From the NCBI GenBank assembly GCA_030430575.1, contig JAUIKF010000001.1, forward strand, positions 62,001 to 126,000: 64,000 nt of DNA, written 5' to 3'. The DNA comes from Bacteroidia bacterium. GTDB taxonomy: Bacteria > Bacteroidota > Bacteroidia > J057. Within the stretch, counting starts at the first letter, position 1. Each line of letters opens with the position of its first letter. The position numbers and the translations under genes are program-made. The notes under the pieces are model-generated. The model worked only from the letters and a program-made list of their open reading frames with translations, made no database searches and had not been told where the DNA came from. Below are positions 1 to 64,000 of this stretch, piece after piece.

Positions 1-1
1 C

Positions 2-802
2 ATGCTTGGTGGAACCTATTGGGGACGAAGTGGTTGGTACTGGTACGGCGGTGAAATAGAGACGACTTTGTTGGCGTATCAAATTTTGAAAAAGCATGGA
101 GGTTATGAGCGGCTCTTGCAGCGAATTCGGGCATTTTTATTGGAAAAAAGGGGATTAACCCGCTGGCAGAATACCGTGGAGTCTGCGCGGATTCTGGCTG
201 TTTTAATTCCCGATTTATTGGAACAGACCTCCGTCAATACCCTCAAAAGCACCTTGTCCATCACACAAGGAGATGATGCAAGGCTGTTTGACAGCTTTCC
301 ATTGGACATCAGTCTTTCTTCCGGTTCCTCAGAACCCATTCAAATCAAGAAACAAGGAGGCGGCCCCGTTTACCTCACCTGCTTCCAACGCTTTTGGAAC
401 GATAAGCCTGAAGCCGTTGATAGCTTGTTTAGGGTAAAGACGCACTTTCTCCAAAAAGAGGATACACTTACTTCCCTCAAAACGAGTGAATCGTTCAGCC
501 TAGAAGTGACGGTCACTACCACAAAAGCTGCAGGCTATGTCGTGCTAGAAGTGCCGATTCCAGCGGGCTGTGTGCATGGAGAGGGCCTGGTTCGTAGCTA
601 TATAGAATCTTATCGCGAAAGGCGAAAAGACCGTGTGAACATCTACTTGCGCAATCTGCCGCCCGGCACGCGCAAATTCCGTATCCCACTAGAAGCGCGA
701 TTTGAAGGGCATTATCAGCTCAACCCCGCCAGGGTGGAGATGATGTATGTGCCGGTGAAATTTGGGCGTAATGTGGGGAGGAGAGTTGGGATTGGGAGGT
801 GA
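2..802 (+). CDS. Alpha-2-macroglobulin family protein, C-terminal part (5' truncated by window edge)
   Basis: This is the last 266 residues of a bacterial alpha-2-macroglobulin, a large envelope protein thought to trap foreign proteases. The visible part begins in the alpha/alpha-toroid (thioester) domain. The GWYW...ETTLLAYQIL stretch (about residues 11-27) and the W-QNTVESARIL stretch (about 55-66) have the typical helical pattern. From about residue 100 to the end there is a beta-rich receptor-binding-like region ending in VEMMYVPVKFGRN, where the family usually has a similar Y-x-P-x-x-F/Y-G-R-N-E ending. The frame is open to the window edge, so the first Met shown is probably internal. 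Family assignment rests on these remembered patterns, and no thioester motif is visible in the fragment. A perfect palindrome follows the stop codon immediately. Confidence 0.75.
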   Translation: MLGGTYWGRSGWYWYGGEIETTLLAYQILKKHGGYERLLQRIRAFLLEKRGLTRWQNTVESARILAVLIPDLLEQTSVNTLKSTLSITQGDDARLFDSFPLDISLSSGSSEPIQIKKQGGGPVYLTCFQRFWNDKPEAVDSLFRVKTHFLQKEDTLTSLKTSESFSLEVTVTTTKAAGYVVLEVPIPAGCVHGEGLVRSYIESYRERRKDRVNIYLRNLPPGTRKFRIPLEARFEGHYQLNPARVEMMYVPVKFGRNVGRRVGIGR

Positions 803-803
803 C

Positions 804-855
804 CAAAACCGTGGGGTAGCGTCAGGGCATGCCCTGACGCTACCCCACGGTTTTG
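804..855. repeat. Perfect 52-nt palindrome with GTAG...CTAC core, possible terminator
   Basis: Two 26-nt arms pair perfectly with no unpaired loop, centred between 829 and 830. The core arm reads GTAGCGTCAGGGCA, with outer sequence CAAAACCGTGG. It starts two bases after the alpha-2-macroglobulin stop, so it could terminate transcription, although no T-run beyond TTTTG follows. A related palindrome with the same 28-bp core layout lies at 59652-59703, which points to a dispersed repeat family. Confidence 0.85.
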
Positions 856-929
856 ATGGAAAATAGGAATGATCTTTTTATCCTACCCCAAAACTCCTAC
901 ATTTAGGATAAACCTTAAATTTTCACAAA

Positions 930-3092
930 ATGAGACCCAATCCTATTACCCTGGTTATCCTCCTTATTTTTTCCCTCTGTTTTTATACCTCAGGAAGCAG
1001 CCAGAATGCATTGAGTTTTGATGGCACGAATGATTATGTTCAAACAACCTGCCCAGGGGTCTTTGGTTCTGCAAACAGGACTTTTGAGGCCTGGATAAAC
1101 ATTAGGTCCAGTGCTAGCACCGCCACAAATAGAGCCATTCTGGATTATGGGGTAAACATTGCTGGTTCGAGAAATACGTTTTTGGTCAGGCCTTCTTCAG
1201 GGCAAATCATGTTTATTGCTGGTGGGACAAATACCAATATCAGTTCCAGCAATAATGTCATTTCCGTAAACCAATGGACTCATGTAGCCTTTGTATTGAA
1301 TAGTGGAACTGGGTTTTTGTATGTAAATGGAACCCAAGTAGGTACGGGTAATTTATCAAACGTTAATACCCCTACCACAGGGGTAGATGTAAGAATTGGG
1401 CAACGAGTTGCTGGCGGTAGTATCCCTTTTCCTGGGATTATTGATGAGGTGCGAATTTGGAATGTAGCCCTGAGTCAAAGTCAAATTCAGGCAAGTCGGA
1501 ATAATGAGTTGTGTGCTGGACAAACTGGCTTGCTCGCCTATTATAAGTTCAATCAGGGGACAGCAGGCGGAAGTAATACTGGCGTGACTACCCTTACTGA
1601 TGATTCGGGAAATAGTTATTCGGGGACCTTAAACTCATTTGCTCTGACAGGCAGCACGTCAAACTGGGTGACTGGAGCGACCCTTGCCCCAGGTATCGCA
1701 ACCTCTGCAACGGTCAATGCCGCTACGTGTGATACCTATACAAGCCCCAGCGGTAAATATACCTGGAGTTCAGCCGGAACCTACGCCGATACCTTGGTCA
1801 ATGCAGTTGGATGTGATAGCCTAATTACCATCAATTTATCTATTATTCCCCCTACTTTTTCCTCACTTGTCCCTTCTACCTGCACCCCTTACACTTCGCC
1901 TAGCGGGAAGTATACATGGAGTACCTCTGGACTGTATAGCGATACGCTGGTCAACGCCGCTGGCTGTGACAGCATCATTACCATACAGCTTACCGTCAAT
2001 CAATCTACCTCATCAATCATTACCGTAAACACCTGTGATTCCTATACATCACCTAGTGGTTTAGTATGGACAAGCTCTGGGGTATATGCAGACACAATTC
2101 CGAATCAGGCTGGCTGTGATAGTACCATTGCCATCAACCTCATCATCGACCCCAAACCCTCAATCGATCTGGGATTGGATCGGGCAGAATGTGATAGTGT
2201 AACCTTACATGCCAATAGTCCTGGGATGACGATTCTTTGGGATAATGGCTCAACCATGCAAAGCAGGAACATATCAGCCTCAGGCTCCTATTCGATAACA
2301 GTAACTGATCCAGCCACCAATTGTGCAAGCCAGGATACTGTCCATTTGACGATTAACCCTTCTCCTACGGTAGACTTGGGGCCAGATGGGGATTATTGTG
2401 GGTCATTGACGTTGGATTGTGGGAATCCTGGCGCTTCATACGATTGGTGCTCAGGAGACCTTTCCCAAACAGTAATCGTCACAAATGCTAATGAGGGTCA
2501 ATTCTGTGTAGAAGTTACGGATATTAATGGCTGTTTTGGCCGGGACACCATTCAGGTAAATATTGTAGACCAGCCTATGGTCAATTTTTCTGGGGCGCGA
2601 GACCCTGTAAATCTGGCAGATTATGTTTTCACCAACAATTCGACGGGTGAAAATATTACCTACAGTTGGGATTTTGGAGATGGCAGCCCCATTGTTACGA
2701 CAAAAGATGCTTCTCACACTTTCCCAACCTCAAACCCCACAAATGTTTTCCAGGTTTGTTTGACCATCAGTAATGCCTGCGATACGCTTACGCAGTGTAT
2801 GGAAGTCCAGGCACATGGGGTAGGGATTGATGATGAACAGTTATTGGAAAATATTAAGCTTTACCCTAACCCTACATCCGGAATCTTAATCCTTGAAATT
2901 ACCGACCAGAAAGAGGAGATAAAAGTCCATATTGTGGATCCATTAGGGCGTATATTCATACAGGATAACATAAGCCATTTCGGGCAAAATGGAATCATTC
3001 AATATAATTTAGCGGAAAATGCCGCTGGTGTTTACACAATATTCATCAAGTCAGGAGAAAAGAAATTCAGGAAAAAGATTGTGCGCTTATAG
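930..3092 (+). CDS. Secreted LamG / PKD multidomain adhesin with T9SS sorting domain
   Basis: A 720-residue secreted surface protein. Residues 1-24 form a signal peptide. About 25-205 is a LamG/concanavalin-like domain (ALSFDGTNDYVQT...; TFEAWI; IDEVRIWN; LLAYYKF). Three tandem repeats of about 45 residues follow (about 265-410), each with C-D/T-x-YTSPSG, a W-[ST]-SxGxYxDT stretch and AGCDS. Two Ig-like modules (about 410-548) and a PKD domain with YSWDFGDGSP (about 550-630) come next. The last 80 residues (KLYPNPTSG... to KKIVRL) are a T9SS type A sorting domain, so the protein is expected to cross the outer membrane and be anchored or released. It is a single-gene unit, convergent with thrB. 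The ligand is unknown. The ATG is the first in frame and directly precedes the signal peptide. Confidence 0.9.
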   Translation: MRPNPITLVILLIFSLCFYTSGSSQNALSFDGTNDYVQTTCPGVFGSANRTFEAWINIRSSASTATNRAILDYGVNIAGSRNTFLVRPSSGQIMFIAGGTNTNISSSNNVISVNQWTHVAFVLNSGTGFLYVNGTQVGTGNLSNVNTPTTGVDVRIGQRVAGGSIPFPGIIDEVRIWNVALSQSQIQASRNNELCAGQTGLLAYYKFNQGTAGGSNTGVTTLTDDSGNSYSGTLNSFALTGSTSNWVTGATLAPGIATSATVNAATCDTYTSPSGKYTWSSAGTYADTLVNAVGCDSLITINLSIIPPTFSSLVPSTCTPYTSPSGKYTWSTSGLYSDTLVNAAGCDSIITIQLTVNQSTSSIITVNTCDSYTSPSGLVWTSSGVYADTIPNQAGCDSTIAINLIIDPKPSIDLGLDRAECDSVTLHANSPGMTILWDNGSTMQSRNISASGSYSITVTDPATNCASQDTVHLTINPSPTVDLGPDGDYCGSLTLDCGNPGASYDWCSGDLSQTVIVTNANEGQFCVEVTDINGCFGRDTIQVNIVDQPMVNFSGARDPVNLADYVFTNNSTGENITYSWDFGDGSPIVTTKDASHTFPTSNPTNVFQVCLTISNACDTLTQCMEVQAHGVGIDDEQLLENIKLYPNPTSGILILEITDQKEEIKVHIVDPLGRIFIQDNISHFGQNGIIQYNLAENAAGVYTIFIKSGEKKFRKKIVRL

Positions 3093-3126
3093 ATTCCGAT
3101 GATGTTTGCCTATAGAAAATAACTCA

Positions 3127-3156
3127 AATGGAGAATGATCTCTTCACTTCTCCATT
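3127..3156. terminator. Hairpin between convergent genes
   Basis: A 9-bp stem (AATGGAGAA / TTCTCCATT) with a 12-nt loop lies in the 91-nt gap between the convergent adhesin and thrB genes. It could serve as a bidirectional terminator; the T-run is weak. Confidence 0.45.
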
Positions 3157-3183
3157 CCTTGTTCTTCAATCATCATTCTGCAA

Positions 3184-4116
3184 TCACTCCCCCACCACCT
3201 TCACTCCCTCGCCATTAATCGGCGAGATAAGCTCAAACGAAGGCACATCGTGTTGGCGGAAGGCATTGCCCATGGCCTGAGCCACAGCCTCAGCAGTGGC
3301 CTTGCCTTTGCATAGCGCAAAGACGGCTGGGCCTGCCCCAGAGATGCTACAGCCAAGGGCGCCAGTTGATAGGGCAGCGGCCTTCACTTTGTCGAAATGC
3401 GGAATCAGCGCGGCACGCGCAGGTTCAATAATGACATCTTGAAGTGACCGCCCGATTAACCCATAATCTGACAAGAACATGGCACCTACCAAAGCCCCTA
3501 GGTTGCTCCACTGGGTGATGGCACTACCCAAGGGAACTTCCCGAGGGAGAACAGCCCGCGCATCTGCCGTCAGAACGACAACTTCAGGCATCGCTATGGC
3601 AGCATAGAGGTCTGGTGGGGTTGGAAGGGAAAAAAAGTCGTGAGAGGCGTGGTCTCTCACAAAGATAAAGCCGCCTAATAAACATGGAGCGACATTGTCT
3701 GCATGCCTTGCTTTACTGGCGAGGGCTTCGCCGTCGAGGGCAAATGGCAATAAATCCGCCTTCTTCAATGGACTACCCAGTAGTTCATTGATAGCGAATG
3801 CGCCTGCGACGGCGCTAGCTGCGCTGGAGCCGAGTCCACTCCCTATGGGCAAACCCTTTTCTATTTCTATGGAAATCCCGCCTGTATAGCCCAAATGGTC
3901 CAATAAAGACTGGGCTGCAACGGTGACGGTATTTTCAGTGGGGTTGAGAGATAATTTACCTTGATCACCAGTAATTTTCGCTATAGAAAGGCCAGTGCCT
4001 TCTGTTTTTTGAACGGTGATGGTATCACCAGGAAAGTTCAATGCAAAACCAACGGTATCAAATCCACATGCAACATTCGCGACAGATGCTGGCGCAAAAA
4101 CCTTTATACGATCCAT
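3184..4116 (-). CDS. thrB: Homoserine kinase
   Basis: Phosphorylates L-homoserine to O-phosphohomoserine with ATP in threonine synthesis (cytoplasmic, GHMP kinase superfamily). At 310 residues it is full length. The N-terminus (MDRIKVFAPASVANVACGFD) is the typical ThrB start, the GHMP ATP-binding loop PIGSGLGSSAAS is at about 90-101, and the C-terminal glycine-rich GCSISGAGPAVFAL motif is at about 258-271. The expected partners thrA (aspartokinase/homoserine dehydrogenase) and thrC are not adjacent: the upstream gene encodes a metallophosphatase and the downstream gene is convergent. In this phylum the three genes are often clustered, so thrB appears detached here. The ATG start is supported by the conserved N-terminus. 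Confidence 0.95.
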   Translation of the reverse strand: MDRIKVFAPASVANVACGFDTVGFALNFPGDTITVQKTEGTGLSIAKITGDQGKLSLNPTENTVTVAAQSLLDHLGYTGGISIEIEKGLPIGSGLGSSAASAVAGAFAINELLGSPLKKADLLPFALDGEALASKARHADNVAPCLLGGFIFVRDHASHDFFSLPTPPDLYAAIAMPEVVVLTADARAVLPREVPLGSAITQWSNLGALVGAMFLSDYGLIGRSLQDVIIEPARAALIPHFDKVKAAALSTGALGCSISGAGPAVFALCKGKATAEAVAQAMGNAFRQHDVPSFELISPINGEGVKVVGE

Positions 4117-4508
4117 TTAGGAATGAATAAAAATTAAAATGAAAGTTGAAATTAAAATATGAACTGATTATCAAGATAGCAAGATTCTTCGCAGGCTACT
4201 TATGACAGCGTTTTGCACTGTGTTGATTATCAGTTGTTTATGAAAGTAGCCTTTCGCCGTTTTGAACCCCTGCCAAAGCCTTCGGCTTTGGCGTCCCCTC
4301 AAGAGGGGACTTTCGAAAAAGGCGGAGCCATTTTGAGGCTCGTTAGCCCTCCATCTCCAAGGCATGTCCTGAGCCTAGCCGAAGGAGAGAGCGCCACAAC
4401 GAAAGGGTGGGTTCAACAGTGAAAGGACGAAGCCTTCTCTCATAAGCCAATAATATTTTTGGCTTCCAAAATCAATCCTCAGGATGACAGCTTTGCTGTA
4501 GCTTACCC
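4117..4508. other. Intergenic region with two stacked hairpins and a degenerate dispersed repeat
   Basis: No gene is apparent in these 392 bases. The thrB-proximal part is A/T-rich. Two adjacent perfect hairpins lie at 4272-4310. Around 4367-4386 is a CCTGAGCCTAGCCGAAGG word that resembles the CCCTGAGCCTGTCGAAGGG unit at 15271. Short ORFs here have no recognisable content. Confidence 0.6.
4272..4310. terminator. Two back-to-back perfect hairpins
   Basis: GCCAAAGCC-TTC-GGCTTTGGC (9-bp stem, 4272-4292) abuts GTCCCCT-CAAG-AGGGGAC (7-bp stem, 4293-4310). They lie about 200 nt downstream of the minus-strand metallophosphatase gene, so they may be its terminator or a small dispersed palindromic repeat. 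Confidence 0.5.
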
Positions 4509-6611
4509 TCACCTAAATACCACTTTCCTCACATTGGCTTTCCCCTTGATATCAATCTGCAAATAGTAAATACCCCCTGGAATCGGACCAGGCTTCATTT
4601 GTATCCAATTTCGGCCTTTTTCTACCTTCTTGTTCATCTTCACTACTTCCTTTCCACCTCCCCCAAATAGCCGTATCGTAATTTCCTGATCCTCTACAGA
4701 GAAGAAATCAATCGACAAGCTCCGTGGATGAGGTACCGGACTAGGGTAAACCTTAAAATTACTTTCTGATGATCCTGGGCGGATGATCTCTTTGGTATTG
4801 GTGAATTGATATGAACCATCTTGAGCCACAGCCCGAATCCGATAATATGAGTTGCCAGGCAGGGGTTCTTTATCGATATAGAAATATTTTACCCCTTGAA
4901 TTTGCCCCCCCAAATAATCTTGAGTCTTTAAATTGACAAAATTCTGATCTGTTCCTGAACGCTCCACATAGTAGTAATCATGGTCAATCCCAGCGACTGT
5001 TTCCCATCGAATTTCCACGTGGCTATTGGAATTGAGGCGCGCCTCAAATGAATTCCACGCTGGAGGCAATACTGTATTGTCAGCTGTGATTTTTACAGGG
5101 CAAGAATAGCGCTTATTGTTGGCATTGTCATATGCGATCGTCTGGAAGGTATATTGCCCTGGTGCGCTTAAGGTCCAGTTGATATTATAGGGAGGCGAAG
5201 TCATCGTCCCTATAAGCGTACCATCCAGGTACAGTTCTATCTTGGAGACACTTCCGTTCGTATCTGCCGCAGTAGCATCCACCTGAATAGTCTTTGGAAG
5301 GCTAGGATAATGATTACCTGAAATCGGATGCAGGATACTGGTAGTCAGTTTTGGGCGGGTAACCGTCACTACTTGACCAGAAGAAGGTGTCCACAATTGC
5401 AAGTTGGCAGGAGGGGTAAAAATATTGGCATCACTCACTGTACCGACACTTGCGGTCTGGGCACTATCTTGCACCAAGATGGTACGCACTTCAATTTTAT
5501 CTGGGTCAATAAAAATCCATTTGACTTGGTTAAAAGATCCACTTTCCCGCGTCCAGTTTTTATTGTCATTATTGGCTCGGAGAGGTGCCCCCCAGCACCC
5601 TTCTCCAACGAATGTCGTTCCGAATTCGTCGTCTCTCACAAAGCCTTCATCATGGCCTGAGCCCGTAGAAGGCCGTATAGGCCAGGTAGTCTTCACTGTA
5701 TGGGCGTCACACTCCACGACCAGGTTGAAATTGAATTCGTAAAAAAGCGGTGACCAGTAGGTGTATTGGTTCCACCCTTCTCCCTTGGAGGCTACGTGTG
5801 GTCGCATCGGCTTATGGTACTGAGCCATCCTCCACAATACCCCACAATTATCAGCAAGATCTTCTTCTAACCAAGAGGTTTGGTTTCCATTGATCGCTAT
5901 CTCTGTATTCAGGGTGTATGCCCTCACCAGATTTCCCCCAAAGGTAATGGCATAATAAGCATCTGAAGTCGTATTAAAAAGATTCTTAATCGTCTGGCTC
6001 GAATACTCGTGGTTGCCCCGAGCGGGGATGATGGGGATCATCCGTCCATCCGTACCTATGGTCAATTGCCAGTCATCTAGCCAGGCAGCCCATTGGCTAT
6101 TGCTATCGCCATCCGTCATGTCTCCTCCAAACAACACCGCATGTGGACGTAATTTCGCCACTAAACGATTCGCGTTTTGACGTGGGGCACGGTTGTTTCG
6201 GGAGTCCCCTCCAGCGATAAAAGAAAGGCGGCTATTCGGTGTATTATCGGCCGTTTTGAACCAAAATCGCTGGCTTCTCCCCAATTCATCTCCTACCACA
6301 AAATAGTAGATCGTATTAGGAGAAAGGCCCGTTAGTTTCACGAAACGATTATTCATCCCACGATGAGAATTGGCCGATGTCACCCCTCGTCGATTGTTGT
6401 ACAGACTGGTGTCAGTGCCATGGTCTGTCAAATCATAATAGACAAAGTGGCGTACGCCAGTGACAGCCTCCCAGCCTATCACCATAGTAGATGAGGGATC
6501 ATCATTCCAGATAATCCTGTACCTTTGGCTCGTCGCATGAGCCTCTTGTATGCTCAGGGTCAGGGAGCACAAGGCAAGTAAGATCGTTGCAATAAATTGG
6601 GTCCTTTTCAT
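4509..6611 (-). CDS. Secreted purple-acid-phosphatase-like metallophosphoesterase with T9SS sorting domain
   Basis: A 700-residue exported phosphoesterase. A signal peptide (1-26) is followed by a fibronectin-like N-domain as in purple acid phosphatases (about 28-125). The calcineurin-like metallophosphoesterase core shows GGDSR (134-138), GGDMTDGD (162-169), GNHE (199-202), a histidine in QYHKP (266) and ECDAH (300-304), the last replacing the usual GHxH. A bacterial Ig-like domain (about 425-515), an FN3-like segment and a T9SS type A domain (NFKVYPSPVP... to KVVFR) follow. It probably hydrolyses extracellular phosphoesters for phosphate acquisition; the substrate cannot be read from sequence. 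The promoter candidate lies inside the 3' end of the upstream pullulanase gene. Confidence 0.88.
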   Translation of the reverse strand: MKRTQFIATILLALCSLTLSIQEAHATSQRYRIIWNDDPSSTMVIGWEAVTGVRHFVYYDLTDHGTDTSLYNNRRGVTSANSHRGMNNRFVKLTGLSPNTIYYFVVGDELGRSQRFWFKTADNTPNSRLSFIAGGDSRNNRAPRQNANRLVAKLRPHAVLFGGDMTDGDSNSQWAAWLDDWQLTIGTDGRMIPIIPARGNHEYSSQTIKNLFNTTSDAYYAITFGGNLVRAYTLNTEIAINGNQTSWLEEDLADNCGVLWRMAQYHKPMRPHVASKGEGWNQYTYWSPLFYEFNFNLVVECDAHTVKTTWPIRPSTGSGHDEGFVRDDEFGTTFVGEGCWGAPLRANNDNKNWTRESGSFNQVKWIFIDPDKIEVRTILVQDSAQTASVGTVSDANIFTPPANLQLWTPSSGQVVTVTRPKLTTSILHPISGNHYPSLPKTIQVDATAADTNGSVSKIELYLDGTLIGTMTSPPYNINWTLSAPGQYTFQTIAYDNANNKRYSCPVKITADNTVLPPAWNSFEARLNSNSHVEIRWETVAGIDHDYYYVERSGTDQNFVNLKTQDYLGGQIQGVKYFYIDKEPLPGNSYYRIRAVAQDGSYQFTNTKEIIRPGSSESNFKVYPSPVPHPRSLSIDFFSVEDQEITIRLFGGGGKEVVKMNKKVEKGRNWIQMKPGPIPGGIYYLQIDIKGKANVRKVVFR

Positions 6612-6638
6612 GCAAATTGGCTTTCAGAATAGGTAATA

Positions 6639-6671
6639 CAAATATAAGGATTATTCCTTGACCCATATCAA
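6639..6671 (-). promoter_or_regulatory. Candidate Bacteroidota promoter for the metallophosphatase gene
   Basis: On the minus strand a perfect TATATTTG (TAnnTTTG type, at 6646-6639) is preceded 22 nt upstream by TTG (6671-6669). The spacing fits the phylum's -7/-33 promoter pattern. Start codon is about 28 nt downstream of the -7 box. The element partly overlaps the last codons of the pullulanase gene. Confidence 0.45.
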
Positions 6672-9335
6672 TACGCTAGGCCCATCCATCGGAATGGGAT
6701 GTGAGGCACCTCCTTTTATTACTCGTAACGTTTTGGAAGGGCCTTTAGCACCCTTTTCCATATCTACTGTTAGGTTGTCAGCTACTAATCGCCAGGTGCC
6801 TTTTGGAAAAGAAACCTTTGGAAATAGGTGAGATTCCCCCCCTACATTTAACAAAACCAATACTTTCTCATCTACTAAATAACCTAGTTGATAAGGATTC
6901 ACCGTTTCAATCCACTGAAAATATTTCTCAGAAACAGTCTCTGCTTGGCGAAACACTTTTCCAGCCTCACTCATCCGGAACTTGTTCAATCCCCGCCAAT
7001 AGGCATGCATGCCTTTGTAATCGCACAAGCTACCTTTGCTTCGCTTCGTTTTGCCTACATTTTCCCAGATGAACTGATTCGGGATACGGAGGTTGTAGGT
7101 GTCATCACGACTTTTGATGTGAACCTCCATTCCGTTTTGATGCGATTTAACTGATTCATCCAAGGGAGCTGCTCCCTTGGAGCGCATCATTTCACTTCCT
7201 CCATGGGTCACGATCGGCCCCAAAGAAGTGTAGAGCAGGACAGCAGCTATCTTATACCGAATCTCGTCGACCCCCTTTCTACCGTCCCAATTCTTTTCAG
7301 CAAATCGATCCGCCAGCGTCCAATTGTCGTGGATATCAAGGTAATTGATCCCACTAAGGGGGGATTTGTCATCTTCAAAACTAGCAGAGAGGGCTTGTTT
7401 GACCTTTTCTTTCAGCTTATAATTTCCTCCTGCGTAGCCTCGGTCACTGTCTTTAACCTCCAAAATAAAGGGAGATCCCTGGAAGGCATTGCGAGTTTCA
7501 TCTTGAAAAAAGGTAATGGGCGAATTGTGCTTATACCAGTCCCACGAAGGATTATTTTCATATTCAGGGTCGTTGGAGGCAATCCAAGGCTCACCATAGA
7601 GAATGATATCTGGGCCTATCGCTTCTCGCAATTTGATCAAGGTCTGGCGGTCGATCTGCCCTGCCAGGTCGATGCGAAAGCCATCTACGCCAAACTCCTC
7701 AATCCAATGCAAACATTGGTCTATCAGCCAGCGCTGGACCATCGGACGATTTTCCGTCTTTACTTCGTTGCCGTATTCACCGATATGTTTGAGGTTTTTG
7801 GTACGATAATAATAAAGCTTGTCCAATACATTCCAGTGGAAAAAATGCGGCCCGCCGTCCATGTCCTCTGCCGTATGGTTAGGCACGATGTCAATGATCA
7901 CAGCCATATCTTTCTCATGAAATGCTTGTACCAAATCGCGAAACTGTTCGCGTTCAGCGCCAGGCTCAGTGCCCGCCGTTCGATACCGATTCTCTACCGC
8001 AAAGGCGTGTGAGGTGCGATAGCCCCATTGGTAATTTTCCAAATGAACTCCCTGAGATTGCATCAAAGGATCGTTCTCAAAACTTGCGCGCCACTCATCA
8101 TCCGGATGATGCATAAACTCTTGGACAGGCATCAAGTGAACCACATTGATACCCAAGTCCACTAAGTAATCAAAGCCAATAGGCTGCTTTTGAGAATTGG
8201 TTAATCCTTTTGCTCGAAACCCTTCAAAAGTCCCTTTAATCCCATCATTTATGGGCAATCGGTCGGTAAAATCTTGGATATGGACTTCATAAGAAATCAC
8301 ATCTTCAAGGGCAGGGATGCCTTTTTTCAGCGGTTTGGCGGGTTTTGTTTTTGTCCATACACGGCTGCGGCCCCAAGCATCCATATTGACACGGGCATAG
8401 GGATCAGAGATATGGACAGGTTGGGTTTCGAAAAAATGATTTCCTTCATCTGTCGCGCCATGCACGGTGAAGTCGTAATAAGTCCCTTTCAAATTGGCCT
8501 CAAAGGTTGCTTCCCATACCCCTTGCCCATCTACTTCCATTTGCACTTCTTGATAGGCTAGTTCGTCGTCATGGTTGTGATACAGGTAAAGCCTTACGGC
8601 CTCGGCCCGAGGTGAAAAGATGCGAAATGTTGTTTGTTTAGCTTCTTCATCCACATTAGCTCCCAATGCTTTAGCGGAAGCCATTTCTCGGAAATAGCCG
8701 TCAAAATTGCACCACGTTTTGAGCTTGACCGCTGGTACCTCCAACCAATAAATCCGCCGAATGTCTATCGGATTTTTGGGCAAAAGAATGGCTGAATGTG
8801 TCTCATGTGGCAGAACTTGTCCGATAGGTACTTCATGACCTTGCGCGTCTGTCAGACGATAGGCATGTGGAAAAAGCGGGCGTTGGAACCCATCCGTAGT
8901 GATCCATATCGTACCTGACCGGCTGATTTCTGCTTTGATCGTGGGAGGGGTAATGTCTTTCATAAATACCAAATTGCCGCCTTTCACATTAGGCGCATTA
9001 GCAGGCGGGGAAAGCCACTCGCCTTGATTGATCCTAAATTTGAATTCGGATTGTGGGGGAATAATCGAAAAATCGGGATTGTAAATCGCTATATGTGGGG
9101 AAAGCGTCCAAGCCATTTCCTCCATATCGTGACTCCAGTTGCGAAAACTGCCTGTAACGACCACCTTCGTAGGCTGAGAATCGCCGTATAGCGATTGGTC
9201 AAAAAGAAAATAGGTCGTGTCATTTTGATGGGCGTAGCCTTGTAGATAGGCTCCCGGAGGGAAGGACTGAGCTAAACAAATAGTTCCCAGACTCACTAAT
9301 AGGCCCAAAATGCCTGTTTGAAATAATTTTATCAT
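6651..9335 (-). CDS. pulA: Exported type I pullulanase-like alpha-glucan debranching enzyme
   Basis: A GH13 enzyme expected to cleave alpha-1,6 branches of pullulan or starch-like glucans, outside the cytoplasm. The Met at 9335 is preferred because it begins an export signal (MIKLFQTGILGLLVSLG...LAQ); an in-frame start 17 codons upstream would bury it. In the 894-residue form, carbohydrate-binding/CBM48-like beta regions fill about 25-330 and the GH13 barrel follows. Conserved regions are DIVPNHT (482-488), DGFRIDLAG with nucleophile Asp556, YGEPW with acid/base Glu582, and HDN at about 669-671. YGEPW is typical of pullulanases. There is no adjacent susC/susD pair, so this is not a classic polysaccharide utilisation locus. 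No T9SS domain is evident. Confidence 0.87.
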   Translation of the reverse strand: MIKLFQTGILGLLVSLGTICLAQSFPPGAYLQGYAHQNDTTYFLFDQSLYGDSQPTKVVVTGSFRNWSHDMEEMAWTLSPHIAIYNPDFSIIPPQSEFKFRINQGEWLSPPANAPNVKGGNLVFMKDITPPTIKAEISRSGTIWITTDGFQRPLFPHAYRLTDAQGHEVPIGQVLPHETHSAILLPKNPIDIRRIYWLEVPAVKLKTWCNFDGYFREMASAKALGANVDEEAKQTTFRIFSPRAEAVRLYLYHNHDDELAYQEVQMEVDGQGVWEATFEANLKGTYYDFTVHGATDEGNHFFETQPVHISDPYARVNMDAWGRSRVWTKTKPAKPLKKGIPALEDVISYEVHIQDFTDRLPINDGIKGTFEGFRAKGLTNSQKQPIGFDYLVDLGINVVHLMPVQEFMHHPDDEWRASFENDPLMQSQGVHLENYQWGYRTSHAFAVENRYRTAGTEPGAEREQFRDLVQAFHEKDMAVIIDIVPNHTAEDMDGGPHFFHWNVLDKLYYYRTKNLKHIGEYGNEVKTENRPMVQRWLIDQCLHWIEEFGVDGFRIDLAGQIDRQTLIKLREAIGPDIILYGEPWIASNDPEYENNPSWDWYKHNSPITFFQDETRNAFQGSPFILEVKDSDRGYAGGNYKLKEKVKQALSASFEDDKSPLSGINYLDIHDNWTLADRFAEKNWDGRKGVDEIRYKIAAVLLYTSLGPIVTHGGSEMMRSKGAAPLDESVKSHQNGMEVHIKSRDDTYNLRIPNQFIWENVGKTKRSKGSLCDYKGMHAYWRGLNKFRMSEAGKVFRQAETVSEKYFQWIETVNPYQLGYLVDEKVLVLLNVGGESHLFPKVSFPKGTWRLVADNLTVDMEKGAKGPSKTLRVIKGGASHPIPMDGPSVLIWVKE

Positions 9336-10178
9336 TTGGGCATTGAAAGTCTGGAAATTTTGGCTAAAAACAAAGGCACCCGCCATCGAAAAGCGGGTTC
9401 TTTAGGGAGGTGTAAGAAAGTGTTGTAGCTATACGGAAACGGTGCTCAGGGTCTGGGTGGTAGTTGTAGCGCCTTAGGAAACGAAAACACCTGAGCGAAA
9501 TAGACCTTTAGGGGAAGGTATTAGAAAGGAGGTTGTCCTTACGTTGGCTTCATTGGAGCAGAAGTCACTCCCAAAAGGGCCACTTTTTCGATGATTGATT
9601 GTGCCTTTGTAAATGAAAAGAATTGGTAGGTAACGAATAAAAAGTTAGTAGAGTGTTTGTTAGTTCTTTCGAAATGACTTTAGTTGTTGTTCGTTTGGTA
9701 TGGAACAAAGGTGGGGATTATTTTTGAGCTCCTTCAACGGATAAATTTGCCACACCATACGGGTTCAAAGGGGTAGGGGTAAAACCAGATACTTTATAAA
9801 AGCAACAAGCACTTGCCAAAATATTACATACCAATTTATCGGTAGTTGAGTAAGGAAAATTACCTAGAAGAGGCTTTTAGCCTTTATTTTTACCGTAGGG
9901 CGTAAAAATTGCCTATTTGAGACGTGAACAAATACCAACAACAAAGTTGTCATTCTGAGCTCGCGATGAATCTTATCGAACTCATAATCAGCTAGTTAAA
10001 GGTAGTAAGATTCCTCATTTCATTCGGAATGACATCTTAGATGTTGAAGGAAAAAGCTGATTATTCATCAGGCCTAAGAATAGCACTCAATATCAGATTC
10101 AAGTCAAAATCCTACATTTCCCAAACGGCACCTAGGTTTTCCTCACAAACAAACCTTCTTACAGCTTCATCCTGAAAA
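9336..10178. other. Long non-coding region (about 840 bp)
   Basis: No plausible gene on either strand. The pullulanase-proximal half contains a possible structured stretch: GCTCAGG (9444-9450) pairs with CCTGAGC (9490-9496) and is bracketed by GGTCT/AGACC words. No tRNA, tmRNA or RNase P hallmark was recognised. The distal half carries the inverted-repeat element at 9948-10034. The rest shows no clear structure. Confidence 0.5.
9948..10034. repeat. 87-bp imperfect inverted-repeat element (TGTCATTC type)
   Basis: The left end TGTCATTCTGAG...GAATCTTA and the reverse complement of the right end, TGTCATTCCGAA...GAATCTTA, match over most of 29 bases. The overall form resembles the small dispersed TGTCATTCTGAG...CGGAATGACA elements found in many bacterial genomes. 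It contains no ORF. Confidence 0.6.
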
Positions 10179-11174
10179 TTACTCCATCAAAAAGTCAGAA
10201 TCTATCAATTCATTGCTTTTTCCATCGTGTAAAGCATAGTTAAATCCCTTGTGGATGGCGTAGGAACCATGCTCTCCTCTTTTGTTTATGGCCAAAAATC
10301 CAATCTGAAAATCATCAAAATTGGGGAGCTTCTTTGCAATGCGGTCGACGGCTTCTTCACAGGCTTGCTGCGGGCTACGCCCTTGGCGCATCAATTCTAC
10401 GACGAGGAATGTCCCCAAGGTCTTCATGACCAGTTCTCCCATGCCTGTGGCTACGGCGCCGCCTACTTCATTGTCACAGAAGAGGCCTGCACCGATAATC
10501 GGAGAGTCTCCTACCCTACCGCGCATTTTGTACGCCAGACCACTCGTCGTACAAGCCCCAGATATATTGCCTTCCTTGTCTAGCGCGAGCATGCCGATGG
10601 TGTCGTGATTTTCAATGTTGATGAGCGGTTTATAGTCTGAGGTTTCCCGCCATTTTTTCCATAGTTTTTCTGATTCCTCTGTCAGCAAGTTTTCCTTCTC
10701 AAACCCTTGTTCCAAAGCAAATTGCAGGGCACCTTCCCCAGCCAACATGACGTGAGGCGTTTCGTCCATCACCTTCCGTGCCACGGAAATGGGGTTTTTG
10801 ATATGTTCCAAAAAACACACGGCGCCGCAGTTCCCTGTCTCATCCATGATGCAGGCATCCAAGGTCACATGACCGTCCCTGTCTGGGGCGCCTCCCAATC
10901 CAACAGAATGTCCCTCTGGATCATTTTCCACTACACGTACGCCTTGTTCAACTGCGTCTATCGCCTTTCCTCCGGCTGCGATCACTTCCCATGCAGCTTC
11001 ATTTGCAGGGATTCCATGATTCCAGGTTGTGATCAGCATTGGAAATCGCGGTGGCCCTTCTGGCGTAGCTAAAGGTGCAGATTGTTCAGGATCAGCACAT
11101 GATTTGGCAAAAGGGGCAAAGGCAAACAGCCCTAGAAGGGCTGACTTACTGAGGAAAGTTCTTCTGTTTAGCAT
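10179..11174 (-). CDS. N4-(beta-N-acetylglucosaminyl)-L-asparaginase (glycosylasparaginase), Tat-exported
   Basis: An Ntn-hydrolase expected to cleave the GlcNAc-Asn bond of glycoasparagines. It is 331 residues long. The N-terminus has a twin-arginine pattern (NRRTFLSKSALLGLFAF), possibly with a lipobox-like AKSC at about 23-26, so it probably acts in the periplasm or on the envelope. The self-processing site is the HDTIGM motif (190-195), with Thr192 as the new N-terminal nucleophile. WNHG (51-54) and RVGDSPIIGAG (220-230) fit the substrate pocket of the family. It is divergent from the sensor kinase gene, with 43 nt between starts. L-asparaginase or isoaspartyl peptidase activity is a less likely alternative because the HDTIGM/RVGDSPIIGAG pair is typical of the glycosyl type. 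Confidence 0.9.
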   Translation of the reverse strand: MLNRRTFLSKSALLGLFAFAPFAKSCADPEQSAPLATPEGPPRFPMLITTWNHGIPANEAAWEVIAAGGKAIDAVEQGVRVVENDPEGHSVGLGGAPDRDGHVTLDACIMDETGNCGAVCFLEHIKNPISVARKVMDETPHVMLAGEGALQFALEQGFEKENLLTEESEKLWKKWRETSDYKPLINIENHDTIGMLALDKEGNISGACTTSGLAYKMRGRVGDSPIIGAGLFCDNEVGGAVATGMGELVMKTLGTFLVVELMRQGRSPQQACEEAVDRIAKKLPNFDDFQIGFLAINKRGEHGSYAIHKGFNYALHDGKSNELIDSDFLME

Positions 11175-11217
11175 GCTGCAAAATAGGCATTGTTTTTTGA
11201 AATGTTTAATTTGCTAC

Positions 11218-14200
11218 ATGCGACTTTCTCTAATTCCATTGCGATTTTTCTCGTTGATTGGCGTTTGTATGCAGGCCCTGTTATGGGTAAATGTATCCGG
11301 ACAATCTCCTCCCTTGGTCTTTGAGCAGTTAGATGAATTTCCCGAAATCGCTTATGAAAGTATTGGCGTGATCATGCAGGACCATACGGGATTCATCTGG
11401 ATAGGGGCTGACGGTTTTTTTCGGTACGATGGCCATACCCTGAAGGAGTATACGGAAGAAGAAGTTCCCGCCTCGTTGATCAGCACATCTGTCAGTTTTA
11501 TATTTGAGGATAGTCATCATCGGTTATGGGTCGGGACTCGGGCAGGGGGACTTGGGCGTTATCTACGATCAGAAGATCGATTTATCACCTATAGAAAGGA
11601 TCCTCCCGACCCCAAAAGCTTGGCACATGATTACCTCAATTGCATGTATGAAGATACACAAGGCAACTTATGGATTGGTACTGATGGGGGACTAGAACTA
11701 TTGGAAATAAAGGGGGATTCCTTGACATTTTCCCATCATGCCCACCTTCCTGATAACCCCAACAGCCTTAGTCATAATGAAGTCACCTCTATCGTAGAGT
11801 ACCCGCCGCAAGTTTTGTGGATAGGCACAGACAGAGGGGGTATTAACCGCTATGACCTTCGTTCCCGCGAGTTTGTCCACTATCCCCACCAAAAAGATCA
11901 TCCTAGCACACCTATCAGCCATATCGTAAAAGATATGCTTCTGGATACTTTTGGCCATCGGCCCTGTCTTTGGATAGCGACTTTTGGAAGCCTTGACAGA
12001 TTGTGGTTAGACGAGGATTCCATTCCGCCCAATCAGTTTGATCATTTTCAGCGAAAACGGGGGGACAGCACCTCTCTCCCTTCCAATCGGCTTTTGGCAT
12101 TGAAGCGCGATAGTCAAGGGACTATCTGGGTAGGGACATTCAGGGGAGGGCTTGCGTCTATGCAACAAGAAGGAGATACGATTTCGTTTTTTCGCTATCC
12201 TGCTAGTCCTGATCAGGTAGGTAGCCTCGGTAGCGACATCATCTGGGAGATATTCGAAGACCGCCAAAGCATGTTGTGGATCGGAACTACGGGTAGAGGC
12301 ATCTATCGTGCAGAACTCCCCCAGCCTTTATTCGACCATTACCTACTTCCTCCCTACCCCTCTGGCGCTCTTCCCAATCAGTTTATCACGGGATTTCACG
12401 AAGACAAGTCCCATAACCTGTGGCTCTGTACCGAGGGGAGCGGATTGTTTAAGTATAAAGAGGGCCAAGGAGTTCTACATCATTACAGCGCAAATTTAGG
12501 AGATATTGCCCACACGATTGTAACTGATATCATGGAGGATGACGATGGGATCTTATGGGTTGCTACTTTTGGCGGGTTGACCAGGCTAAATCCGAAGACT
12601 CATGCATCCAAACACTATAAGCATATCGCTGGAGATAGTACTTCCTTAAGCAATGACCACATATTTGCTATATATGAAGATGATCATGGATATATTTGGC
12701 TAGGGACAAGGGGAGGTGGCCTTAATCGATTTGACAAAAAAAAGGAATCATTTTTCACCTATCGGAATGACAATAGCCGCCCCAATAGCTTGTGTAATGA
12801 CTATGTCTGGTATATTTGTTCTGATAAAAGGGGCGGACTTTGGCTGACAACAGATCATGGGCTTTGCCATTTGACGTTCTCAACTGGCGAAGCCGTTTTT
12901 GAATCGTTAAGTCATGATGCCTCAGACCCCAACAGTCTGAGTTCAGATTTCGCTAATGTGGTCCATGTAGCCCAGGATAGTAGCCTCTGGGTATCAACCA
13001 GTGGGGGTGGAGTCAATCATATCGTCTTTGATAAACAAAACAACTCCACAATCACCCGTTATCATCGGCAAGACGGCTTACCCAATGAGACCGTTTATTG
13101 CATTCTAGAAGACAGCCAGGGGCGTCTCTGGATGAGTACAGACCACGGGCTGTCATGCTTGCAACCTCCTTCGGCAGATGAGCCAGGGAGTAGTCCTTTG
13201 TTCTATAATTTTGATGCAGGGGATGGGCTTAATGGGCTAGAATTCAATATGAATTCGGCCTTGGAAGGCTCAGATGGGCGTTTTTGGTTTGGGGGGCAGC
13301 ATGGCTTCAATAGTTTTCACCCCGACAGCATTCGCTTCCTGTCGGAGGCGCCGGATCTAGCGATCACAGGATTGAGCATTATCAATGAGCCTATCCGCCC
13401 AGGCCAAAAAAGGCCTTATGGAAATGTCCCTTTACCCCGACACATCAATGAATCTCCCACCCTCAACCTATCCCACCGCGATTATGTGTTCACGATTCAC
13501 TTCGCTTCGCTCAGTTATATAGAACCCAATCGCAATCGATATGCCTATATGCTGGAAGGCTTCGATGAAACATGGAACTATGTGGGCAATCACAATTTTG
13601 CTACTTATACCAACCTCAATTCTGGTCATTATACCTTTCGCTTAAAAGGGAGCAATCACCAAGGCGTGTGGAATGAAGCTGGACGGACATTGGAGATTTA
13701 CATTGCCCCTCCTCCTTGGCTTTCATGGTGGGCCTATTTGATTTATGCATTGGTTATTATTGGCGGTATTTATGCCTATATCCAATACCGCATAGGAGTC
13801 CACCGCCGCGAATTGGAAACGCTAGCACGTATCGAGCAGGCCAAACACGATGAGCGGGAATTGGTGCGCAAAAAAAGCTCCGCTGACTTTCACGATGAGT
13901 TGGGGAATAAGCTCACCAAAATTTCTCTATTCATCGAATTGGCGCGGCGCATCGCAGGGGATCAGGGAGACCTGAAGAAATATCTTCAGAAGGTGGAAGA
14001 CAATGCGCGGTCTTTGTCTGATGGCATGCGCGACTTTATCTGGGTCCTTGACCCCAGCAAAGATTCTGTCTACGATGCGCTCTTGCGCGTCAAAGACTTC
14101 GGCGAGAATCTCTTTGAAATGAGTGGCGTCACTTTTCAGACGAAAGGCATTAACCCTTCCTGGCAGGACCTTCGGCTCCCGCTGGACAATCGTAGGCAAG

Positions 14201-14505
14201 CCGTCCTGATCTTCAAGGAAGCCATGAATAATTCCCTAAAATATGCCCAAGCCAAGCATGCCGTTTTTGAAGCAAAAACTACGGAAGCAGGCATTACCAT
14301 AACATTTTCAGATGATGGAGTTGGATTTGATTTAGGTCAAAAAAGCAGAGGGTATGGATTGGAAAATATGCGTCAAAGGGCACAAAAAATGGATGCTCAG
14401 TTGGACATTTTATCTACACCTCAAAAAGGCACCACCATCCAGCTCGCCCTACAAATCCCTCATCTGCGGGATAGCAACCTACTCCAAAAAACGACTTCTT
14501 TGTAA
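11218..14505 (+). CDS. Propeller-type sensor histidine kinase (two-component regulator propeller + Y_Y_Y + HisKA_3)
   Basis: A membrane sensor kinase. The start at 11218 is chosen because MRLSLIPLRF... begins an export signal; the frame is open upstream, but that part overlaps the divergent asparaginase gene. In this 1095-residue form a long periplasmic region (about 30-740) consists of repeated blades with LWIGT / IWVGT / LWVST motifs followed by GGxxR. A Y_Y_Y domain (about 750-825), one transmembrane helix (about 834-857), a HisKA_3 dimerisation helix with phospho-acceptor His892 (DFHDELGNKLTK) and a HATPase with N-box NNSLKYA (about 1003) and DDGVGFD (about 1033) complete it. The partner response regulator is 72 nt downstream. 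Related sensors with AraC output (HTCS) often sense glycans; here the kinase stops before any receiver domain. The ligand is unknown. Confidence 0.92.
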   Translation: MRLSLIPLRFFSLIGVCMQALLWVNVSGQSPPLVFEQLDEFPEIAYESIGVIMQDHTGFIWIGADGFFRYDGHTLKEYTEEEVPASLISTSVSFIFEDSHHRLWVGTRAGGLGRYLRSEDRFITYRKDPPDPKSLAHDYLNCMYEDTQGNLWIGTDGGLELLEIKGDSLTFSHHAHLPDNPNSLSHNEVTSIVEYPPQVLWIGTDRGGINRYDLRSREFVHYPHQKDHPSTPISHIVKDMLLDTFGHRPCLWIATFGSLDRLWLDEDSIPPNQFDHFQRKRGDSTSLPSNRLLALKRDSQGTIWVGTFRGGLASMQQEGDTISFFRYPASPDQVGSLGSDIIWEIFEDRQSMLWIGTTGRGIYRAELPQPLFDHYLLPPYPSGALPNQFITGFHEDKSHNLWLCTEGSGLFKYKEGQGVLHHYSANLGDIAHTIVTDIMEDDDGILWVATFGGLTRLNPKTHASKHYKHIAGDSTSLSNDHIFAIYEDDHGYIWLGTRGGGLNRFDKKKESFFTYRNDNSRPNSLCNDYVWYICSDKRGGLWLTTDHGLCHLTFSTGEAVFESLSHDASDPNSLSSDFANVVHVAQDSSLWVSTSGGGVNHIVFDKQNNSTITRYHRQDGLPNETVYCILEDSQGRLWMSTDHGLSCLQPPSADEPGSSPLFYNFDAGDGLNGLEFNMNSALEGSDGRFWFGGQHGFNSFHPDSIRFLSEAPDLAITGLSIINEPIRPGQKRPYGNVPLPRHINESPTLNLSHRDYVFTIHFASLSYIEPNRNRYAYMLEGFDETWNYVGNHNFATYTNLNSGHYTFRLKGSNHQGVWNEAGRTLEIYIAPPPWLSWWAYLIYALVIIGGIYAYIQYRIGVHRRELETLARIEQAKHDERELVRKKSSADFHDELGNKLTKISLFIELARRIAGDQGDLKKYLQKVEDNARSLSDGMRDFIWVLDPSKDSVYDALLRVKDFGENLFEMSGVTFQTKGINPSWQDLRLPLDNRRQAVLIFKEAMNNSLKYAQAKHAVFEAKTTEAGITITFSDDGVGFDLGQKSRGYGLENMRQRAQKMDAQLDILSTPQKGTTIQLALQIPHLRDSNLLQKTTSL

Positions 14506-14577
14506 AAATTTGCTCAAAAGGCCTTTCAAATTTTCATTCAAAATTCAACATTCATCATTCAAAATTACCCTTCCCTC

Positions 14578-15195
14578 ATGTTACAAGTAGCGATAGTAGA
14601 AGATGATAGCGAGATTCGCACCACGCTAGGCCTGATCATCGATAGCACGGACGGTTTTTGTTGCCAACAGTTATTTAATGACTGCGAAACCGCCATTAAA
14701 GAATTACCAAAAGACAAACCTGATGTGGTTTTGATGGATATTGACTTGCCAGGCATCTCAGGAATAGAAGGGGTCAAAAAATTGAAGGCATCCATGCCTG
14801 ACACCGATTTCATCATGCTGACCATCCACAGTGAAGATGCTTCTATTTTTGATTCTATATGCGCAGGCGCCACAGGCTATTTGCTGAAAAGTACGCCCCC
14901 TACCCAACTGCTCCATGCCATCCAGGAAGTCCACGAAGGCGGTTCGCCCATGAGCGCTGAGATTGCGCGGCGCGTGGTGAGTTCGTTTCGTATTGCGAGT
15001 TCCTCTCCGTTGTCTGAAAGAGAAACGGAGATTCTTCGCAGGTTGTGTGATGGCGAAAATTATAAGGTAATCGCAGATGCCTTATTTGTGAGTGGGCATA
15101 CGGTTCGGAGTCATATCAAGAATATCTACAAGAAGCTTCACGTGAATTCGCGCGCAGAGGCGGTGAAGAAGGCGATGAAGGATAAATTGGTTTAG
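14578..15195 (+). CDS. LuxR/NarL-family response regulator
   Basis: A DNA-binding response regulator of 205 residues, almost certainly phosphorylated by the kinase encoded just upstream. The receiver domain (1-120) has the acidic pair ED/D at 8-10, phospho-acceptor Asp54 (LMDIDLPG), a switch Thr in MLTIHSE and the conserved Lys in LLKSTPP. The C-terminal LuxR helix-turn-helix (about 143-200) shows SERETEILRRLCDG and HTVRSHIKNIYKKLHVNSRAEAV. Targets are not evident. The 72-nt gap to the kinase is filled with CATTCA/AAAATTC words rather than a terminator, so the pair is probably cotranscribed. Confidence 0.95.
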   Translation: MLQVAIVEDDSEIRTTLGLIIDSTDGFCCQQLFNDCETAIKELPKDKPDVVLMDIDLPGISGIEGVKKLKASMPDTDFIMLTIHSEDASIFDSICAGATGYLLKSTPPTQLLHAIQEVHEGGSPMSAEIARRVVSSFRIASSSPLSERETEILRRLCDGENYKVIADALFVSGHTVRSHIKNIYKKLHVNSRAEAVKKAMKDKLV

Positions 15196-15253
15196 TTTTT
15201 TGACTATTGCGACGGACTATTCAAAGTATCAAATTAATATGGTAACAGCACAG

Positions 15254-15418
15254 CTGTCATTTCGACCTCTCCCTGAGCCTGTCGAAGGGAAGGGAGAAAT
15301 CCAACTCTCCGGTCTAGAAACTAAGTCGAAGCGTTTGGCCCAAGCACCTCAATTTAGGACAAAATAGAATGTTAGATTTCTCCTCCTTCCGCAAAGCCTC
15401 CAGTTGTCGAAATGACAG
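15254..15418. repeat. 165-bp inverted-repeat element (CTGTCATTTCGAC type)
   Basis: The ends are perfect inverted copies for 13 bases (CTGTCATTTCGAC / GTCGAAATGACAG), and GAGAAATCCAA / TTAGATTTCTC inside extends the match. The interior contains CCCTGAGCCTGTCGAAGGG (15271-15289), a word related to those at 4367 and 17814. No ORF. The element is MITE- or REP-like and lies between the convergent response regulator and M23 peptidase genes. Confidence 0.7.
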
Positions 15419-15473
15419 TTTGGCTGTTTTGGCGAGCATGTCAAACTCTCCTCCCTAAGAAAAAAAATACACA

Positions 15474-16880
15474 TTATTTCATTTTTATCCACCCCACCCT
15501 ATTCTTACCATTTTTCACTAAATACCAGTCTCCTGCCGTAGCCAATAAATCTAAGGAAGCGTTTCTGGGCAATTTTTCCAGCGTAGTAGAAGCCGAAGCA
15601 GCTGATTCTTTCAGGTGAAATGTTTTCGGCAAATCAGTTTGAGAAATGGCAGCATTCAGCGCTTCCAATTTTTTCCCTTCACAATAGCCTAATCGGCCAT
15701 CCGGAAGCTCCACACGAAAGAAATTCTTGTAGGCTGCCAGAATTTTTAAGGGAAAATGTTTAGGTAATTCGGCTAATTTAAGTGCCTTTTTGGTAGGCGT
15801 TTTTTTGAAAAACGTTTTGTCCATACGGCTCCTGACCCACTGCCCCACCCATGTTGTGTCTCCTGTAGGAGAGGCGTTTAGCGGATATTCGGTACGAATA
15901 AAAGGATAAGGGTCTACTGCGCCCCTACCCCTGCGATAGACGCTAAAGTGCAAATGAGGAGGCGTTGTCCGCGCATTGCCTGTTTTTCCCACCAGCCCCA
16001 CGGTATCTCCGATTTCGACACGTTGCCCGGGTCTCACCAGTTGTTTGTCTAGGTGAGCATAATACAGGTTATCACCTGTTTTGTCGGCACGCAACCATAC
16101 GACTTTGCCGCCTATCCCGCGCTCATAAACGCGTGTGATTCTTCCTTTTACAGCGGCGAGGGCAGGTGTCCCTTTTGCGGCAAATATATCGACCCCTTTG
16201 TGGCGTCGACGACCTCCATCTCTTGATGCCCCAAAAAAGCTTCGGATGGCTCTGTCTGACTTTCCTTCGACCGGAAATGATAAGCTAGGCGCTTTCTCAA
16301 TGGTCAAATCGTAGCTAAAACTTTTACTGAGTTCTGGTTGGACACGCAAGAGATAATCTCCGTCAGATCGTATCAGGTAAGAAAGTGCTAAGCCTCCGCT
16401 GTCGGTCGCTGCCACATGCCTTGGTGGGCGGTCTGGTCTATCGTCCATTTTGTATAAATCTAGAAATACCTGCCCCTTAGTTCCCCCCGTAATGGCCATT
16501 TTTGCAGCGATATTCTCCCCATCTTTTGCAGAAAAACGGACACTTACAGCCCTGATTTCAGCTAGTTCAAAATAGCCTGTCTCTCGCCATGGAAGTTCCT
16601 GCGTGACCGTATCTTTTAAGGCTTCTTGGCCAACTGCCAGCCAGGATTTCCCAAATCCCGAGTTGGCGAGGCCAGATTGCTTTAGCCGACGCGAATATTC
16701 TTGATGGGGGGTAGAGGCCTTGGTGAAAAATTGTTGTAACAAAGGAGCTTTCCCTTCATTTGCCACTAAATAGCCCATTGCTCCGCCTATCCCAAAAACC
16801 AATAAATAAAACAGGACCTTCTTCAAGGGCGATGAGCGTTTGGGCGCAATAGCACGATCAGTCGTAGAGAAATAATCCAT
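15474..16880 (-). CDS. Membrane-anchored M23 (LytM-type) metallopeptidase with two SH3-like domains
   Basis: A 468-residue cell-wall peptidase. One transmembrane helix at about 20-40 anchors a periplasmic part. A beta-sandwich region (about 95-195) precedes the peptidase domain (about 205-325), which keeps the zinc ligands His227 and Asp231 (HKGVD), His276 (YAHLD) and HLHF (309-312), so it should be an active peptidoglycan endopeptidase rather than a degenerate LytM factor. Two bacterial SH3-like domains (about 350-405 and 420-468, the second ending in VGWIKMK) may bind wall peptide. It is a single-gene unit. The exact role (division, growth or remodelling) cannot be inferred from the neighbours. 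Confidence 0.9.
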   Translation of the reverse strand: MDYFSTTDRAIAPKRSSPLKKVLFYLLVFGIGGAMGYLVANEGKAPLLQQFFTKASTPHQEYSRRLKQSGLANSGFGKSWLAVGQEALKDTVTQELPWRETGYFELAEIRAVSVRFSAKDGENIAAKMAITGGTKGQVFLDLYKMDDRPDRPPRHVAATDSGGLALSYLIRSDGDYLLRVQPELSKSFSYDLTIEKAPSLSFPVEGKSDRAIRSFFGASRDGGRRRHKGVDIFAAKGTPALAAVKGRITRVYERGIGGKVVWLRADKTGDNLYYAHLDKQLVRPGQRVEIGDTVGLVGKTGNARTTPPHLHFSVYRRGRGAVDPYPFIRTEYPLNASPTGDTTWVGQWVRSRMDKTFFKKTPTKKALKLAELPKHFPLKILAAYKNFFRVELPDGRLGYCEGKKLEALNAAISQTDLPKTFHLKESAASASTTLEKLPRNASLDLLATAGDWYLVKNGKNRVGWIKMK

Positions 16881-17064
16881 ATTTTCGGTACGCTTACAAT
16901 CCTAGCATGTTCCTACACCTATGTGTAGCAATCTGGAGGTTCCCTGCAATTATAGGGCTATTACGCCAATTCTTCTTCGTTTGCCTGAAGACTTGTGGCG
17001 TTTCTTGCTTGAGACAGATACCTTGGGAATAATCAATCTATTTTTTTCATTCAAACATACACAG

Positions 17065-17574
17065 ATGAAATCCTTCACACGTTCGCGTTTTATCCGTCAA
17101 TCCATTGCAGGATCAGCAGCATTCTTATTACTGCCATTTGCCAGTAAAGGAGAAATAACTCAAGAAAGGCCTCCACAATTATCGCCTGAAAAGGTTAAAG
17201 CTTTTGTGGGCGCGTCTCATTCGAAATTTGATCAGGTAAAGGAAATGTATGAAGAAACGCCTGCGCTGATTCACAGCGCTTGGGACTGGGGAGGCGGCGA
17301 CTTTGAATTGTCGATAGGCGCTGCTAGCCATGTGGGCAATTTGCCGATAGTGGAGTACCTTCTAGAGCGGGGCGCTGTAATGAACCTTCATACTGCCTGT
17401 CTCTTAGGGAAAATAGATATTGTAAAGCCGCTGATTACCGCTTTCCCCAATCAGCTGGAAGCGAGAGGGCCACATGGGTTTACCCCATTACACCATGCGA
17501 TTCGAGGAGGCGAGGATGCCCGAGAGGTCAAGGAATACTTGGAGGCGCTAGGAGCCACCAAAACCAAATTGTAG
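17065..17574 (+). CDS. Small exported ankyrin-repeat protein
   Basis: 169 residues from the ATG at 17065, chosen because MKSFTRSRFIRQSIAGSAAF begins a hydrophobic export signal. The frame extends 48 codons upstream, but that part has no such features. The signal (about 1-30, R-rich and possibly Tat-like without a strict RR pair) is followed by a domain of about 120 residues with two or three ankyrin repeats (VGNLPIVEYLLERGAVMN; LGKIDIVKPLITAFP; HGFTPLHHAIRGG). Ankyrin repeats usually bind proteins, and the partner is unknown. Similar Bacteroidota proteins are annotated simply as ankyrin repeat proteins. A large inverted-repeat element begins three bases after the stop. Confidence 0.75.
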   Translation: MKSFTRSRFIRQSIAGSAAFLLLPFASKGEITQERPPQLSPEKVKAFVGASHSKFDQVKEMYEETPALIHSAWDWGGGDFELSIGAASHVGNLPIVEYLLERGAVMNLHTACLLGKIDIVKPLITAFPNQLEARGPHGFTPLHHAIRGGEDAREVKEYLEALGATKTKL

Positions 17575-17982
17575 GAGAGGCGCGGATTACCCACAATCCA
17601 TGGTCGCGAAGCCGAAATCCGCGCCAGCTTGCAAACGCAAGCAAAAATAGAGTGCGCTTTTAAGGATTGGGTCGAATTTTCAGATAAGTGGGAAATATAT
17701 TTCTCCCTTCAAAAATCCTTGTTCATCAATCCTTTCTCTTCCCTAGTGTCTTCAGCACTAAGTTCTTATCTGTTTTGATCCTGGGGCCGGATTACGCACA
17801 AACCCAACCCACCCCTTCGACTCCGCTCAGGGCAGAGCCTCCGGCAATCCGGCCCAGCGCATTTTATTATGCGCGACATAGTACTTTCTTTAGGAAGCTG
17901 GCGCGGATTTCCGGACTTGTGGCGATGGCTAGTGGGTAATCCGTGCCTCAGTAAAACCACTAGATACTTAGTGCCTTCGACA
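17575..17982. other. Intergenic region occupied by a composite inverted-repeat element
   Basis: No gene is seen. Almost the whole gap is taken by the 373-bp element described separately (17577-17949). A small hairpin, TAGTG-loop-CACTA, lies at 17744-17760 and a matching one, TTAGTG-loop-CACTAA, at 17968-17986 overlaps the stop codon of the glycosyltransferase gene. Confidence 0.6.
17577..17949. mobile_element. 373-bp MITE-like element with about 54-bp terminal inverted repeats
   Basis: The left end (17577-17630) and the reverse complement of the right end (17896-17949) match over about 54 bases at roughly 80 percent. Identity is highest at the tips (GAGGC-x-CGGATTACCCAC) and at the inner edge (AAATCCGCGCCAGCTT). 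A second perfect 10-bp inverted pair lies inside: GGGCCGGATT (17784-17793) and AATCCGGCCC (17846-17855), enclosing CCTTCGACTCCGCTCAGGG (17814-17832). There is no transposase gene. This looks like a non-autonomous element or nested REP-type repeats. No clear target-site duplication was identified. Confidence 0.6.
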
Positions 17983-18711
17983 CTAATCCCACTTCTTGAA
18001 CCAGGAAGAGACCTTCATATTGATGACGCCAAAGATGGCTTCTTTGAAGATGCCACTAGACATTTTGGATTCGCCAATGGTACGGTCGCGGAAGATGATA
18101 GGCACTTCTTTGATGGAAAAGCCATATTTCCACGCACGAAATTTCATTTCGATCTGAAAGGCATAACCCACAAACTTCACAGGTCGCTGGAGAATCTTCT
18201 CCAGCACCTTTCGGGTATAGCATTTATACCCTGCCGTGGTATCGCGGATTTTCATCCCAGTGATCAATCGCACATAAGCGCTGGCATAATAACTCATGAG
18301 CACACGACTCATGGGCCAGTTGACCACGTTTACGCCATTGACATATCGGGAACCAATCGCCAAATCAAACCCTTCCTCTTTACAAGCAGCCAATAGGGCT
18401 GGCAAAGCTTTTGGGTTGTGGCTAAAATCAGCATCCATTTCAAAAATGTATTCATAGGATCGCTCCAGTGCCCAATGAAACCCATGGAGATAAGCAGTAC
18501 CAAGTCCAAGTTTGCCTTTGCGCTCTTCCATGAAGAGGCGTTCAGGATAGGTCTCCTGAAGTTCGCGAACAAGGTCAGCAGTTTTGTCAGGCGAATTGTC
18601 TTCCACAATCAGCATGTGAAACCCCTCATCCATAGACATGACCTTATTGACAAGGTTGACTATGTTTTCGCGTTCGTTATAGGTCGGAACTATGACGAGA
18701 CTATCTGACAT
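17983..18711 (-). CDS. Polyprenol monophosphomannose synthase-like glycosyltransferase (GT2)
   Basis: A 242-residue family 2 glycosyltransferase of the dolichol-phosphate-mannose synthase type. It probably transfers mannose (or a similar sugar) from a nucleotide sugar to polyprenyl phosphate at the inner membrane. The hallmarks are the nucleotide-binding start VIVPTYNERENI (7-18), VEDNSPDKT (36-44), the DAD metal-binding motif in MDADFSHNP (92-100) and IGSRYVNG. There is no C-terminal membrane domain, as in the soluble, peripherally attached DPM1 type. The Bacteroidota homologues are commonly annotated as polyprenol monophosphomannose synthase. It is a single-gene unit, and the acceptor pathway is not visible nearby. 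Confidence 0.88.
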   Translation of the reverse strand: MSDSLVIVPTYNERENIVNLVNKVMSMDEGFHMLIVEDNSPDKTADLVRELQETYPERLFMEERKGKLGLGTAYLHGFHWALERSYEYIFEMDADFSHNPKALPALLAACKEEGFDLAIGSRYVNGVNVVNWPMSRVLMSYYASAYVRLITGMKIRDTTAGYKCYTRKVLEKILQRPVKFVGYAFQIEMKFRAWKYGFSIKEVPIIFRDRTIGESKMSSGIFKEAIFGVINMKVSSWFKKWD

Positions 18712-18850
18712 AGAAGGTATTTGTGAGCATTAGATGAAGGTGAAAATATCAAGGCATAAAGAAATAGAATGATTCCCCAATTTCCAAAAGGCAGATTCTC
18801 TTTTTCTCTTTATTAAACAAAGGCATTTGCCATATCATAATGTACAAACG

Positions 18851-18886
18851 ATAAGCGCAGTGGAAAGGTGATTCCACTGCGCTTAT
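18851..18886. terminator. 15-bp perfect hairpin downstream of the DUF2330 operon
   Basis: ATAAGCGCAGTGGAA (18851-18865) pairs perfectly with 18872-18886 around a 6-nt loop. It lies 26 nt past the stop of the minus-strand DUF2330 gene, a good position for a terminator; the following T-run on the minus strand is short. Confidence 0.6.
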
Positions 18887-18911
18887 TTCATCAATTATTG
18901 GCCCCTTTGAT

Positions 18912-20381
18912 TTAAGCCATTCCCCCGCCTCTGTTTTTTAGCCCATAATATACAGCTCCTCCAAGTGCTCCTGCACCTAAGATCATCAATGCATACATAT
19001 AAGGAGGGATTCCCTCCTCAGGTGCACCTTCACCAGGTACTGCTTTTGATACACGACTCGCCACTTGTCCTCCCTCTTCCAGATAACGTTCGTATCTTTC
19101 AATATAATTTTGGTATTGGGAAATGTCCCATCCTGTCAGCGAGGCCAACTCCTCCAGTTCATCTTGTCTGCGCTGGATCAGCTTTTTGATATAATCTTTG
19201 GCCTGATCACAGTCGAGGTTGCCCTCGGCAGGTTGTTGCATGACATAACGTGCTTGGAAGTTGCCGTGGTCTGGGGTCGCCTGGAAGGCGAGATCTTGCG
19301 GAAATGTTTCCTCATTGTAGCGGACGTGTAGCCGTGTGACATAGACATCTCCCTGGTAGTCTGCCCCACCAGTTTTGACATTTTCCAGCCAAAATACGCC
19401 TGCCTCATTCAGGTCAGCAAACAATGGAGGTTCTCCCGCACATGGGTCACATTTCAAATAATTATCCGAACCGATATCCCATCCATATTCTGATACGACT
19501 ACGTCTTTCCCTGCTTTTTCCCATACATGTTTAAAAACGGCAGAATAGAAATTGCCAAAGTTGTCTTCCACAAAAGTAGGGATATTGCGGTCGGTAGGAA
19601 TGTCAATCGTTCGATAGTTGGTTGCTTCCACTCGCCCGATGGGCGAAAACGCATAGACGATCAAGTCTTGATCTTCAATGGCATTGGCCATACCCAAGCG
19701 GATAGGCAGCATGAATTTTTCGCTATTGAAAGTCATCTGTAATGGACGCAGATCTGTCAACTCTTCATTGGCATAGGCTTTAAGATTAACCTTGGCAACG
19801 AAGAATTTCACTTTATTCTTGATATATGGATCAAGGACGCGTTCGGCACCCAATGGAATCTTATATCCATTAGCACGCAACCAAGTTTTGAGGCCATTGG
19901 ACTCTTTGGCAGAAAGTACGATGATATCGTACTCCCCTACTGCATAACGCGCTTCTATTTCAATGCCAAGGGCTTCATTTGTTCTTGCTGAAGTTTCTCC
20001 TTTTCCAGCAGCTTCCGCTGCCTGGTAAGCCATCAAATCTGGTTTTGAGGCATGGTTGCCACAAGGGTTGTCATCGCGGTATTCTACCAATCTAGGACTG
20101 GAATAGGCATCCAATTTATCAAAGATACTTGCATCTACGACCCGAATCTGATCTTTTTGAATCACGACAGGGACGGGTACTACCATGGCAAAGTCTTTGA
20201 CTTCCCCTTGGAAGTCACTCGCCATGGTGATGGTCGTGGTGTTACCACTACGAGCCAGGATGACTTGTGAAGCCTTATTGTACAGGCTTGCGTCTGCTTG
20301 GGCTACATAAAAGCCACAAAAACTGAATCCCTGAGAGAGGGTTCCCACGAGGGCAAGGGTAAGGATGAGGGTTCTCAACAT
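18912..20381 (-). CDS. DUF2330 family membrane-anchored protein, paralogue 1
   Basis: 489 residues, function unknown. A signal peptide (1-20, ending near FSFCGFYVAQADA) precedes a large extracytoplasmic domain that matches DUF2330: SQVILARSGNTTTITMASDF, VKDFAMVVPVPVVI, IVLSAKESNGLKTWL and FMLPIRLGMANA. A paired-cysteine motif KCDPCAGEPP lies at about 335. One C-terminal transmembrane helix (about 463-485) is followed by a short basic tail, so the domain probably faces the periplasm. It is the second gene of a tandem pair, 19 nt after its paralogue, to which it is clearly homologous along its whole length. It lacks the Asp/Glu-rich insertion seen in the paralogue. The family has no established biochemical function that I know of. 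Confidence 0.85.
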   Translation of the reverse strand: MLRTLILTLALVGTLSQGFSFCGFYVAQADASLYNKASQVILARSGNTTTITMASDFQGEVKDFAMVVPVPVVIQKDQIRVVDASIFDKLDAYSSPRLVEYRDDNPCGNHASKPDLMAYQAAEAAGKGETSARTNEALGIEIEARYAVGEYDIIVLSAKESNGLKTWLRANGYKIPLGAERVLDPYIKNKVKFFVAKVNLKAYANEELTDLRPLQMTFNSEKFMLPIRLGMANAIEDQDLIVYAFSPIGRVEATNYRTIDIPTDRNIPTFVEDNFGNFYSAVFKHVWEKAGKDVVVSEYGWDIGSDNYLKCDPCAGEPPLFADLNEAGVFWLENVKTGGADYQGDVYVTRLHVRYNEETFPQDLAFQATPDHGNFQARYVMQQPAEGNLDCDQAKDYIKKLIQRRQDELEELASLTGWDISQYQNYIERYERYLEEGGQVASRVSKAVPGEGAPEEGIPPYMYALMILGAGALGGAVYYGLKNRGGGMA

Positions 20382-20400
20382 AATATTATGGGTTTTCTAT

Positions 20401-21900
20401 TTATCGAAAATACCAAATTTTGGGCATTCTTCTTAATTTTATCGAAAAAAACAGGCCACTACCTAAAATCACTAATAGCCACCAAAAAAATGGCCCTTGC
20501 CATACAGGTAGTACTGGCAGGGGCACATTTTTGTCTTTTTCTTTCTTTTGAGGTAAAGCTTTTAACCATTGGCCGCTGTTAAGTTGTTTCCGATATGGGT
20601 CTATATACGACTGATATTTAGCAGTGTTCCATCCTGTGAGTTTTTCGAGGTTTCTCAGTTCTTGCTCTTGTCGCTCAATTAGTCCCTTGAGGTAGGCTTG
20701 TGCTCCTTGGCATGACATGTCTCCTGAGGCTGGATGATTCATGATATAGCGCCCTTGAACATGGTCTGTATTGGGGGTCACTTGAAATATGAGGTCTTGC
20801 GGAAAGGTTTTTTGACTATAACGAACGTGAAGACGAGTGATAAACAAATCTCCAGCATAGTCTGAGCCTCCCCATGCTCCATGGTCGGCACCCTCTACCC
20901 AAAATACGCCTGCTTCTCTCAAATCCGCATAAGCAGGAGGTGTGGAGGCACAAGGGTCACATTTTGTATAGTTTTCCCCACTGATGTCCCATCCGTACTC
21001 TGTGAAAACGACATTCTTTCCTTCCGTCTTCCAAGCTTTTTCAAACAAATCTTTATAAAACTCCCCAAATTTTTCCTGAACAAATGTAGGAATCTCAGCA
21101 TCCGTGGGGATATCCAGGGTGCGGTAATTGGTCGTTTCGATCCGACCTTGATCTGAAAATGCATAGACTATCATGTCTTGATCTCCACGCGCATTGGCCA
21201 TGCCCAATCGGATAGGCAGCATGAACTTGTCTGACTGAAAAGTGATCTGAAGCGGGCGCAGATTGGCTTCTCCTGTTGCCTCAAATGCCTTTAAGTCTAC
21301 TTTAACCACAAAAAATTTCATGCCATTATTGATATAAGGCTGAAGAACTGATTCGGCGCGCTTGGGGATTTGGTACTCATTCTGAATGAGCCACTTTTTG
21401 AGTCCATTTGACTCTTTGGCAGAGAGGATGAGGATGTCGTATTCGCCCACCTTATATTTTGCTTCAATCGTAACCCCCAAATCGAAATCAGCCGTTCCTT
21501 CCTCTTCAGATTCCCCCCAATCGTCAGCGCTGCTATCGAATCCCCCATCAAAATCATCCCACTCATCTTCATAAATCTCACAAGGCTCCTCATCGAAATA
21601 CTCCACCAGTCTAGGCCCCGAATAAGCATCCAATTTCCCAAAAATAGCCGGATCTGCGACTCTAATTTGGTCCTCATTGAGAACCACAGGAACTGGCACT
21701 ACCATCGCAAAGTCTTTGACTTCGCCTGAAAAATCGCTTGCCATCGTGATCACGGTCTGATTTCCGCTCCGAGCAATAATAACTTCTGATTTGGTATTAA
21801 ATAGGTCGGCATCGGCCTTGGCTACATAGAAGCCGCAAAAGGCAGAAGCGGATAAGCCATAAGAAAAAGCTAATAGACTAATAATGAGTTGCTTATACAT
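20401..21900 (-). CDS. DUF2330 family membrane-anchored protein, paralogue 2
   Basis: 499 residues, first gene of the tandem pair. It has a signal peptide (1-20) and the same core as its neighbour: FCGFYVAKADADLFN, SEVIIARSGNQTVITMASDF, VKDFAMVVPVPVVL, LILSAKESNGLKKWL, FMLPIRLGMANA and KCDPCASTPP. It differs by an acidic insertion around 110-140 (DEWDDFDGGFDS... with many D/E) and by its C-terminal anchor, a helix at about 465-485 followed by a basic tail (KLRRMPKIW). The 19-nt spacing implies cotranscription. The conserved CxxC suggests a disulphide or metal site in the extracytoplasmic domain, which is inference only. Confidence 0.85.
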   Translation of the reverse strand: MYKQLIISLLAFSYGLSASAFCGFYVAKADADLFNTKSEVIIARSGNQTVITMASDFSGEVKDFAMVVPVPVVLNEDQIRVADPAIFGKLDAYSGPRLVEYFDEEPCEIYEDEWDDFDGGFDSSADDWGESEEEGTADFDLGVTIEAKYKVGEYDILILSAKESNGLKKWLIQNEYQIPKRAESVLQPYINNGMKFFVVKVDLKAFEATGEANLRPLQITFQSDKFMLPIRLGMANARGDQDMIVYAFSDQGRIETTNYRTLDIPTDAEIPTFVQEKFGEFYKDLFEKAWKTEGKNVVFTEYGWDISGENYTKCDPCASTPPAYADLREAGVFWVEGADHGAWGGSDYAGDLFITRLHVRYSQKTFPQDLIFQVTPNTDHVQGRYIMNHPASGDMSCQGAQAYLKGLIERQEQELRNLEKLTGWNTAKYQSYIDPYRKQLNSGQWLKALPQKKEKDKNVPLPVLPVWQGPFFWWLLVILGSGLFFSIKLRRMPKIWYFR

Positions 21901-22053
21901 AAGATAGAATTAAGGGTTCAACCGTTCAGGGTTCAACTCGCTCAAGGTAGCTCATTTAACAATTTTTGAACCATTGAACCTTGAACCTTTTGAACATCTT
22001 TTAGTGGTTTTACTTGCTAAATGGACTCACTTTCCAAAAGGTCATCATAGCCC

Positions 22054-23052
22054 TTATCTTCCACAATAAAATCGATTGACCTTATCATCTTGATAGCTTT
22101 CAAACACATTCTCAGCGGCCGCATAGCCCTGTTCAATACAATATTGAATCCGTTCTGGCGTGAAATCCAGAATGCTACCCAAGTCTTCTTGGGGTTCAAT
22201 AAGAACCGTACGAAATCGACGTAACGGGATGGGTTCTTTCTTGGGGTTTTGATAATTGTATAGCAATAAGTCTGGCGCAGCATCTTCTACCTGCCGAAGC
22301 AGGTCATTGATGGTGAGGAACTCACGCAAGTCTGTCAGAAAAATTTCGTCGATCGCAATATCAACAAGGGCTCGTTTTGCGATTGACAAAAGGTTGCGGG
22401 AGGGTGCTTTGTCCTCAGGCAATGGGAGATAGGGAGACCGACAATTGATAATGATGACTTCGTCAGGGTTGTCGGCAATGACATTGCCCAAAGGGCTGGT
22501 ATCGCGGATACTCCCATCTACCACATCTTCCAATATCCCATAGCGCGTTTCTATTTTCCCTACAGGCTTCCACAATACAGGAATAGAAGTTGAAGCTAAA
22601 ATAGCTTTTTGAAACGCTAAATCCTCCACAAAATCTATGGGCCGAAGCGCTCGGAATTTCCCATCTCTAAGGGACACAACACCTATTCTGAGGTCATATT
22701 GATCATTCTTAATATCAGCTAGACGTACATTTTGTTTTAGGAGATTGAACAGTGGGCCATTATCGAGAAAAGCCTTATCTAGTGATAGTAATTTTCTGAG
22801 AATAGGAAACCAGGAGAGTGTTCCATCAAAAATATGGCTTTGCAATTGGGGGGATTGCCATAATTCTCCTAGCACATCAAATTTTCCCATGGAAAGCATC
22901 ACGCCATTCAGCGACCCTACAGATACACATGAGATGATTTTGTAATCAAAATTAGGGAAACGTGGTTTTACCTTTTCCTCAATATACTTTAGCGCCCCAT
23001 ATTGAAAGGCTCCATTTGCTCCACCGCCACTGAGTACTAATGCGCGTTTCAT
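22054..23052 (-). CDS. Patatin-like phospholipase
   Basis: A 332-residue serine lipid acyl hydrolase. The oxyanion-hole motif appears as GGGANG (9-14), where GGGxRG is more usual. The nucleophile is Ser44 in VSVGSLNG, where the family normally has G-x-S-x-G, so the first Gly is replaced. The second dyad residue is the Asp in VVDGSIRDTSPLG at about 177, instead of DGG/DGA. There is no signal peptide, so it is predicted to be cytoplasmic or peripherally membrane-bound. The family cleaves phospholipid or other acyl esters. It is a single-gene unit between the DUF2330 pair and the DUF3299-like gene. Motif drift could reduce activity, but the Ser-Asp dyad is intact. Confidence 0.88.
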   Translation of the reverse strand: MKRALVLSGGGANGAFQYGALKYIEEKVKPRFPNFDYKIISCVSVGSLNGVMLSMGKFDVLGELWQSPQLQSHIFDGTLSWFPILRKLLSLDKAFLDNGPLFNLLKQNVRLADIKNDQYDLRIGVVSLRDGKFRALRPIDFVEDLAFQKAILASTSIPVLWKPVGKIETRYGILEDVVDGSIRDTSPLGNVIADNPDEVIIINCRSPYLPLPEDKAPSRNLLSIAKRALVDIAIDEIFLTDLREFLTINDLLRQVEDAAPDLLLYNYQNPKKEPIPLRRFRTVLIEPQEDLGSILDFTPERIQYCIEQGYAAAENVFESYQDDKVNRFYCGR

Positions 23053-23114
23053 GGGGAAATGAGTGAATGATAAAATGAGTGAATACGTATTAATTTATCC
23101 GTTAATCCGTATCC

Positions 23115-23573
23115 TCAATCAACGACTTCAGCATCTCGCAAAACATACATCAAATGTTCGATGATGTCTTCTTCATTAAGTTCTAAGCGGCCACGGAGCT
23201 TGATAGATTTTGGGGTATAATCAATGGGTTTGTCAGCATATACTTCCATTACCGTTTCTGGGCCTGCATTTCCGCAAAAGAAGCAGTTTTGGTAGGGAAA
23301 TGCAGAGAAGGCAAAATACCCTAGGTCTTCTTCCAAGGGAATAATATATCCCCTTATTTCTATTTCTTGTCCATCAAGCGCTTTTATTTCTTCGGGGAAT
23401 TCAGGGTAGCTAATATAATACCCTAATTCCTTGTCCATTATTTTGGTAAAACTCACCTTAGCCAAAGTGAGCCATAAATTGGGGGGATTGACTTGCTGGC
23501 CTAGGACAGTCGCCTGAATTAACAGAAAACAGGTAACCATTCCCCACAATGATTTTTTTATCAATGATTTCAT
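23115..23573 (-). CDS. Small secreted DUF3299-like protein
   Basis: 152 residues, function unknown. A signal peptide (1-25, ...LGQ) is followed by a compact domain with EIRGYIIPLE (about 69-78) and a paired-cysteine segment NCFFCGNAGPETVMEVY (about 96-112). This pattern is typical of small Bacteroidota proteins related to DUF3299. It ends in LMYVLRDAEVVD. It is the last gene of a tight minus-strand operon: it starts 3 nt after the DUF983 stop. The CxxC could be redox-active or bind metal, which is inference. Confidence 0.7.
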   Translation of the reverse strand: MKSLIKKSLWGMVTCFLLIQATVLGQQVNPPNLWLTLAKVSFTKIMDKELGYYISYPEFPEEIKALDGQEIEIRGYIIPLEEDLGYFAFSAFPYQNCFFCGNAGPETVMEVYADKPIDYTPKSIKLRGRLELNEEDIIEHLMYVLRDAEVVD

Positions 23574-23576
23574 TCC

Positions 23577-23936
23577 TCAAACATCTTTTTTAACAAAAAA
23601 CCCTATCCAAAAAGAGCGAGAAAGCATAAATACCAGGGGGGATAGGAGAATAAATAACCCTACCATTGTCAAGGCAAGTATGTTCAAGTCTAAATGAAAA
23701 AAGAGCCAATTCAGGATGAATCCTGCCCCAAAGAAGGCTATCCCAAGGCCATAACTCACATAGGCCGCACCAAAATAAAACCCAGGTTCTATGACAAAAT
23801 CCTGCCCACAGTTGGGGCATTTAGGGTGCATTTTGCCAAGGAGTTTAAATCGGTAGGGATTCCGACTTAGGAATAAATTGCCTTTTGTACACCGGGGGCA
23901 TTTCATGCCCAACATGGCTAAGAGTTTTGATTTCAT
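23577..23936 (-). CDS. DUF983 membrane protein with zinc-ribbon-like N-terminus
   Basis: 119 residues. An N-terminal four-cysteine ribbon (CPRCTKGNLF at about 14-23 and CPNCGQDF at about 39-46) is followed by two transmembrane helices (about 56-80 and 85-110). This arrangement is the DUF983 family, which is common in Bacteroidota and Alphaproteobacteria and has no settled function. It starts 8 nt after the histidine kinase stop and ends 3 nt before the DUF3299-like gene, so the operon is compact. Confidence 0.88.
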   Translation of the reverse strand: MKSKLLAMLGMKCPRCTKGNLFLSRNPYRFKLLGKMHPKCPNCGQDFVIEPGFYFGAAYVSYGLGIAFFGAGFILNWLFFHLDLNILALTMVGLFILLSPLVFMLSRSFWIGFFVKKDV

Positions 23937-23944
23937 GCCGCTAG

Positions 23945-25438
23945 TTAGGCAATTTTTTCAAGTTGTGCAGGCACAGCGATATAAAAAGAGGTGCCTTTTC
24001 CTAGGTCAGACTCAAACCAGATTCTTCCCTTATGTCGTTCGACAATTTTTTTACAAATAGAGAGGCCTATTCCTGTCCCGTCATACTCTGTTGGATGCAA
24101 ACGCTGGAAGATTGAAAATACTTTATCGTGATAGTTCTTTTTTATCCCAATCCCATTGTCTTGCACCAATATGATGCATTCATTATTTTCTAGCTTGGAA
24201 CTGATATGAATCCGCGGTTTCTTATTTGCTGGGGTAAATTTGATTGCATTTGAGATCAAATTTTGAAAGAGCTGCACCATTTGAGAATAGCTGGCATAGA
24301 TATCTGGAAGCGGGTCACACGTAATCACAGCTTCGCGGGAAGCGATCAGCGAATTCAGGTTTTGACAAATAGCTTCTATGACTTCATGGAGTTCTATTTG
24401 ACCAAAATGGGTGTCCGAACGATTCACGCGTGAATATTGAAGTAAGTCATCGATTAATCGGTTCAATTGGTTAACACCAGAAAACACAAAATTCATATAT
24501 TCCCTACCATCCTCATTGAGCGAATTGCCAAAATGCTTTTCAAGCAATTGCACAAAGCTAAAGATATTGCGCAGCGGCGCTTTGAGGTCATGAGAGGCAA
24601 CATACGCAAACTGTTCCAAATCTTTGTTGGATCTAGCAAGATCTTCAGCGCGCTCTGCCAGTTGCATTTCTATGCGTTTCCTGTCTTCGATCTCTTGTTC
24701 TAGGAGTTCGTTGGTATGGCTCAAGTCTTTTGTTCGAGCTTCTACCCGCTTCTCCAATTCATCTTTTGCCTCCTGGAGATCAGCTTTAGAGGCCATCAGT
24801 GCACGCTCAGCTTGTTTCCGCTCTTCAACTTCTTGCCGGAGTTGTTCATTGACTCGAAGATTCTCCAGGACAGCTCCGACCTTATTGGTCATCAGGGCAA
24901 ATGCAGCATTGATCTTGGGTTCCAAAGGCTCGTAATAGGAGAGGTCTTCTTCCGTATAGCCCCCAATTAGCATCCCACTACACACATCGCCCCCATCACT
25001 TATCATACACACAATTGCTTCTTTCAATCCGACTTCTTTGACTGGTTCGAATAGAGGGTGCCCTGACTTGATTATCATGCTATCGTTCGGGCCGAGATCA
25101 CTAAATGTCCTGCAGAAGAAGTCTGAAACGGTCATTCCATCCATCCCAAACTGGGAAAAAACCATCCCATGACCTTCTTGGTTTAGGGTGATAAAGGCAA
25201 CTCGGGCTAGGTTGAATATTTGCACCAAGTGCTCTACGGTCAATTCTCCAAATGCCTGTAAAGAAGTGGCTCCTAAAGCTGTAGCACTATAATGTTGCAA
25301 GAGTTGGAGGCGATTCAGGTCAGCATCCAGCTCGTGTTGGGTGTCAATGAGGTTTTGCTTAACGATGATGCCCTTCTCGACTTTTGCCTGAAGGTCTTTC
25401 ACCATTTCCTCAAGTTCCCTATAGCTGAGCTTACTCAT
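23945..25438 (-). CDS. GAF-type sensor histidine kinase coupled to a FIST protein
   Basis: A soluble histidine kinase of 497 residues. The start at 25438 is chosen because its ATG overlaps the TGA of the FIST gene (ATGA), a classic coupled start; an upstream in-frame start would lengthen the overlap. The N-terminal coiled coil (about 1-35) precedes a GAF-like sensory domain (about 40-195), a long coiled coil (about 195-265) and a HisKA domain with phospho-acceptor His283 in VASHDLKAPLRN. A HATPase follows with QNLISNAIKFTP (N box), VQDNGIGI (G1) and GTGIGLSICKKI (G2). There are no transmembrane helices. No response regulator is encoded nearby. Coupling to FIST suggests the FIST domain provides the signal input. 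Confidence 0.92.
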   Translation of the reverse strand: MSKLSYRELEEMVKDLQAKVEKGIIVKQNLIDTQHELDADLNRLQLLQHYSATALGATSLQAFGELTVEHLVQIFNLARVAFITLNQEGHGMVFSQFGMDGMTVSDFFCRTFSDLGPNDSMIIKSGHPLFEPVKEVGLKEAIVCMISDGGDVCSGMLIGGYTEEDLSYYEPLEPKINAAFALMTNKVGAVLENLRVNEQLRQEVEERKQAERALMASKADLQEAKDELEKRVEARTKDLSHTNELLEQEIEDRKRIEMQLAERAEDLARSNKDLEQFAYVASHDLKAPLRNIFSFVQLLEKHFGNSLNEDGREYMNFVFSGVNQLNRLIDDLLQYSRVNRSDTHFGQIELHEVIEAICQNLNSLIASREAVITCDPLPDIYASYSQMVQLFQNLISNAIKFTPANKKPRIHISSKLENNECIILVQDNGIGIKKNYHDKVFSIFQRLHPTEYDGTGIGLSICKKIVERHKGRIWFESDLGKGTSFYIAVPAQLEKIA

Positions 25439-26637
25439 TTCCTTACAATTGCATAAATGCAAGTAGAATAGTTATGGAAAAAATTCCGTCCTCCTAACAT
25501 ACAAAATTCTCCAAACCCATACATCCCCAACCATGGGATATTTTGTTCCCCGACAAGGGGGATTTGCGTTCTACTAACGATTTCTTCTTTCAGAATTTTG
25601 TTAAATAATAAACGTCCACGTGCAACACAGTCCGTATGAAAAACGGCTACCAAATCTCCTTTAGCCGTCCGTTGTTTCATTGTATTCATCAGATCGTCCA
25701 ATCCTGAGAAGATACGGTCTTCATCACGACGAGTCATCCATAACTGTGTGCCCTCTGGGCAATCAACTGGCATGTAAAAACTTTCATGGTTTTCATCCAC
25801 CTTAGCGATGATACGCAAGATATGTTTATTACCATATTCATCATGAAGTGAATCAGGCAAAATTTCTCCCAATCCCGCAATGGGAATGACAGATCCAGGG
25901 TGGGTTTCTTTGGGTAGATCCAATTTTCCCATGAGGTAAGGCCAGGCGGGCTGACCATCCAATTCATAGACACGATTGGCTTCTGAGCGGGTGACAGTCA
26001 TGGGCATACCAATAGGGACACTGCCATGGTTGACTCCCATCATAACCTCTAGGCTCGGATCGGCAAATCCTACGAGCACGGCTCCACGCTCCAGCACATT
26101 TCCATCTACAAATTGGAAACTGGTGAGGGCTTTGGCATTATCTGAAGAAGTTCCTCCAAATATCCCCACAGAACTCCCAAAAACAGCTTCAACGCCCTTC
26201 ATGGCTTTGTCTGCAGCGATATCAATGCCAGAAGCCAGGAACAAAACCATATTGGTATTGGAGTTCTTGGCATAGAGCTCCTTGGCCATTTGTTCGGCTT
26301 TTTCATAGGAATTGTACCCTCGGATATTGTCACAATAGGAAACAGCAAATTCATTTTCCCCATCAGACTTAATAGCCATAATGGCCAATGCTCTCATAGA
26401 TTCATTGGGGCCTTCGCCCCCCACTACCCCGGCACTAGTACAGCCAACCACCGTTGCACTGGGCGCAAGTAATTGGGCTTCTTCCAATAACTGGCTGAAG
26501 TCATGGCCAATGGTGGCATAAATGACAAGCAAATCACAATCTAAACTCCCCTGACCTACAAGTGCATTTTCAAGGCATTCCGCCATTGCCTTACGAGAGT
26601 TGACTACCCCCGTACTAGATGAGTAAAAGCTAAGCAT
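25435..26637 (-). CDS. FIST N/C domain sensory protein
   Basis: 400 residues containing the FIST_N (about 30-220) and FIST_C (about 225-380) domains and nothing else. Recognisable parts are VVGCTSAGVVG in FIST_N, and the C-terminal stretch IPLVGEQNIPWLGMYGFGE followed by FHNYSTCIYAIV. FIST domains are found in signal transduction proteins and are proposed to bind small ligands such as amino acids. There is no signal peptide, so it is cytoplasmic. The gene heads an operon with the histidine kinase (4-nt overlap), which makes it a likely separate ligand-binding subunit of that kinase. The ligand is unknown. Confidence 0.9.
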   Translation of the reverse strand: MLSFYSSSTGVVNSRKAMAECLENALVGQGSLDCDLLVIYATIGHDFSQLLEEAQLLAPSATVVGCTSAGVVGGEGPNESMRALAIMAIKSDGENEFAVSYCDNIRGYNSYEKAEQMAKELYAKNSNTNMVLFLASGIDIAADKAMKGVEAVFGSSVGIFGGTSSDNAKALTSFQFVDGNVLERGAVLVGFADPSLEVMMGVNHGSVPIGMPMTVTRSEANRVYELDGQPAWPYLMGKLDLPKETHPGSVIPIAGLGEILPDSLHDEYGNKHILRIIAKVDENHESFYMPVDCPEGTQLWMTRRDEDRIFSGLDDLMNTMKQRTAKGDLVAVFHTDCVARGRLLFNKILKEEIVSRTQIPLVGEQNIPWLGMYGFGEFCMLGGRNFFHNYSTCIYAIVRK

Positions 26638-26745
26638 ACACGATTTATAATTCCCTACATACTTACCTAATAACTTAAAAAATAGAGCTATTTTTCACTA
26701 ATTCACAAGTTATTGATAATTATTTACTTCGGCAAAAATGATGCC

Positions 26746-28767
26746 TTAGCTTTTTTTCAGCCATTTATCCAGCCACTCAAAAAATACGCGATGCCAAAGC
26801 ACACCGTTTTGAGGAGAAAGGACCCAGTGGCCTTCGTTGGGGAAATATAAGAAACGACTCGGGATGTCTTGCATCTGGGCAGTGTTAAAGGCTTCCATGC
26901 CTTGTCCGATGGGGACACGAAAGTCTTTTTCCCCATGAACCACCAAAATAGGCGTATCCCAATTGCCCACATATTTATGAGGGGAATGTTGCTGATAGCT
27001 TACGGGCTGCTTGTCCTGCCAATAGTTCCCTCCTATATCCCAATTCGCAAAGAACATTTCTTCCGTAGTGCCATACCAGCTTTCCAGGTTAAAGAGGCCA
27101 CAGTGTGAGATAAAGCACTTAAAACGCTTTTCGTGGTTGCCCGCTAGCCAATAGACAGAATATCCTCCATAGCTAGCTCCCACAGCGCCTATTCGCTCTT
27201 CATCCACAAAGGATTCTTTTTTTGCATCATCAATGGCACTGAGGTAGTCTTTCATTGCTTGACCGCCCCAGTCACCAGAAATCTGGTCATTCCACTCCCT
27301 TCCAAAAGAAGGCAAGCCCCGGCGATTGGGCGCGACAATGATGTAATCATTGGCAGCCATGAGTTGGAAGTTCCAGCGATAAGAGAAGAACTGACTCACA
27401 GCGGATTGGGGACCGCCCTGGCAGTAAAGCAAGGCAGGGTATTTTTTGTTTGGATCAAAATGAGGGGGATAGATCACCCAGGTGAGCATGTCTTTGCCAT
27501 CAGTCGTTTTCACCATACGCTTTTCGACTTTGCCCATCGTGATCTCAGAGAGCATTTTTTTATTGGTAAAAGTCAGCTGAGTAGCTGTGCCTGAAGCGAG
27601 TTCCACCCGATAGAGTTCAGCGGGCGCAGACATAGAAACGCGGTCTACCACTGCGTTGCCGCCAGCGATTTTAAATCCATAGATATTGTGGATGCCTTCA
27701 GTGACTTGGCGGGGTTTGCGCTTTTTGAGATCCATCTCAAAAAGCTGAATAGTCGCCTGTTCCCCACTGGTGAAGTACAGTTTACTGCCATCGGCCGTCC
27801 AGGTCGGGGAATTCGCATCGCGATCGAGGCCTTTCGTGAGTTCCTCCTTTTTGCCCGAAGCCATATCATACAGGAAAATCCGATTCCGATCCGACTCAAA
27901 TCCCGCCCGCTCCATGCTGCTCCATGCCATGTACTTATTGTCTGGCGAAAAAACAGGGGCCTTGTCATAACCCATCATGCCTTCTGTGAGGTTTTCCGTC
28001 TTTTGGGTCTCGAGATCATAGCGATAAATATCCGAATTGGTGCTCTCTGCGTATTCTTTTCCGGTCACCTTCTTGCAGGTATAAGCGATGTATCGCCCAT
28101 CAGCACTCCATGAGATCTCCTCCATCCCACCAAAGGGATTCAACGGAGAATCATAAGCTTCTCCCTCCATAATGTCTACAGGCGTCCCTGAAAGCCCTCC
28201 ATCTTCATAGCCTACATAGAATACATGGCTATAGGCATAGTCATGCCATTCGCTCCAATGACGATACATCAAATTATCGATGATACGTGCTTCTGCCTTC
28301 GGCAAGTCTGGATACATTTCATTGACATTTTTCTCCAACTTCACATCATCGATGTACAGGACATGATTTCCCGTGGGTGAATAGGCGAAGCCATTCATGG
28401 CTATATCAGAGACTTGGCGCTGGTCACTGCCGTCTGGGTTCATCTCCCAGAGATGACCTCCATACAAAAATCCTATCTTTTCGCCGTCAGGGCGGTATTG
28501 GGCATTGTACTCACTGCCTTGAAAGGCTGTAATTTTCTTGGGGGTACCACCATCCACAGGCACAATGTAGAGGTCGCGATTGCCTTTGTTCTCCGCTAGT
28601 TTATAGTAAGAAACGCCGTATAAGGCTGTTTTTCCATCGGGGGAGACATCGTCGAGGGAGACTCGGCCTAATTCCCAGAGCTTTTCTGGCGTGAGGCGGT
28701 CGGATTGGGCAAAAGAACTGGTGACAAATAGAAGGAGGATCGTGAGGAAGAAGAGTGTATATCGCAT
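26746..28767 (-). CDS. Secreted S9 family prolyl oligopeptidase / acylaminoacyl-peptidase
   Basis: 673 residues with a signal peptide (1-20, ending SSFAQ). An N-terminal beta-propeller (about 25-400) with WD40-like/TolB-type blades (YSPTGNHVLYIDD; WSADGRYIAYT; FSPDNKYMAWSS; WTADGSKLYFTS) precedes an alpha/beta-hydrolase domain. The catalytic triad is readable: Ser532 in GASYGGY, Asp615 in HGEKDFRVP and His647 in NEGHWV. It should hydrolyse short peptides in the periplasm or outside the cell. It is a single-gene unit, divergent from the downstream-numbered surface protein gene (72 nt between starts). Confidence 0.93.
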   Translation of the reverse strand: MRYTLFFLTILLLFVTSSFAQSDRLTPEKLWELGRVSLDDVSPDGKTALYGVSYYKLAENKGNRDLYIVPVDGGTPKKITAFQGSEYNAQYRPDGEKIGFLYGGHLWEMNPDGSDQRQVSDIAMNGFAYSPTGNHVLYIDDVKLEKNVNEMYPDLPKAEARIIDNLMYRHWSEWHDYAYSHVFYVGYEDGGLSGTPVDIMEGEAYDSPLNPFGGMEEISWSADGRYIAYTCKKVTGKEYAESTNSDIYRYDLETQKTENLTEGMMGYDKAPVFSPDNKYMAWSSMERAGFESDRNRIFLYDMASGKKEELTKGLDRDANSPTWTADGSKLYFTSGEQATIQLFEMDLKKRKPRQVTEGIHNIYGFKIAGGNAVVDRVSMSAPAELYRVELASGTATQLTFTNKKMLSEITMGKVEKRMVKTTDGKDMLTWVIYPPHFDPNKKYPALLYCQGGPQSAVSQFFSYRWNFQLMAANDYIIVAPNRRGLPSFGREWNDQISGDWGGQAMKDYLSAIDDAKKESFVDEERIGAVGASYGGYSVYWLAGNHEKRFKCFISHCGLFNLESWYGTTEEMFFANWDIGGNYWQDKQPVSYQQHSPHKYVGNWDTPILVVHGEKDFRVPIGQGMEAFNTAQMQDIPSRFLYFPNEGHWVLSPQNGVLWHRVFFEWLDKWLKKS

Positions 28768-28839
28768 GGGTAAATTTTTGGAGGTGAATTTAGGGTAAAT
28801 TTTACTATTATAGTAATTGAACTGCTAATCCAATGAAGT

Positions 28840-30507
28840 ATGAAATTGCTAAAAACGCTGTGTTTCTTCCTCCCATTAGGATTTGGATTGGGTTTTATTT
28901 CTGCTCAATCCCTCACATGGAACTGGGTAGCTTTTGGTTATGGTGGTTATTATAATTTTGGTTCAAATATATTTATCGACCACGACTCCTCTATCTACAC
29001 AAGTTTGTCAATACATGATGATTGGTATGTGGGTAGTTTTTCCCATCAATTATCTTCAAGAGACCCCACAGATGCAGATGTGTTAGTTTGGAAATTAGAT
29101 GAAAATGGCCATACCCAGTGGCTCAATAGCTATGGGACTAATTGGCTGGATCAAGGCCAATTCATAGGCCGAGATATGGATAATCGTTTATTTACCCAAT
29201 GTAACATTCGGAAACCTTTTGCTTCCCAACCCCCTCCCCTTGATACCCTAGGCATAGGTGGTTATCGATTTTATATTGATGAACAGGGAAATTGGTTGGA
29301 TGCTCAACCTTTTTCGACTCAGGTCAAGCAGGTTGATGCTAAGGGACGGGAATTAATTATAGGGAGTCTACAAGTAGGGGATAGCCTTATTTATGGGAAT
29401 GATACAGTATTCGGCCCACCTATTGGTACAATCCCTGTTTATCCAGAAAAATATATTGCGCTGATTGATTCCAGTACAGGGAATTATTGGGGGAAACATA
29501 TTGGATCATACCTCTCCCAGATGCCTTTGCACCTGCGGTTTTTGGATAAAAACAGTATCCTTATGGTAGGTGTTTCTCAAAATTTGGGAACGATACAATG
29601 TGGGAATCCCACTTTCAAAGAAGGAATATTTTGGGCTATATACGATAGTCTTGGGAATTGCCAATCTTATCACAGCCTCGGCGCCATCCAGCCATCTGCC
29701 AGTAGGCTCATTATCAATGATCAAAAGGAGATATATCTTCTCGGCAGTTATACCACTACGCTCACTTTTGGTGGAAAAACGTGGAATAGCGCGGCTGGAT
29801 CAGGAGGCAATTTTTGTGTGATCAAATTGGATCGATATGGCAATGTCTTGTGGGTGAATGCATCTGAAGGTCTAGGCAGCGGGCCTTATGTGACAAGCAT
29901 GGTCCAGGATATGAATGGGAATGTCATTTTGGGAGGATCCGACTGGGGAAAATATAGCATTGATCAACAGCCCTTTGGGAGTGACACAGTTCGAGATATT
30001 TTTATTTGCTCCTTTAGTGCGGTAGATGGAAAATTAATGTGGATCAAAGAATCAGATACTCATCAACCTACTCATTATTATTGGGCGAATTTGCATGAAC
30101 TCGCTGTCACCAAAGAAAACCATTTGCTCGTAATGGGAAATTTCCTGACACCTACTTACACGCTCGGTCGCCATGTGATGACCTTTCAAAGCAAACAAAA
30201 TCTCTTTATTGCTTCGCTCAATCTAAATCGGACCAAATCGCTTTCGCCGAATTTCCCATCTACTTGTCCCATTCACTTAACCTACACTTCTGGTCAACTA
30301 TTGGTGCGAGATGAATGCCCTGAAAAAAGGGTGGACTATGTTAGGCTTTTAGCCCTTTCGGGTCAGGAAATCTCCATTGTCGGGCTTGAGCATCTTGCGA
30401 ATGGTTACATGTTGCATACAAAACCATTACCTCCAGGGGTATATTTGTTGTCTTGGGAAAGGTTAGGGGGGGAATATGGGTTCCAAAAATTTGTTGTTTT
30501 TGAGTGA
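28840..30507 (+). CDS. Secreted beta-propeller-like protein with a C-terminal sorting-like domain
   Basis: 555 residues, function unknown. A signal peptide (1-22, ...FISAQ) is followed by repeated segments with the pattern VWKLDENGHTQW, VIKLDRYGNVLWVNA and GNVILGGS, as in SBBP-type or uncharacterised propeller proteins of Bacteroidota. The last 80 residues (KRVDYVRLLALSGQEISIV...GVYLLSWER...KFVVFE) resemble a T9SS type A domain but lack a clear YPNP motif. Export to the cell surface is likely. A 15-bp hairpin 24 nt after the stop probably terminates transcription. There is no enzymatic motif. Confidence 0.72.
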   Translation: MKLLKTLCFFLPLGFGLGFISAQSLTWNWVAFGYGGYYNFGSNIFIDHDSSIYTSLSIHDDWYVGSFSHQLSSRDPTDADVLVWKLDENGHTQWLNSYGTNWLDQGQFIGRDMDNRLFTQCNIRKPFASQPPPLDTLGIGGYRFYIDEQGNWLDAQPFSTQVKQVDAKGRELIIGSLQVGDSLIYGNDTVFGPPIGTIPVYPEKYIALIDSSTGNYWGKHIGSYLSQMPLHLRFLDKNSILMVGVSQNLGTIQCGNPTFKEGIFWAIYDSLGNCQSYHSLGAIQPSASRLIINDQKEIYLLGSYTTTLTFGGKTWNSAAGSGGNFCVIKLDRYGNVLWVNASEGLGSGPYVTSMVQDMNGNVILGGSDWGKYSIDQQPFGSDTVRDIFICSFSAVDGKLMWIKESDTHQPTHYYWANLHELAVTKENHLLVMGNFLTPTYTLGRHVMTFQSKQNLFIASLNLNRTKSLSPNFPSTCPIHLTYTSGQLLVRDECPEKRVDYVRLLALSGQEISIVGLEHLANGYMLHTKPLPPGVYLLSWERLGGEYGFQKFVVFE

Positions 30508-30531
30508 ATGGAATATAGGACGCGTGGCTAG

Positions 30532-30567
30532 GATACGTAACAGGTTGAAGAAAACCTGTTACGTATC
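30532..30567. terminator. 15-bp perfect hairpin between convergent genes
   Basis: GATACGTAACAGGTT (30532-30546) pairs with 30553-30567 around the loop GAAGAA. It lies between the convergent propeller gene and the minus-strand lipoprotein gene and could act in both directions. No T-run follows, so a dispersed palindrome is an alternative. Confidence 0.55.
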
Positions 30568-30627
30568 GGAACCTCAAAGTCCTAACAAATTTTCCTCAAT
30601 CTGTTAAGACTTCAGCTAACTATTCCC

Positions 30628-31257
30628 CTACTGCAAATTCCACTCTTCCCCATTGGTAAAGGTGAAGCCTAGGATGCCTTCGGCCTTGCGGAAGTAAAAA
30701 CCCGCAGGATCGCGGCGGGAGGGGTCTACCTGGCTGGGATCTAGCTCTACTGCAAATACGTTGTCGTAGTTTTTTCCATTGAGAGTGACACGCCCTCGAT
30801 AGACGGGGTTGAGGAGGAATAGCTCTCCTGTCAGCTTATTATTCATCGTCATGGTGAAATAATCACCGACCTCATCAGGAGAGTTGAGGGGGGTAAAATT
30901 GAGGAAATCACGCTGGAGGGTGATGTTAAAGGTGATGGTCCCATCTTGAGAGACGAGTTGGACAAATCCAGTCTGAACATCATATTCATCACAGCAATCT
31001 CCACATTTTTCATCTCTCTGGCAGTTGTACTGCTGATGTTCTACGGTGTACTCAGGTACTCCATAGGTCATCAATAAGGGCTGCGAACTGGGATTGACAA
31101 AGAATCGGCTTCGGTCGTTCGCAAAATTCAGCCATTCACGGGTCTCCTGAGAGAAGACAAATTCTCCTAGATACACGCCGTTGCACTCTCCACAACAGCC
31201 TGAGAGCAGGCTCAGGCAGATTACAAAAATCCCAAAGATCAGGTTATGTTGTTTCAT
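30628..31257 (-). CDS. Hypothetical lipoprotein
   Basis: About 209 residues from the ATG at 31257, chosen because MKQHNLIFGIFVICLSLLSGC is an ideal lipoprotein signal with lipobox LSGC; the frame starts nine codons further upstream. Cysteine pairs follow (GCCGECN, and later CGDCCDEYDV), then a beta-rich domain with YFTMTMNNKLTG and VTLNGKNYDNVFAVEL, ending GFTFTNGEEW. I do not recognise a family. The start lies inside the end of the preceding small lipoprotein gene (overlap of about 14 nt), so the two are probably translated together. Confidence 0.75.
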   Translation of the reverse strand: MKQHNLIFGIFVICLSLLSGCCGECNGVYLGEFVFSQETREWLNFANDRSRFFVNPSSQPLLMTYGVPEYTVEHQQYNCQRDEKCGDCCDEYDVQTGFVQLVSQDGTITFNITLQRDFLNFTPLNSPDEVGDYFTMTMNNKLTGELFLLNPVYRGRVTLNGKNYDNVFAVELDPSQVDPSRRDPAGFYFRKAEGILGFTFTNGEEWNLQ

Positions 31258-31468
31258 AATTCTCCAAACGATAAGCTTCTTCAAAAGGCACGCTAAGCTC
31301 TCCGATTCCTTTTTTCCTAAGCTTTTTCATCTGCTTCTCCAGCATGTAATCCCCGTGTTTGGGGTGATTGCAGTTTTTGCGCGGATCACCTTTAAGCATT
31401 TTACACGAGGACAAAGCCAGAGTTGCGACTAGGAAAAAAGCAAGGAGGGAAACGAATCGTTTATTCAT
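31244..31468 (-). CDS. Small hypothetical lipoprotein
   Basis: 74 residues. A signal with lipobox LSSC (MNKRFVSLLAFFLVATLALSSC) is followed by a short Cys/His-containing segment (DPRKNCNHPKHGDYMLEKQ) and a basic stretch (KKLRKKG). Similar small Bacteroidota lipoproteins with a CxHPxH pattern exist as hypotheticals. Two genes in a row with lipoboxes and a short overlap suggest they act together in the envelope. No function can be assigned. Confidence 0.7.
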   Translation of the reverse strand: MNKRFVSLLAFFLVATLALSSCKMLKGDPRKNCNHPKHGDYMLEKQMKKLRKKGIGELSVPFEEAYRLENYETT

Positions 31469-31611
31469 AGTGACTAGTTTTTGACAGTTTTAGGAATAAG
31501 TAAAAATAAAAAACAAGGAACAAGGAAGTAAAAAGTGAAGAGTTTTCAAGATGCGCCTTTTCTTTCCTTCTTAATTCGTAATTCCTTGTTCGTTATTTTT
31601 ACTTTATTCCC
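31469..31611. other. Spacer with long imperfect dyad downstream of yidC
   Basis: Within these 143 nt, an AGTAAAAATAA-containing left arm (about 31499-31525) and a right arm (about 31574-31603) are imperfect complements over roughly 22 bases that include the word ACAAGGAA. It may terminate yidC transcription. No ORF. Confidence 0.4.
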
Positions 31612-33552
31612 CTACTTCTTCCGCCTCGTGCTCCGCGAATTGCCTTTGCCTTGTTGACGTGCGCGGGCCAGTTCCTGCTGCTTCTTCTGCTGTGATTCTG
31701 CCCAGCGTTCCAGGCGAGACTTACCGCCTCCTTTACTTCCTCCTTTTCCGCCTTTTTTGCTCTTCTTCGTCTTCTTCCGCATCTCTTCCAGCAGCTTCTC
31801 GTCATTCAACGAGGCACGAATAGAAACAGTCTGTGCGATCGAAATAATGTTAGCAGCGAAGTAGTACCAGCTCAAGCCAGATGCATAATTATTCAAAAAG
31901 AATACAAAGATGATCGGCATCATATAGGGCAGATACTTCATGAAGGGCATCGCCGCATTGGTAGGCTGGGACTTCTGCTGATAGTAAGTATATACATAGA
32001 TGGAAATCGCCATCAGTAAGGTAAAGAGACTAATATGATTACCATAAGTATCACTCAAAAGGGGGATATGGGTAGTCCAAGAAAAAATGGAGTCGTAGGT
32101 CGAAAGGTCTGTCGCCCACAGGAAGGACTTCTGGCGCAGTTCTACGGACTGCGGAAAGAAGAAGAACATCGAGATGAGGATGGGCCATTGCAAGAGCATC
32201 GGCAGGCAGCCTCCCAATGGGCTCACGCCCATCTTTCGATAGATGGCCATTTTCTCCATCTGTAACTTCTGGGCATCTCCCTTAAATTTCTCATCGATCG
32301 CCTTGATCTCTGGCGTATTATTGATCACACGGAGCTTGGCCATGGAGACGTAGCTCTTATAGGTCATCGGGAATACGATCAGCTTGACGAGGATCGCAAA
32401 TAGCAGAATGATCAAGCCGTAATTGGGGATAAACCCTTCAAAGAATTTAAAAATCTTGATCGTAAGGATGTTGATATGGCTAATGAAGAGGTAGCCAAGG
32501 TCCATTTCCTCTTCCAACTCCTTGTCATAAGATGCCAAGATACCGTACTCATTGGGACCGAGGTAAAAGGTAAAGGCTGAAACGGAGTTATTGCCACTGA
32601 TGTCCATTTGAAAATTAGACATCATCTTTTTTGAGATATCGTCATTTCCCAAGGGCGTCTCACTGCTCATTACAGGAGAGCGTATGCCTGATTCGGGGAT
32701 CAGGATATAGGAGAAAAACTGGCTTTTATAAGAAATCCAATCTACCTCTCCTTTGACGGCTTCTTCGTCGTCCTCTCCCGTCATCCCCCCTATGTTTTCG
32801 GTGTCATCATTTTGGAAATAGACTACCTGGGTTTTCTGACGCTGAGGTTTGATGTCTTTTTCCGTCTTAGGCGTCTCAGCATTCCAAAAGACATCGAGGT
32901 AACCATTTTTCATGGTTTTCCGAATGCCTTGCAAGCGCAACTCATAGTCGACGCTATACTTATCCCCCGTAAAAGTATATACCTGCTCTAATGCCTGCTG
33001 ATCATTGATCTTTGCGGTCATGACCACCTCGCGTGTGTTTTCTCCATTGACGGTCAGCGTTCGCTGGCCAGTTGTGGTAAAGTAAAGATCACTGGTATTG
33101 ATCGCCTGAAGGCTATTTTTGTCAATGAATTGAAAGTAAAATTCATTGAGTAAATCTTCTCGTATGATCGGGAGTGGCAAAGAGTCGAAGGTTTTGTGCT
33201 CATTGAGGACTGCACTGACCATTTTCCCACCTTTGGTACTGAGCTTCACCACCAGCTTGTCTGTTTTCACCTCTATAAACTGCTCTTCCCCTTCCATGGC
33301 TTTTCCAAAGTCACCATATTTGGTTTGCAAAGGGTTGACAGCCGCCTGGGTGCTATCATCCTCCTCAGGGGCTCCTTGGGAAATCACATCAGGATCAGCA
33401 GGGGTCTCTGGTGTAGAAGACGTAATCGCTGTATCACTCGTCGGCGTCTCTGTTTGAGTGGGGGTTTCAGGTGGCTTAGGCATGAACACAAAGTAGAGCA
33501 CTGTGAGCAGCACCATTAAGCTAATCCCTATTACTGAATTCTTATCGTTCAT
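31612..33552 (-). CDS. yidC: Membrane protein insertase YidC
   Basis: 646 residues, the Gram-negative Bacteroidota form of the Oxa1/YidC insertase, which inserts and folds inner-membrane proteins with or without SecYEG. An N-terminal helix (about 6-24) and an acidic Thr/Pro/Ser-rich linker (about 25-75) precede the large periplasmic P1 domain (about 80-370). The conserved core follows (about 385-590): PNYGLIILLFAILVKLIVFP, the cytoplasmic hairpin with MAKLRVINN and KMGVSPLGGCLPMLLQWPI, and LPYMMPIIFVFFLNNYASGL. The tail of about 55 residues is very basic (KKTKKSKKGGKGG...; ends RSTRRKK), as in YidCs that bind ribosomes directly. It is not in an rpmH-rnpA-yidC context here; downstream is a spacer. 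Confidence 0.97.
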   Translation of the reverse strand: MNDKNSVIGISLMVLLTVLYFVFMPKPPETPTQTETPTSDTAITSSTPETPADPDVISQGAPEEDDSTQAAVNPLQTKYGDFGKAMEGEEQFIEVKTDKLVVKLSTKGGKMVSAVLNEHKTFDSLPLPIIREDLLNEFYFQFIDKNSLQAINTSDLYFTTTGQRTLTVNGENTREVVMTAKINDQQALEQVYTFTGDKYSVDYELRLQGIRKTMKNGYLDVFWNAETPKTEKDIKPQRQKTQVVYFQNDDTENIGGMTGEDDEEAVKGEVDWISYKSQFFSYILIPESGIRSPVMSSETPLGNDDISKKMMSNFQMDISGNNSVSAFTFYLGPNEYGILASYDKELEEEMDLGYLFISHINILTIKIFKFFEGFIPNYGLIILLFAILVKLIVFPMTYKSYVSMAKLRVINNTPEIKAIDEKFKGDAQKLQMEKMAIYRKMGVSPLGGCLPMLLQWPILISMFFFFPQSVELRQKSFLWATDLSTYDSIFSWTTHIPLLSDTYGNHISLFTLLMAISIYVYTYYQQKSQPTNAAMPFMKYLPYMMPIIFVFFLNNYASGLSWYYFAANIISIAQTVSIRASLNDEKLLEEMRKKTKKSKKGGKGGSKGGGKSRLERWAESQQKKQQELARARQQGKGNSRSTRRKK

Positions 33553-33570
33553 TAATTTGAAAATTTTGTA

Positions 33571-35244
33571 CTAATGTTTACACTGATCTTCTGCTACCCG
33601 CTCCAGAGACCGGCTTCGCGGTTCAAAAGCAGCAGCAGTCTGCGTAGCCTGGTAACGCTGTTCATATCTCAGGCTATCATTCAACAAGTTAAGTCCATCA
33701 TCTATATGCACAGGATCGGGTTCAGTCACGAAACTTCCGCCCCATCTCAATTCTAGGTCGTCTTGCAATCCCTTAAAGAAAGCCCTAATCTTTGGGTCCC
33801 AATTGGCTTCATTGGTCTTCAGCATTCGGGTCGAATTGTAATATTCTCCATCCGATACGATTTCCAAATTCATATCGATGGCATGCCCGACCTTGTGATT
33901 CGAGCGACCCGCCGGCGTCACAATGGCCCCACCTACAACCGTTCCTTCAGGTCGAAAGGAGGCAGCATTTGACCCTGTCACAATTATTTTCAACCCATTT
34001 TTTTCTGCCAGATCATCTATCCGGCGAATCGCCTCTAAAAAGCCCTTATCGATTTTTGGTCGGTGAGGTCCATCAAAATTTTCCCCCTGATACACCATCA
34101 AAGGAGAACATACTGACATCAAGGTACTTACCAGCTCTGAAGTAGCTTGTGATTGAGCCTTTTTCCCTATTTTGATATAGGCTAATGGGGAAATATTTTG
34201 ATCAATCTCTAGGCTTACGTCTTCTGATTTGGGGTCGTAAAATAATCCCAAGACATCCTTTTCCCACATACTATAAAACCCCATGATCAATTGCACTTCT
34301 CCTTCAAATAAATGAATACTACGAAGGACTTTGCGCATCTCCTCCAATGTTTTGGGGCCCAGGTCTCCATCAACTGTCAAGCCATTTTTCTTCTGAAATC
34401 GAGCGATAGCTTCGATACTAGCTTCTGATAGTTCTCCGGTTATGTGTTGGCCACCAAGGCCCTGAATCAACCGAATAGCTTGAAGCGAGCTAAAACGAAT
34501 GGAAGTCTTTTTCAGTTTTTCCGTTCGTTTCTCTGGAGAAATAAGCGTTGCCGCTGGTGGAATCTCCAAGGCTGCTACATCTACCAAGAAAGCATGGATA
34601 AGGGCCTTTTTTAGGGCCTCCCAGCTATGAAAGGCTGTAGGGCCTATGTATATGTCTAAGAGGTTTTGGGCAGCTTTACCTATAATCAATCGACCATCTT
34701 CACGGCGGTTGACGTCTTGCAAAGGCGTCACCATGATATCAGAAAAAGCAATCTGGCTCTGGTAGGTAAATGCCAGCGTAGGATCAAATCGCAAGAAGAG
34801 GGCTTTGGACTCAAGGGGTAATTGGAGGTAGTCCGCGGTGAGGACAATCGCGAGGTTGTGCTCGCCTGAAAGAATCATTTCACTGACCAAGGCCCACATG
34901 ACATCGTCAGACAATTTCCCCAATTCATCCTTCACAGCAATCGCAACCTGCTTATTATCAGGGGATTTCAGGAATTTCAAGCAGGCTTCCCAGGTATCAG
35001 TTATAGGCGAAAGGTTGGCAGCTTTGCGCTTTTGCTCAACCAGTTTCCGCAAGTGAATTTCAGAAAAGTCTTGGGCCAATAATCCTTTGACAAGTTCTGT
35101 ATTCATTTTACCTGTAACCTCATCACATACACGACATTGCAATATACGGATACTCCTTTCCGACAAGTCCAAGGACTCGTTGTATTCTAGCGCACTTCGA
35201 AGTGCCGGATCTCCTAATATATCGCTAAGCGTGGTTTGAGGCAT
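33571..35244 (-). CDS. Peptidoglycan-binding protein with M15-like D,D-carboxypeptidase domain
   Basis: 557 residues from the ATG at 35244. A GTG two codons earlier would overlap the DUF59 stop (GTGA). About 31-60 resembles a degenerate peptidoglycan-binding repeat (RILQCRVCDEVTGKM), about 60-250 is unassigned, and 253-307 is a good PG_binding_1 domain (ARFQKKNGLTVDGDLGPKTLEEM). The C-terminal 120 residues resemble VanY/M15_4 peptidases: SNHKVGHAIDM with His454 and Asp457, LRWGGSF (about 499-505) and DPVHID with His513. This trio supplies the usual zinc ligands. I see no signal peptide, which is odd for a wall enzyme. It is two bases downstream of the DUF59 gene, so it is coupled to the suf cluster. 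Confidence 0.75.
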   Translation of the reverse strand: MPQTTLSDILGDPALRSALEYNESLDLSERSIRILQCRVCDEVTGKMNTELVKGLLAQDFSEIHLRKLVEQKRKAANLSPITDTWEACLKFLKSPDNKQVAIAVKDELGKLSDDVMWALVSEMILSGEHNLAIVLTADYLQLPLESKALFLRFDPTLAFTYQSQIAFSDIMVTPLQDVNRREDGRLIIGKAAQNLLDIYIGPTAFHSWEALKKALIHAFLVDVAALEIPPAATLISPEKRTEKLKKTSIRFSSLQAIRLIQGLGGQHITGELSEASIEAIARFQKKNGLTVDGDLGPKTLEEMRKVLRSIHLFEGEVQLIMGFYSMWEKDVLGLFYDPKSEDVSLEIDQNISPLAYIKIGKKAQSQATSELVSTLMSVCSPLMVYQGENFDGPHRPKIDKGFLEAIRRIDDLAEKNGLKIIVTGSNAASFRPEGTVVGGAIVTPAGRSNHKVGHAIDMNLEIVSDGEYYNSTRMLKTNEANWDPKIRAFFKGLQDDLELRWGGSFVTEPDPVHIDDGLNLLNDSLRYEQRYQATQTAAAFEPRSRSLERVAEDQCKH

Positions 35245-35246
35245 AA

Positions 35247-35549
35247 TCACATAAAACCAAGTTCCAATTGGGCTTCTTCGGACATCATCTCTTTATCCCA
35301 TGGGGGATCAAATGTCAATTCGACCTCGACCTCCCCTACTCCTTCTACCCCAGCAGTCTTTTCCTTGACTTCCTCCGGCAGAATTTCTGCCGCTGGGCAG
35401 GCTGGGGCCGTCAAAGTCATCAAGACATGTACGTCCTGATTTTCTTTAACATTGACTTCATATATCAATCCCAACTCATAAATATTGACCGGAATTTCAG
35501 GATCGTAAATCGTCTTGATTTGGTCTATAATCACTTCCTTGATATCCAT
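35247..35549 (-). CDS. DUF59 / MIP18-family Fe-S assembly factor (SufT-like)
   Basis: 100 residues, a cytoplasmic DUF59 protein that helps mature or deliver Fe-S clusters. The motif TLTAPACPAAEILPEEV (about 43-60) holds the conserved Cys, followed by VEVELTFDPPWDKEMMSEEA (about 74-93). This is the version that sits in Bacteroidota suf clusters, often annotated as metal-sulfur cluster assembly factor or SUF system protein. It starts 4 nt after the sufE stop. The family is related to PaaD and to eukaryotic CIA2. Confidence 0.93.
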   Translation of the reverse strand: MDIKEVIIDQIKTIYDPEIPVNIYELGLIYEVNVKENQDVHVLMTLTAPACPAAEILPEEVKEKTAGVEGVGEVEVELTFDPPWDKEMMSEEAQLELGFM

Positions 35550-35553
35550 CCTC

Positions 35554-35988
35554 TTATGATTTATTCATTGCCTGGTAGGCCAAGGCATACATTTTCATTT
35601 TTTTGACCATCGCGTTTAATCCATTGGAGCGTGTAGGAGACAAGTGCTCCCGAATCCCAATCTGGTCGATGAAGGTCAAGTCTGCGTTCAACACTTCTTC
35701 TGGCGTATGCCCCGAAAAGACACGGACCAATAAGGCTATGAGGCCTTTGGTGATAAAAGCATCGCTATCTGCGTGGAAAACCACCTGAGATCCGTCTAGG
35801 GAAGGCACCAACCACACTTGCGATTGACAGCCTCTGACGATGTTTTCATCCGTCTTATGGGCCTCATCCAAAGGGGGCAAGGATTTCCCCAAATCGATGA
35901 TATGCTGGTACTTATCCATCCAATCATCTAGGAAAGCAAATTCATCTATGATTTCCGCCGCTATTTCCTGAATATCTCTGCGCTCCAT
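35554..35988 (-). CDS. sufE: Cysteine desulfuration protein SufE
   Basis: 144 residues. It accepts persulphide sulphur from SufS and stimulates its desulphurase activity. The acceptor is Cys54 in IVRGCQSQVWLV. The C-terminal IGIREHLSPTRSNGLNAMV pattern is typical. It lies with DUF59 directly downstream, but is separated from sufS by a 3.9-kb surface-protein gene, an unusual layout. A 35-nt hairpin upstream could insulate it from that gene, so sufE-DUF59 may have its own promoter; none was clearly recognised. Confidence 0.96.
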   Translation of the reverse strand: MERRDIQEIAAEIIDEFAFLDDWMDKYQHIIDLGKSLPPLDEAHKTDENIVRGCQSQVWLVPSLDGSQVVFHADSDAFITKGLIALLVRVFSGHTPEEVLNADLTFIDQIGIREHLSPTRSNGLNAMVKKMKMYALAYQAMNKS

Positions 35989-36056
35989 GGCGTTTTTGAG
36001 GGTTCTTTAGGGGTATTTACATTTACAATCGCAAATGTCCTAAAAGGTTTCCATAA

Positions 36057-36091
36057 ACCAAAACGCAGAAGGAATCCTTCTGCGTTTTGGT
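36057..36091. terminator. 17-bp perfect hairpin/palindrome
   Basis: ACCAAAACGCAGAAGGA (36057-36073) pairs perfectly with 36075-36091 around a single central A. It lies between the stop of the giant adhesin gene and the start of sufE, on a minus-strand unit. A terminator for the adhesin gene is the simplest reading. Confidence 0.6.
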
Positions 36092-36168
36092 GATTATATC
36101 CGATGTCTTTCATATAGGTGCGGATTACACTTCCTTCAGCCCCACTAGCCGAAGTCCCTAATATCTTA

Positions 36169-39100
36169 TTACCTCCTGAGGGTAATCTTCCCAGAAAATC
36201 GTTTTTCCCCTAAATGAAACTGGTAAAGATAAATCCCTTCTGGAAGGTCATCCATATAGACTTTTTGGGTAAATGAGCCCCCTTGGCCATGCACTTCGGC
36301 ATAGGTCCTGACCACCTGGCCAGCCAGGTTCAGAATCTGGAGAGTTGCATTTCCGCCTGAAGGAAGGGTATAATCAAAATGGAATAAGCCATTACTGGGA
36401 TTGGGATGGACTTTGACCAATAAAGGGTCATGACCATCAAAATAGAGCTTTACAGCATCCGAGTAGTTGTACTGGCCATCAACGTCTACCATGCGTAGGC
36501 GATAGTAATTGTACCCCTGAGCTGGTAAGGTATGGACAAAGTCATAGGTCGTCAGTTCATTGTTTTGGCCTTTGGCTTTTACCTGTCCTACTTTTTTGAA
36601 AGCAAATCCATCCAGGCTATGCTCCACCTCAAAGAAAGCTGCATTGATTTCGAGAACGGTCTCCCAGGCTAATTGAGCTGCACCATTGACTGCTTCTCCC
36701 TCAAAACTCAGCAAGCTGATGGGTAAAGGCGTAATCGATACCAAAACAGAATCAATAACCGTACATTCGCCATTATCGGCAGTTACGGTGTACCAAGTGT
36801 CTACTGACGGGGTAGCAGTGGGATCTTCCAGGGTAGGATCGTTGAGGCCCAAGGCAGGCGTCCAGGTAAAACCCACTACAGCTGGACGCAATTCAAATCG
36901 ATAGGCATCATTGGTGGCTGACCAGGTTGTATTGTTATTTCTACCAGGCGCAGCAACTCCTAGGTTTCCTGCTGAATTTTCAATGCCTTGGGTCATGCGA
37001 TCAAACCAGCCTTGCTGTACAAGAGTATTGTGAATTTCGATAGAACCATCTGTTTCATACAATATAACCTGGCAAGTCACCTGACACCCTCCTGTACAAA
37101 AAGAGGAAAAAATATGAGCAATATCTATATCCACCACCAATTGACGATTGGGCGCCATACCTACCGTTTCATATCTGATAAAATTAGAAGCTGGATCAGC
37201 AGGATCGAGATCCGACCAGGCAAAAGCGATCAGGTTATTGGGAATAGCCGCATCTGGTATCATCCCTGCCACAGGGGTAGAAGTAGCAGAAGTAAAGGAG
37301 ATCCAACCATTGGATGATATATAAAAGTTCTGATATGTGTTGCAATAAAAATCAAAATCAAATCCAATAGGAAGAGCTGAAGTGACCGCATCATTTCCCA
37401 GTGTCACAGAAGTAGGGCTACTCAGGGTAACGGGGGAATAGGTGGTATTGCTTACTATATAATCGTCACACAAAGGCGTAGGCAGCGGCCCTGTATAGGT
37501 AGCATCTAATACAGCTGAACCAGTAAAAAACACCGTCTGATTAGGGCCGGCGTCTACTGTTGCTACATCCAACTGAGCAGCAGCGACGGTATCCTTACAG
37601 TCTGTCCCAATCTCCGTAAGGATAGCATAATAGGTCGTAAGGACTGTCGGAGTCACTTTAATGCTATCGCCCATCCCAAGAGAATTCCCCAATGGTCCAT
37701 GCCAATTGACGGAGTAAGGTAAACCAGGATCATAGACAAACCGGTAAGCATCGTTGATTGCAGTCCAAACGGCTGCATTTCGCCCAGAAATAGCAACCCC
37801 TGAAGTACCTCCTAGATTTTCTATCCCTTGAGTTAATGTGCCTGAATTGTTAGGTTCGACTTTGGTATTTTGAATATCAATGTTATTGGTTCCTTCATGT
37901 AAAATGACCTGGGTATTGACAGAGTCTGTGGTGGATCCGAAGTGAACTACGCCATTAAACTCCAGTACAAATCGTCGGTTAGGTGCTGTTCCAATGGTCT
38001 GGTAACGTATAGGGCCAGAAGAGGCAGATCCTGGATTCAGGTCATCCCATGCAAATGCAATAATATTATTGGGAGTAGAGGCATTTGGGAGCGCCTGAGT
38101 AGTCAGCGAAGCTGAACTTTGCGGAGAAAAAGAGAGCCATCCATTGGAGGAGACATACAGCTCCGTATAGGTATCACAATAGAAGATAAAGGGGAAACCG
38201 ATAGGGACGGCCCCGCTCACCTGCTCGTCTGAGAGCGCAAGGGTAGTCCCAGTGATGGTTTCCGGACTATATGGAATACTGGCTACCGAATACCCATCAC
38301 ATTCTCCATTGGTTGCATTGGCATACAATGAAACCGAATCCCCTCCATTACAATACAAATCTGAACTAGCCGTAGGATTGGCATCCAGGTAAATCCCTCC
38401 AACAGTAAGGTCTACGGTATCTCGCACGATACATCCACCAGGGGAGGTGACTGCAACGATATACTCTTCAGGCTCTGACGGACTCGCTAATGGATTGGCT
38501 ATATTATTGGCTGAAAGGCCCGTAGCAGGTGTCCAATCATAGGTATACGTATTGGCAGGAGATGGCGTGGTAAGCAAAGGAATAGAATGGACTCCACAAT
38601 AAATGGTATCATCGGTAGTAACAAGGGTATGCGGGCTTTCTGCCGTTACCACAACGGTATCCCTTGCATTACACACAAAGTTAGAAGCTACCGTGTAGGT
38701 AGTGGTTACTGAAGGGCTTACCTGTTGGGTTTGACAGGTAGTGCATCCTAAGCTTCCCATGTCTCCACTGAGCACAGCCCAGTTGAAGGTAGACCCCCCA
38801 ATAGCGGTTAGCGTAGCTGGTTTGGATCCATTGGAGCAGGCAACCTGATCAGGAGAGGCGACTGTGCGTTCAAGCACCCACACTTCCAGCGCTAGCGATT
38901 GCACCCCTTTAATAGTACATCCATCATCTGATAAGGTAATAATCAAGGAATTAAAACCCTTGTCGGCCACTGTTGGCGTCCAGGTAAAAGTACCTGTGAC
39001 AGGGTTAGTACCCGTCGTAGAAAAGGTAGCCCCTGTAATTCCATTATTGGTGACTAATGACAGCGTATTTCCCATGTCGGCATCCGTGCCCGTAACGGTA

Positions 39101-40038
39101 AAGGAGACGGCAGTCCCAGGGCACACTTCTACTCGGTGAGAAGAAGGTTGTAAGCCCCCTGTAAGGCCTGTAATAGGCCCAATAACGGGAAAATTATTAC
39201 TCCCACAGGCTTGCACCACCAACTGTACATCCCGCATTACACTTCCTATCTTGACGCCATTTCGATATTCCTCTACCAAAACAGCCATTACGCCCACCTC
39301 AAGTTGGGTAGGATTGAGCTGGACCGTTCCATTAAGTGCACCGATAGTCACCGCTGGCAAGGAGGTAACAGGATTTACACCACTGAATCCCGCTACATAC
39401 CCTACGGTAGTCGTGGCATTTTCCTGAGCATCTATCAATGAATATATCAACGAATCGCTGTCCGTATCAATCGCCCCCTGATTGTAATTAATAGGTTGAT
39501 TCTGACAAATAAAAGGTACTGGGTTATTGGCAAAGGTCGGTGAGTTATTGCAAGGCGCGGCAATGCTATTCAAAAAGGCTTCTACATAAATCCCATCACT
39601 GCCAGGCGCTGTAAGGTTGGTAATAATCGCATTTCTACAACAGTCAGACCAACTAAAAACCCAATCAACACAATTGGACGCAAGGGTCACGGTCCCTCTG
39701 TAAATGTATTCATTCACTCCTGGTAAAGACCCAGTTCCACAGGTAGTGTTGGCAAGTTGGGAAGGACAGATAGGGGATACTTCCGTAGGCAAACCAACGG
39801 CGCTAACTGTCACTGAAGCACTTTGACTACAACTCGCTGAATTAGCATTTACTGTATAGGAACCAGGAGGAACAATTCCCTGGCAATCGATATATACAGA
39901 TAAGGTGATTTCATACTGTAGCCCCCCTAAACATCGGTAAGTAAGATCGGCCCCCATATTGTGAGTAGCATAGGTAGCAGTAGACAAGAAAAAGACAAAC
40001 AGAAAAAATAAAATAGCAGATAGTAAAGGTCTTTTCAT
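36169..40038 (-). CDS. Giant T9SS-exported surface adhesin, inserted in the suf cluster
   Basis: 1289 residues. A signal peptide (1-24) is followed by a Bacteroidota-specific N-terminal domain (THNMGADLTYRCLGG..., about 25-280), cadherin/Ig-like and PKD-like modules (about 285-550), and two copies of a module of about 180 residues (about 588-768 and 866-1049). Both copies show YSP-T, G-x-PIGF-F-FYC-TY, SSNGW-SF, PN-IAFAW-DL-P, and G-xAPNR. The modules resemble beta-sandwich surface domains used in adhesion. A final FN3-like segment and T9SS type A domain (VHPNPSNGLFHFDY... to GKITLRR) occupy about 1150-1289. It has no enzymatic motif and probably mediates attachment. It lies on the same strand as the suf genes, 161 nt after sufS and 180 nt before sufE. 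Confidence 0.9.
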   Translation of the reverse strand: MKRPLLSAILFFLFVFFLSTATYATHNMGADLTYRCLGGLQYEITLSVYIDCQGIVPPGSYTVNANSASCSQSASVTVSAVGLPTEVSPICPSQLANTTCGTGSLPGVNEYIYRGTVTLASNCVDWVFSWSDCCRNAIITNLTAPGSDGIYVEAFLNSIAAPCNNSPTFANNPVPFICQNQPINYNQGAIDTDSDSLIYSLIDAQENATTTVGYVAGFSGVNPVTSLPAVTIGALNGTVQLNPTQLEVGVMAVLVEEYRNGVKIGSVMRDVQLVVQACGSNNFPVIGPITGLTGGLQPSSHRVEVCPGTAVSFTVTGTDADMGNTLSLVTNNGITGATFSTTGTNPVTGTFTWTPTVADKGFNSLIITLSDDGCTIKGVQSLALEVWVLERTVASPDQVACSNGSKPATLTAIGGSTFNWAVLSGDMGSLGCTTCQTQQVSPSVTTTYTVASNFVCNARDTVVVTAESPHTLVTTDDTIYCGVHSIPLLTTPSPANTYTYDWTPATGLSANNIANPLASPSEPEEYIVAVTSPGGCIVRDTVDLTVGGIYLDANPTASSDLYCNGGDSVSLYANATNGECDGYSVASIPYSPETITGTTLALSDEQVSGAVPIGFPFIFYCDTYTELYVSSNGWLSFSPQSSASLTTQALPNASTPNNIIAFAWDDLNPGSASSGPIRYQTIGTAPNRRFVLEFNGVVHFGSTTDSVNTQVILHEGTNNIDIQNTKVEPNNSGTLTQGIENLGGTSGVAISGRNAAVWTAINDAYRFVYDPGLPYSVNWHGPLGNSLGMGDSIKVTPTVLTTYYAILTEIGTDCKDTVAAAQLDVATVDAGPNQTVFFTGSAVLDATYTGPLPTPLCDDYIVSNTTYSPVTLSSPTSVTLGNDAVTSALPIGFDFDFYCNTYQNFYISSNGWISFTSATSTPVAGMIPDAAIPNNLIAFAWSDLDPADPASNFIRYETVGMAPNRQLVVDIDIAHIFSSFCTGGCQVTCQVILYETDGSIEIHNTLVQQGWFDRMTQGIENSAGNLGVAAPGRNNNTTWSATNDAYRFELRPAVVGFTWTPALGLNDPTLEDPTATPSVDTWYTVTADNGECTVIDSVLVSITPLPISLLSFEGEAVNGAAQLAWETVLEINAAFFEVEHSLDGFAFKKVGQVKAKGQNNELTTYDFVHTLPAQGYNYYRLRMVDVDGQYNYSDAVKLYFDGHDPLLVKVHPNPSNGLFHFDYTLPSGGNATLQILNLAGQVVRTYAEVHGQGGSFTQKVYMDDLPEGIYLYQFHLGEKRFSGKITLRR

Positions 40039-40199
40039 AGATAAAAGACTTAAATTAGGTGAAACAATAAATGAATCCCTAGGGCTGAGGAAAATGGCTT
40101 AAAGGCGAGGGTAAATGAGGTGGGTAGGCTTAGGAATATGAAATTGATTAAATATTTATTCCATATTCAACAGGCAAGATAATATATTTCTGTGTTTTT

Positions 40200-41414
40200 C
40201 TAAACAAAGAATTCCTTCACTTTCTGTAAGCCTGCTATGAGTTTGTCTATTTCTTCTTTGGTATTGTAGAAGGCAAATGAGGCGCGAATGGTACCAGGAA
40301 CATCAAAAAACTGCATCACAGGCTGGGTACAATGATGCCCTGTCCGGACGGCGATCCCCATCCTATCGAGCAGGGTACCAGCATCATAAGGATGTATGCC
40401 TTCCATAACAAATGAAAGTACACTTGCTTTATCTTCAGCAGTTCCTATAAGTTTAATTCCATCAATAGACCGGAGCTTTTCTGTCCCATAAGCCAAAAGC
40501 TCAGCCTCATAATCTGCAATAGCCTGATAACCAACCGATTCCACATATTCCAAGGCAGTAGATAGGGCTATCGTATCTGCAATATTTGGCGTCCCAGCTT
40601 CAAACTTATGCGGCAGGCCTGCATAAGTAGTTTTGTCAAATCGTACTAATTCGATCATATCTCCCCCCCCCATATAGGGCGGCATATCAGTTAGCCATTT
40701 TTCTTTCCCATACAAAATTCCAATCCCTGTAGGCCCAAATACTTTATGCCCAGAGAACACATAAAAATCAACATCTAGCGCTTTTACATCGATCTGCATA
40801 TGAGGTGCAGCCTGGGCACCGTCAACTAATACCGCGGCTCCCACAGCATGGGCATCTGCCACCATCTGCTGGATGGGATTGATGGTTCCTAGAGAGTTGG
40901 AAACATGGGTAACAGCGACCATTTTGGTGCGGTCGCTCAAGAGCTTTCTGTAAGCTTCTAGATCCAGTGTCCCTGTTTCATCCATAGGGATGACCTTGAC
41001 GGTAGCGCCTTTGCGACTAGCAAGCATCTGCCAAGGGACGATATTGGAGTGGTGCTCCATCTGGCTGATGATAATTTCGTCGCCCTCATTTACATACTTT
41101 TCTCCAAAAGAATAAGCCACCAAATTGATGCCTTCAGTAGTCCCTTTGGTGTAAATAACTTCATGCAACTTTTCAGCCCTGATTAGTTGCTGGACTCGTG
41201 TCCGAGTAGCTTCATAATGATCTGTGGCAGTCTGACTGAGAAAATGTACCCCACGATGAACATTGCTATTTTCTCTTTGATAATATTGGGTAATGCGGTC
41301 TATGACTACTTGCGGTTTTTGAGAAGTAGCAGCATTATCAAGGTAAATTAAAGGCTTGTCATACACTTTTTGTTGAAGTGCAGGAAAGTCCTTACGGATA
41401 GCTTCTATGTCCAT
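40200..41414 (-). CDS. sufS: Cysteine desulfurase SufS
   Basis: 404 residues, a PLP-dependent group II cysteine desulfurase. It removes sulphur from L-cysteine as persulphide and passes it to SufE and SufBCD for Fe-S cluster assembly. PLP lysine is Lys224 in FSGHKVFGPTG, and the persulphide-forming Cys362 lies in VRTGHHCTQP, the group II/SufS-type signature (RTGHHC). MEHHSNIVPWQ and LVDGAQAAPHM fit the cofactor pocket. It starts 15 nt after the sufD stop, so cotranscription with sufD is likely. Confidence 0.97.
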   Translation of the reverse strand: MDIEAIRKDFPALQQKVYDKPLIYLDNAATSQKPQVVIDRITQYYQRENSNVHRGVHFLSQTATDHYEATRTRVQQLIRAEKLHEVIYTKGTTEGINLVAYSFGEKYVNEGDEIIISQMEHHSNIVPWQMLASRKGATVKVIPMDETGTLDLEAYRKLLSDRTKMVAVTHVSNSLGTINPIQQMVADAHAVGAAVLVDGAQAAPHMQIDVKALDVDFYVFSGHKVFGPTGIGILYGKEKWLTDMPPYMGGGDMIELVRFDKTTYAGLPHKFEAGTPNIADTIALSTALEYVESVGYQAIADYEAELLAYGTEKLRSIDGIKLIGTAEDKASVLSFVMEGIHPYDAGTLLDRMGIAVRTGHHCTQPVMQFFDVPGTIRASFAFYNTKEEIDKLIAGLQKVKEFFV

Positions 41415-41429
41415 TAAAGGAGTTTTTGA

Positions 41430-42716
41430 TTAATCAGTTATTCCAGCGAAACGTGCGGTGATCAGCTGGTCTATATATCCAACTACAGCATCCATGGTGA
41501 TGCCGTCAAGCGTCTCTGCGCCAAAGGCGTGAATCAGCAGTTGCTGTGCTTCCTCCATAGGGACACCACGTGCACGAAGGTAAAAGAGGGCCTCCTCTTC
41601 TATTCTCCCTGTAGTAGCTCCATGGCTACATTTCACATCATCTGCATAGATTTCAAGTTGAGGCTTGGTATTGACACTCGCTGTGTCTGTCAGCAAAATA
41701 TTCCGATTCGATTGGTAGGCATTTGTTTTTTGGGCCGGCTGGTGAACGTGGATTTTCCCCCGAAAAGCAGCCGTCGATTTACCTCCCAATATTCCTTTAT
41801 AGAGTTCATTGCTATAGGAATTTGGGGCAAAATGATGTACCAAACTGTGATTGTCTACATGTTGATTGTCTTTCAGCATGTAAAGGCCATTGAGAACAGA
41901 CTCTGTATTAGGGCCTTTTAGGTGAAAATGCAGGTTATTTCTGATCCAATTTCCCCCCATACTCAGGGTATATGTCTTGACGCGGCTGTCACTTGCTTGA
42001 GAAATTTCAGTTTGATCTACCATCATCCCTGCTTCTCCTTCCTCCTGAAGTTTCACATATTCCAGGCCTGCATTTTCTTTTACAAAAATCTCCGTAACAG
42101 CATTCCTGAAACTAGGCGTATCATTGCTACTGTGAAATGATTCTAGGACCTTCACCTTAGCATGTTTCTCCACCAAAAACAGGTTGCGCATTTGCACACT
42201 TTGCGCAGCTGTAGCGTGCTGTATATGAAGAAGATGAATAGGGCGTTCTACCACACCTTTGGCATGGATAAATACGCCTTCAGCCGCATAGGCAGTGTTT
42301 AGCGCAGAAAATATCTGCCCTTCTGGTGAAGTTATTTTTCCATAATAATCCGAAAAAACCGCTGCTGTTTCTCCTTCAAGCTCGCTGAGCAAAGTGACAG
42401 AAACGGTATCTTCCAACTCGCCTATTTGGGAGAGAGATTTGCTATATACCCCATTGACAAATACCAATACATTGGCCTCAAAGTCAGGGATCAAATACGC
42501 CGCGAGGTTGTCAATCTCAGCATGGTTCGCAGGCTGAAATTGGTGCTTTAAAATAGGGCGTAGATTGCTATACTTCCACTCCTCCCATTTGGTAGTGGGC
42601 AATTCCAATATATTTAATGCTGACATGGCCAATTCCCTCACTTCATTCGGCAAGGAGGTCGGTAATGTCTGAGGTTGGAATTGTTGTATAAATTCTTTCG
42701 TCTTTGTTGACTGCAT
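41430..42716 (-). CDS. sufD: Fe-S cluster assembly protein SufD
   Basis: 428 residues, the SufB paralogue in the SufBC2D scaffold complex. The beta-helix core and the C-terminal SGATTGRIEEEALFYLRARG-type segment (here CSHGATTGRIEEEALFYLRA, about 366-385) are characteristic. It is 222 nt downstream of sufC, an unusually wide gap for this operon. The gap holds a 104-nt imperfect dyad and a CTCAAGTTC/TTGAGTTTGAG word pair just upstream of the ATG. It is followed closely by sufS. Confidence 0.96.
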   Translation of the reverse strand: MQSTKTKEFIQQFQPQTLPTSLPNEVRELAMSALNILELPTTKWEEWKYSNLRPILKHQFQPANHAEIDNLAAYLIPDFEANVLVFVNGVYSKSLSQIGELEDTVSVTLLSELEGETAAVFSDYYGKITSPEGQIFSALNTAYAAEGVFIHAKGVVERPIHLLHIQHATAAQSVQMRNLFLVEKHAKVKVLESFHSSNDTPSFRNAVTEIFVKENAGLEYVKLQEEGEAGMMVDQTEISQASDSRVKTYTLSMGGNWIRNNLHFHLKGPNTESVLNGLYMLKDNQHVDNHSLVHHFAPNSYSNELYKGILGGKSTAAFRGKIHVHQPAQKTNAYQSNRNILLTDTASVNTKPQLEIYADDVKCSHGATTGRIEEEALFYLRARGVPMEEAQQLLIHAFGAETLDGITMDAVVGYIDQLITARFAGITD

Positions 42717-42730
42717 TTTCTTTTCTATGA

Positions 42731-42768
42731 AAGCTCAAGTTCAAAAAATACGCTTGAGTTTGAGTTTT
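42731..42768. repeat. Short inverted word pair upstream of sufD
   Basis: AAGCTCAAGTTCAAA (42731-42745) faces CTTGAGTTTGAGTTTT (42752-42767), an imperfect inverted pair made of the same AAGTTC and TTTGAG words as the array at 45495-45594. It lies 14-51 nt upstream of the sufD ATG. Confidence 0.55.
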
Positions 42769-42794
42769 TATGCTATACTTTAGACTGCGTAAAA

Positions 42795-42898
42795 GGCCGT
42801 TTTGATTAAACCATATAAGGCATATAAGAACATATAAGAAAATGGCCTATTTTAAGCTTAAATGCCCTTAAATGTCTTATATGGTTCAAAAAATGGCC
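42795..42898. promoter_or_regulatory. Imperfect 104-nt dyad between sufC and sufD
   Basis: The outer arms (GGCCGTTTTGATTAAACC and, on the right, GGTTCAAAAAATGGCC) and inner arms (AACCATATAAGGCAT at 42809-42823 and ATGTCTTATATGGTT at 42872-42886, 14 of 15 matching) can fold into one long stem. The word CATATAAG is repeated three times in the left half. It could modulate mRNA stability or read-through between sufC and sufD. Confidence 0.45.
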
Positions 42899-42938
42899 CA
42901 AAGTAAAAACAGGGAGTCTATCAGGATTAAAGTATAAA

Positions 42939-43691
42939 TCAGGCTCCAACTCCTTCTTTCAGCCAATCATAGCCTTTTTCCTCTAATTCCAGCGCCAATT
43001 CTTTCCCTCCTGAGCGGACGATTTTCCCTTCTGAAAGCACATGGACGAAGTCTGGAACGATGTATTCCAATAAGCGCTGGTAGTGAGTGATCACCAGAAA
43101 AGCATTGTCTTTGCTTCGAAATTGATTCACAGCATCAGAAACGATGCGCAAGGCATCAATATCAAGGCCCGAATCCGTTTCGTCCATCAGGACAAGCGAA
43201 GGCTCAAGCATGGCCATTTGGAAGATTTCATTGCGCTTCTTTTCACCACCTGAGAATCCTTCGTTGACAGCACGTTTCAGCAATTTGTCATCGAGGTTGA
43301 CAATCTCTTTCTTTTCCCGCATCAGTTTGAGAAACTGACCAGCTGAGAGGGGCTCTTGCTTGCGATATTCACGAATGGAATTGAGAGATGCCCGCATGAA
43401 ATTAACCATGCTCACGCCTGGGATCTCAACGGGATATTGAAAGGCGAGAAATAGGCCTTCGCCAGCACGCTCCTCGGGCGCCATATCAAGCATATCTTTG
43501 CCGTGATATAGTACTTCACCTTCGGTGACTTCATAGTCTTCTTTTCCAGCAAGAACTGAAGCCAAGGTACTTTTCCCAGAGCCATTGGGGCCCATAATGG
43601 CGTGTACTTCGCCAGCCTTCATCTCCAAATTGAGGCCTTTCAGGATGGCTTTATCGTCGATAGAGGCGTGTAGGTTTTTTATTGAAAGCAT
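42939..43691 (-). CDS. sufC: Fe-S assembly ATPase SufC
   Basis: 250 residues, the ABC-type ATPase of the SufBC2D complex; ATP hydrolysis drives conformational change in the scaffold. Walker A is GPNGSGKST (34-42), the signature is FSGGEKKRNEI (about 145-155), Walker B is VLMDETDSGLD (about 168-178) and the switch His is in VITHYQRL. There are no membrane segments, as expected. It lies between sufB and sufD in the standard order, but with long spacers on both sides (180 and 222 nt). Confidence 0.97.
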   Translation of the reverse strand: MLSIKNLHASIDDKAILKGLNLEMKAGEVHAIMGPNGSGKSTLASVLAGKEDYEVTEGEVLYHGKDMLDMAPEERAGEGLFLAFQYPVEIPGVSMVNFMRASLNSIREYRKQEPLSAGQFLKLMREKKEIVNLDDKLLKRAVNEGFSGGEKKRNEIFQMAMLEPSLVLMDETDSGLDIDALRIVSDAVNQFRSKDNAFLVITHYQRLLEYIVPDFVHVLSEGKIVRSGGKELALELEEKGYDWLKEGVGA

Positions 43692-43871
43692 AAGAAAAAC
43701 GTTCTACGTTTTATGTATTAAGTTCTAGGTTCTAGATTCTAGGTTCTAAGTTTTAGGTGCTGAGATTGAGGCCCTATCCAATGGCTGGTCTGGATTTATT
43801 TATTAACTCTTCACCTCACTCATTTCTCTTCTCTTCCCCATTAACAATTAACCACTTACCATTAACCATTC
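43692..43871. repeat. Short-word-repeat spacer between sufB and sufC
   Basis: This spacer has a run of degenerate TTCTAGG heptamers (about 43720-43757: AAGTTCTAGG, TTCTAGA, TTCTAGG, TTCTAAG, TTTTAGG) and a run of ATTAACCA-type words (about 43839-43872). No ORF. It belongs to the family of low-complexity leaders seen elsewhere in the window. Confidence 0.55.
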
Positions 43872-45320
43872 TTACCCTACACTTCCTTCTAGTGAGATGG
43901 AAAGCAATTTTTGGGCTTCAACGGCAAATTCCATCGGTAGTTGATTGAGGACTTCTTTCGCGTAGCCATTGACAATCAGGCCTACTGCTGTCTCCTCATC
44001 AAGTCCACGCTGGGTGCAATAGAAGATCTGGTCTTCACCGATTTTGGAGGTGGTAGCTTCGTGTTCTACTTTGGCGGTGCTATTGCCCACCTCTATATAA
44101 GGAAAGGTGTGGGCACCACATTGGTCACCGACCAATAGGGAGTCGCACTGGGAGAAGTTTCGGGCATTTTCTGCACCTTTCCCAATTCGGACAAGGCCTC
44201 TGTAGCTATTATTGCTATGGCCAGCGGAGATCCCTTTAGAAATGATCAAGCTAGTGGTATTCTTGCCCAAATGGATCATCTTGGTCCCTGTATCAGCCTG
44301 CTGCATACCGTTGGTCACGGCGACAGAGAAAAATTCTCCTCGGCTATTGTCTCCTTTCAGGATGACAGAAGGATATTTCCAGGTAATGGCTGATCCCGTT
44401 TCTACCTGTGTCCAAGAGATCTTGGCATTTCTTCCTTTACAAATGCCACGCTTTGTGACAAAATTATAGATACCACCAGCACCCGTTTTGAAGTCACCTG
44501 GGTACCAGTTTTGGACAGTAGAATATTTGATCTCAGCATCTTCGTCCGCGATCAGCTCCACGACAGCAGCATGTAGTTGGTTTTCATCCCGAATCGGGGC
44601 TGTACAGCCTTCGAGGTAGCTCACATAAGACTTCTCTTCTGCGATGATCAGCGTCCGCTCAAATTGCCCTGTATTCTGCTCATTGATTCGGAAGTAAGTG
44701 GATAACTCCATCGGGCAACGGACACCTTTGGGAATATATACAAACGAACCGTCTGTAAAGACAGCTGCATTCAGCGCTGCATAATAATTGTCGGTATAAG
44801 GAACCACCGTACCCAGATACTTCCGAACGAGTTCGGGATGGTCTTGAAGGGCTTCGCTCATCGAGCAGAAGATGACGCCTTTTTCCGCTAATTTCTCCTT
44901 ATAGGTCGTCTTAATGGAAACAGAATCTACAACCGCATCTACAGCCACCCCAGCTAGCGCTTTTTGCTCTTCCAATGGAATCCCCAATTTTTCAAAGGTT
45001 CGCAACAACTCTGGATCTACTTCATCCAAGCTATTGAGTTTAGGCTTTGATTTAGGGGCAGAATAGTAAATGATATTTTGGAAATCGATTGGAGGATAAT
45101 CGACATGTGCCCAGTCTGGCTCGGTCAAGGTGAGCCAATGTTGATACGCTTTTAAGCGGTATTCCAACATGAAGGCAGGTTCTTTTTTCTTAGAAGAAAT
45201 GAGTCGGATAATATCCTCATTTAAGCCCTTAGGAGCCTGATCTGACTCGATTTCTGTAACAAATCCGAACTCGTATTTTTGTTCAGAACCCAGTTCTTTT
45301 ATCAGCTGATCTTCAGTCAT
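43872..45320 (-). CDS. sufB: Fe-S cluster assembly protein SufB
   Basis: 482 residues, the scaffold subunit on which Fe-S clusters are built together with SufC and Suf[55 protein letters not shown] and [15 protein letters not shown] are highly conserved SufB segments. First gene of sufBCDS. The region upstream has a candidate promoter covered by a 25-bp palindrome, and farther upstream a hexamer array separates it from pyrG. The ATG at 45320 fits the usual length. Confidence 0.97.
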
Positions 45321-45382
45321 ATTGAGTGTGTATTCTAAAGAAAAAAAGCCCTATAAATTGGCACGATACTAAAATGGACCGT

Positions 45383-45417
45383 AAAGGTACCACTTATTTA
45401 GAATAATCCTAAATAAG
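45383..45417 (-). promoter_or_regulatory. Candidate sufB promoter with overlapping 25-bp operator-like palindrome
   Basis: On the minus strand a TACCTTTA box (at 45390-45383, one mismatch to TAnnTTTG) lies about 63 nt upstream of the sufB ATG. Directly upstream, 45393-45417, is CTTATTTAG-7 nt-CTAAATAAG, a perfect 9-bp dyad. It occupies the space between the -7 and -33 positions, ideal for a repressor. The TTTAG...CTAAA form recalls iron-dependent DtxR-type boxes, which is an inference. Confidence 0.5.
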
Positions 45418-45494
45418 GGATTGCACTTAATACTAATGGGGGAGGGAAATTGTTTGGAATACAAGATAGCTTTGCTATCAGGCCATTTAGGAGA

Positions 45495-45594
45495 AAGTTC
45501 AAGTTCAAGTTCAAGTTCAAGTTCAAGTTCAAGTTCAAGTTCAAGAAGTTACTTTGAGTTTGAGTTTGAGTTTGAGTTTGAATTTGAGTTTGAA
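45495..45594. repeat. Hexamer arrays AAGTTC x8 and TTTGAG/TTTGAA x7 facing each other
   Basis: Eight perfect AAGTTC units (45495-45542) are followed after 10 nt by seven units of TTTGAG (five) and TTTGAA (two) at 45553-45594. The two arrays are complementary in every unit if G-T pairs are allowed. They lie between the pyrG stop and the sufB promoter. Translation would give only Ser or Phe-Glu runs, so I treat it as non-coding. Confidence 0.9.
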
Positions 45595-45605
45595 CTTTTC
45601 ATCTT

Positions 45606-47631
<2,026 letters not shown>

Positions 47632-48189
47632 ATGAAACATCTATCTACTCTCATCTGTATTGTTCTCCTTAGTTCTTCCACCTTTGGTCAGAACATCATG
47701 TTTTTGGATTTTGACAAGTATCATTCCTATCTAAAAACAAAAACCTACCTTACTTCACACCCTAAAGTAGATGTACTCCACGAGCAGCAAGGTGACCTTA
47801 TGTTGCTGGAACTCAGTGGGTTCCTGTTCCGGTACGAGTTTTTCGAAAAGCATTTGTACCAAATCACTATGACCAAAAGCTTCGAAGACCGCAAAGCTGC
47901 TCGCTCAGCTGAGTTGGGCTGCTTGAAGTTTTTCCGCATCTTGAATGGAACCCCTGCGGAAAACACAGCAAGGGGGAACACCCGTCAATATGTAGTAGTA
48001 AAAGAAGGAAGAGTGTATGAGTTAATGATCACGTATCACAATTCAAAAGATATCACATTTGAGCTGTCTTCTAAGTTTGTGAAGCATACCCCCATTTATG
48101 ATATGGACCAATACTGTGACTTGGCGGAGCGCATCCGTCTGGCAGAAGAAGCTGAAAGAGCTGAAGAGTTATTATCCCTTGTAGATTGA
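47632..48189 (+). CDS. Secreted hypothetical protein
   Basis: 185 residues. A signal peptide (1-19, ...STFGQ) is followed by an alpha/beta-looking domain. Segments such as YEFFEKHLYQITMTKSFEDRK (about 76-96), RQYVVVKEGRVYELMITYH (about 123-141) and a C-terminal helix rich in Glu/Ala (LAERIRLAEEAERAEELL) are visible. I do not recognise the family. It is a single-gene unit that ends in a strong hairpin with a T-run. Confidence 0.65.
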   Translation: MKHLSTLICIVLLSSSTFGQNIMFLDFDKYHSYLKTKTYLTSHPKVDVLHEQQGDLMLLELSGFLFRYEFFEKHLYQITMTKSFEDRKAARSAELGCLKFFRILNGTPAENTARGNTRQYVVVKEGRVYELMITYHNSKDITFELSSKFVKHTPIYDMDQYCDLAERIRLAEEAERAEELLSLVD

Positions 48190-48212
48190 TTTTTTGAGTT
48201 TTATGGAAAGGG

Positions 48213-48249
48213 ATGGAGGAATGAAAGTTTCATTTCTCCATTCTTTTTT
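48213..48249 (+). terminator. Rho-independent terminator of the secreted hypothetical gene
   Basis: ATGGAGGAATGAAA (48213-48226) pairs with 48228-48241 with one G-T wobble and a tight loop, followed by TCTTTTTTT. It overlaps the 3' end of the convergent PAP2 gene. Confidence 0.75.
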
Positions 48250-48796
48250 TGCCCCAATTATAACATACCCATCCCACCCAACCACATAGGCTCCCAAGCA
48301 TGGCACCACCAAGCACATCTCCTGGATAATGAACCCCCAGGTACACCCTGCTGTAGGCTACTAACATGGCGGCAAGTATCAACCCTATAGTCGCTTTATG
48401 ATTCCGGAATAATAGAGATAGAAAGGTAGCCAGTCCAAAGAAATTGGCTGCATGGGAGGACACAAAGCCGTATAGCCCTCCACATTTGTTATTAACAATA
48501 TGTACAACCCCCATTTCTGCTTCCAGCTGGCATGGGCGATACCGCGCGATCCAAGGTTTTAGCACGCTGGCACTAAGCTGGTCCGCCAGCAAGATGACAA
48601 TGCCTATTCCCCCCACAATCATCAATGTCTGTTTCCACCCAAATTTCCGAAGAATCATCACCAGTAAAAGCGCATAAATAGGAATCCATGCTATTTTGCT
48701 GCTCACGCCCCACATGACCTCATCCCAAAATGGACTATGAACACCATTGATCAGGTGAAACAGCGATCGATCCAGTTGGTCCAGGGCCTCAATCAT
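48230..48796 (-). CDS. PAP2 family membrane phosphatase, paralogue 1
   Basis: 188 residues with about five transmembrane helices. The three phosphatase motifs are K80-x5-RP (KPWIARYRP, 80-87 with Arg86-Pro87), SSH (113-115, replacing the usual PSGH) and SRVYLGVHYPGD (149-160) with Arg150, His156 and Asp160. It may dephosphorylate undecaprenyl pyrophosphate or a phospholipid. It starts 8 nt inside the end of the upstream PAP2 gene, so the two are translationally coupled. The substrate cannot be told from sequence. Confidence 0.9.
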   Translation of the reverse strand: MIEALDQLDRSLFHLINGVHSPFWDEVMWGVSSKIAWIPIYALLLVMILRKFGWKQTLMIVGGIGIVILLADQLSASVLKPWIARYRPCQLEAEMGVVHIVNNKCGGLYGFVSSHAANFFGLATFLSLLFRNHKATIGLILAAMLVAYSRVYLGVHYPGDVLGGAMLGSLCGWVGWVCYNWGKKRMEK

Positions 48797-49559
48797 AGAA
48801 ATAATAGGTTGAGAGCAGTTGGTAGATGCTAAAGATTAGGGTAGCGCCACTGATTACATATAAAGCTTTTTCTATAGTGGCTTGAAAAGTGGGCGTTTTT
48901 TGGGATAGCCAATATTTAATTTTAGGGTACAAAAGGGTTAAGGTAATGACTAAAATAGTAGCACCTATGAGGCTTCCTGCCAATATATCTCCCAGGAAAT
49001 GCACCCCAATATAGAGGCGTGAGTAGATGACTGCCAATGTCAGAATCCCCATACTTGCTGATAAAGGCACCTTCCTTTGGCTGATGCCATAGGTCAAAAA
49101 GCCAAAAACTACCACAGCAGCTGTGCTATGGCCTGAAGGAAAGGAGAAATGCATCCAATTGCGCAGGGCAATATGGTGTATGTCAATCCCCTTATTCCCA
49201 AATACAGCCATAGGGCGAAACCAATCAGCGAATAAAATTTGTTTAGAAACCCCTACTATCACGAGGGTAATTAGCAAGGCTAAAATAAACGCTATGACAA
49301 GAGAGGCTCTTTTTTTTATCCAAAACAAAGAGATAATCGCCCCTACCAAGACCCCTTGTCCCAGATGAGTGAAGTGGGGCATAATCTGGTCGAGAAAGGG
49401 AATATGGTAGCTATTTAAGCGTAAAAAGCTTCCCTCATACCCCCACATGCCCAAGGCAAGTAGCCCGGCTATTGCTCCCAAAGCCAATATGATCAGGTAA
49501 GGATACAGTGAACGGATAGGGTCAATGGTTGGAGATTGTGCCAAGGCGCTTTTTTCCAT
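48789..49559 (-). CDS. PAP2 family membrane phosphatase, paralogue 2
   Basis: 256 residues with about six transmembrane helices (the first at about 20-40). The motifs are K106-x8-RP (KQILFADWFRP, 106-116), FPSGHS (140-145) and SRLYIGVHFLGD (180-191). It is longer than its neighbour by an N-terminal helix, a stretch before motif 1 and a C-terminal helix (about 230-250). The start overlaps the stop of the preceding lipoprotein gene by one base (TAATG). Possible substrates are polyprenyl pyrophosphates or phosphatidic acid. Confidence 0.9.
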   Translation of the reverse strand: MEKSALAQSPTIDPIRSLYPYLIILALGAIAGLLALGMWGYEGSFLRLNSYHIPFLDQIMPHFTHLGQGVLVGAIISLFWIKKRASLVIAFILALLITLVIVGVSKQILFADWFRPMAVFGNKGIDIHHIALRNWMHFSFPSGHSTAAVVVFGFLTYGISQRKVPLSASMGILTLAVIYSRLYIGVHFLGDILAGSLIGATILVITLTLLYPKIKYWLSQKTPTFQATIEKALYVISGATLIFSIYQLLSTYYFYD

Positions 49560-50071
49560 TAAAAGTCGGAATCGTCGAACCAGTAGAATGCTTTCCAGGG
49601 GCTCCCAGGACTGCTTCGCCGGAGGCGTAGCTTGGCACGGCCTGTGCCTACAAAGGCCGTCGCTTCATTTTCCTGAATGGTCAGATTGAAGTTCCGAACG
49701 ACATAGGCTTCTGTTTCTGTGGTGTCAGGGGTGGGGAAATAGTTCCAATCGAGGTTGATCTGCTGGACGGATTGGAACAGGTTATAAGAAGTATTCAGCT
49801 CTGTAGCGCGATCCCAACTGATTTCCTGACCTTGATCAAAGTCATAATAGGCAAATACAAAGTCAGGGGTAAAAAGCTGCCCATAAAGCGTAGTATCTCG
49901 CAATTCATAGGCGTTTTTAAACAATAGGAAAAAACCTTCTATGGAAGTGGGGTCTCCTAATAAATTGATGTCTGCCAGGCCATCTTCATCATATGCAGGT
50001 GCAAAAGGGTTGCACCCCATGCCAGGAAAGAGAAAGGCCAAAAGCACAACCACCAAAAAGAATTTTTGCAT
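49559..50071 (-). CDS. Lipoprotein with an NTF2-like domain (tentative)
   Basis: 170 residues. A lipoprotein signal with lipobox PGMGC (about 16-20) is followed by a domain of about 140 residues: EGFFLLFKNAYELRDTTLYGQLFTPDFVFAY, then a strand-rich part ending WKAFYWFDDSDF. The helix followed by LYGQLFTPDFVF and a curved sheet is suggestive of an NTF2-like/SnoaL fold, but I am not certain. It lies between a multi-pass membrane protein and the two PAP2 genes in an operon with very tight spacing. Confidence 0.7.
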   Translation of the reverse strand: MQKFFLVVVLLAFLFPGMGCNPFAPAYDEDGLADINLLGDPTSIEGFFLLFKNAYELRDTTLYGQLFTPDFVFAYYDFDQGQEISWDRATELNTSYNLFQSVQQINLDWNYFPTPDTTETEAYVVRNFNLTIQENEATAFVGTGRAKLRLRRSSPGSPWKAFYWFDDSDF

Positions 50072-50102
50072 GGGACAAAAGTAGGAAGAGAATTAAGAAG
50101 GT

Positions 50103-51041
50103 TCAAGCACGCACATAAAACCGCAAATTGGTGCCCGCACGCATCAAATTCCAAATGAGCATCAAAATAGGGATTGGGGTAAAAAATGGAATGAAACAAC
50201 ATCCCCAGACAAAAGCCATCATCATGGTGTTTCCTTTCAACGAAGCCTCAGGGCGATAGGTAGCGTATTTGAATGCCACATAGAATGCATTAACTACGGA
50301 AAACATTACCACGAAGTAGAGCAAAATATACCAGTAGGTATAGTGAAACAACATAAAGAGCGCTACATGTGGCAACGCCAATAGCCAGAAGATCCCTAAG
50401 TGCAACCGAATCCGCTGCCAAATAAAGCGATTGGGAGAGGCACTCATGGCTTGAATCATGGGACGTGATTCCGATTGGGTAAAAAACTCAATCATGAATC
50501 CCGTCATCACAGCGATGTAGGCTAAGCCGCTCACCACAAATTGGCTAAACGCCAAACACAGCAGATATACTACCGCCAGGCTCAGAAAGTTTTTGCGCAC
50601 CCCATTTTTCCACTCAAAAGCCTCCACAGGAAAGACATTCCCCGCCCATCCAAAACCATTTTGCAATTGTGACAAGTCTATTTTTATCAAGGGGGCTACC
50701 ACCGCAACCGCTAATGGAATCAAGGCATATTGCCCATTACCATCTATCAGGTAAATGATTACCCAGGGCAAGGAAACCAACAAATATTGTCCTGCCAGCA
50801 GGCGGTATGGAGAAAGGCTGAGCAAGCGCAAAAAGCCAAAGTCCTTGCGTCCAAATTGTATGCTCAAAATAATAACAACAGGTGGCAGCCATCCCCACAT
50901 AGCCATCTCCATGGGGAGGAAAATCGCCCGAAGGATCAAATAAAGCCCCACAGGTGCCAAAAGCGCCAGTCTCCCCCAGCCGATCTCTTTGAGGACTCGA
51001 AGCAGTTGCAGGAAGTGCGTTTTTATGAAAAGTCCAAGCAT
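50103..51041 (-). CDS. Multi-pass membrane protein of unknown function
   Basis: 312 residues with about eight hydrophobic helices. It opens with MLGLFIKTHFLQLLRVLKEIGWG and ends near FFTPIPILMLIWNLMRAG. There are no catalytic motifs. The arrangement recalls ABC-2-type or uncharacterised Bacteroidota permease-like proteins, but no family was recognised. First gene of the four-gene operon (31 nt before the lipoprotein gene). The flanking DNA is made of AATGATAAAATG words. Confidence 0.7.
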   Translation of the reverse strand: MLGLFIKTHFLQLLRVLKEIGWGRLALLAPVGLYLILRAIFLPMEMAMWGWLPPVVIILSIQFGRKDFGFLRLLSLSPYRLLAGQYLLVSLPWVIIYLIDGNGQYALIPLAVAVVAPLIKIDLSQLQNGFGWAGNVFPVEAFEWKNGVRKNFLSLAVVYLLCLAFSQFVVSGLAYIAVMTGFMIEFFTQSESRPMIQAMSASPNRFIWQRIRLHLGIFWLLALPHVALFMLFHYTYWYILLYFVVMFSVVNAFYVAFKYATYRPEASLKGNTMMMAFVWGCCFIPFFTPIPILMLIWNLMRAGTNLRFYVRA

Positions 51042-51245
51042 GGGTTGGAGGAAAATGATTAAATGAGTAGATGAATAAATGATAAAATGGCAGGAAATTT
51101 CTCAAAAAATAATCATTTACTTATCCCACCAGATTAGCCTGCATACCAGACGTTTTGAAATGCGAGGAATTACAAAAAGAAATGATTAAATGTGCTTAAT
51201 ACTCTTATCCATCTAATCATTTACTCATTTTATCATCTTATCATT

Positions 51246-54687
<3,442 letters not shown>

Positions 54688-55812
54688 ATGAAAATGCTTT
54701 TTTTGCTTCCCATTCTCTTCCTCATGGCTGGCCTCTCAGCGCAGCCAGGAACCGCCCTAGTCCTCTCCAAAGGCCATGTAGCGGGAGAACAAACCTATGT
54801 GATGGACGCTGCTTTTCCCAAGGAAAAAGTGGACGGATGGTTAGAAAAAGGCTATCACATCCAAGATGTGAGTTTCGGGGATCATCACTGGATCGTTACT
54901 TTGACAGACCACACGTCTTATGAAGACCAGGTATATCTCCTTACAGATTCACCGGAATACCCCGAGGCCTTCGTGGCAGCGCAGCGTGACAGTGGGTTAT
55001 TTGTGACGAGTTTGGCATTTGGCGCTGGCCAATGGGTTGTCGCCTGTTCGAAAGTCCCAGCATATGACGCACAATTTGTGCAATTCGACTCTACTTTTTC
55101 TCTTGCCTGGGTAGACTCCCAAGCACCTCCAGGATTCCATGTATCAGATATGGCAGTCGATCTCGCGGGATGTCATATGGTGATGACAAAGGACACAAGC
55201 ATCAAGGATCAGCGTTTCTTTTACGGGAAAAAATACCCACAAGAAGCCCTTGCAGCGGCTTTAAAGGACAAGACTTATCGTATCACTCACCTGAGTTATC
55301 AGAACAACCACTGGCTAGCAGTTCTGAGTAGTGGCACAGCCATTAATTCACAAGAATGGGCCGTAAAGCAATCTTTTCCCAAAAACACTATCGAAAACGG
55401 CTGGACGGCAGGCTATATCGTGGCGCAATTTCAGCGCTTTTATTATGGGCGCGAAGTGCCGAGGGCAGAACCTGTTTTGGCTGTAAAAAGCCCTATTACA
55501 CAAGCTGATAAAGACCGTTGTCCCAAGATCAGCAATCCTGGGATCATCCAGCCTTTGGCCCAGAAACTATTTGATGTCGGAGACGAAGCTGAACGGCTAA
55601 AGCTTGCCAAAAAGCTCATTCCAGACTTGGAATGCTGTATCCGCGTCTCCCATGTTGACTACCTTTCCCAATTATTTGATCAAGAGGAACATGTCTATGG
55701 CCTGCTGGAATTGTGCTATGAACAAAGTTATGGGCGTGATCGATTTGCGAGTTTGCGGAAATTGCTGAAGGAAGAGAAGTACCAAAAGAAGTTTGATAAA
55801 TTGGTAGAATAA
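54688..55812 (+). CDS. Secreted protein with repeats resembling DUF7477 (MUT9-like kinase tail)
   Basis: 374 residues, function unknown. A signal peptide (1-18, ...LSAQ) is followed by five or so repeats (about 20-260) of the form Q-x2-Y...FP-x-E-x-V-x2-W-x2-GY-x-I-x-D/H-x-S-F/Y-G/Q-x2-HW-x-V, for example GYHIQDVSFGDHHWIVTLTD and TYRITHLSYQNNHWLAVLSS. To my recollection this is the pattern of DUF7477, found in the C-terminal part of plant MUT9-like kinases and in scattered bacterial proteins. The C-terminal 100 residues are helical and Cys-containing. It is the first gene of a plus-strand trio whose genes have separate leaders. Confidence 0.65.
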   Translation: MKMLFLLPILFLMAGLSAQPGTALVLSKGHVAGEQTYVMDAAFPKEKVDGWLEKGYHIQDVSFGDHHWIVTLTDHTSYEDQVYLLTDSPEYPEAFVAAQRDSGLFVTSLAFGAGQWVVACSKVPAYDAQFVQFDSTFSLAWVDSQAPPGFHVSDMAVDLAGCHMVMTKDTSIKDQRFFYGKKYPQEALAAALKDKTYRITHLSYQNNHWLAVLSSGTAINSQEWAVKQSFPKNTIENGWTAGYIVAQFQRFYYGREVPRAEPVLAVKSPITQADKDRCPKISNPGIIQPLAQKLFDVGDEAERLKLAKKLIPDLECCIRVSHVDYLSQLFDQEEHVYGLLELCYEQSYGRDRFASLRKLLKEEKYQKKFDKLVE

Positions 55813-55881
55813 TTCAGATTCACCTTTTGACTTTCATTTTCATTTTAATTTTGATTGATTCCTTAGTTGTTTTGTAGCCCA

Positions 55882-56757
55882 ATGAAAATATTCCATTCCA
55901 TTTTCCTCCTGGCAGGATTTACCCTGATGTTTTTCACCAGTTGTGATCTGATCAATCCCGATGAAGACCTTCCTGTTTACCTGGAGATTTCAAAGCCTAA
56001 GGTCAGAATCCATCCTGATCAGAATTTCCTAGCAGATGTCAATGTCAAAGATGTCTGGATTTATCGCAATGAGGAATTTCTGGGGATTTTTCCTGTTCCA
56101 AGCACCATTCCGGTATTTCCTGGCGATCGCAACAATCTCAGCATCAGCGGAGGCATCGCGTTATCGGGTTTTTCGGGCTTTAGAAGTACCTACCCATTCT
56201 GGCGGACCGTACAGGTGGACCTACTTGCCACGCCAATCGACACTGTCCCTATTCAGCCGATATTTGAGTACTTTTCTCCAGATACCAACCTCGTATTTGC
56301 CTTTGAAGAGACCTTTGACGGAGGGAGTTTAAGGCTAAAAAATAATATCAGTACACTTTCCAATTCTGTAGGTATTGCCACTAGCGGCATAGATCCATTT
56401 GAGAAAAACGCTGGTCTTGCTCGATTCAATGCCAGTTCCAACCTCATGGAATTGACCAGTACAACCTCCTTTCTCCTTCCTCAACGAGGCAATAATCGCA
56501 TCTTCATTGAGGTGACGTATAAGAATGACATTGACTTTACCGTCGGCATGTTTCACGATGGCGTGAATTTTTCCGAAGTAGCCGGCAATGTCTTTTTTAA
56601 CGCCAAATCAGATTGGAATACCATCTATATCGATGTCAATGATGAGGTCCGCTCCATCCCTGAAACGGTCCGTTTTACCCTTTTCATCCGAGCAGATGGA
56701 CAAGGGGAGACAGGGGAAATTTTATTTGACAATATCCGAATTGTGCATTTCAGGTGA
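55882..56757 (+). CDS. Hypothetical surface lipoprotein
   Basis: About 291 residues from the ATG at 55882; an upstream TTG in the same frame is less likely because the signal MKIFHSIFLLAGFTLMFFTSC, with lipobox FTSC, begins here. A short Ig-like domain with YLEISKPKVRI and WIYRNEEFLGIFPVP precedes a carbohydrate-binding-like beta domain (about 130-291; FAFEETFDGG... DFTVGMFHDGVNF... GEILFDNIRIVHF). The pattern resembles lipoproteins of Bacteroidota that are encoded next to exopolysaccharide or gliding genes, but I cannot name the family. It precedes the sugar transferase gene, separated by 196 nt of low-complexity DNA. Confidence 0.7.
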   Translation: MKIFHSIFLLAGFTLMFFTSCDLINPDEDLPVYLEISKPKVRIHPDQNFLADVNVKDVWIYRNEEFLGIFPVPSTIPVFPGDRNNLSISGGIALSGFSGFRSTYPFWRTVQVDLLATPIDTVPIQPIFEYFSPDTNLVFAFEETFDGGSLRLKNNISTLSNSVGIATSGIDPFEKNAGLARFNASSNLMELTSTTSFLLPQRGNNRIFIEVTYKNDIDFTVGMFHDGVNFSEVAGNVFFNAKSDWNTIYIDVNDEVRSIPETVRFTLFIRADGQGETGEILFDNIRIVHFR

Positions 56758-56888
56758 GGAAATGATAGAATGAGTGAATAGTGGAAATCAAATGATAAAA
56801 TGAGTAGATGATAGAATGAGTAAATGTTGAATTTTGAATGAGTGAATTTTGAATGGAAAGCATTTTTAATGCTACCCTGAACTCTGAA
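56758..56888. repeat. AATGATAGAATGAGTGA-type low-complexity leader
   Basis: A run of related words such as ATGATAGAATGAGTGAATAG, ATGATAAAATGAGTAGATG, TTGAATTTTGAATGAGTG and TTTTGAATGG fills this stretch. Matching words occur at 23057-23084, 51053-51090 and 51181-51250. No ORF. Confidence 0.65.
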
Positions 56889-56951
56889 CCCTAAACCCTA
56901 AACCCAAAACCCTAAACCCTAAACCCTAAACCCTAAACCCTAAACCCTAAA
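56889..56951. repeat. Telomere-like heptamer array (CCCTAAA x9)
   Basis: Nine heptamers start at 56889, 56896, 56903, 56910, 56917, 56924, 56931, 56938 and 56945. Eight are exactly CCCTAAA and one (56903) is CCCAAAA. The array ends two bases before the TTG start of the sugar transferase gene. CCCTAAA is the plant-type telomere repeat, which is presumably coincidence of composition here. Confidence 0.97.
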
Positions 56952-56953
56952 CC

Positions 56954-58447
56954 TTGAACGATTCCCCCTCCAACCTAGAACCCCTATTAAAAGCTGGTCA
57001 ACGTGCAGCTTATGAGAGTGGAACGGTCCGTTCCAAACGGGGGAGTTTAGGTCGGCAGCGGCGCTGGCAGCGGTTTTTCTATATCTTCTCAGATTTTGCG
57101 GTATCCTATGGGGTTTGGCTGTTTTTTGTATTGCTCAGACGCCAATGGGAAGGGGAACCGCTTCGCCTAGAACCTCAGCAATTCCTGAATGCTTTGGTCA
57201 TCACCACAGGCTGGATCATCATTTACGCCGTCGCAGGGCTGTATAGCAAGCCATTAAGAAGATCTCGACTTCAAGAAGTTATACAGGTATTCAAATACAC
57301 CCTGATCGGGGTAATCGTCCTTTTCTTCTCCATTATCATGGACGATCAGGTATCAACTTCGGGGAGTCAACGTATATCGGCGACGGTATTTTTTGCCCTG
57401 CAGTTTTTATCCATCAGCATGGCAAGGATTGTCCTTACCACGCGGACACAAGTTCGTATCAGGAAGCGAAAAATTGGTTTTCCAACCCTCATTGTTGGTT
57501 CTGGTCCTGAAGCCATGAATATTTACCAGGAACTGGAAGAGATGAAGCGTTCGCTGGGGTACTCCTTCAAGGGCTTTGTAAGCCTGGCTGAGGCGAGTCA
57601 AAATATGTTTTTGGGGAAATTGAAGCACTTCGGGCAGTTAGATGCTTTGTATCATGTCATTATCAGCCGTAGGATAGAAGAGGTCATTATCGCCTTGGAA
57701 AAAGACAATGCTGATCAGATCGGCGAGGTGATAGAAGTATGTGAACAGACCCATACCAATATTAAGATTGTCCCTGGTATTTATGACTACATCGTAGGAA
57801 CTGTCAAAGTCTCCCACATCTTAGGGGCACCACTCATCGAGGTATTTCCACAAATCATGAAGCCTTGGGAAGTGGTGTTCAAACGCGCATTTGACGTTTC
57901 ATTTTCTCTTTTTGCCTTACTCCTCCTCTCCCCTATTTATCTGATTTTAGCGATTTGGATAAAATTGGACTCCCCAGGTCCGATTATCTATAAGCAGGAA
58001 CGTATTGGAAAAGGTAGCCGTCCGTTCCACATCCTCAAATTCCGGTCGATGTATATAGATGCTGAGAAATTTGGCCCTGCCCTCTCCAAAAAGGACGACC
58101 CCAGGATTACCAAAATCGGTCGTGTCCTCCGCAAGCTACGCCTGGACGAGTTGCCACAATTTTGGAATGTGCTGATCGGCGATATGAGCATCGTGGGACC
58201 ACGTCCCGAGCGTGCTTTTTTCATCGAAAAAATCGTCAAAGTAGCGCCTCACTACCGTCATTTGCACAAAGTCAAGCCAGGCATCACCTCCTGGGGACAA
58301 GTTAAATACGGCTATGCCGAGAATGTGGACGAAATGGTCCGCCGCCTTAAATTTGACATTCTCTATCTGGAGAATATGTCTATCTCCCTGGATATCCGAA
58401 TTATTCTCTACACCATTATTGTGATGCTGGAGGGCAGGGGGAAATGA
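56954..58447 (+). CDS. Exopolysaccharide polyprenyl-phosphate sugar-1-phosphate transferase (WcaJ-type)
   Basis: 497 residues. It transfers a sugar-1-phosphate to undecaprenyl phosphate to start exopolysaccharide or capsule synthesis. Four N-terminal transmembrane helices (about 38-165), a CoA-binding-like domain (about 170-290, GFPTLIVGSGPEAMNIYQEL) and a C-terminal bacterial sugar transferase domain (about 305-497) are visible. The latter has KRAFDVSFSLFALLLLSP, KLDSPGPIIYKQERIGK, FRSMYIDAE, LRLDELPQFWNVL, MSIVGPRPER and PGITSWGQV. The only plausible start is TTG at 56954: the in-frame stop TAA is at 56948-56950, inside the telomere-like array, and the first in-frame ATG is about 125 codons in. 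No Shine-Dalgarno is present. Confidence 0.9.
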   Translation: MNDSPSNLEPLLKAGQRAAYESGTVRSKRGSLGRQRRWQRFFYIFSDFAVSYGVWLFFVLLRRQWEGEPLRLEPQQFLNALVITTGWIIIYAVAGLYSKPLRRSRLQEVIQVFKYTLIGVIVLFFSIIMDDQVSTSGSQRISATVFFALQFLSISMARIVLTTRTQVRIRKRKIGFPTLIVGSGPEAMNIYQELEEMKRSLGYSFKGFVSLAEASQNMFLGKLKHFGQLDALYHVIISRRIEEVIIALEKDNADQIGEVIEVCEQTHTNIKIVPGIYDYIVGTVKVSHILGAPLIEVFPQIMKPWEVVFKRAFDVSFSLFALLLLSPIYLILAIWIKLDSPGPIIYKQERIGKGSRPFHILKFRSMYIDAEKFGPALSKKDDPRITKIGRVLRKLRLDELPQFWNVLIGDMSIVGPRPERAFFIEKIVKVAPHYRHLHKVKPGITSWGQVKYGYAENVDEMVRRLKFDILYLENMSISLDIRIILYTIIVMLEGRGK

Positions 58448-58548
58448 GGATTCATGGAAAATGAAAAATGGAGAATTAAGAATGTATGAAGCTGAAATCC
58501 TCGTTTTGGCGAGGGTGACAATGGATTAAAGGCCCGTTTCTATTTTCA

Positions 58549-59088
58549 TTACGCACTAAATTTCAGAAAATTCTTCACCCTTTCTCCTTCGATTTTTCGT
58601 TTTTCACTATCTTGCTCAATCAGGTATTCCTGCTTTCTGACCATTAATTTCCACCAATAGACGGTGGGGATAATCCCATCAGAATGCTTTTCCAAACGAT
58701 ACATAAAGCTAATATTCGGTTCTTCTTTATCATTTAAGAGCCTACTCAATTTTGTATAGTGAACGTCAACATCTTCAGCAAATGTTTTTTTGTTTTTTTG
58801 AAGAATCATAACGTATTCACCAAGCATTTTTCCAAAGGAGAATTCCTGGCTGAAGATTTTACTTTTTAGGTACTTGCCGATCTTTATCCGCAACCGAGTG
58901 ACCTCTGTCAGCAAACGCTGCTCTTCAGTCTGATTAGCCAATCGTTCAAACCTGATTCGTCGCATTTCCTTATCACTTTCTTCCTTTTCTTTATCAGTCA
59001 AGGTAGCAGGAATCATATAGCCATCAGCGATTTCTTCGTCTGTGAATTGTTTTTGTAATTCTTTGTATGTTTTATTGTGAGGATTCAT
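58549..59088 (-). CDS. Candidate antitoxin: helix-turn-helix protein paired with a GNAT-like protein
   Basis: 179 residues, cytoplasmic. About 1-70 is charged and helical (YKELQKQFTDEEIADGYMIP...RRIRFERLAN). About 84-135 looks like a helix-turn-helix of the HigA/XRE kind: FSFGKMLGEYVMILQ, then the recognition-helix region FAEDVDVHYTKLSRLLNDKEEPN. It is followed by MYRLEKHSDGIIPTVYWWKLM and a basic tail. It starts one base after the GNAT-like gene's stop. Toxin first, antitoxin second is the HigBA order. Direct identification of the family was not possible; alternative: an ordinary transcription regulator of the neighbouring gene. Confidence 0.65.
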   Translation of the reverse strand: MNPHNKTYKELQKQFTDEEIADGYMIPATLTDKEKEESDKEMRRIRFERLANQTEEQRLLTEVTRLRIKIGKYLKSKIFSQEFSFGKMLGEYVMILQKNKKTFAEDVDVHYTKLSRLLNDKEEPNISFMYRLEKHSDGIIPTVYWWKLMVRKQEYLIEQDSEKRKIEGERVKNFLKFSA

Positions 59089-59089
59089 A

Positions 59090-59554
59090 CTACAAATACT
59101 TTTTTACTAAATCGACAGATTCTTGATTATCTACAGCGAGTTGTCTCCCGAATTGCTTAAATCCATATTTTTTACAATAATGGTTAATAAGCTTGGTTTT
59201 TGGGATAAGAGAAACAAAACCTCCATAGGCCTTTTCAATTGACATAGCACAAGCAAATGCAATGAGGCAGCCTGCTATCCAGTCATATTTCTTCTCCTTT
59301 CCTACATTTTCAAAAGAGACTTCTATCAAATTAATGTGAATTCTTAGTTCGGCTGGGATATCAATGAGTGATATTAATCCAAGGATAGTATCCTCATTGT
59401 CAACCAAGTAAATTTTATATATATCGTTTTCCTTTTCAAGTTTCCAGTTAAACTTAAACTGCTTGCTGCTTTTTATGATCTTTTCATCGCCACCAGCAAT
59501 TTGCGATATTTCAGCTTCCTCTAGTTTTTCAGGCCTAATACGCTTTATTTTCAT
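59090..59554 (-). CDS. Candidate toxin: small GNAT-like acetyltransferase
   Basis: 154 residues. The C-terminal half fits a GNAT fold: beta4 HINLIEVSFENVG (about 73-85), a helix KKYDWIAGCLIAFACAMSIEKAYGG (about 88-112), FVSLIPKTKLINHYCKKYGFKQFG (about 113-136). The usual acetyl-CoA loop Q/R-x2-G-x-G/A is not obvious after beta4 (GKEKKYDWIAG instead), so the cofactor site may be degenerate or variant. Many type II toxins (AtaT, TacT, ItaT) are small GNATs that acetylate aminoacyl-tRNA. It is cotranscribed with a helix-turn-helix protein with a 1-nt gap. A TATTTTTG promoter box lies about 24 nt upstream. An ordinary metabolic acetyltransferase remains possible. Confidence 0.65.
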   Translation of the reverse strand: MKIKRIRPEKLEEAEISQIAGGDEKIIKSSKQFKFNWKLEKENDIYKIYLVDNEDTILGLISLIDIPAELRIHINLIEVSFENVGKEKKYDWIAGCLIAFACAMSIEKAYGGFVSLIPKTKLINHYCKKYGFKQFGRQLAVDNQESVDLVKKYL

Positions 59555-59577
59555 CGGGCTTATTTTTTACTAAAATA

Positions 59578-59585
59578 CAAAAATA
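59578..59585 (-). promoter_or_regulatory. Candidate -7 promoter box of the GNAT/HTH operon
   Basis: TATTTTTG on the minus strand (59585-59578) exactly matches TAnnTTTG, 24 nt upstream of the GNAT ATG. No well-spaced -33 TTG is clear (candidates are 12 or 25 nt away). Confidence 0.4.
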
Positions 59586-59651
59586 AATTTATGAATTCAA
59601 TAAATACCCTCAAGGAAAATGAACAAATTTCACTCTCCCCCAATCGTCTTA

Positions 59652-59703
59652 GCGGAAAATTTTGTAGGGACAGGACATGTCCTGTCCCTACAAAATTTTC
59701 CGC
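59652..59703. repeat. Perfect 52-nt palindrome, second copy of the GTAG...CTAC core
   Basis: Two 26-nt arms pair perfectly with no loop. The arm reads GCGGAAAATTTT then GTAGGGACAGGACA. The 28-bp core matches that at 804-855 except for three positions, each with the compensating change in the other arm. The outer parts differ. It lies between the BamE-like gene and the GNAT/HTH operon. Confidence 0.9.
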
Positions 59704-59774
59704 GATCTCCTGACAAAAAACGTTAAAAACGATTTGAAGTGGGGGAAAATGAGGGAGAATAGTTAAACCGGCTA

Positions 59775-60140
59775 TTAATCCAGATAAAAATACCCAATAA
59801 CCTCTTTCACGATTCCCTCTGACAAATAGACTTGCCTCAGTCTATAATGAGTAGAAGATGGGGAATTCGTATACTGAAACCCTACATAGCCTTCTTTGGG
59901 CTGCCATCTGACAAGCGGCTCTCCCAAAATGCTGATTACTTCTTTTTCAGTCATTCCTTCTTTTATCCACAAAAACCGCTTGTGCGAATATCCTGGTGCA
60001 TATTCTGTATCTTCAGAGGGCACGAGACATTCCCAAATCATCCCAGAATAGCCTTCTATTCGGAGATTTGGGGAGGTGTATTTTAACAACCATAGGGAAA
60101 AGATAATGCTTCCGATTAGTGCTAGGATTGTTTTAAACAT
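59775..60140 (-). CDS. Small membrane-anchored SmpA/BamE-like protein
   Basis: 121 residues. One N-terminal membrane helix or uncleaved signal (about 4-20) precedes a domain with the SmpA/OmlA-like motif IKEGMTEKEVISILGEPL (about 59-76) and strand pairs (GFQYTNSPSSTHYRLRQVYLSEGIVKEV). BamE-like folds occur in many envelope proteins; membership in the BAM complex is not implied. It starts 16 nt after the following membrane protein's stop, and the three small envelope genes here form a probable operon. Confidence 0.65.
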   Translation of the reverse strand: MFKTILALIGSIIFSLWLLKYTSPNLRIEGYSGMIWECLVPSEDTEYAPGYSHKRFLWIKEGMTEKEVISILGEPLVRWQPKEGYVGFQYTNSPSSTHYRLRQVYLSEGIVKEVIGYFYLD

Positions 60141-60156
60141 AAGGCAAGAAAATCAC

Positions 60157-60858
60157 TTATAGGGATCTTTTCAAGCCATTTCCTTTTACCCTTTCTAATG
60201 CTTGTCTAATGATCTTTTCGCAAGCTGCCATTTGCTCACTTCCATCTTTCTTTTTATCAAAAGTGAGGTAAAAAATCCTACAGACAGCTGGTTTTTGGGT
60301 GGTGTTTATTAGCAAAATATCTGAGAACTTTTTGCTCCTAGTCGTATGAGGAAGCAATGATCTAGGCGTACCATCTTCGGTGATGAATTTGGTGCGAACA
60401 AGGTCGTTTCCTAGCATTTTCGAGGAGGTATAAATAATTCCAGATTCGGGCAGGGTAACCTTTGCATTTGGAGCGAAAAAAAACCTCTTTAACCGCTTGG
60501 CTCTTGGAACCTGATAGACCAGTCCGATAGCTCCTTCAAAATCTTTTGGAACGACTACAAATACTTTCCGCGCATACCACCTATCGTAGAAGAACACAGC
60601 AGCCAACGCAACAAATCCAAGGCTATTTTTCCAAATAAATTGAGGAGAAAGAAGAAAACGATTCACGAAATACTGAATCAAGAAATCCACTCCAAACCCT
60701 AAAATACCTAAGCCCATTAGGCCAAAGAAGGCAACACCTGTCCAAGCAGCCCCTCCCCCTGTATCCTCCTTTCTTACAATAAATAAAATGATCCGAGCAG
60801 CCATAAATAGCGCCAATCCACCGCTTACAATATTCAGTAATGTTAGGCTATAGGTCAT
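60157..60858 (-). CDS. Hypothetical membrane protein
   Basis: 233 residues. Three hydrophobic helices (about 7-29, 38-62 and 76-93) are followed by a cytoplasmic or periplasmic domain of about 140 residues. This contains VVPKDFEGAIGLVYQVPRAKRLKRFFFAPNAKVTLPESGIIYTSS and a helical end rich in Lys and Glu. I do not recognise a family. It lies 8 nt after the following lipoprotein's stop. Confidence 0.65.
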   Translation of the reverse strand: MTYSLTLLNIVSGGLALFMAARIILFIVRKEDTGGGAAWTGVAFFGLMGLGILGFGVDFLIQYFVNRFLLSPQFIWKNSLGFVALAAVFFYDRWYARKVFVVVPKDFEGAIGLVYQVPRAKRLKRFFFAPNAKVTLPESGIIYTSSKMLGNDLVRTKFITEDGTPRSLLPHTTRSKKFSDILLINTTQKPAVCRIFYLTFDKKKDGSEQMAACEKIIRQALERVKGNGLKRSL

Positions 60859-60866
60859 GTTGATTG

Positions 60867-61400
60867 TTACTTCAATTTCTGAGATAATCCCCAGACCACC
60901 CAGTACTTATCCGTCATACAGAGCATGCTATCCGTTTTCAAGGTTTCGGGGTTTTCCGCGGCACATTTTTCAATTAACCGAAGATTCACCCCAAGCCTTA
61001 TTTCATCAAGCTTCTGTTTATTCACAAATTCACCGCTACAAGAAAATTGATAGCAGTCTTTGGGGGGTATTTTTTCCATAACGGCGCCATCAATTGCGCA
61101 GTGCCTAGGCTGGCCAATGTCAAATTTACTTGTATCATATATGATCGAAGTGTACGGCCCAGAGCATATCCCCGTACAGGACGACGCCACAAAGTAAACT
61201 GTGTCATTCAACCTATTCCTCAACGTCCCATCAATTTTTATCCCTTTAAATATATGTCCATCGTCATATTCTTCTTCAAAAGCTTTCGCCTCAAAATCGA
61301 TTAATATTGCACTGTTAGGAACTTCAATCCTATTGGCAAGGGGCGTACTGCACGCCATTAACCCAAAAGAAATCCCCCAAAAAATCATCCATTTTTTCAT
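60867..61400 (-). CDS. Hypothetical lipoprotein
   Basis: About 177 residues from the ATG at 61400, chosen because MKKWMIFWGISFGLMAC is a lipoprotein signal with lipobox LMAC; the frame starts seven codons earlier. A beta-rich domain with paired cysteines follows (FVASSCTGICSGPYTS, then IPPKDCYQFSCSGEF, and EKCAAEN). Function unknown. It is preceded by a leader of CATCATTCATCATT words. Confidence 0.65.
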   Translation of the reverse strand: MKKWMIFWGISFGLMACSTPLANRIEVPNSAILIDFEAKAFEEEYDDGHIFKGIKIDGTLRNRLNDTVYFVASSCTGICSGPYTSIIYDTSKFDIGQPRHCAIDGAVMEKIPPKDCYQFSCSGEFVNKQKLDEIRLGVNLRLIEKCAAENPETLKTDSMLCMTDKYWVVWGLSQKLK

Positions 61401-61417
61401 GCTCAACTCATCATTCA

Positions 61418-64000
61418 TCATTCATCATTCAAAATTACGACCCTTCCCCGCACCATCTTCCCCTCATTCAGTACCTGATAGAAATAGACGCCTTCGCTTA
61501 GCTTTTCTGCCTCCAACGTATACATGCCCTCAAAGCTCCCTTGAGCGACTTCACGGCCCGTAGCATCGTATAGCACAAACGCCCAACGACCTGGCAACTG
61601 GCTTTGGAAAGTGAGCTGCTGACCACTCCCCACAGGATTGGGGTAGACCAATACGGCCGCAGGCAACGCATGAATGACCACCCGTCGAATCTCGCTGAAC
61701 GTGCTGTTTCCAGCCAGGTCTACAGCGCGTAAGCGGTAAAATGAAACACCGCCAAGCGGCTGAAGGTCAGGTTGTTCGTAGTATTGGGAGGTTTCACTAT
61801 CGCCTTGAGATGGTTGCTGGAAAATCGGGGTAAAAAGTGCTCCATCTGCGCTGCGCTCCACCACAAAATGGGCATTGCCCTTTTCGCCTGTTGTCACCCA
61901 ACGCAAAGCGACTGTCTGGTCATGAATCACATCTGCCCGGAAAGTCATGCCATCAATCGCCAAGGGCGGCGTGCCTTGATGACTGATCACGAATTGACTA
62001 AAACTGGTGATCCCATTTCCATTGCTGAACGTGACACTCCCGTCGGAACCCGCCGTGGCAGCATCCCCATCATCTATACTACTGCCCCAGGTCGCGCCAT
62101 CGTCGTTAGTGCCTCGCTTATAAAGCTTAAGGCCACTCGGGTCTCCTGCTTCCCAACTAGCGACGCTTCCTACCTGGTCAAAGGTAATCCCCGACAGTTG
62201 AGTGAAGGTCGCATTTGCGCCGTGGTTGTTGATGACCCAGTAGCTGCGGCTGATGGAGTCAGGAGTAGGTGCCTGATCAGGTGACAGATTGATGCGTGTC
62301 ACGACCACTTCTCCGTCAGGATAAGTGCCTCCTGTAGGGAAATCGAGGCTTAGCCCCGTTTGCCCAAATGTCGTTGTGCCTCTGCTAGCCACAGTCATCC
62401 GCGAACTGACGCCGCCCCCAACTGGCGCAGTAGAGGTGGTACGGCCAGCACCTCCCACCATCGCCGCATGGCGAATACCCACTTTGTCAGCCACATCGCC
62501 TTGTAGTCGGTTAAATTGATAATAAGCGACCAAGGAAGCGTCATTTATGGGCTTTTTGGTCAAATGCTGCTGTTCGCGGATTTCCGCTTGGGTGAGCGGA
62601 CGGTCCCAAATGCAGACTTCGTCGATCTGGCCGGTGAAGTTGCGGGACGCCCAAGCGTTATAGCTACCTATATAAAATTGCAATAGATCAAGATCTACCT
62701 GTTGGGCGGAGGTAGTATGCGTCCTTCCTTCACCGTTCAGGTAAACTGATATGGCAGTGGGGGTCACCACCAAGGCAACATGAGACCATTCACCAGTGGG
62801 GAGATAAAGCCCACTGCTCCACCACCAAGCACCGCCCGGCCAGTGATAGCCCAGTTCGTTATTTGGGCGGACGTTAAAGCCTGCGGTATTGCTGCCATCG
62901 GAGCCAATGACGATGCCCGTATAGTCAGGCTGGATGCCGTTGGGCTTTACCCAGGCTGAAATAGTCAATTCATTGGTAGGCCCTAAATCAAGGGCAGGTG
63001 CTATGGCATAATCCCCTGATTGTTGCAGGTCAAGGGCTAACGCTGGAACCGTATCTGGCTCACACTCCGCAGTAATGGTCATGAAGCCAGAGATCGTTTG
63101 ACTATTGGTACCAAAAGCATCCGTTACTGTCAGACTCACGTCAAAGGTACCTGGCGTTGTATAGACTACCTTGGGATGCTGATCAGAGGAGGTTGCTGGC
63201 ATGCCACCAGGGAATTGCCATGCCCAAGTGGCACTGCTTTGATGGAGGGCAGAGTGGTCCACAAACTGTACCGTATCTCGGGTACAGAAACTTTCGAGGC
63301 GATCCGCTGCGATTTGGGCGGAGGGAGCAGCTTGCTCGTAGAATTCGGCTTCGTATACGCTCCTATTGGTTCCATTGCGGATTTTACCTTCTTTATAATA
63401 AGGGATCAATTTGGTAGAAAAAGTACTGAGGGGCAGGTTATTGTTGAATAATTGCCAATCCGAGAGGGTATCATTTCGGTAATACACCGCTTCTCTCGTC
63501 CCCAAATAAACGCCGCCCAAACTGCCCCGCTGATGCACAATATTGGTAAAGGAAAGGCCATCCAATGTGGGCGTAGAAATGCTCACCCAAGTGGTGCCTC
63601 CGTCAGTCGATTTAAAAATCTGATTTCCATTGATGCCTGGATACCCGCCATACTGCGACGTACGCGCCAGCCACAGCACATCTTCATCATAACTGCTGAC
63701 CGTCACATCATAAGGCACCCAGTCATTATTGCCCAATAAGGCAATTGGTGGTGTGATCTCCGTCCAGTTTTGCCCACCATCTCTGCTCCTCCAAACCATT
63801 TTCCTGTCCCACCAACCTGGATATTGCACCACATACAGCACTTCAGGATCACTCCAAGCCACTTCGATAGCGCCTAATTTCCCCGTACCAAAGTCTTTGA
63901 TCAAGTCATAGGCTACGCCCCCATTTTCACTGCGCCAGAGCTTGGCGTCAGTCGCTGTGTAGAGGATGTTATGGCACCTCGGATCAAAGGCGATGTCGCT
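61418..64000 (-). CDS. Large T9SS-exported surface protein with BNR, PKD and LamG modules (5' truncated by window edge)
   Basis: About 860 residues are visible, open to the window end; the first visible Met-like codon (TTG at 63904) is internal, since the frame continues upstream as SDIAFDPRCHNILYTATD. The visible part starts with BNR/Asp-box-type repeats (SRDGGQNW, STDGGTTW) as in sortilin/sialidase-like propellers. A PKD domain with WAWQFPGG, a LamG domain (LTISAWVKPNG, EVCIWDRPLTQAEIREQ, YYQFNRLQG), an FN3-like segment (VALRWVTTGEKGNAHFVVERS) and a C-terminal T9SS type A domain (VLVYPNPVGSG... to RGRVVILNDE) follow. Probably a cell-surface or secreted protein. Any enzymatic N-terminal part would lie outside the window. 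Confidence 0.88.
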   Translation of the reverse strand, partial: SDIAFDPRCHNILYTATDAKLWRSENGGVAYDLIKDFGTGKLGAIEVAWSDPEVLYVVQYPGWWDRKMVWRSRDGGQNWTEITPPIALLGNNDWVPYDVTVSSYDEDVLWLARTSQYGGYPGINGNQIFKSTDGGTTWVSISTPTLDGLSFTNIVHQRGSLGGVYLGTREAVYYRNDTLSDWQLFNNNLPLSTFSTKLIPYYKEGKIRNGTNRSVYEAEFYEQAAPSAQIAADRLESFCTRDTVQFVDHSALHQSSATWAWQFPGGMPATSSDQHPKVVYTTPGTFDVSLTVTDAFGTNSQTISGFMTITAECEPDTVPALALDLQQSGDYAIAPALDLGPTNELTISAWVKPNGIQPDYTGIVIGSDGSNTAGFNVRPNNELGYHWPGGAWWWSSGLYLPTGEWSHVALVVTPTAISVYLNGEGRTHTTSAQQVDLDLLQFYIGSYNAWASRNFTGQIDEVCIWDRPLTQAEIREQQHLTKKPINDASLVAYYQFNRLQGDVADKVGIRHAAMVGGAGRTTSTAPVGGGVSSRMTVASRGTTTFGQTGLSLDFPTGGTYPDGEVVVTRINLSPDQAPTPDSISRSYWVINNHGANATFTQLSGITFDQVGSVASWEAGDPSGLKLYKRGTNDDGATWGSSIDDGDAATAGSDGSVTFSNGNGITSFSQFVISHQGTPPLAIDGMTFRADVIHDQTVALRWVTTGEKGNAHFVVERSADGALFTPIFQQPSQGDSETSQYYEQPDLQPLGGVSFYRLRAVDLAGNSTFSEIRRVVIHALPAAVLVYPNPVGSGQQLTFQSQLPGRWAFVLYDATGREVAQGSFEGMYTLEAEKLSEGVYFYQVLNEGKMVRGRVVILNDE

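Follow-up and report, generated by a model that had tools for sequence, protein, structure and literature searches.

We propose that the palindrome upstream of sufB in this Bacteroidia genome (hereafter the host) is probably a Fur box of the Bacteroidota type, through which iron-loaded Fur would repress sufBCDS. The proposal is built on the box itself, its match to a Riemerella sequence, class-wide conservation at suf, an iron-related set of downstream genes and a Fur gene in the host, all of which were computed; from these we infer Fur binding, the direction of control and the position of the sufB promoter. Iron-loaded Fur would bind this box, which lies against or across the putative promoter, and block transcription when iron is ample; when iron is scarce Fur would leave the box and the SUF machinery would be made. 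For the acting Fur the likeliest candidate is the product of the gene next to purA on contig C11. An anonymous palindrome thus becomes a testable regulon, and the control of suf in this group is placed, as a prediction, under a known iron sensor. The sufB box is best read as an element of a known kind, and the new part would be the fixed upstream spacing of the same box at the operon for alternative complex III (ACIII, act), together with a shorter one at the aconitase gene (acn).

The window, by which we mean the whole 64,000-nucleotide stretch of DNA that was analysed, carries the suf genes on its minus strand. The first gene after the box is sufB (43872..45320; NF008773 at 909.6 bits for a cut-off of 717, with TIGR01980 also over its cut-off), followed by sufC (42939..43691; TIGR01978 over cut-off), a sufD-like gene between sufC and sufS (41430..42716; assigned from a SUFBD_core match, PF01458, of 282.9 bits and from its place in the operon) and sufS (40200..41414; TIGR01979 over cut-off). 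The initial annotation had described a dyad with 9-bp arms and a 7-nt centre. A pattern scan recovers it with the same arms at the same place (45393..45417, assigned to neither strand), as the sole match in the window with at most three mismatches, and one of 100 shuffled sequences contained such a match. The centre of this dyad is itself symmetric, so that the palindrome extends to 12-1-12 with one mismatch, and we therefore take the unit to be 19 bp long with a 9-1-9 layout; this box, at 45396..45414 (minus), reads ATTTAGGATTATTCTAAAT on the sufB strand. A scan of the plus strand of the window for the core ATTTAGANTNANTCTAAAT with up to two mismatches has its sole match at this box. Between the dyad and the sufB ATG (45320) the distance is 72 nt, where about 70 nt had been annotated, and from the end of the 19-bp box it is 75 nt. 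The candidate -7 box TACCTTTA (45382..45389, minus) does lie 3 nt from the dyad on the coding strand, as annotated, though it has only five of the six consensus bases, and the promoter position that it implies is tentative. The genus-mate G001 has a different five-of-six word, TAACTTCG, one base further on than the host's candidate, and of the features observed at sufB the -7 box is the weakest. The window also holds two hexanucleotide arrays at 45495-45593, (AAGTTC) in 8.5 copies and (TTTGAG) in 6.8 copies, in the gap that separates sufB from its upstream neighbour gene.

The identity of the box is suggested by work on Riemerella anatipestifer, whose Fur box is ATTTAGAATTATTCTAAAT and in which four promoters, including that of RAYM_01847, were gel-shifted by purified Fur (PMC5609570). 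The RAYM_01847 box, ATTTAGAATTATCCTAAAT in Table 5 of that paper, differs from the window 19-mer only at the centre base, and the rhuB promoter, which carries the same 19-mer ATTTAGAATTATCCTAAAT, is shifted by purified Fur with a requirement for Fe2+ (PMC10986502). The Fur box sequence ATTTAGAATNATTCTAAAT, also of 19 bp, has one mismatch to the window site. Because of this near-identity we read the site as the known Bacteroidota Fur box, and not as that of a DtxR-type or undescribed regulator; the earlier suggestions that the half-sites were closer to a DtxR layout than to a Fur box, and that the regulator might be undescribed, are not supported. We took the Riemerella box from Table 5 of the original paper, PMC5609570, and not from PMC7976709, where the E. 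coli consensus is printed as the Riemerella box. The likeness includes position and targets, as the host site, like the Riemerella boxes, lies within about 100 bp of a start codon (here that of sufB) and iron genes stand downstream. There are differences, however. The host copy is predicted to control suf, which is absent from the boxes listed in Table 5 of PMC5609570, and many of the relatives' suf copies vary at the second position on either side of the centre.

The published expression data for Riemerella count partly against a Fur reading. In the array of PMC5609570 iron restriction raises expression of the suf genes in both the wild type and the fur mutant (Table 3); the same is true of hmuR and hmuY, yet the authors count these as Fur targets, and they place an imelysin among the Fur-regulated genes (Table 4). 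In the same array feoA and feoB are lower in the fur mutant, which conflicts with the 4-5-fold higher expression given in PMC10434265. There seems to be a second iron input in Riemerella. Our search of the open-licence literature found no paper linking the box to suf, act or acn, and several of the literature searches gave nothing useful on DtxR or Fur motifs in Bacteroidota.

Phylogenetic footprinting had been proposed as a check on the annotated operator. We sought SufB in 60 genomes, host included, and matched it in 48; G006, G029 and G056 had no usable sufB start, which left 45 Bacteroidia genomes, each with an upstream stretch between 330 and 2000 nt long. The core ATTTAGANTNANTCTAAAT, allowed two mismatches and required within 900 nt of sufB, occurs in 35 of the 45, and the reversed pattern used as control in two (G033 and G050). 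Within the host's family all 11 genomes have it. The ten stretches without a core site belong to G022, G025, G036, G037, G041, G042, G045, G052, G054 and G055, and for G025 there is a site further out, at -1192. In many relatives a sufA-like gene comes first, and the box then precedes that gene. A lack of conservation upstream of sufB in relatives had been named as a refutation of the operator, and the footprint did not refute it. This conservation, with the content of the regulon described below, supports the view that the suf promoter carries an operator, for which control by iron is the best, still putative, reading.

Beyond suf, the core with at most one mismatch gives 182 sites in the 60 genomes (12 for the reversed pattern), with at least one site in 54 of them. 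Around the start of feoB, 16 of the 30 loci searched have a core site and none has the control pattern, although two of the 16 (in G059 and G024) are very near the feoB start and perhaps due to chance; a further set of feo loci gave four in 12, control 0. Single loci in relatives have the box near genes for HmuY (L195, L204), haem oxygenase (L197), TonB-dependent receptor plug domains (L194, L200), DUF4856 (L199), a periplasmic binding protein (L215) and an IscS-like aminotransferase (L206), while no iron-related neighbour was seen at the box loci L193, L203 (on its other side) and L210. The exact 19-mer with A or T at its centre was found in 21 stretches of a contig database, 11 of which belong to records named for Bacteroidota or for a member of the phylum; six of these precede an aconitase and one sufB (L079), the other 14 stretches showed no obvious target, and Riemerella is not among the records listed.

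The halves of the box are not equally kept. Over the 35 suf sites the gene-facing half has four mismatches and the other half 26; the left half is the worse in 20 sites, the right in two, and 13 are equal (p = 6e-5, a value that is only indicative, since the genomes are related). The 11 feo sites compared have two and ten mismatches, respectively. We considered a separate motif for suf, in which the second position from the centre is free, and dropped it because other sites within one genome, e.g. G053, have the same freedom.

A scan of the host genome for the dyad, also proposed initially, depends on the form that is used. With a blank 7-nt centre, as first annotated, there are nine matches and ten for the reversed control, hence no excess, and we replaced this pattern by the 19-bp form. 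That form (up to three mismatches) gives 17 matches against six, and the core ATTTAGANTNANTCTAAAT (up to one mismatch) gives five against none. The five core sites stand before sufB, feoAB, a DUF4856-imelysin pair, the actA/ypdA region and a 30-codon ORF. Thus the host box precedes iron-uptake genes of its own genome, as a Fur box should: at feo, 10 nt separate the end of the box from the feoA ATG, with feoB next, and the DUF4856-imelysin site lies 16 nt before its gene pair. The fourth site is located between ypdA (TIGR04018) and an actA-like gene; the product of the latter has multihaem cytochrome domains, and its neighbour has 4Fe-4S domains. The 30-codon ORF, on contig C100 (L054 3056-3148), is rich in Cys and Lys and begins 34 nt after a box with one mismatch; it has no Pfam match and no likeness among the 233 loci compared. 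A weaker host site, two mismatches from the 19-mer (C83:6118; L053 3119), lies before a LuxR-type response regulator gene, and in the distant genome G053 a perfect-core site (L203) is also beside such a gene.

Which protein reads the box can be examined by comparing the genomes that lack a given family. The candidate Fur of the host, on C11, matches PF01475 at about 100.5-100.8 bits, its closest solved chains are named ferric uptake regulation protein, and its gene is followed by purA (PF00709), the order described also in Flavobacterium psychrophilum, which has a single Fur (PMC9331221). Fur-family proteins are present in 58 of the 60 genomes and DtxR-family proteins in 53. The host has two DtxR/MntR-family genes, on C57 and on C56 (the latter fused to a metal ABC permease), and its site contains TTAGG and CTAA words like those of a DtxR box, so a protein of this family could be imagined to bind it. 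We consider this very unlikely. Genomes without a DtxR-family match (no PF02742 match) keep sites, namely ten in G053, four in G027, three in G039 and one in G056, which means that DtxR is not needed; G053 has the most sites of all 60 genomes, and suf sites are present in G027, G039 and G053. Other DtxR-free genomes, G037, G045 and G052, have none. Conversely, G055, which has DtxR but not Fur, has no site genome-wide and none at suf or feo; the box is found at none of 31 dtxR loci, and the Riemerella promoters carrying the box sequence bind Fur. The other Fur-free genome, G049, a 99% complete draft and the only representative of its family among those examined, does have a DtxR-family protein and two sites, one of them a perfect-core suf site before a sufA-like gene, with no core site upstream of its feo. 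A Fur reading therefore fits the distribution of sites in all Fur-free and DtxR-free genomes but G049, the one exception. Between the suf genes of G049 (L233) there are two small ORFs of like sequence, at 3318-3713 and 5274-5696. As for autoregulation, the 30 fur loci searched for the box gave one weak site, the host's own, with two core mismatches and 573 nt before the matched domain, and we rejected the idea.

The suf box of G049, which has no Fur-family match, together with the iron response retained by the Riemerella fur mutant (PMC5609570), hints at a second, unknown reader of the box. This could be an unknown iron sensor or another Fur-family paralogue, acting alone or with Fur, and the host has two such paralogues besides the C11 protein, on C97 and C27. 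These two are far weaker matches to the family, however (46.6 and 36.7 bits, compared with 100.8), and many site-bearing genomes have a single Fur-family match, e.g. G023, G027, G029, G038 and G039; we regard this alternative to the C11 Fur as unlikely. Assembly operons for Fe-S clusters are often under sensors of the IscR or SufR type, but, judged from a search for the Rrf2 family, such a sensor is a highly improbable reader of this box. The only Rrf2-family match in the host, on C73, scores 50.4 bits to IscR for a cut-off of 207.55, so that IscR was not found in the host genome; this gene is beside a nosZ-like gene, which makes a role with nitrogen oxides likelier. The box also occurs before feo, haem and respiratory genes. 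If Fur controls suf in the host, as we propose, it would do so in a genome in which no IscR was found.

The dyad might instead act as an RNA hairpin in the 5′ leader. The dyad stretch can fold at -7.5 kcal/mol, and in the 23 of 35 suf promoters where an exact -7 box is found just before the site, the box would be transcribed. Nevertheless, such a role is highly improbable: mirrored positions in the 35 suf sites pair no more commonly than independent halves would, the second position from the centre pairs in only 16 of them even when G-U is included, and the inferred promoters of act and acn have the box on their upstream side.

The proposed Fur box can be compared with better-studied operators. 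The Fur and PerR boxes of Bacillus, TGATAATNATTATCA and TTATAATNATTATAA, have a 7-1-7 layout and share the odd-centred register of the host box, of which the portion TTAGAATNATTCTAA is one change per half away from the PerR box; the host box differs in having G/C at the fourth position and flanks conserved to 9-1-9. The DtxR/IdeR box, TTAGGTTAGCCTAACCTAA, is likewise 19 bp long with TTAG and CTAA words, but these stand in another register from the centre, and the host motif persists in genomes with no DtxR-family match. The E. coli sufA promoter is under Fur, with IscR and OxyR inputs added. Iron-dependent repression of suf is what we propose for the host also, whereas an IscR input was not found there.

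The position of the box relative to the promoter differs between targets. Of the 35 suf promoters, 23 have an exact TAnnTTTG whose end is 1 to 18 nt ahead of the box, and two have an exact one after it; the host and genus-mate sufB promoters have just a five-of-six -7 word, which begins 6 or 7 nt past the box. Where the box overlaps or closely follows the -7 element, as it does at suf and at several genes for feo and haem uptake, binding would bring repression with iron. At the ACIII operon and at aconitase it is found well upstream, 55-56 or 44 nt before a -7-like word, where iron-loaded Fur might activate directly. One operator would then serve in two geometries, a reading to which we give slightly less than even weight, since only two of the nine words at the 55-56 nt spacing are exact. 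The fixed upstream position at act and acn suggests iron-dependent activation, and since the two spacings are about one helical turn apart, direct activation by Fur may be possible. If true, Fur itself would bring about iron sparing in Bacteroidota, with no RyhB-like sRNA involved, and the act spacing offers a direct test of Fur activation of respiration genes in this phylum.

The Riemerella gene product named 'cytochrome c oxidoreductase quinone-binding subunit 1' is presumably an ACIII subunit. It and aconitase fall on iron restriction, and it is lower still without Fur (PMC5609570, Table 2); aconitase also falls in the fur mutant, which argues against an effect of Fur alone. A fall of respiratory cytochrome genes is also recorded in PMC5429918. 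ACIII is an iron-rich complex, in which ActA carries six c-type haems and ActB has iron-sulfur clusters (PMC8552683).

The act set consists of 12 loci, the host's and 11 of 29 new core-site loci that were found before an ActA homologue; these 11 homologues are 35 to 64% identical to the host protein. In nine of the 12 the distance from the box to the start of a -7-like word is 55 or 56 nt: the host (C41:56244-56262; L055 6245-6263), L191, L202, L211, L213, L214, L216, L217 and L218. In L196 the word is at 44, in L208 at 65, and none was found in L207. The exact TAnnTTTG accounts for only two of the nine words, the others being the variants T[AT]ANYTTG and CTAATTTG, which were chosen after viewing the sequences and so favour the finding; the background rate of the same words at offsets 55-56 in these loci is 0.0020. 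The spacers have a median identity of 0.35 (one pair reaching 0.79), compared with 0.89 for the box, and by eye a TTTG precedes the -7-like word by 18 to 22 nt in eight of the nine. All the act and acn loci were found by means of the box, and therefore are silent on how often either gene occurs without it. The six aconitase promoters, from Sphingobacteriaceae, all have TAAATTCG starting 44 nt after the box, but their spacers are alike (median identity 0.68), and some have two other five-of-six words further on. In these loci (L065 and L071-L075, from Pedobacter and one Sphingobacteriaceae MAG) the exact A/T-centre box is upstream of aconitase, about 96 nt from its start codon.
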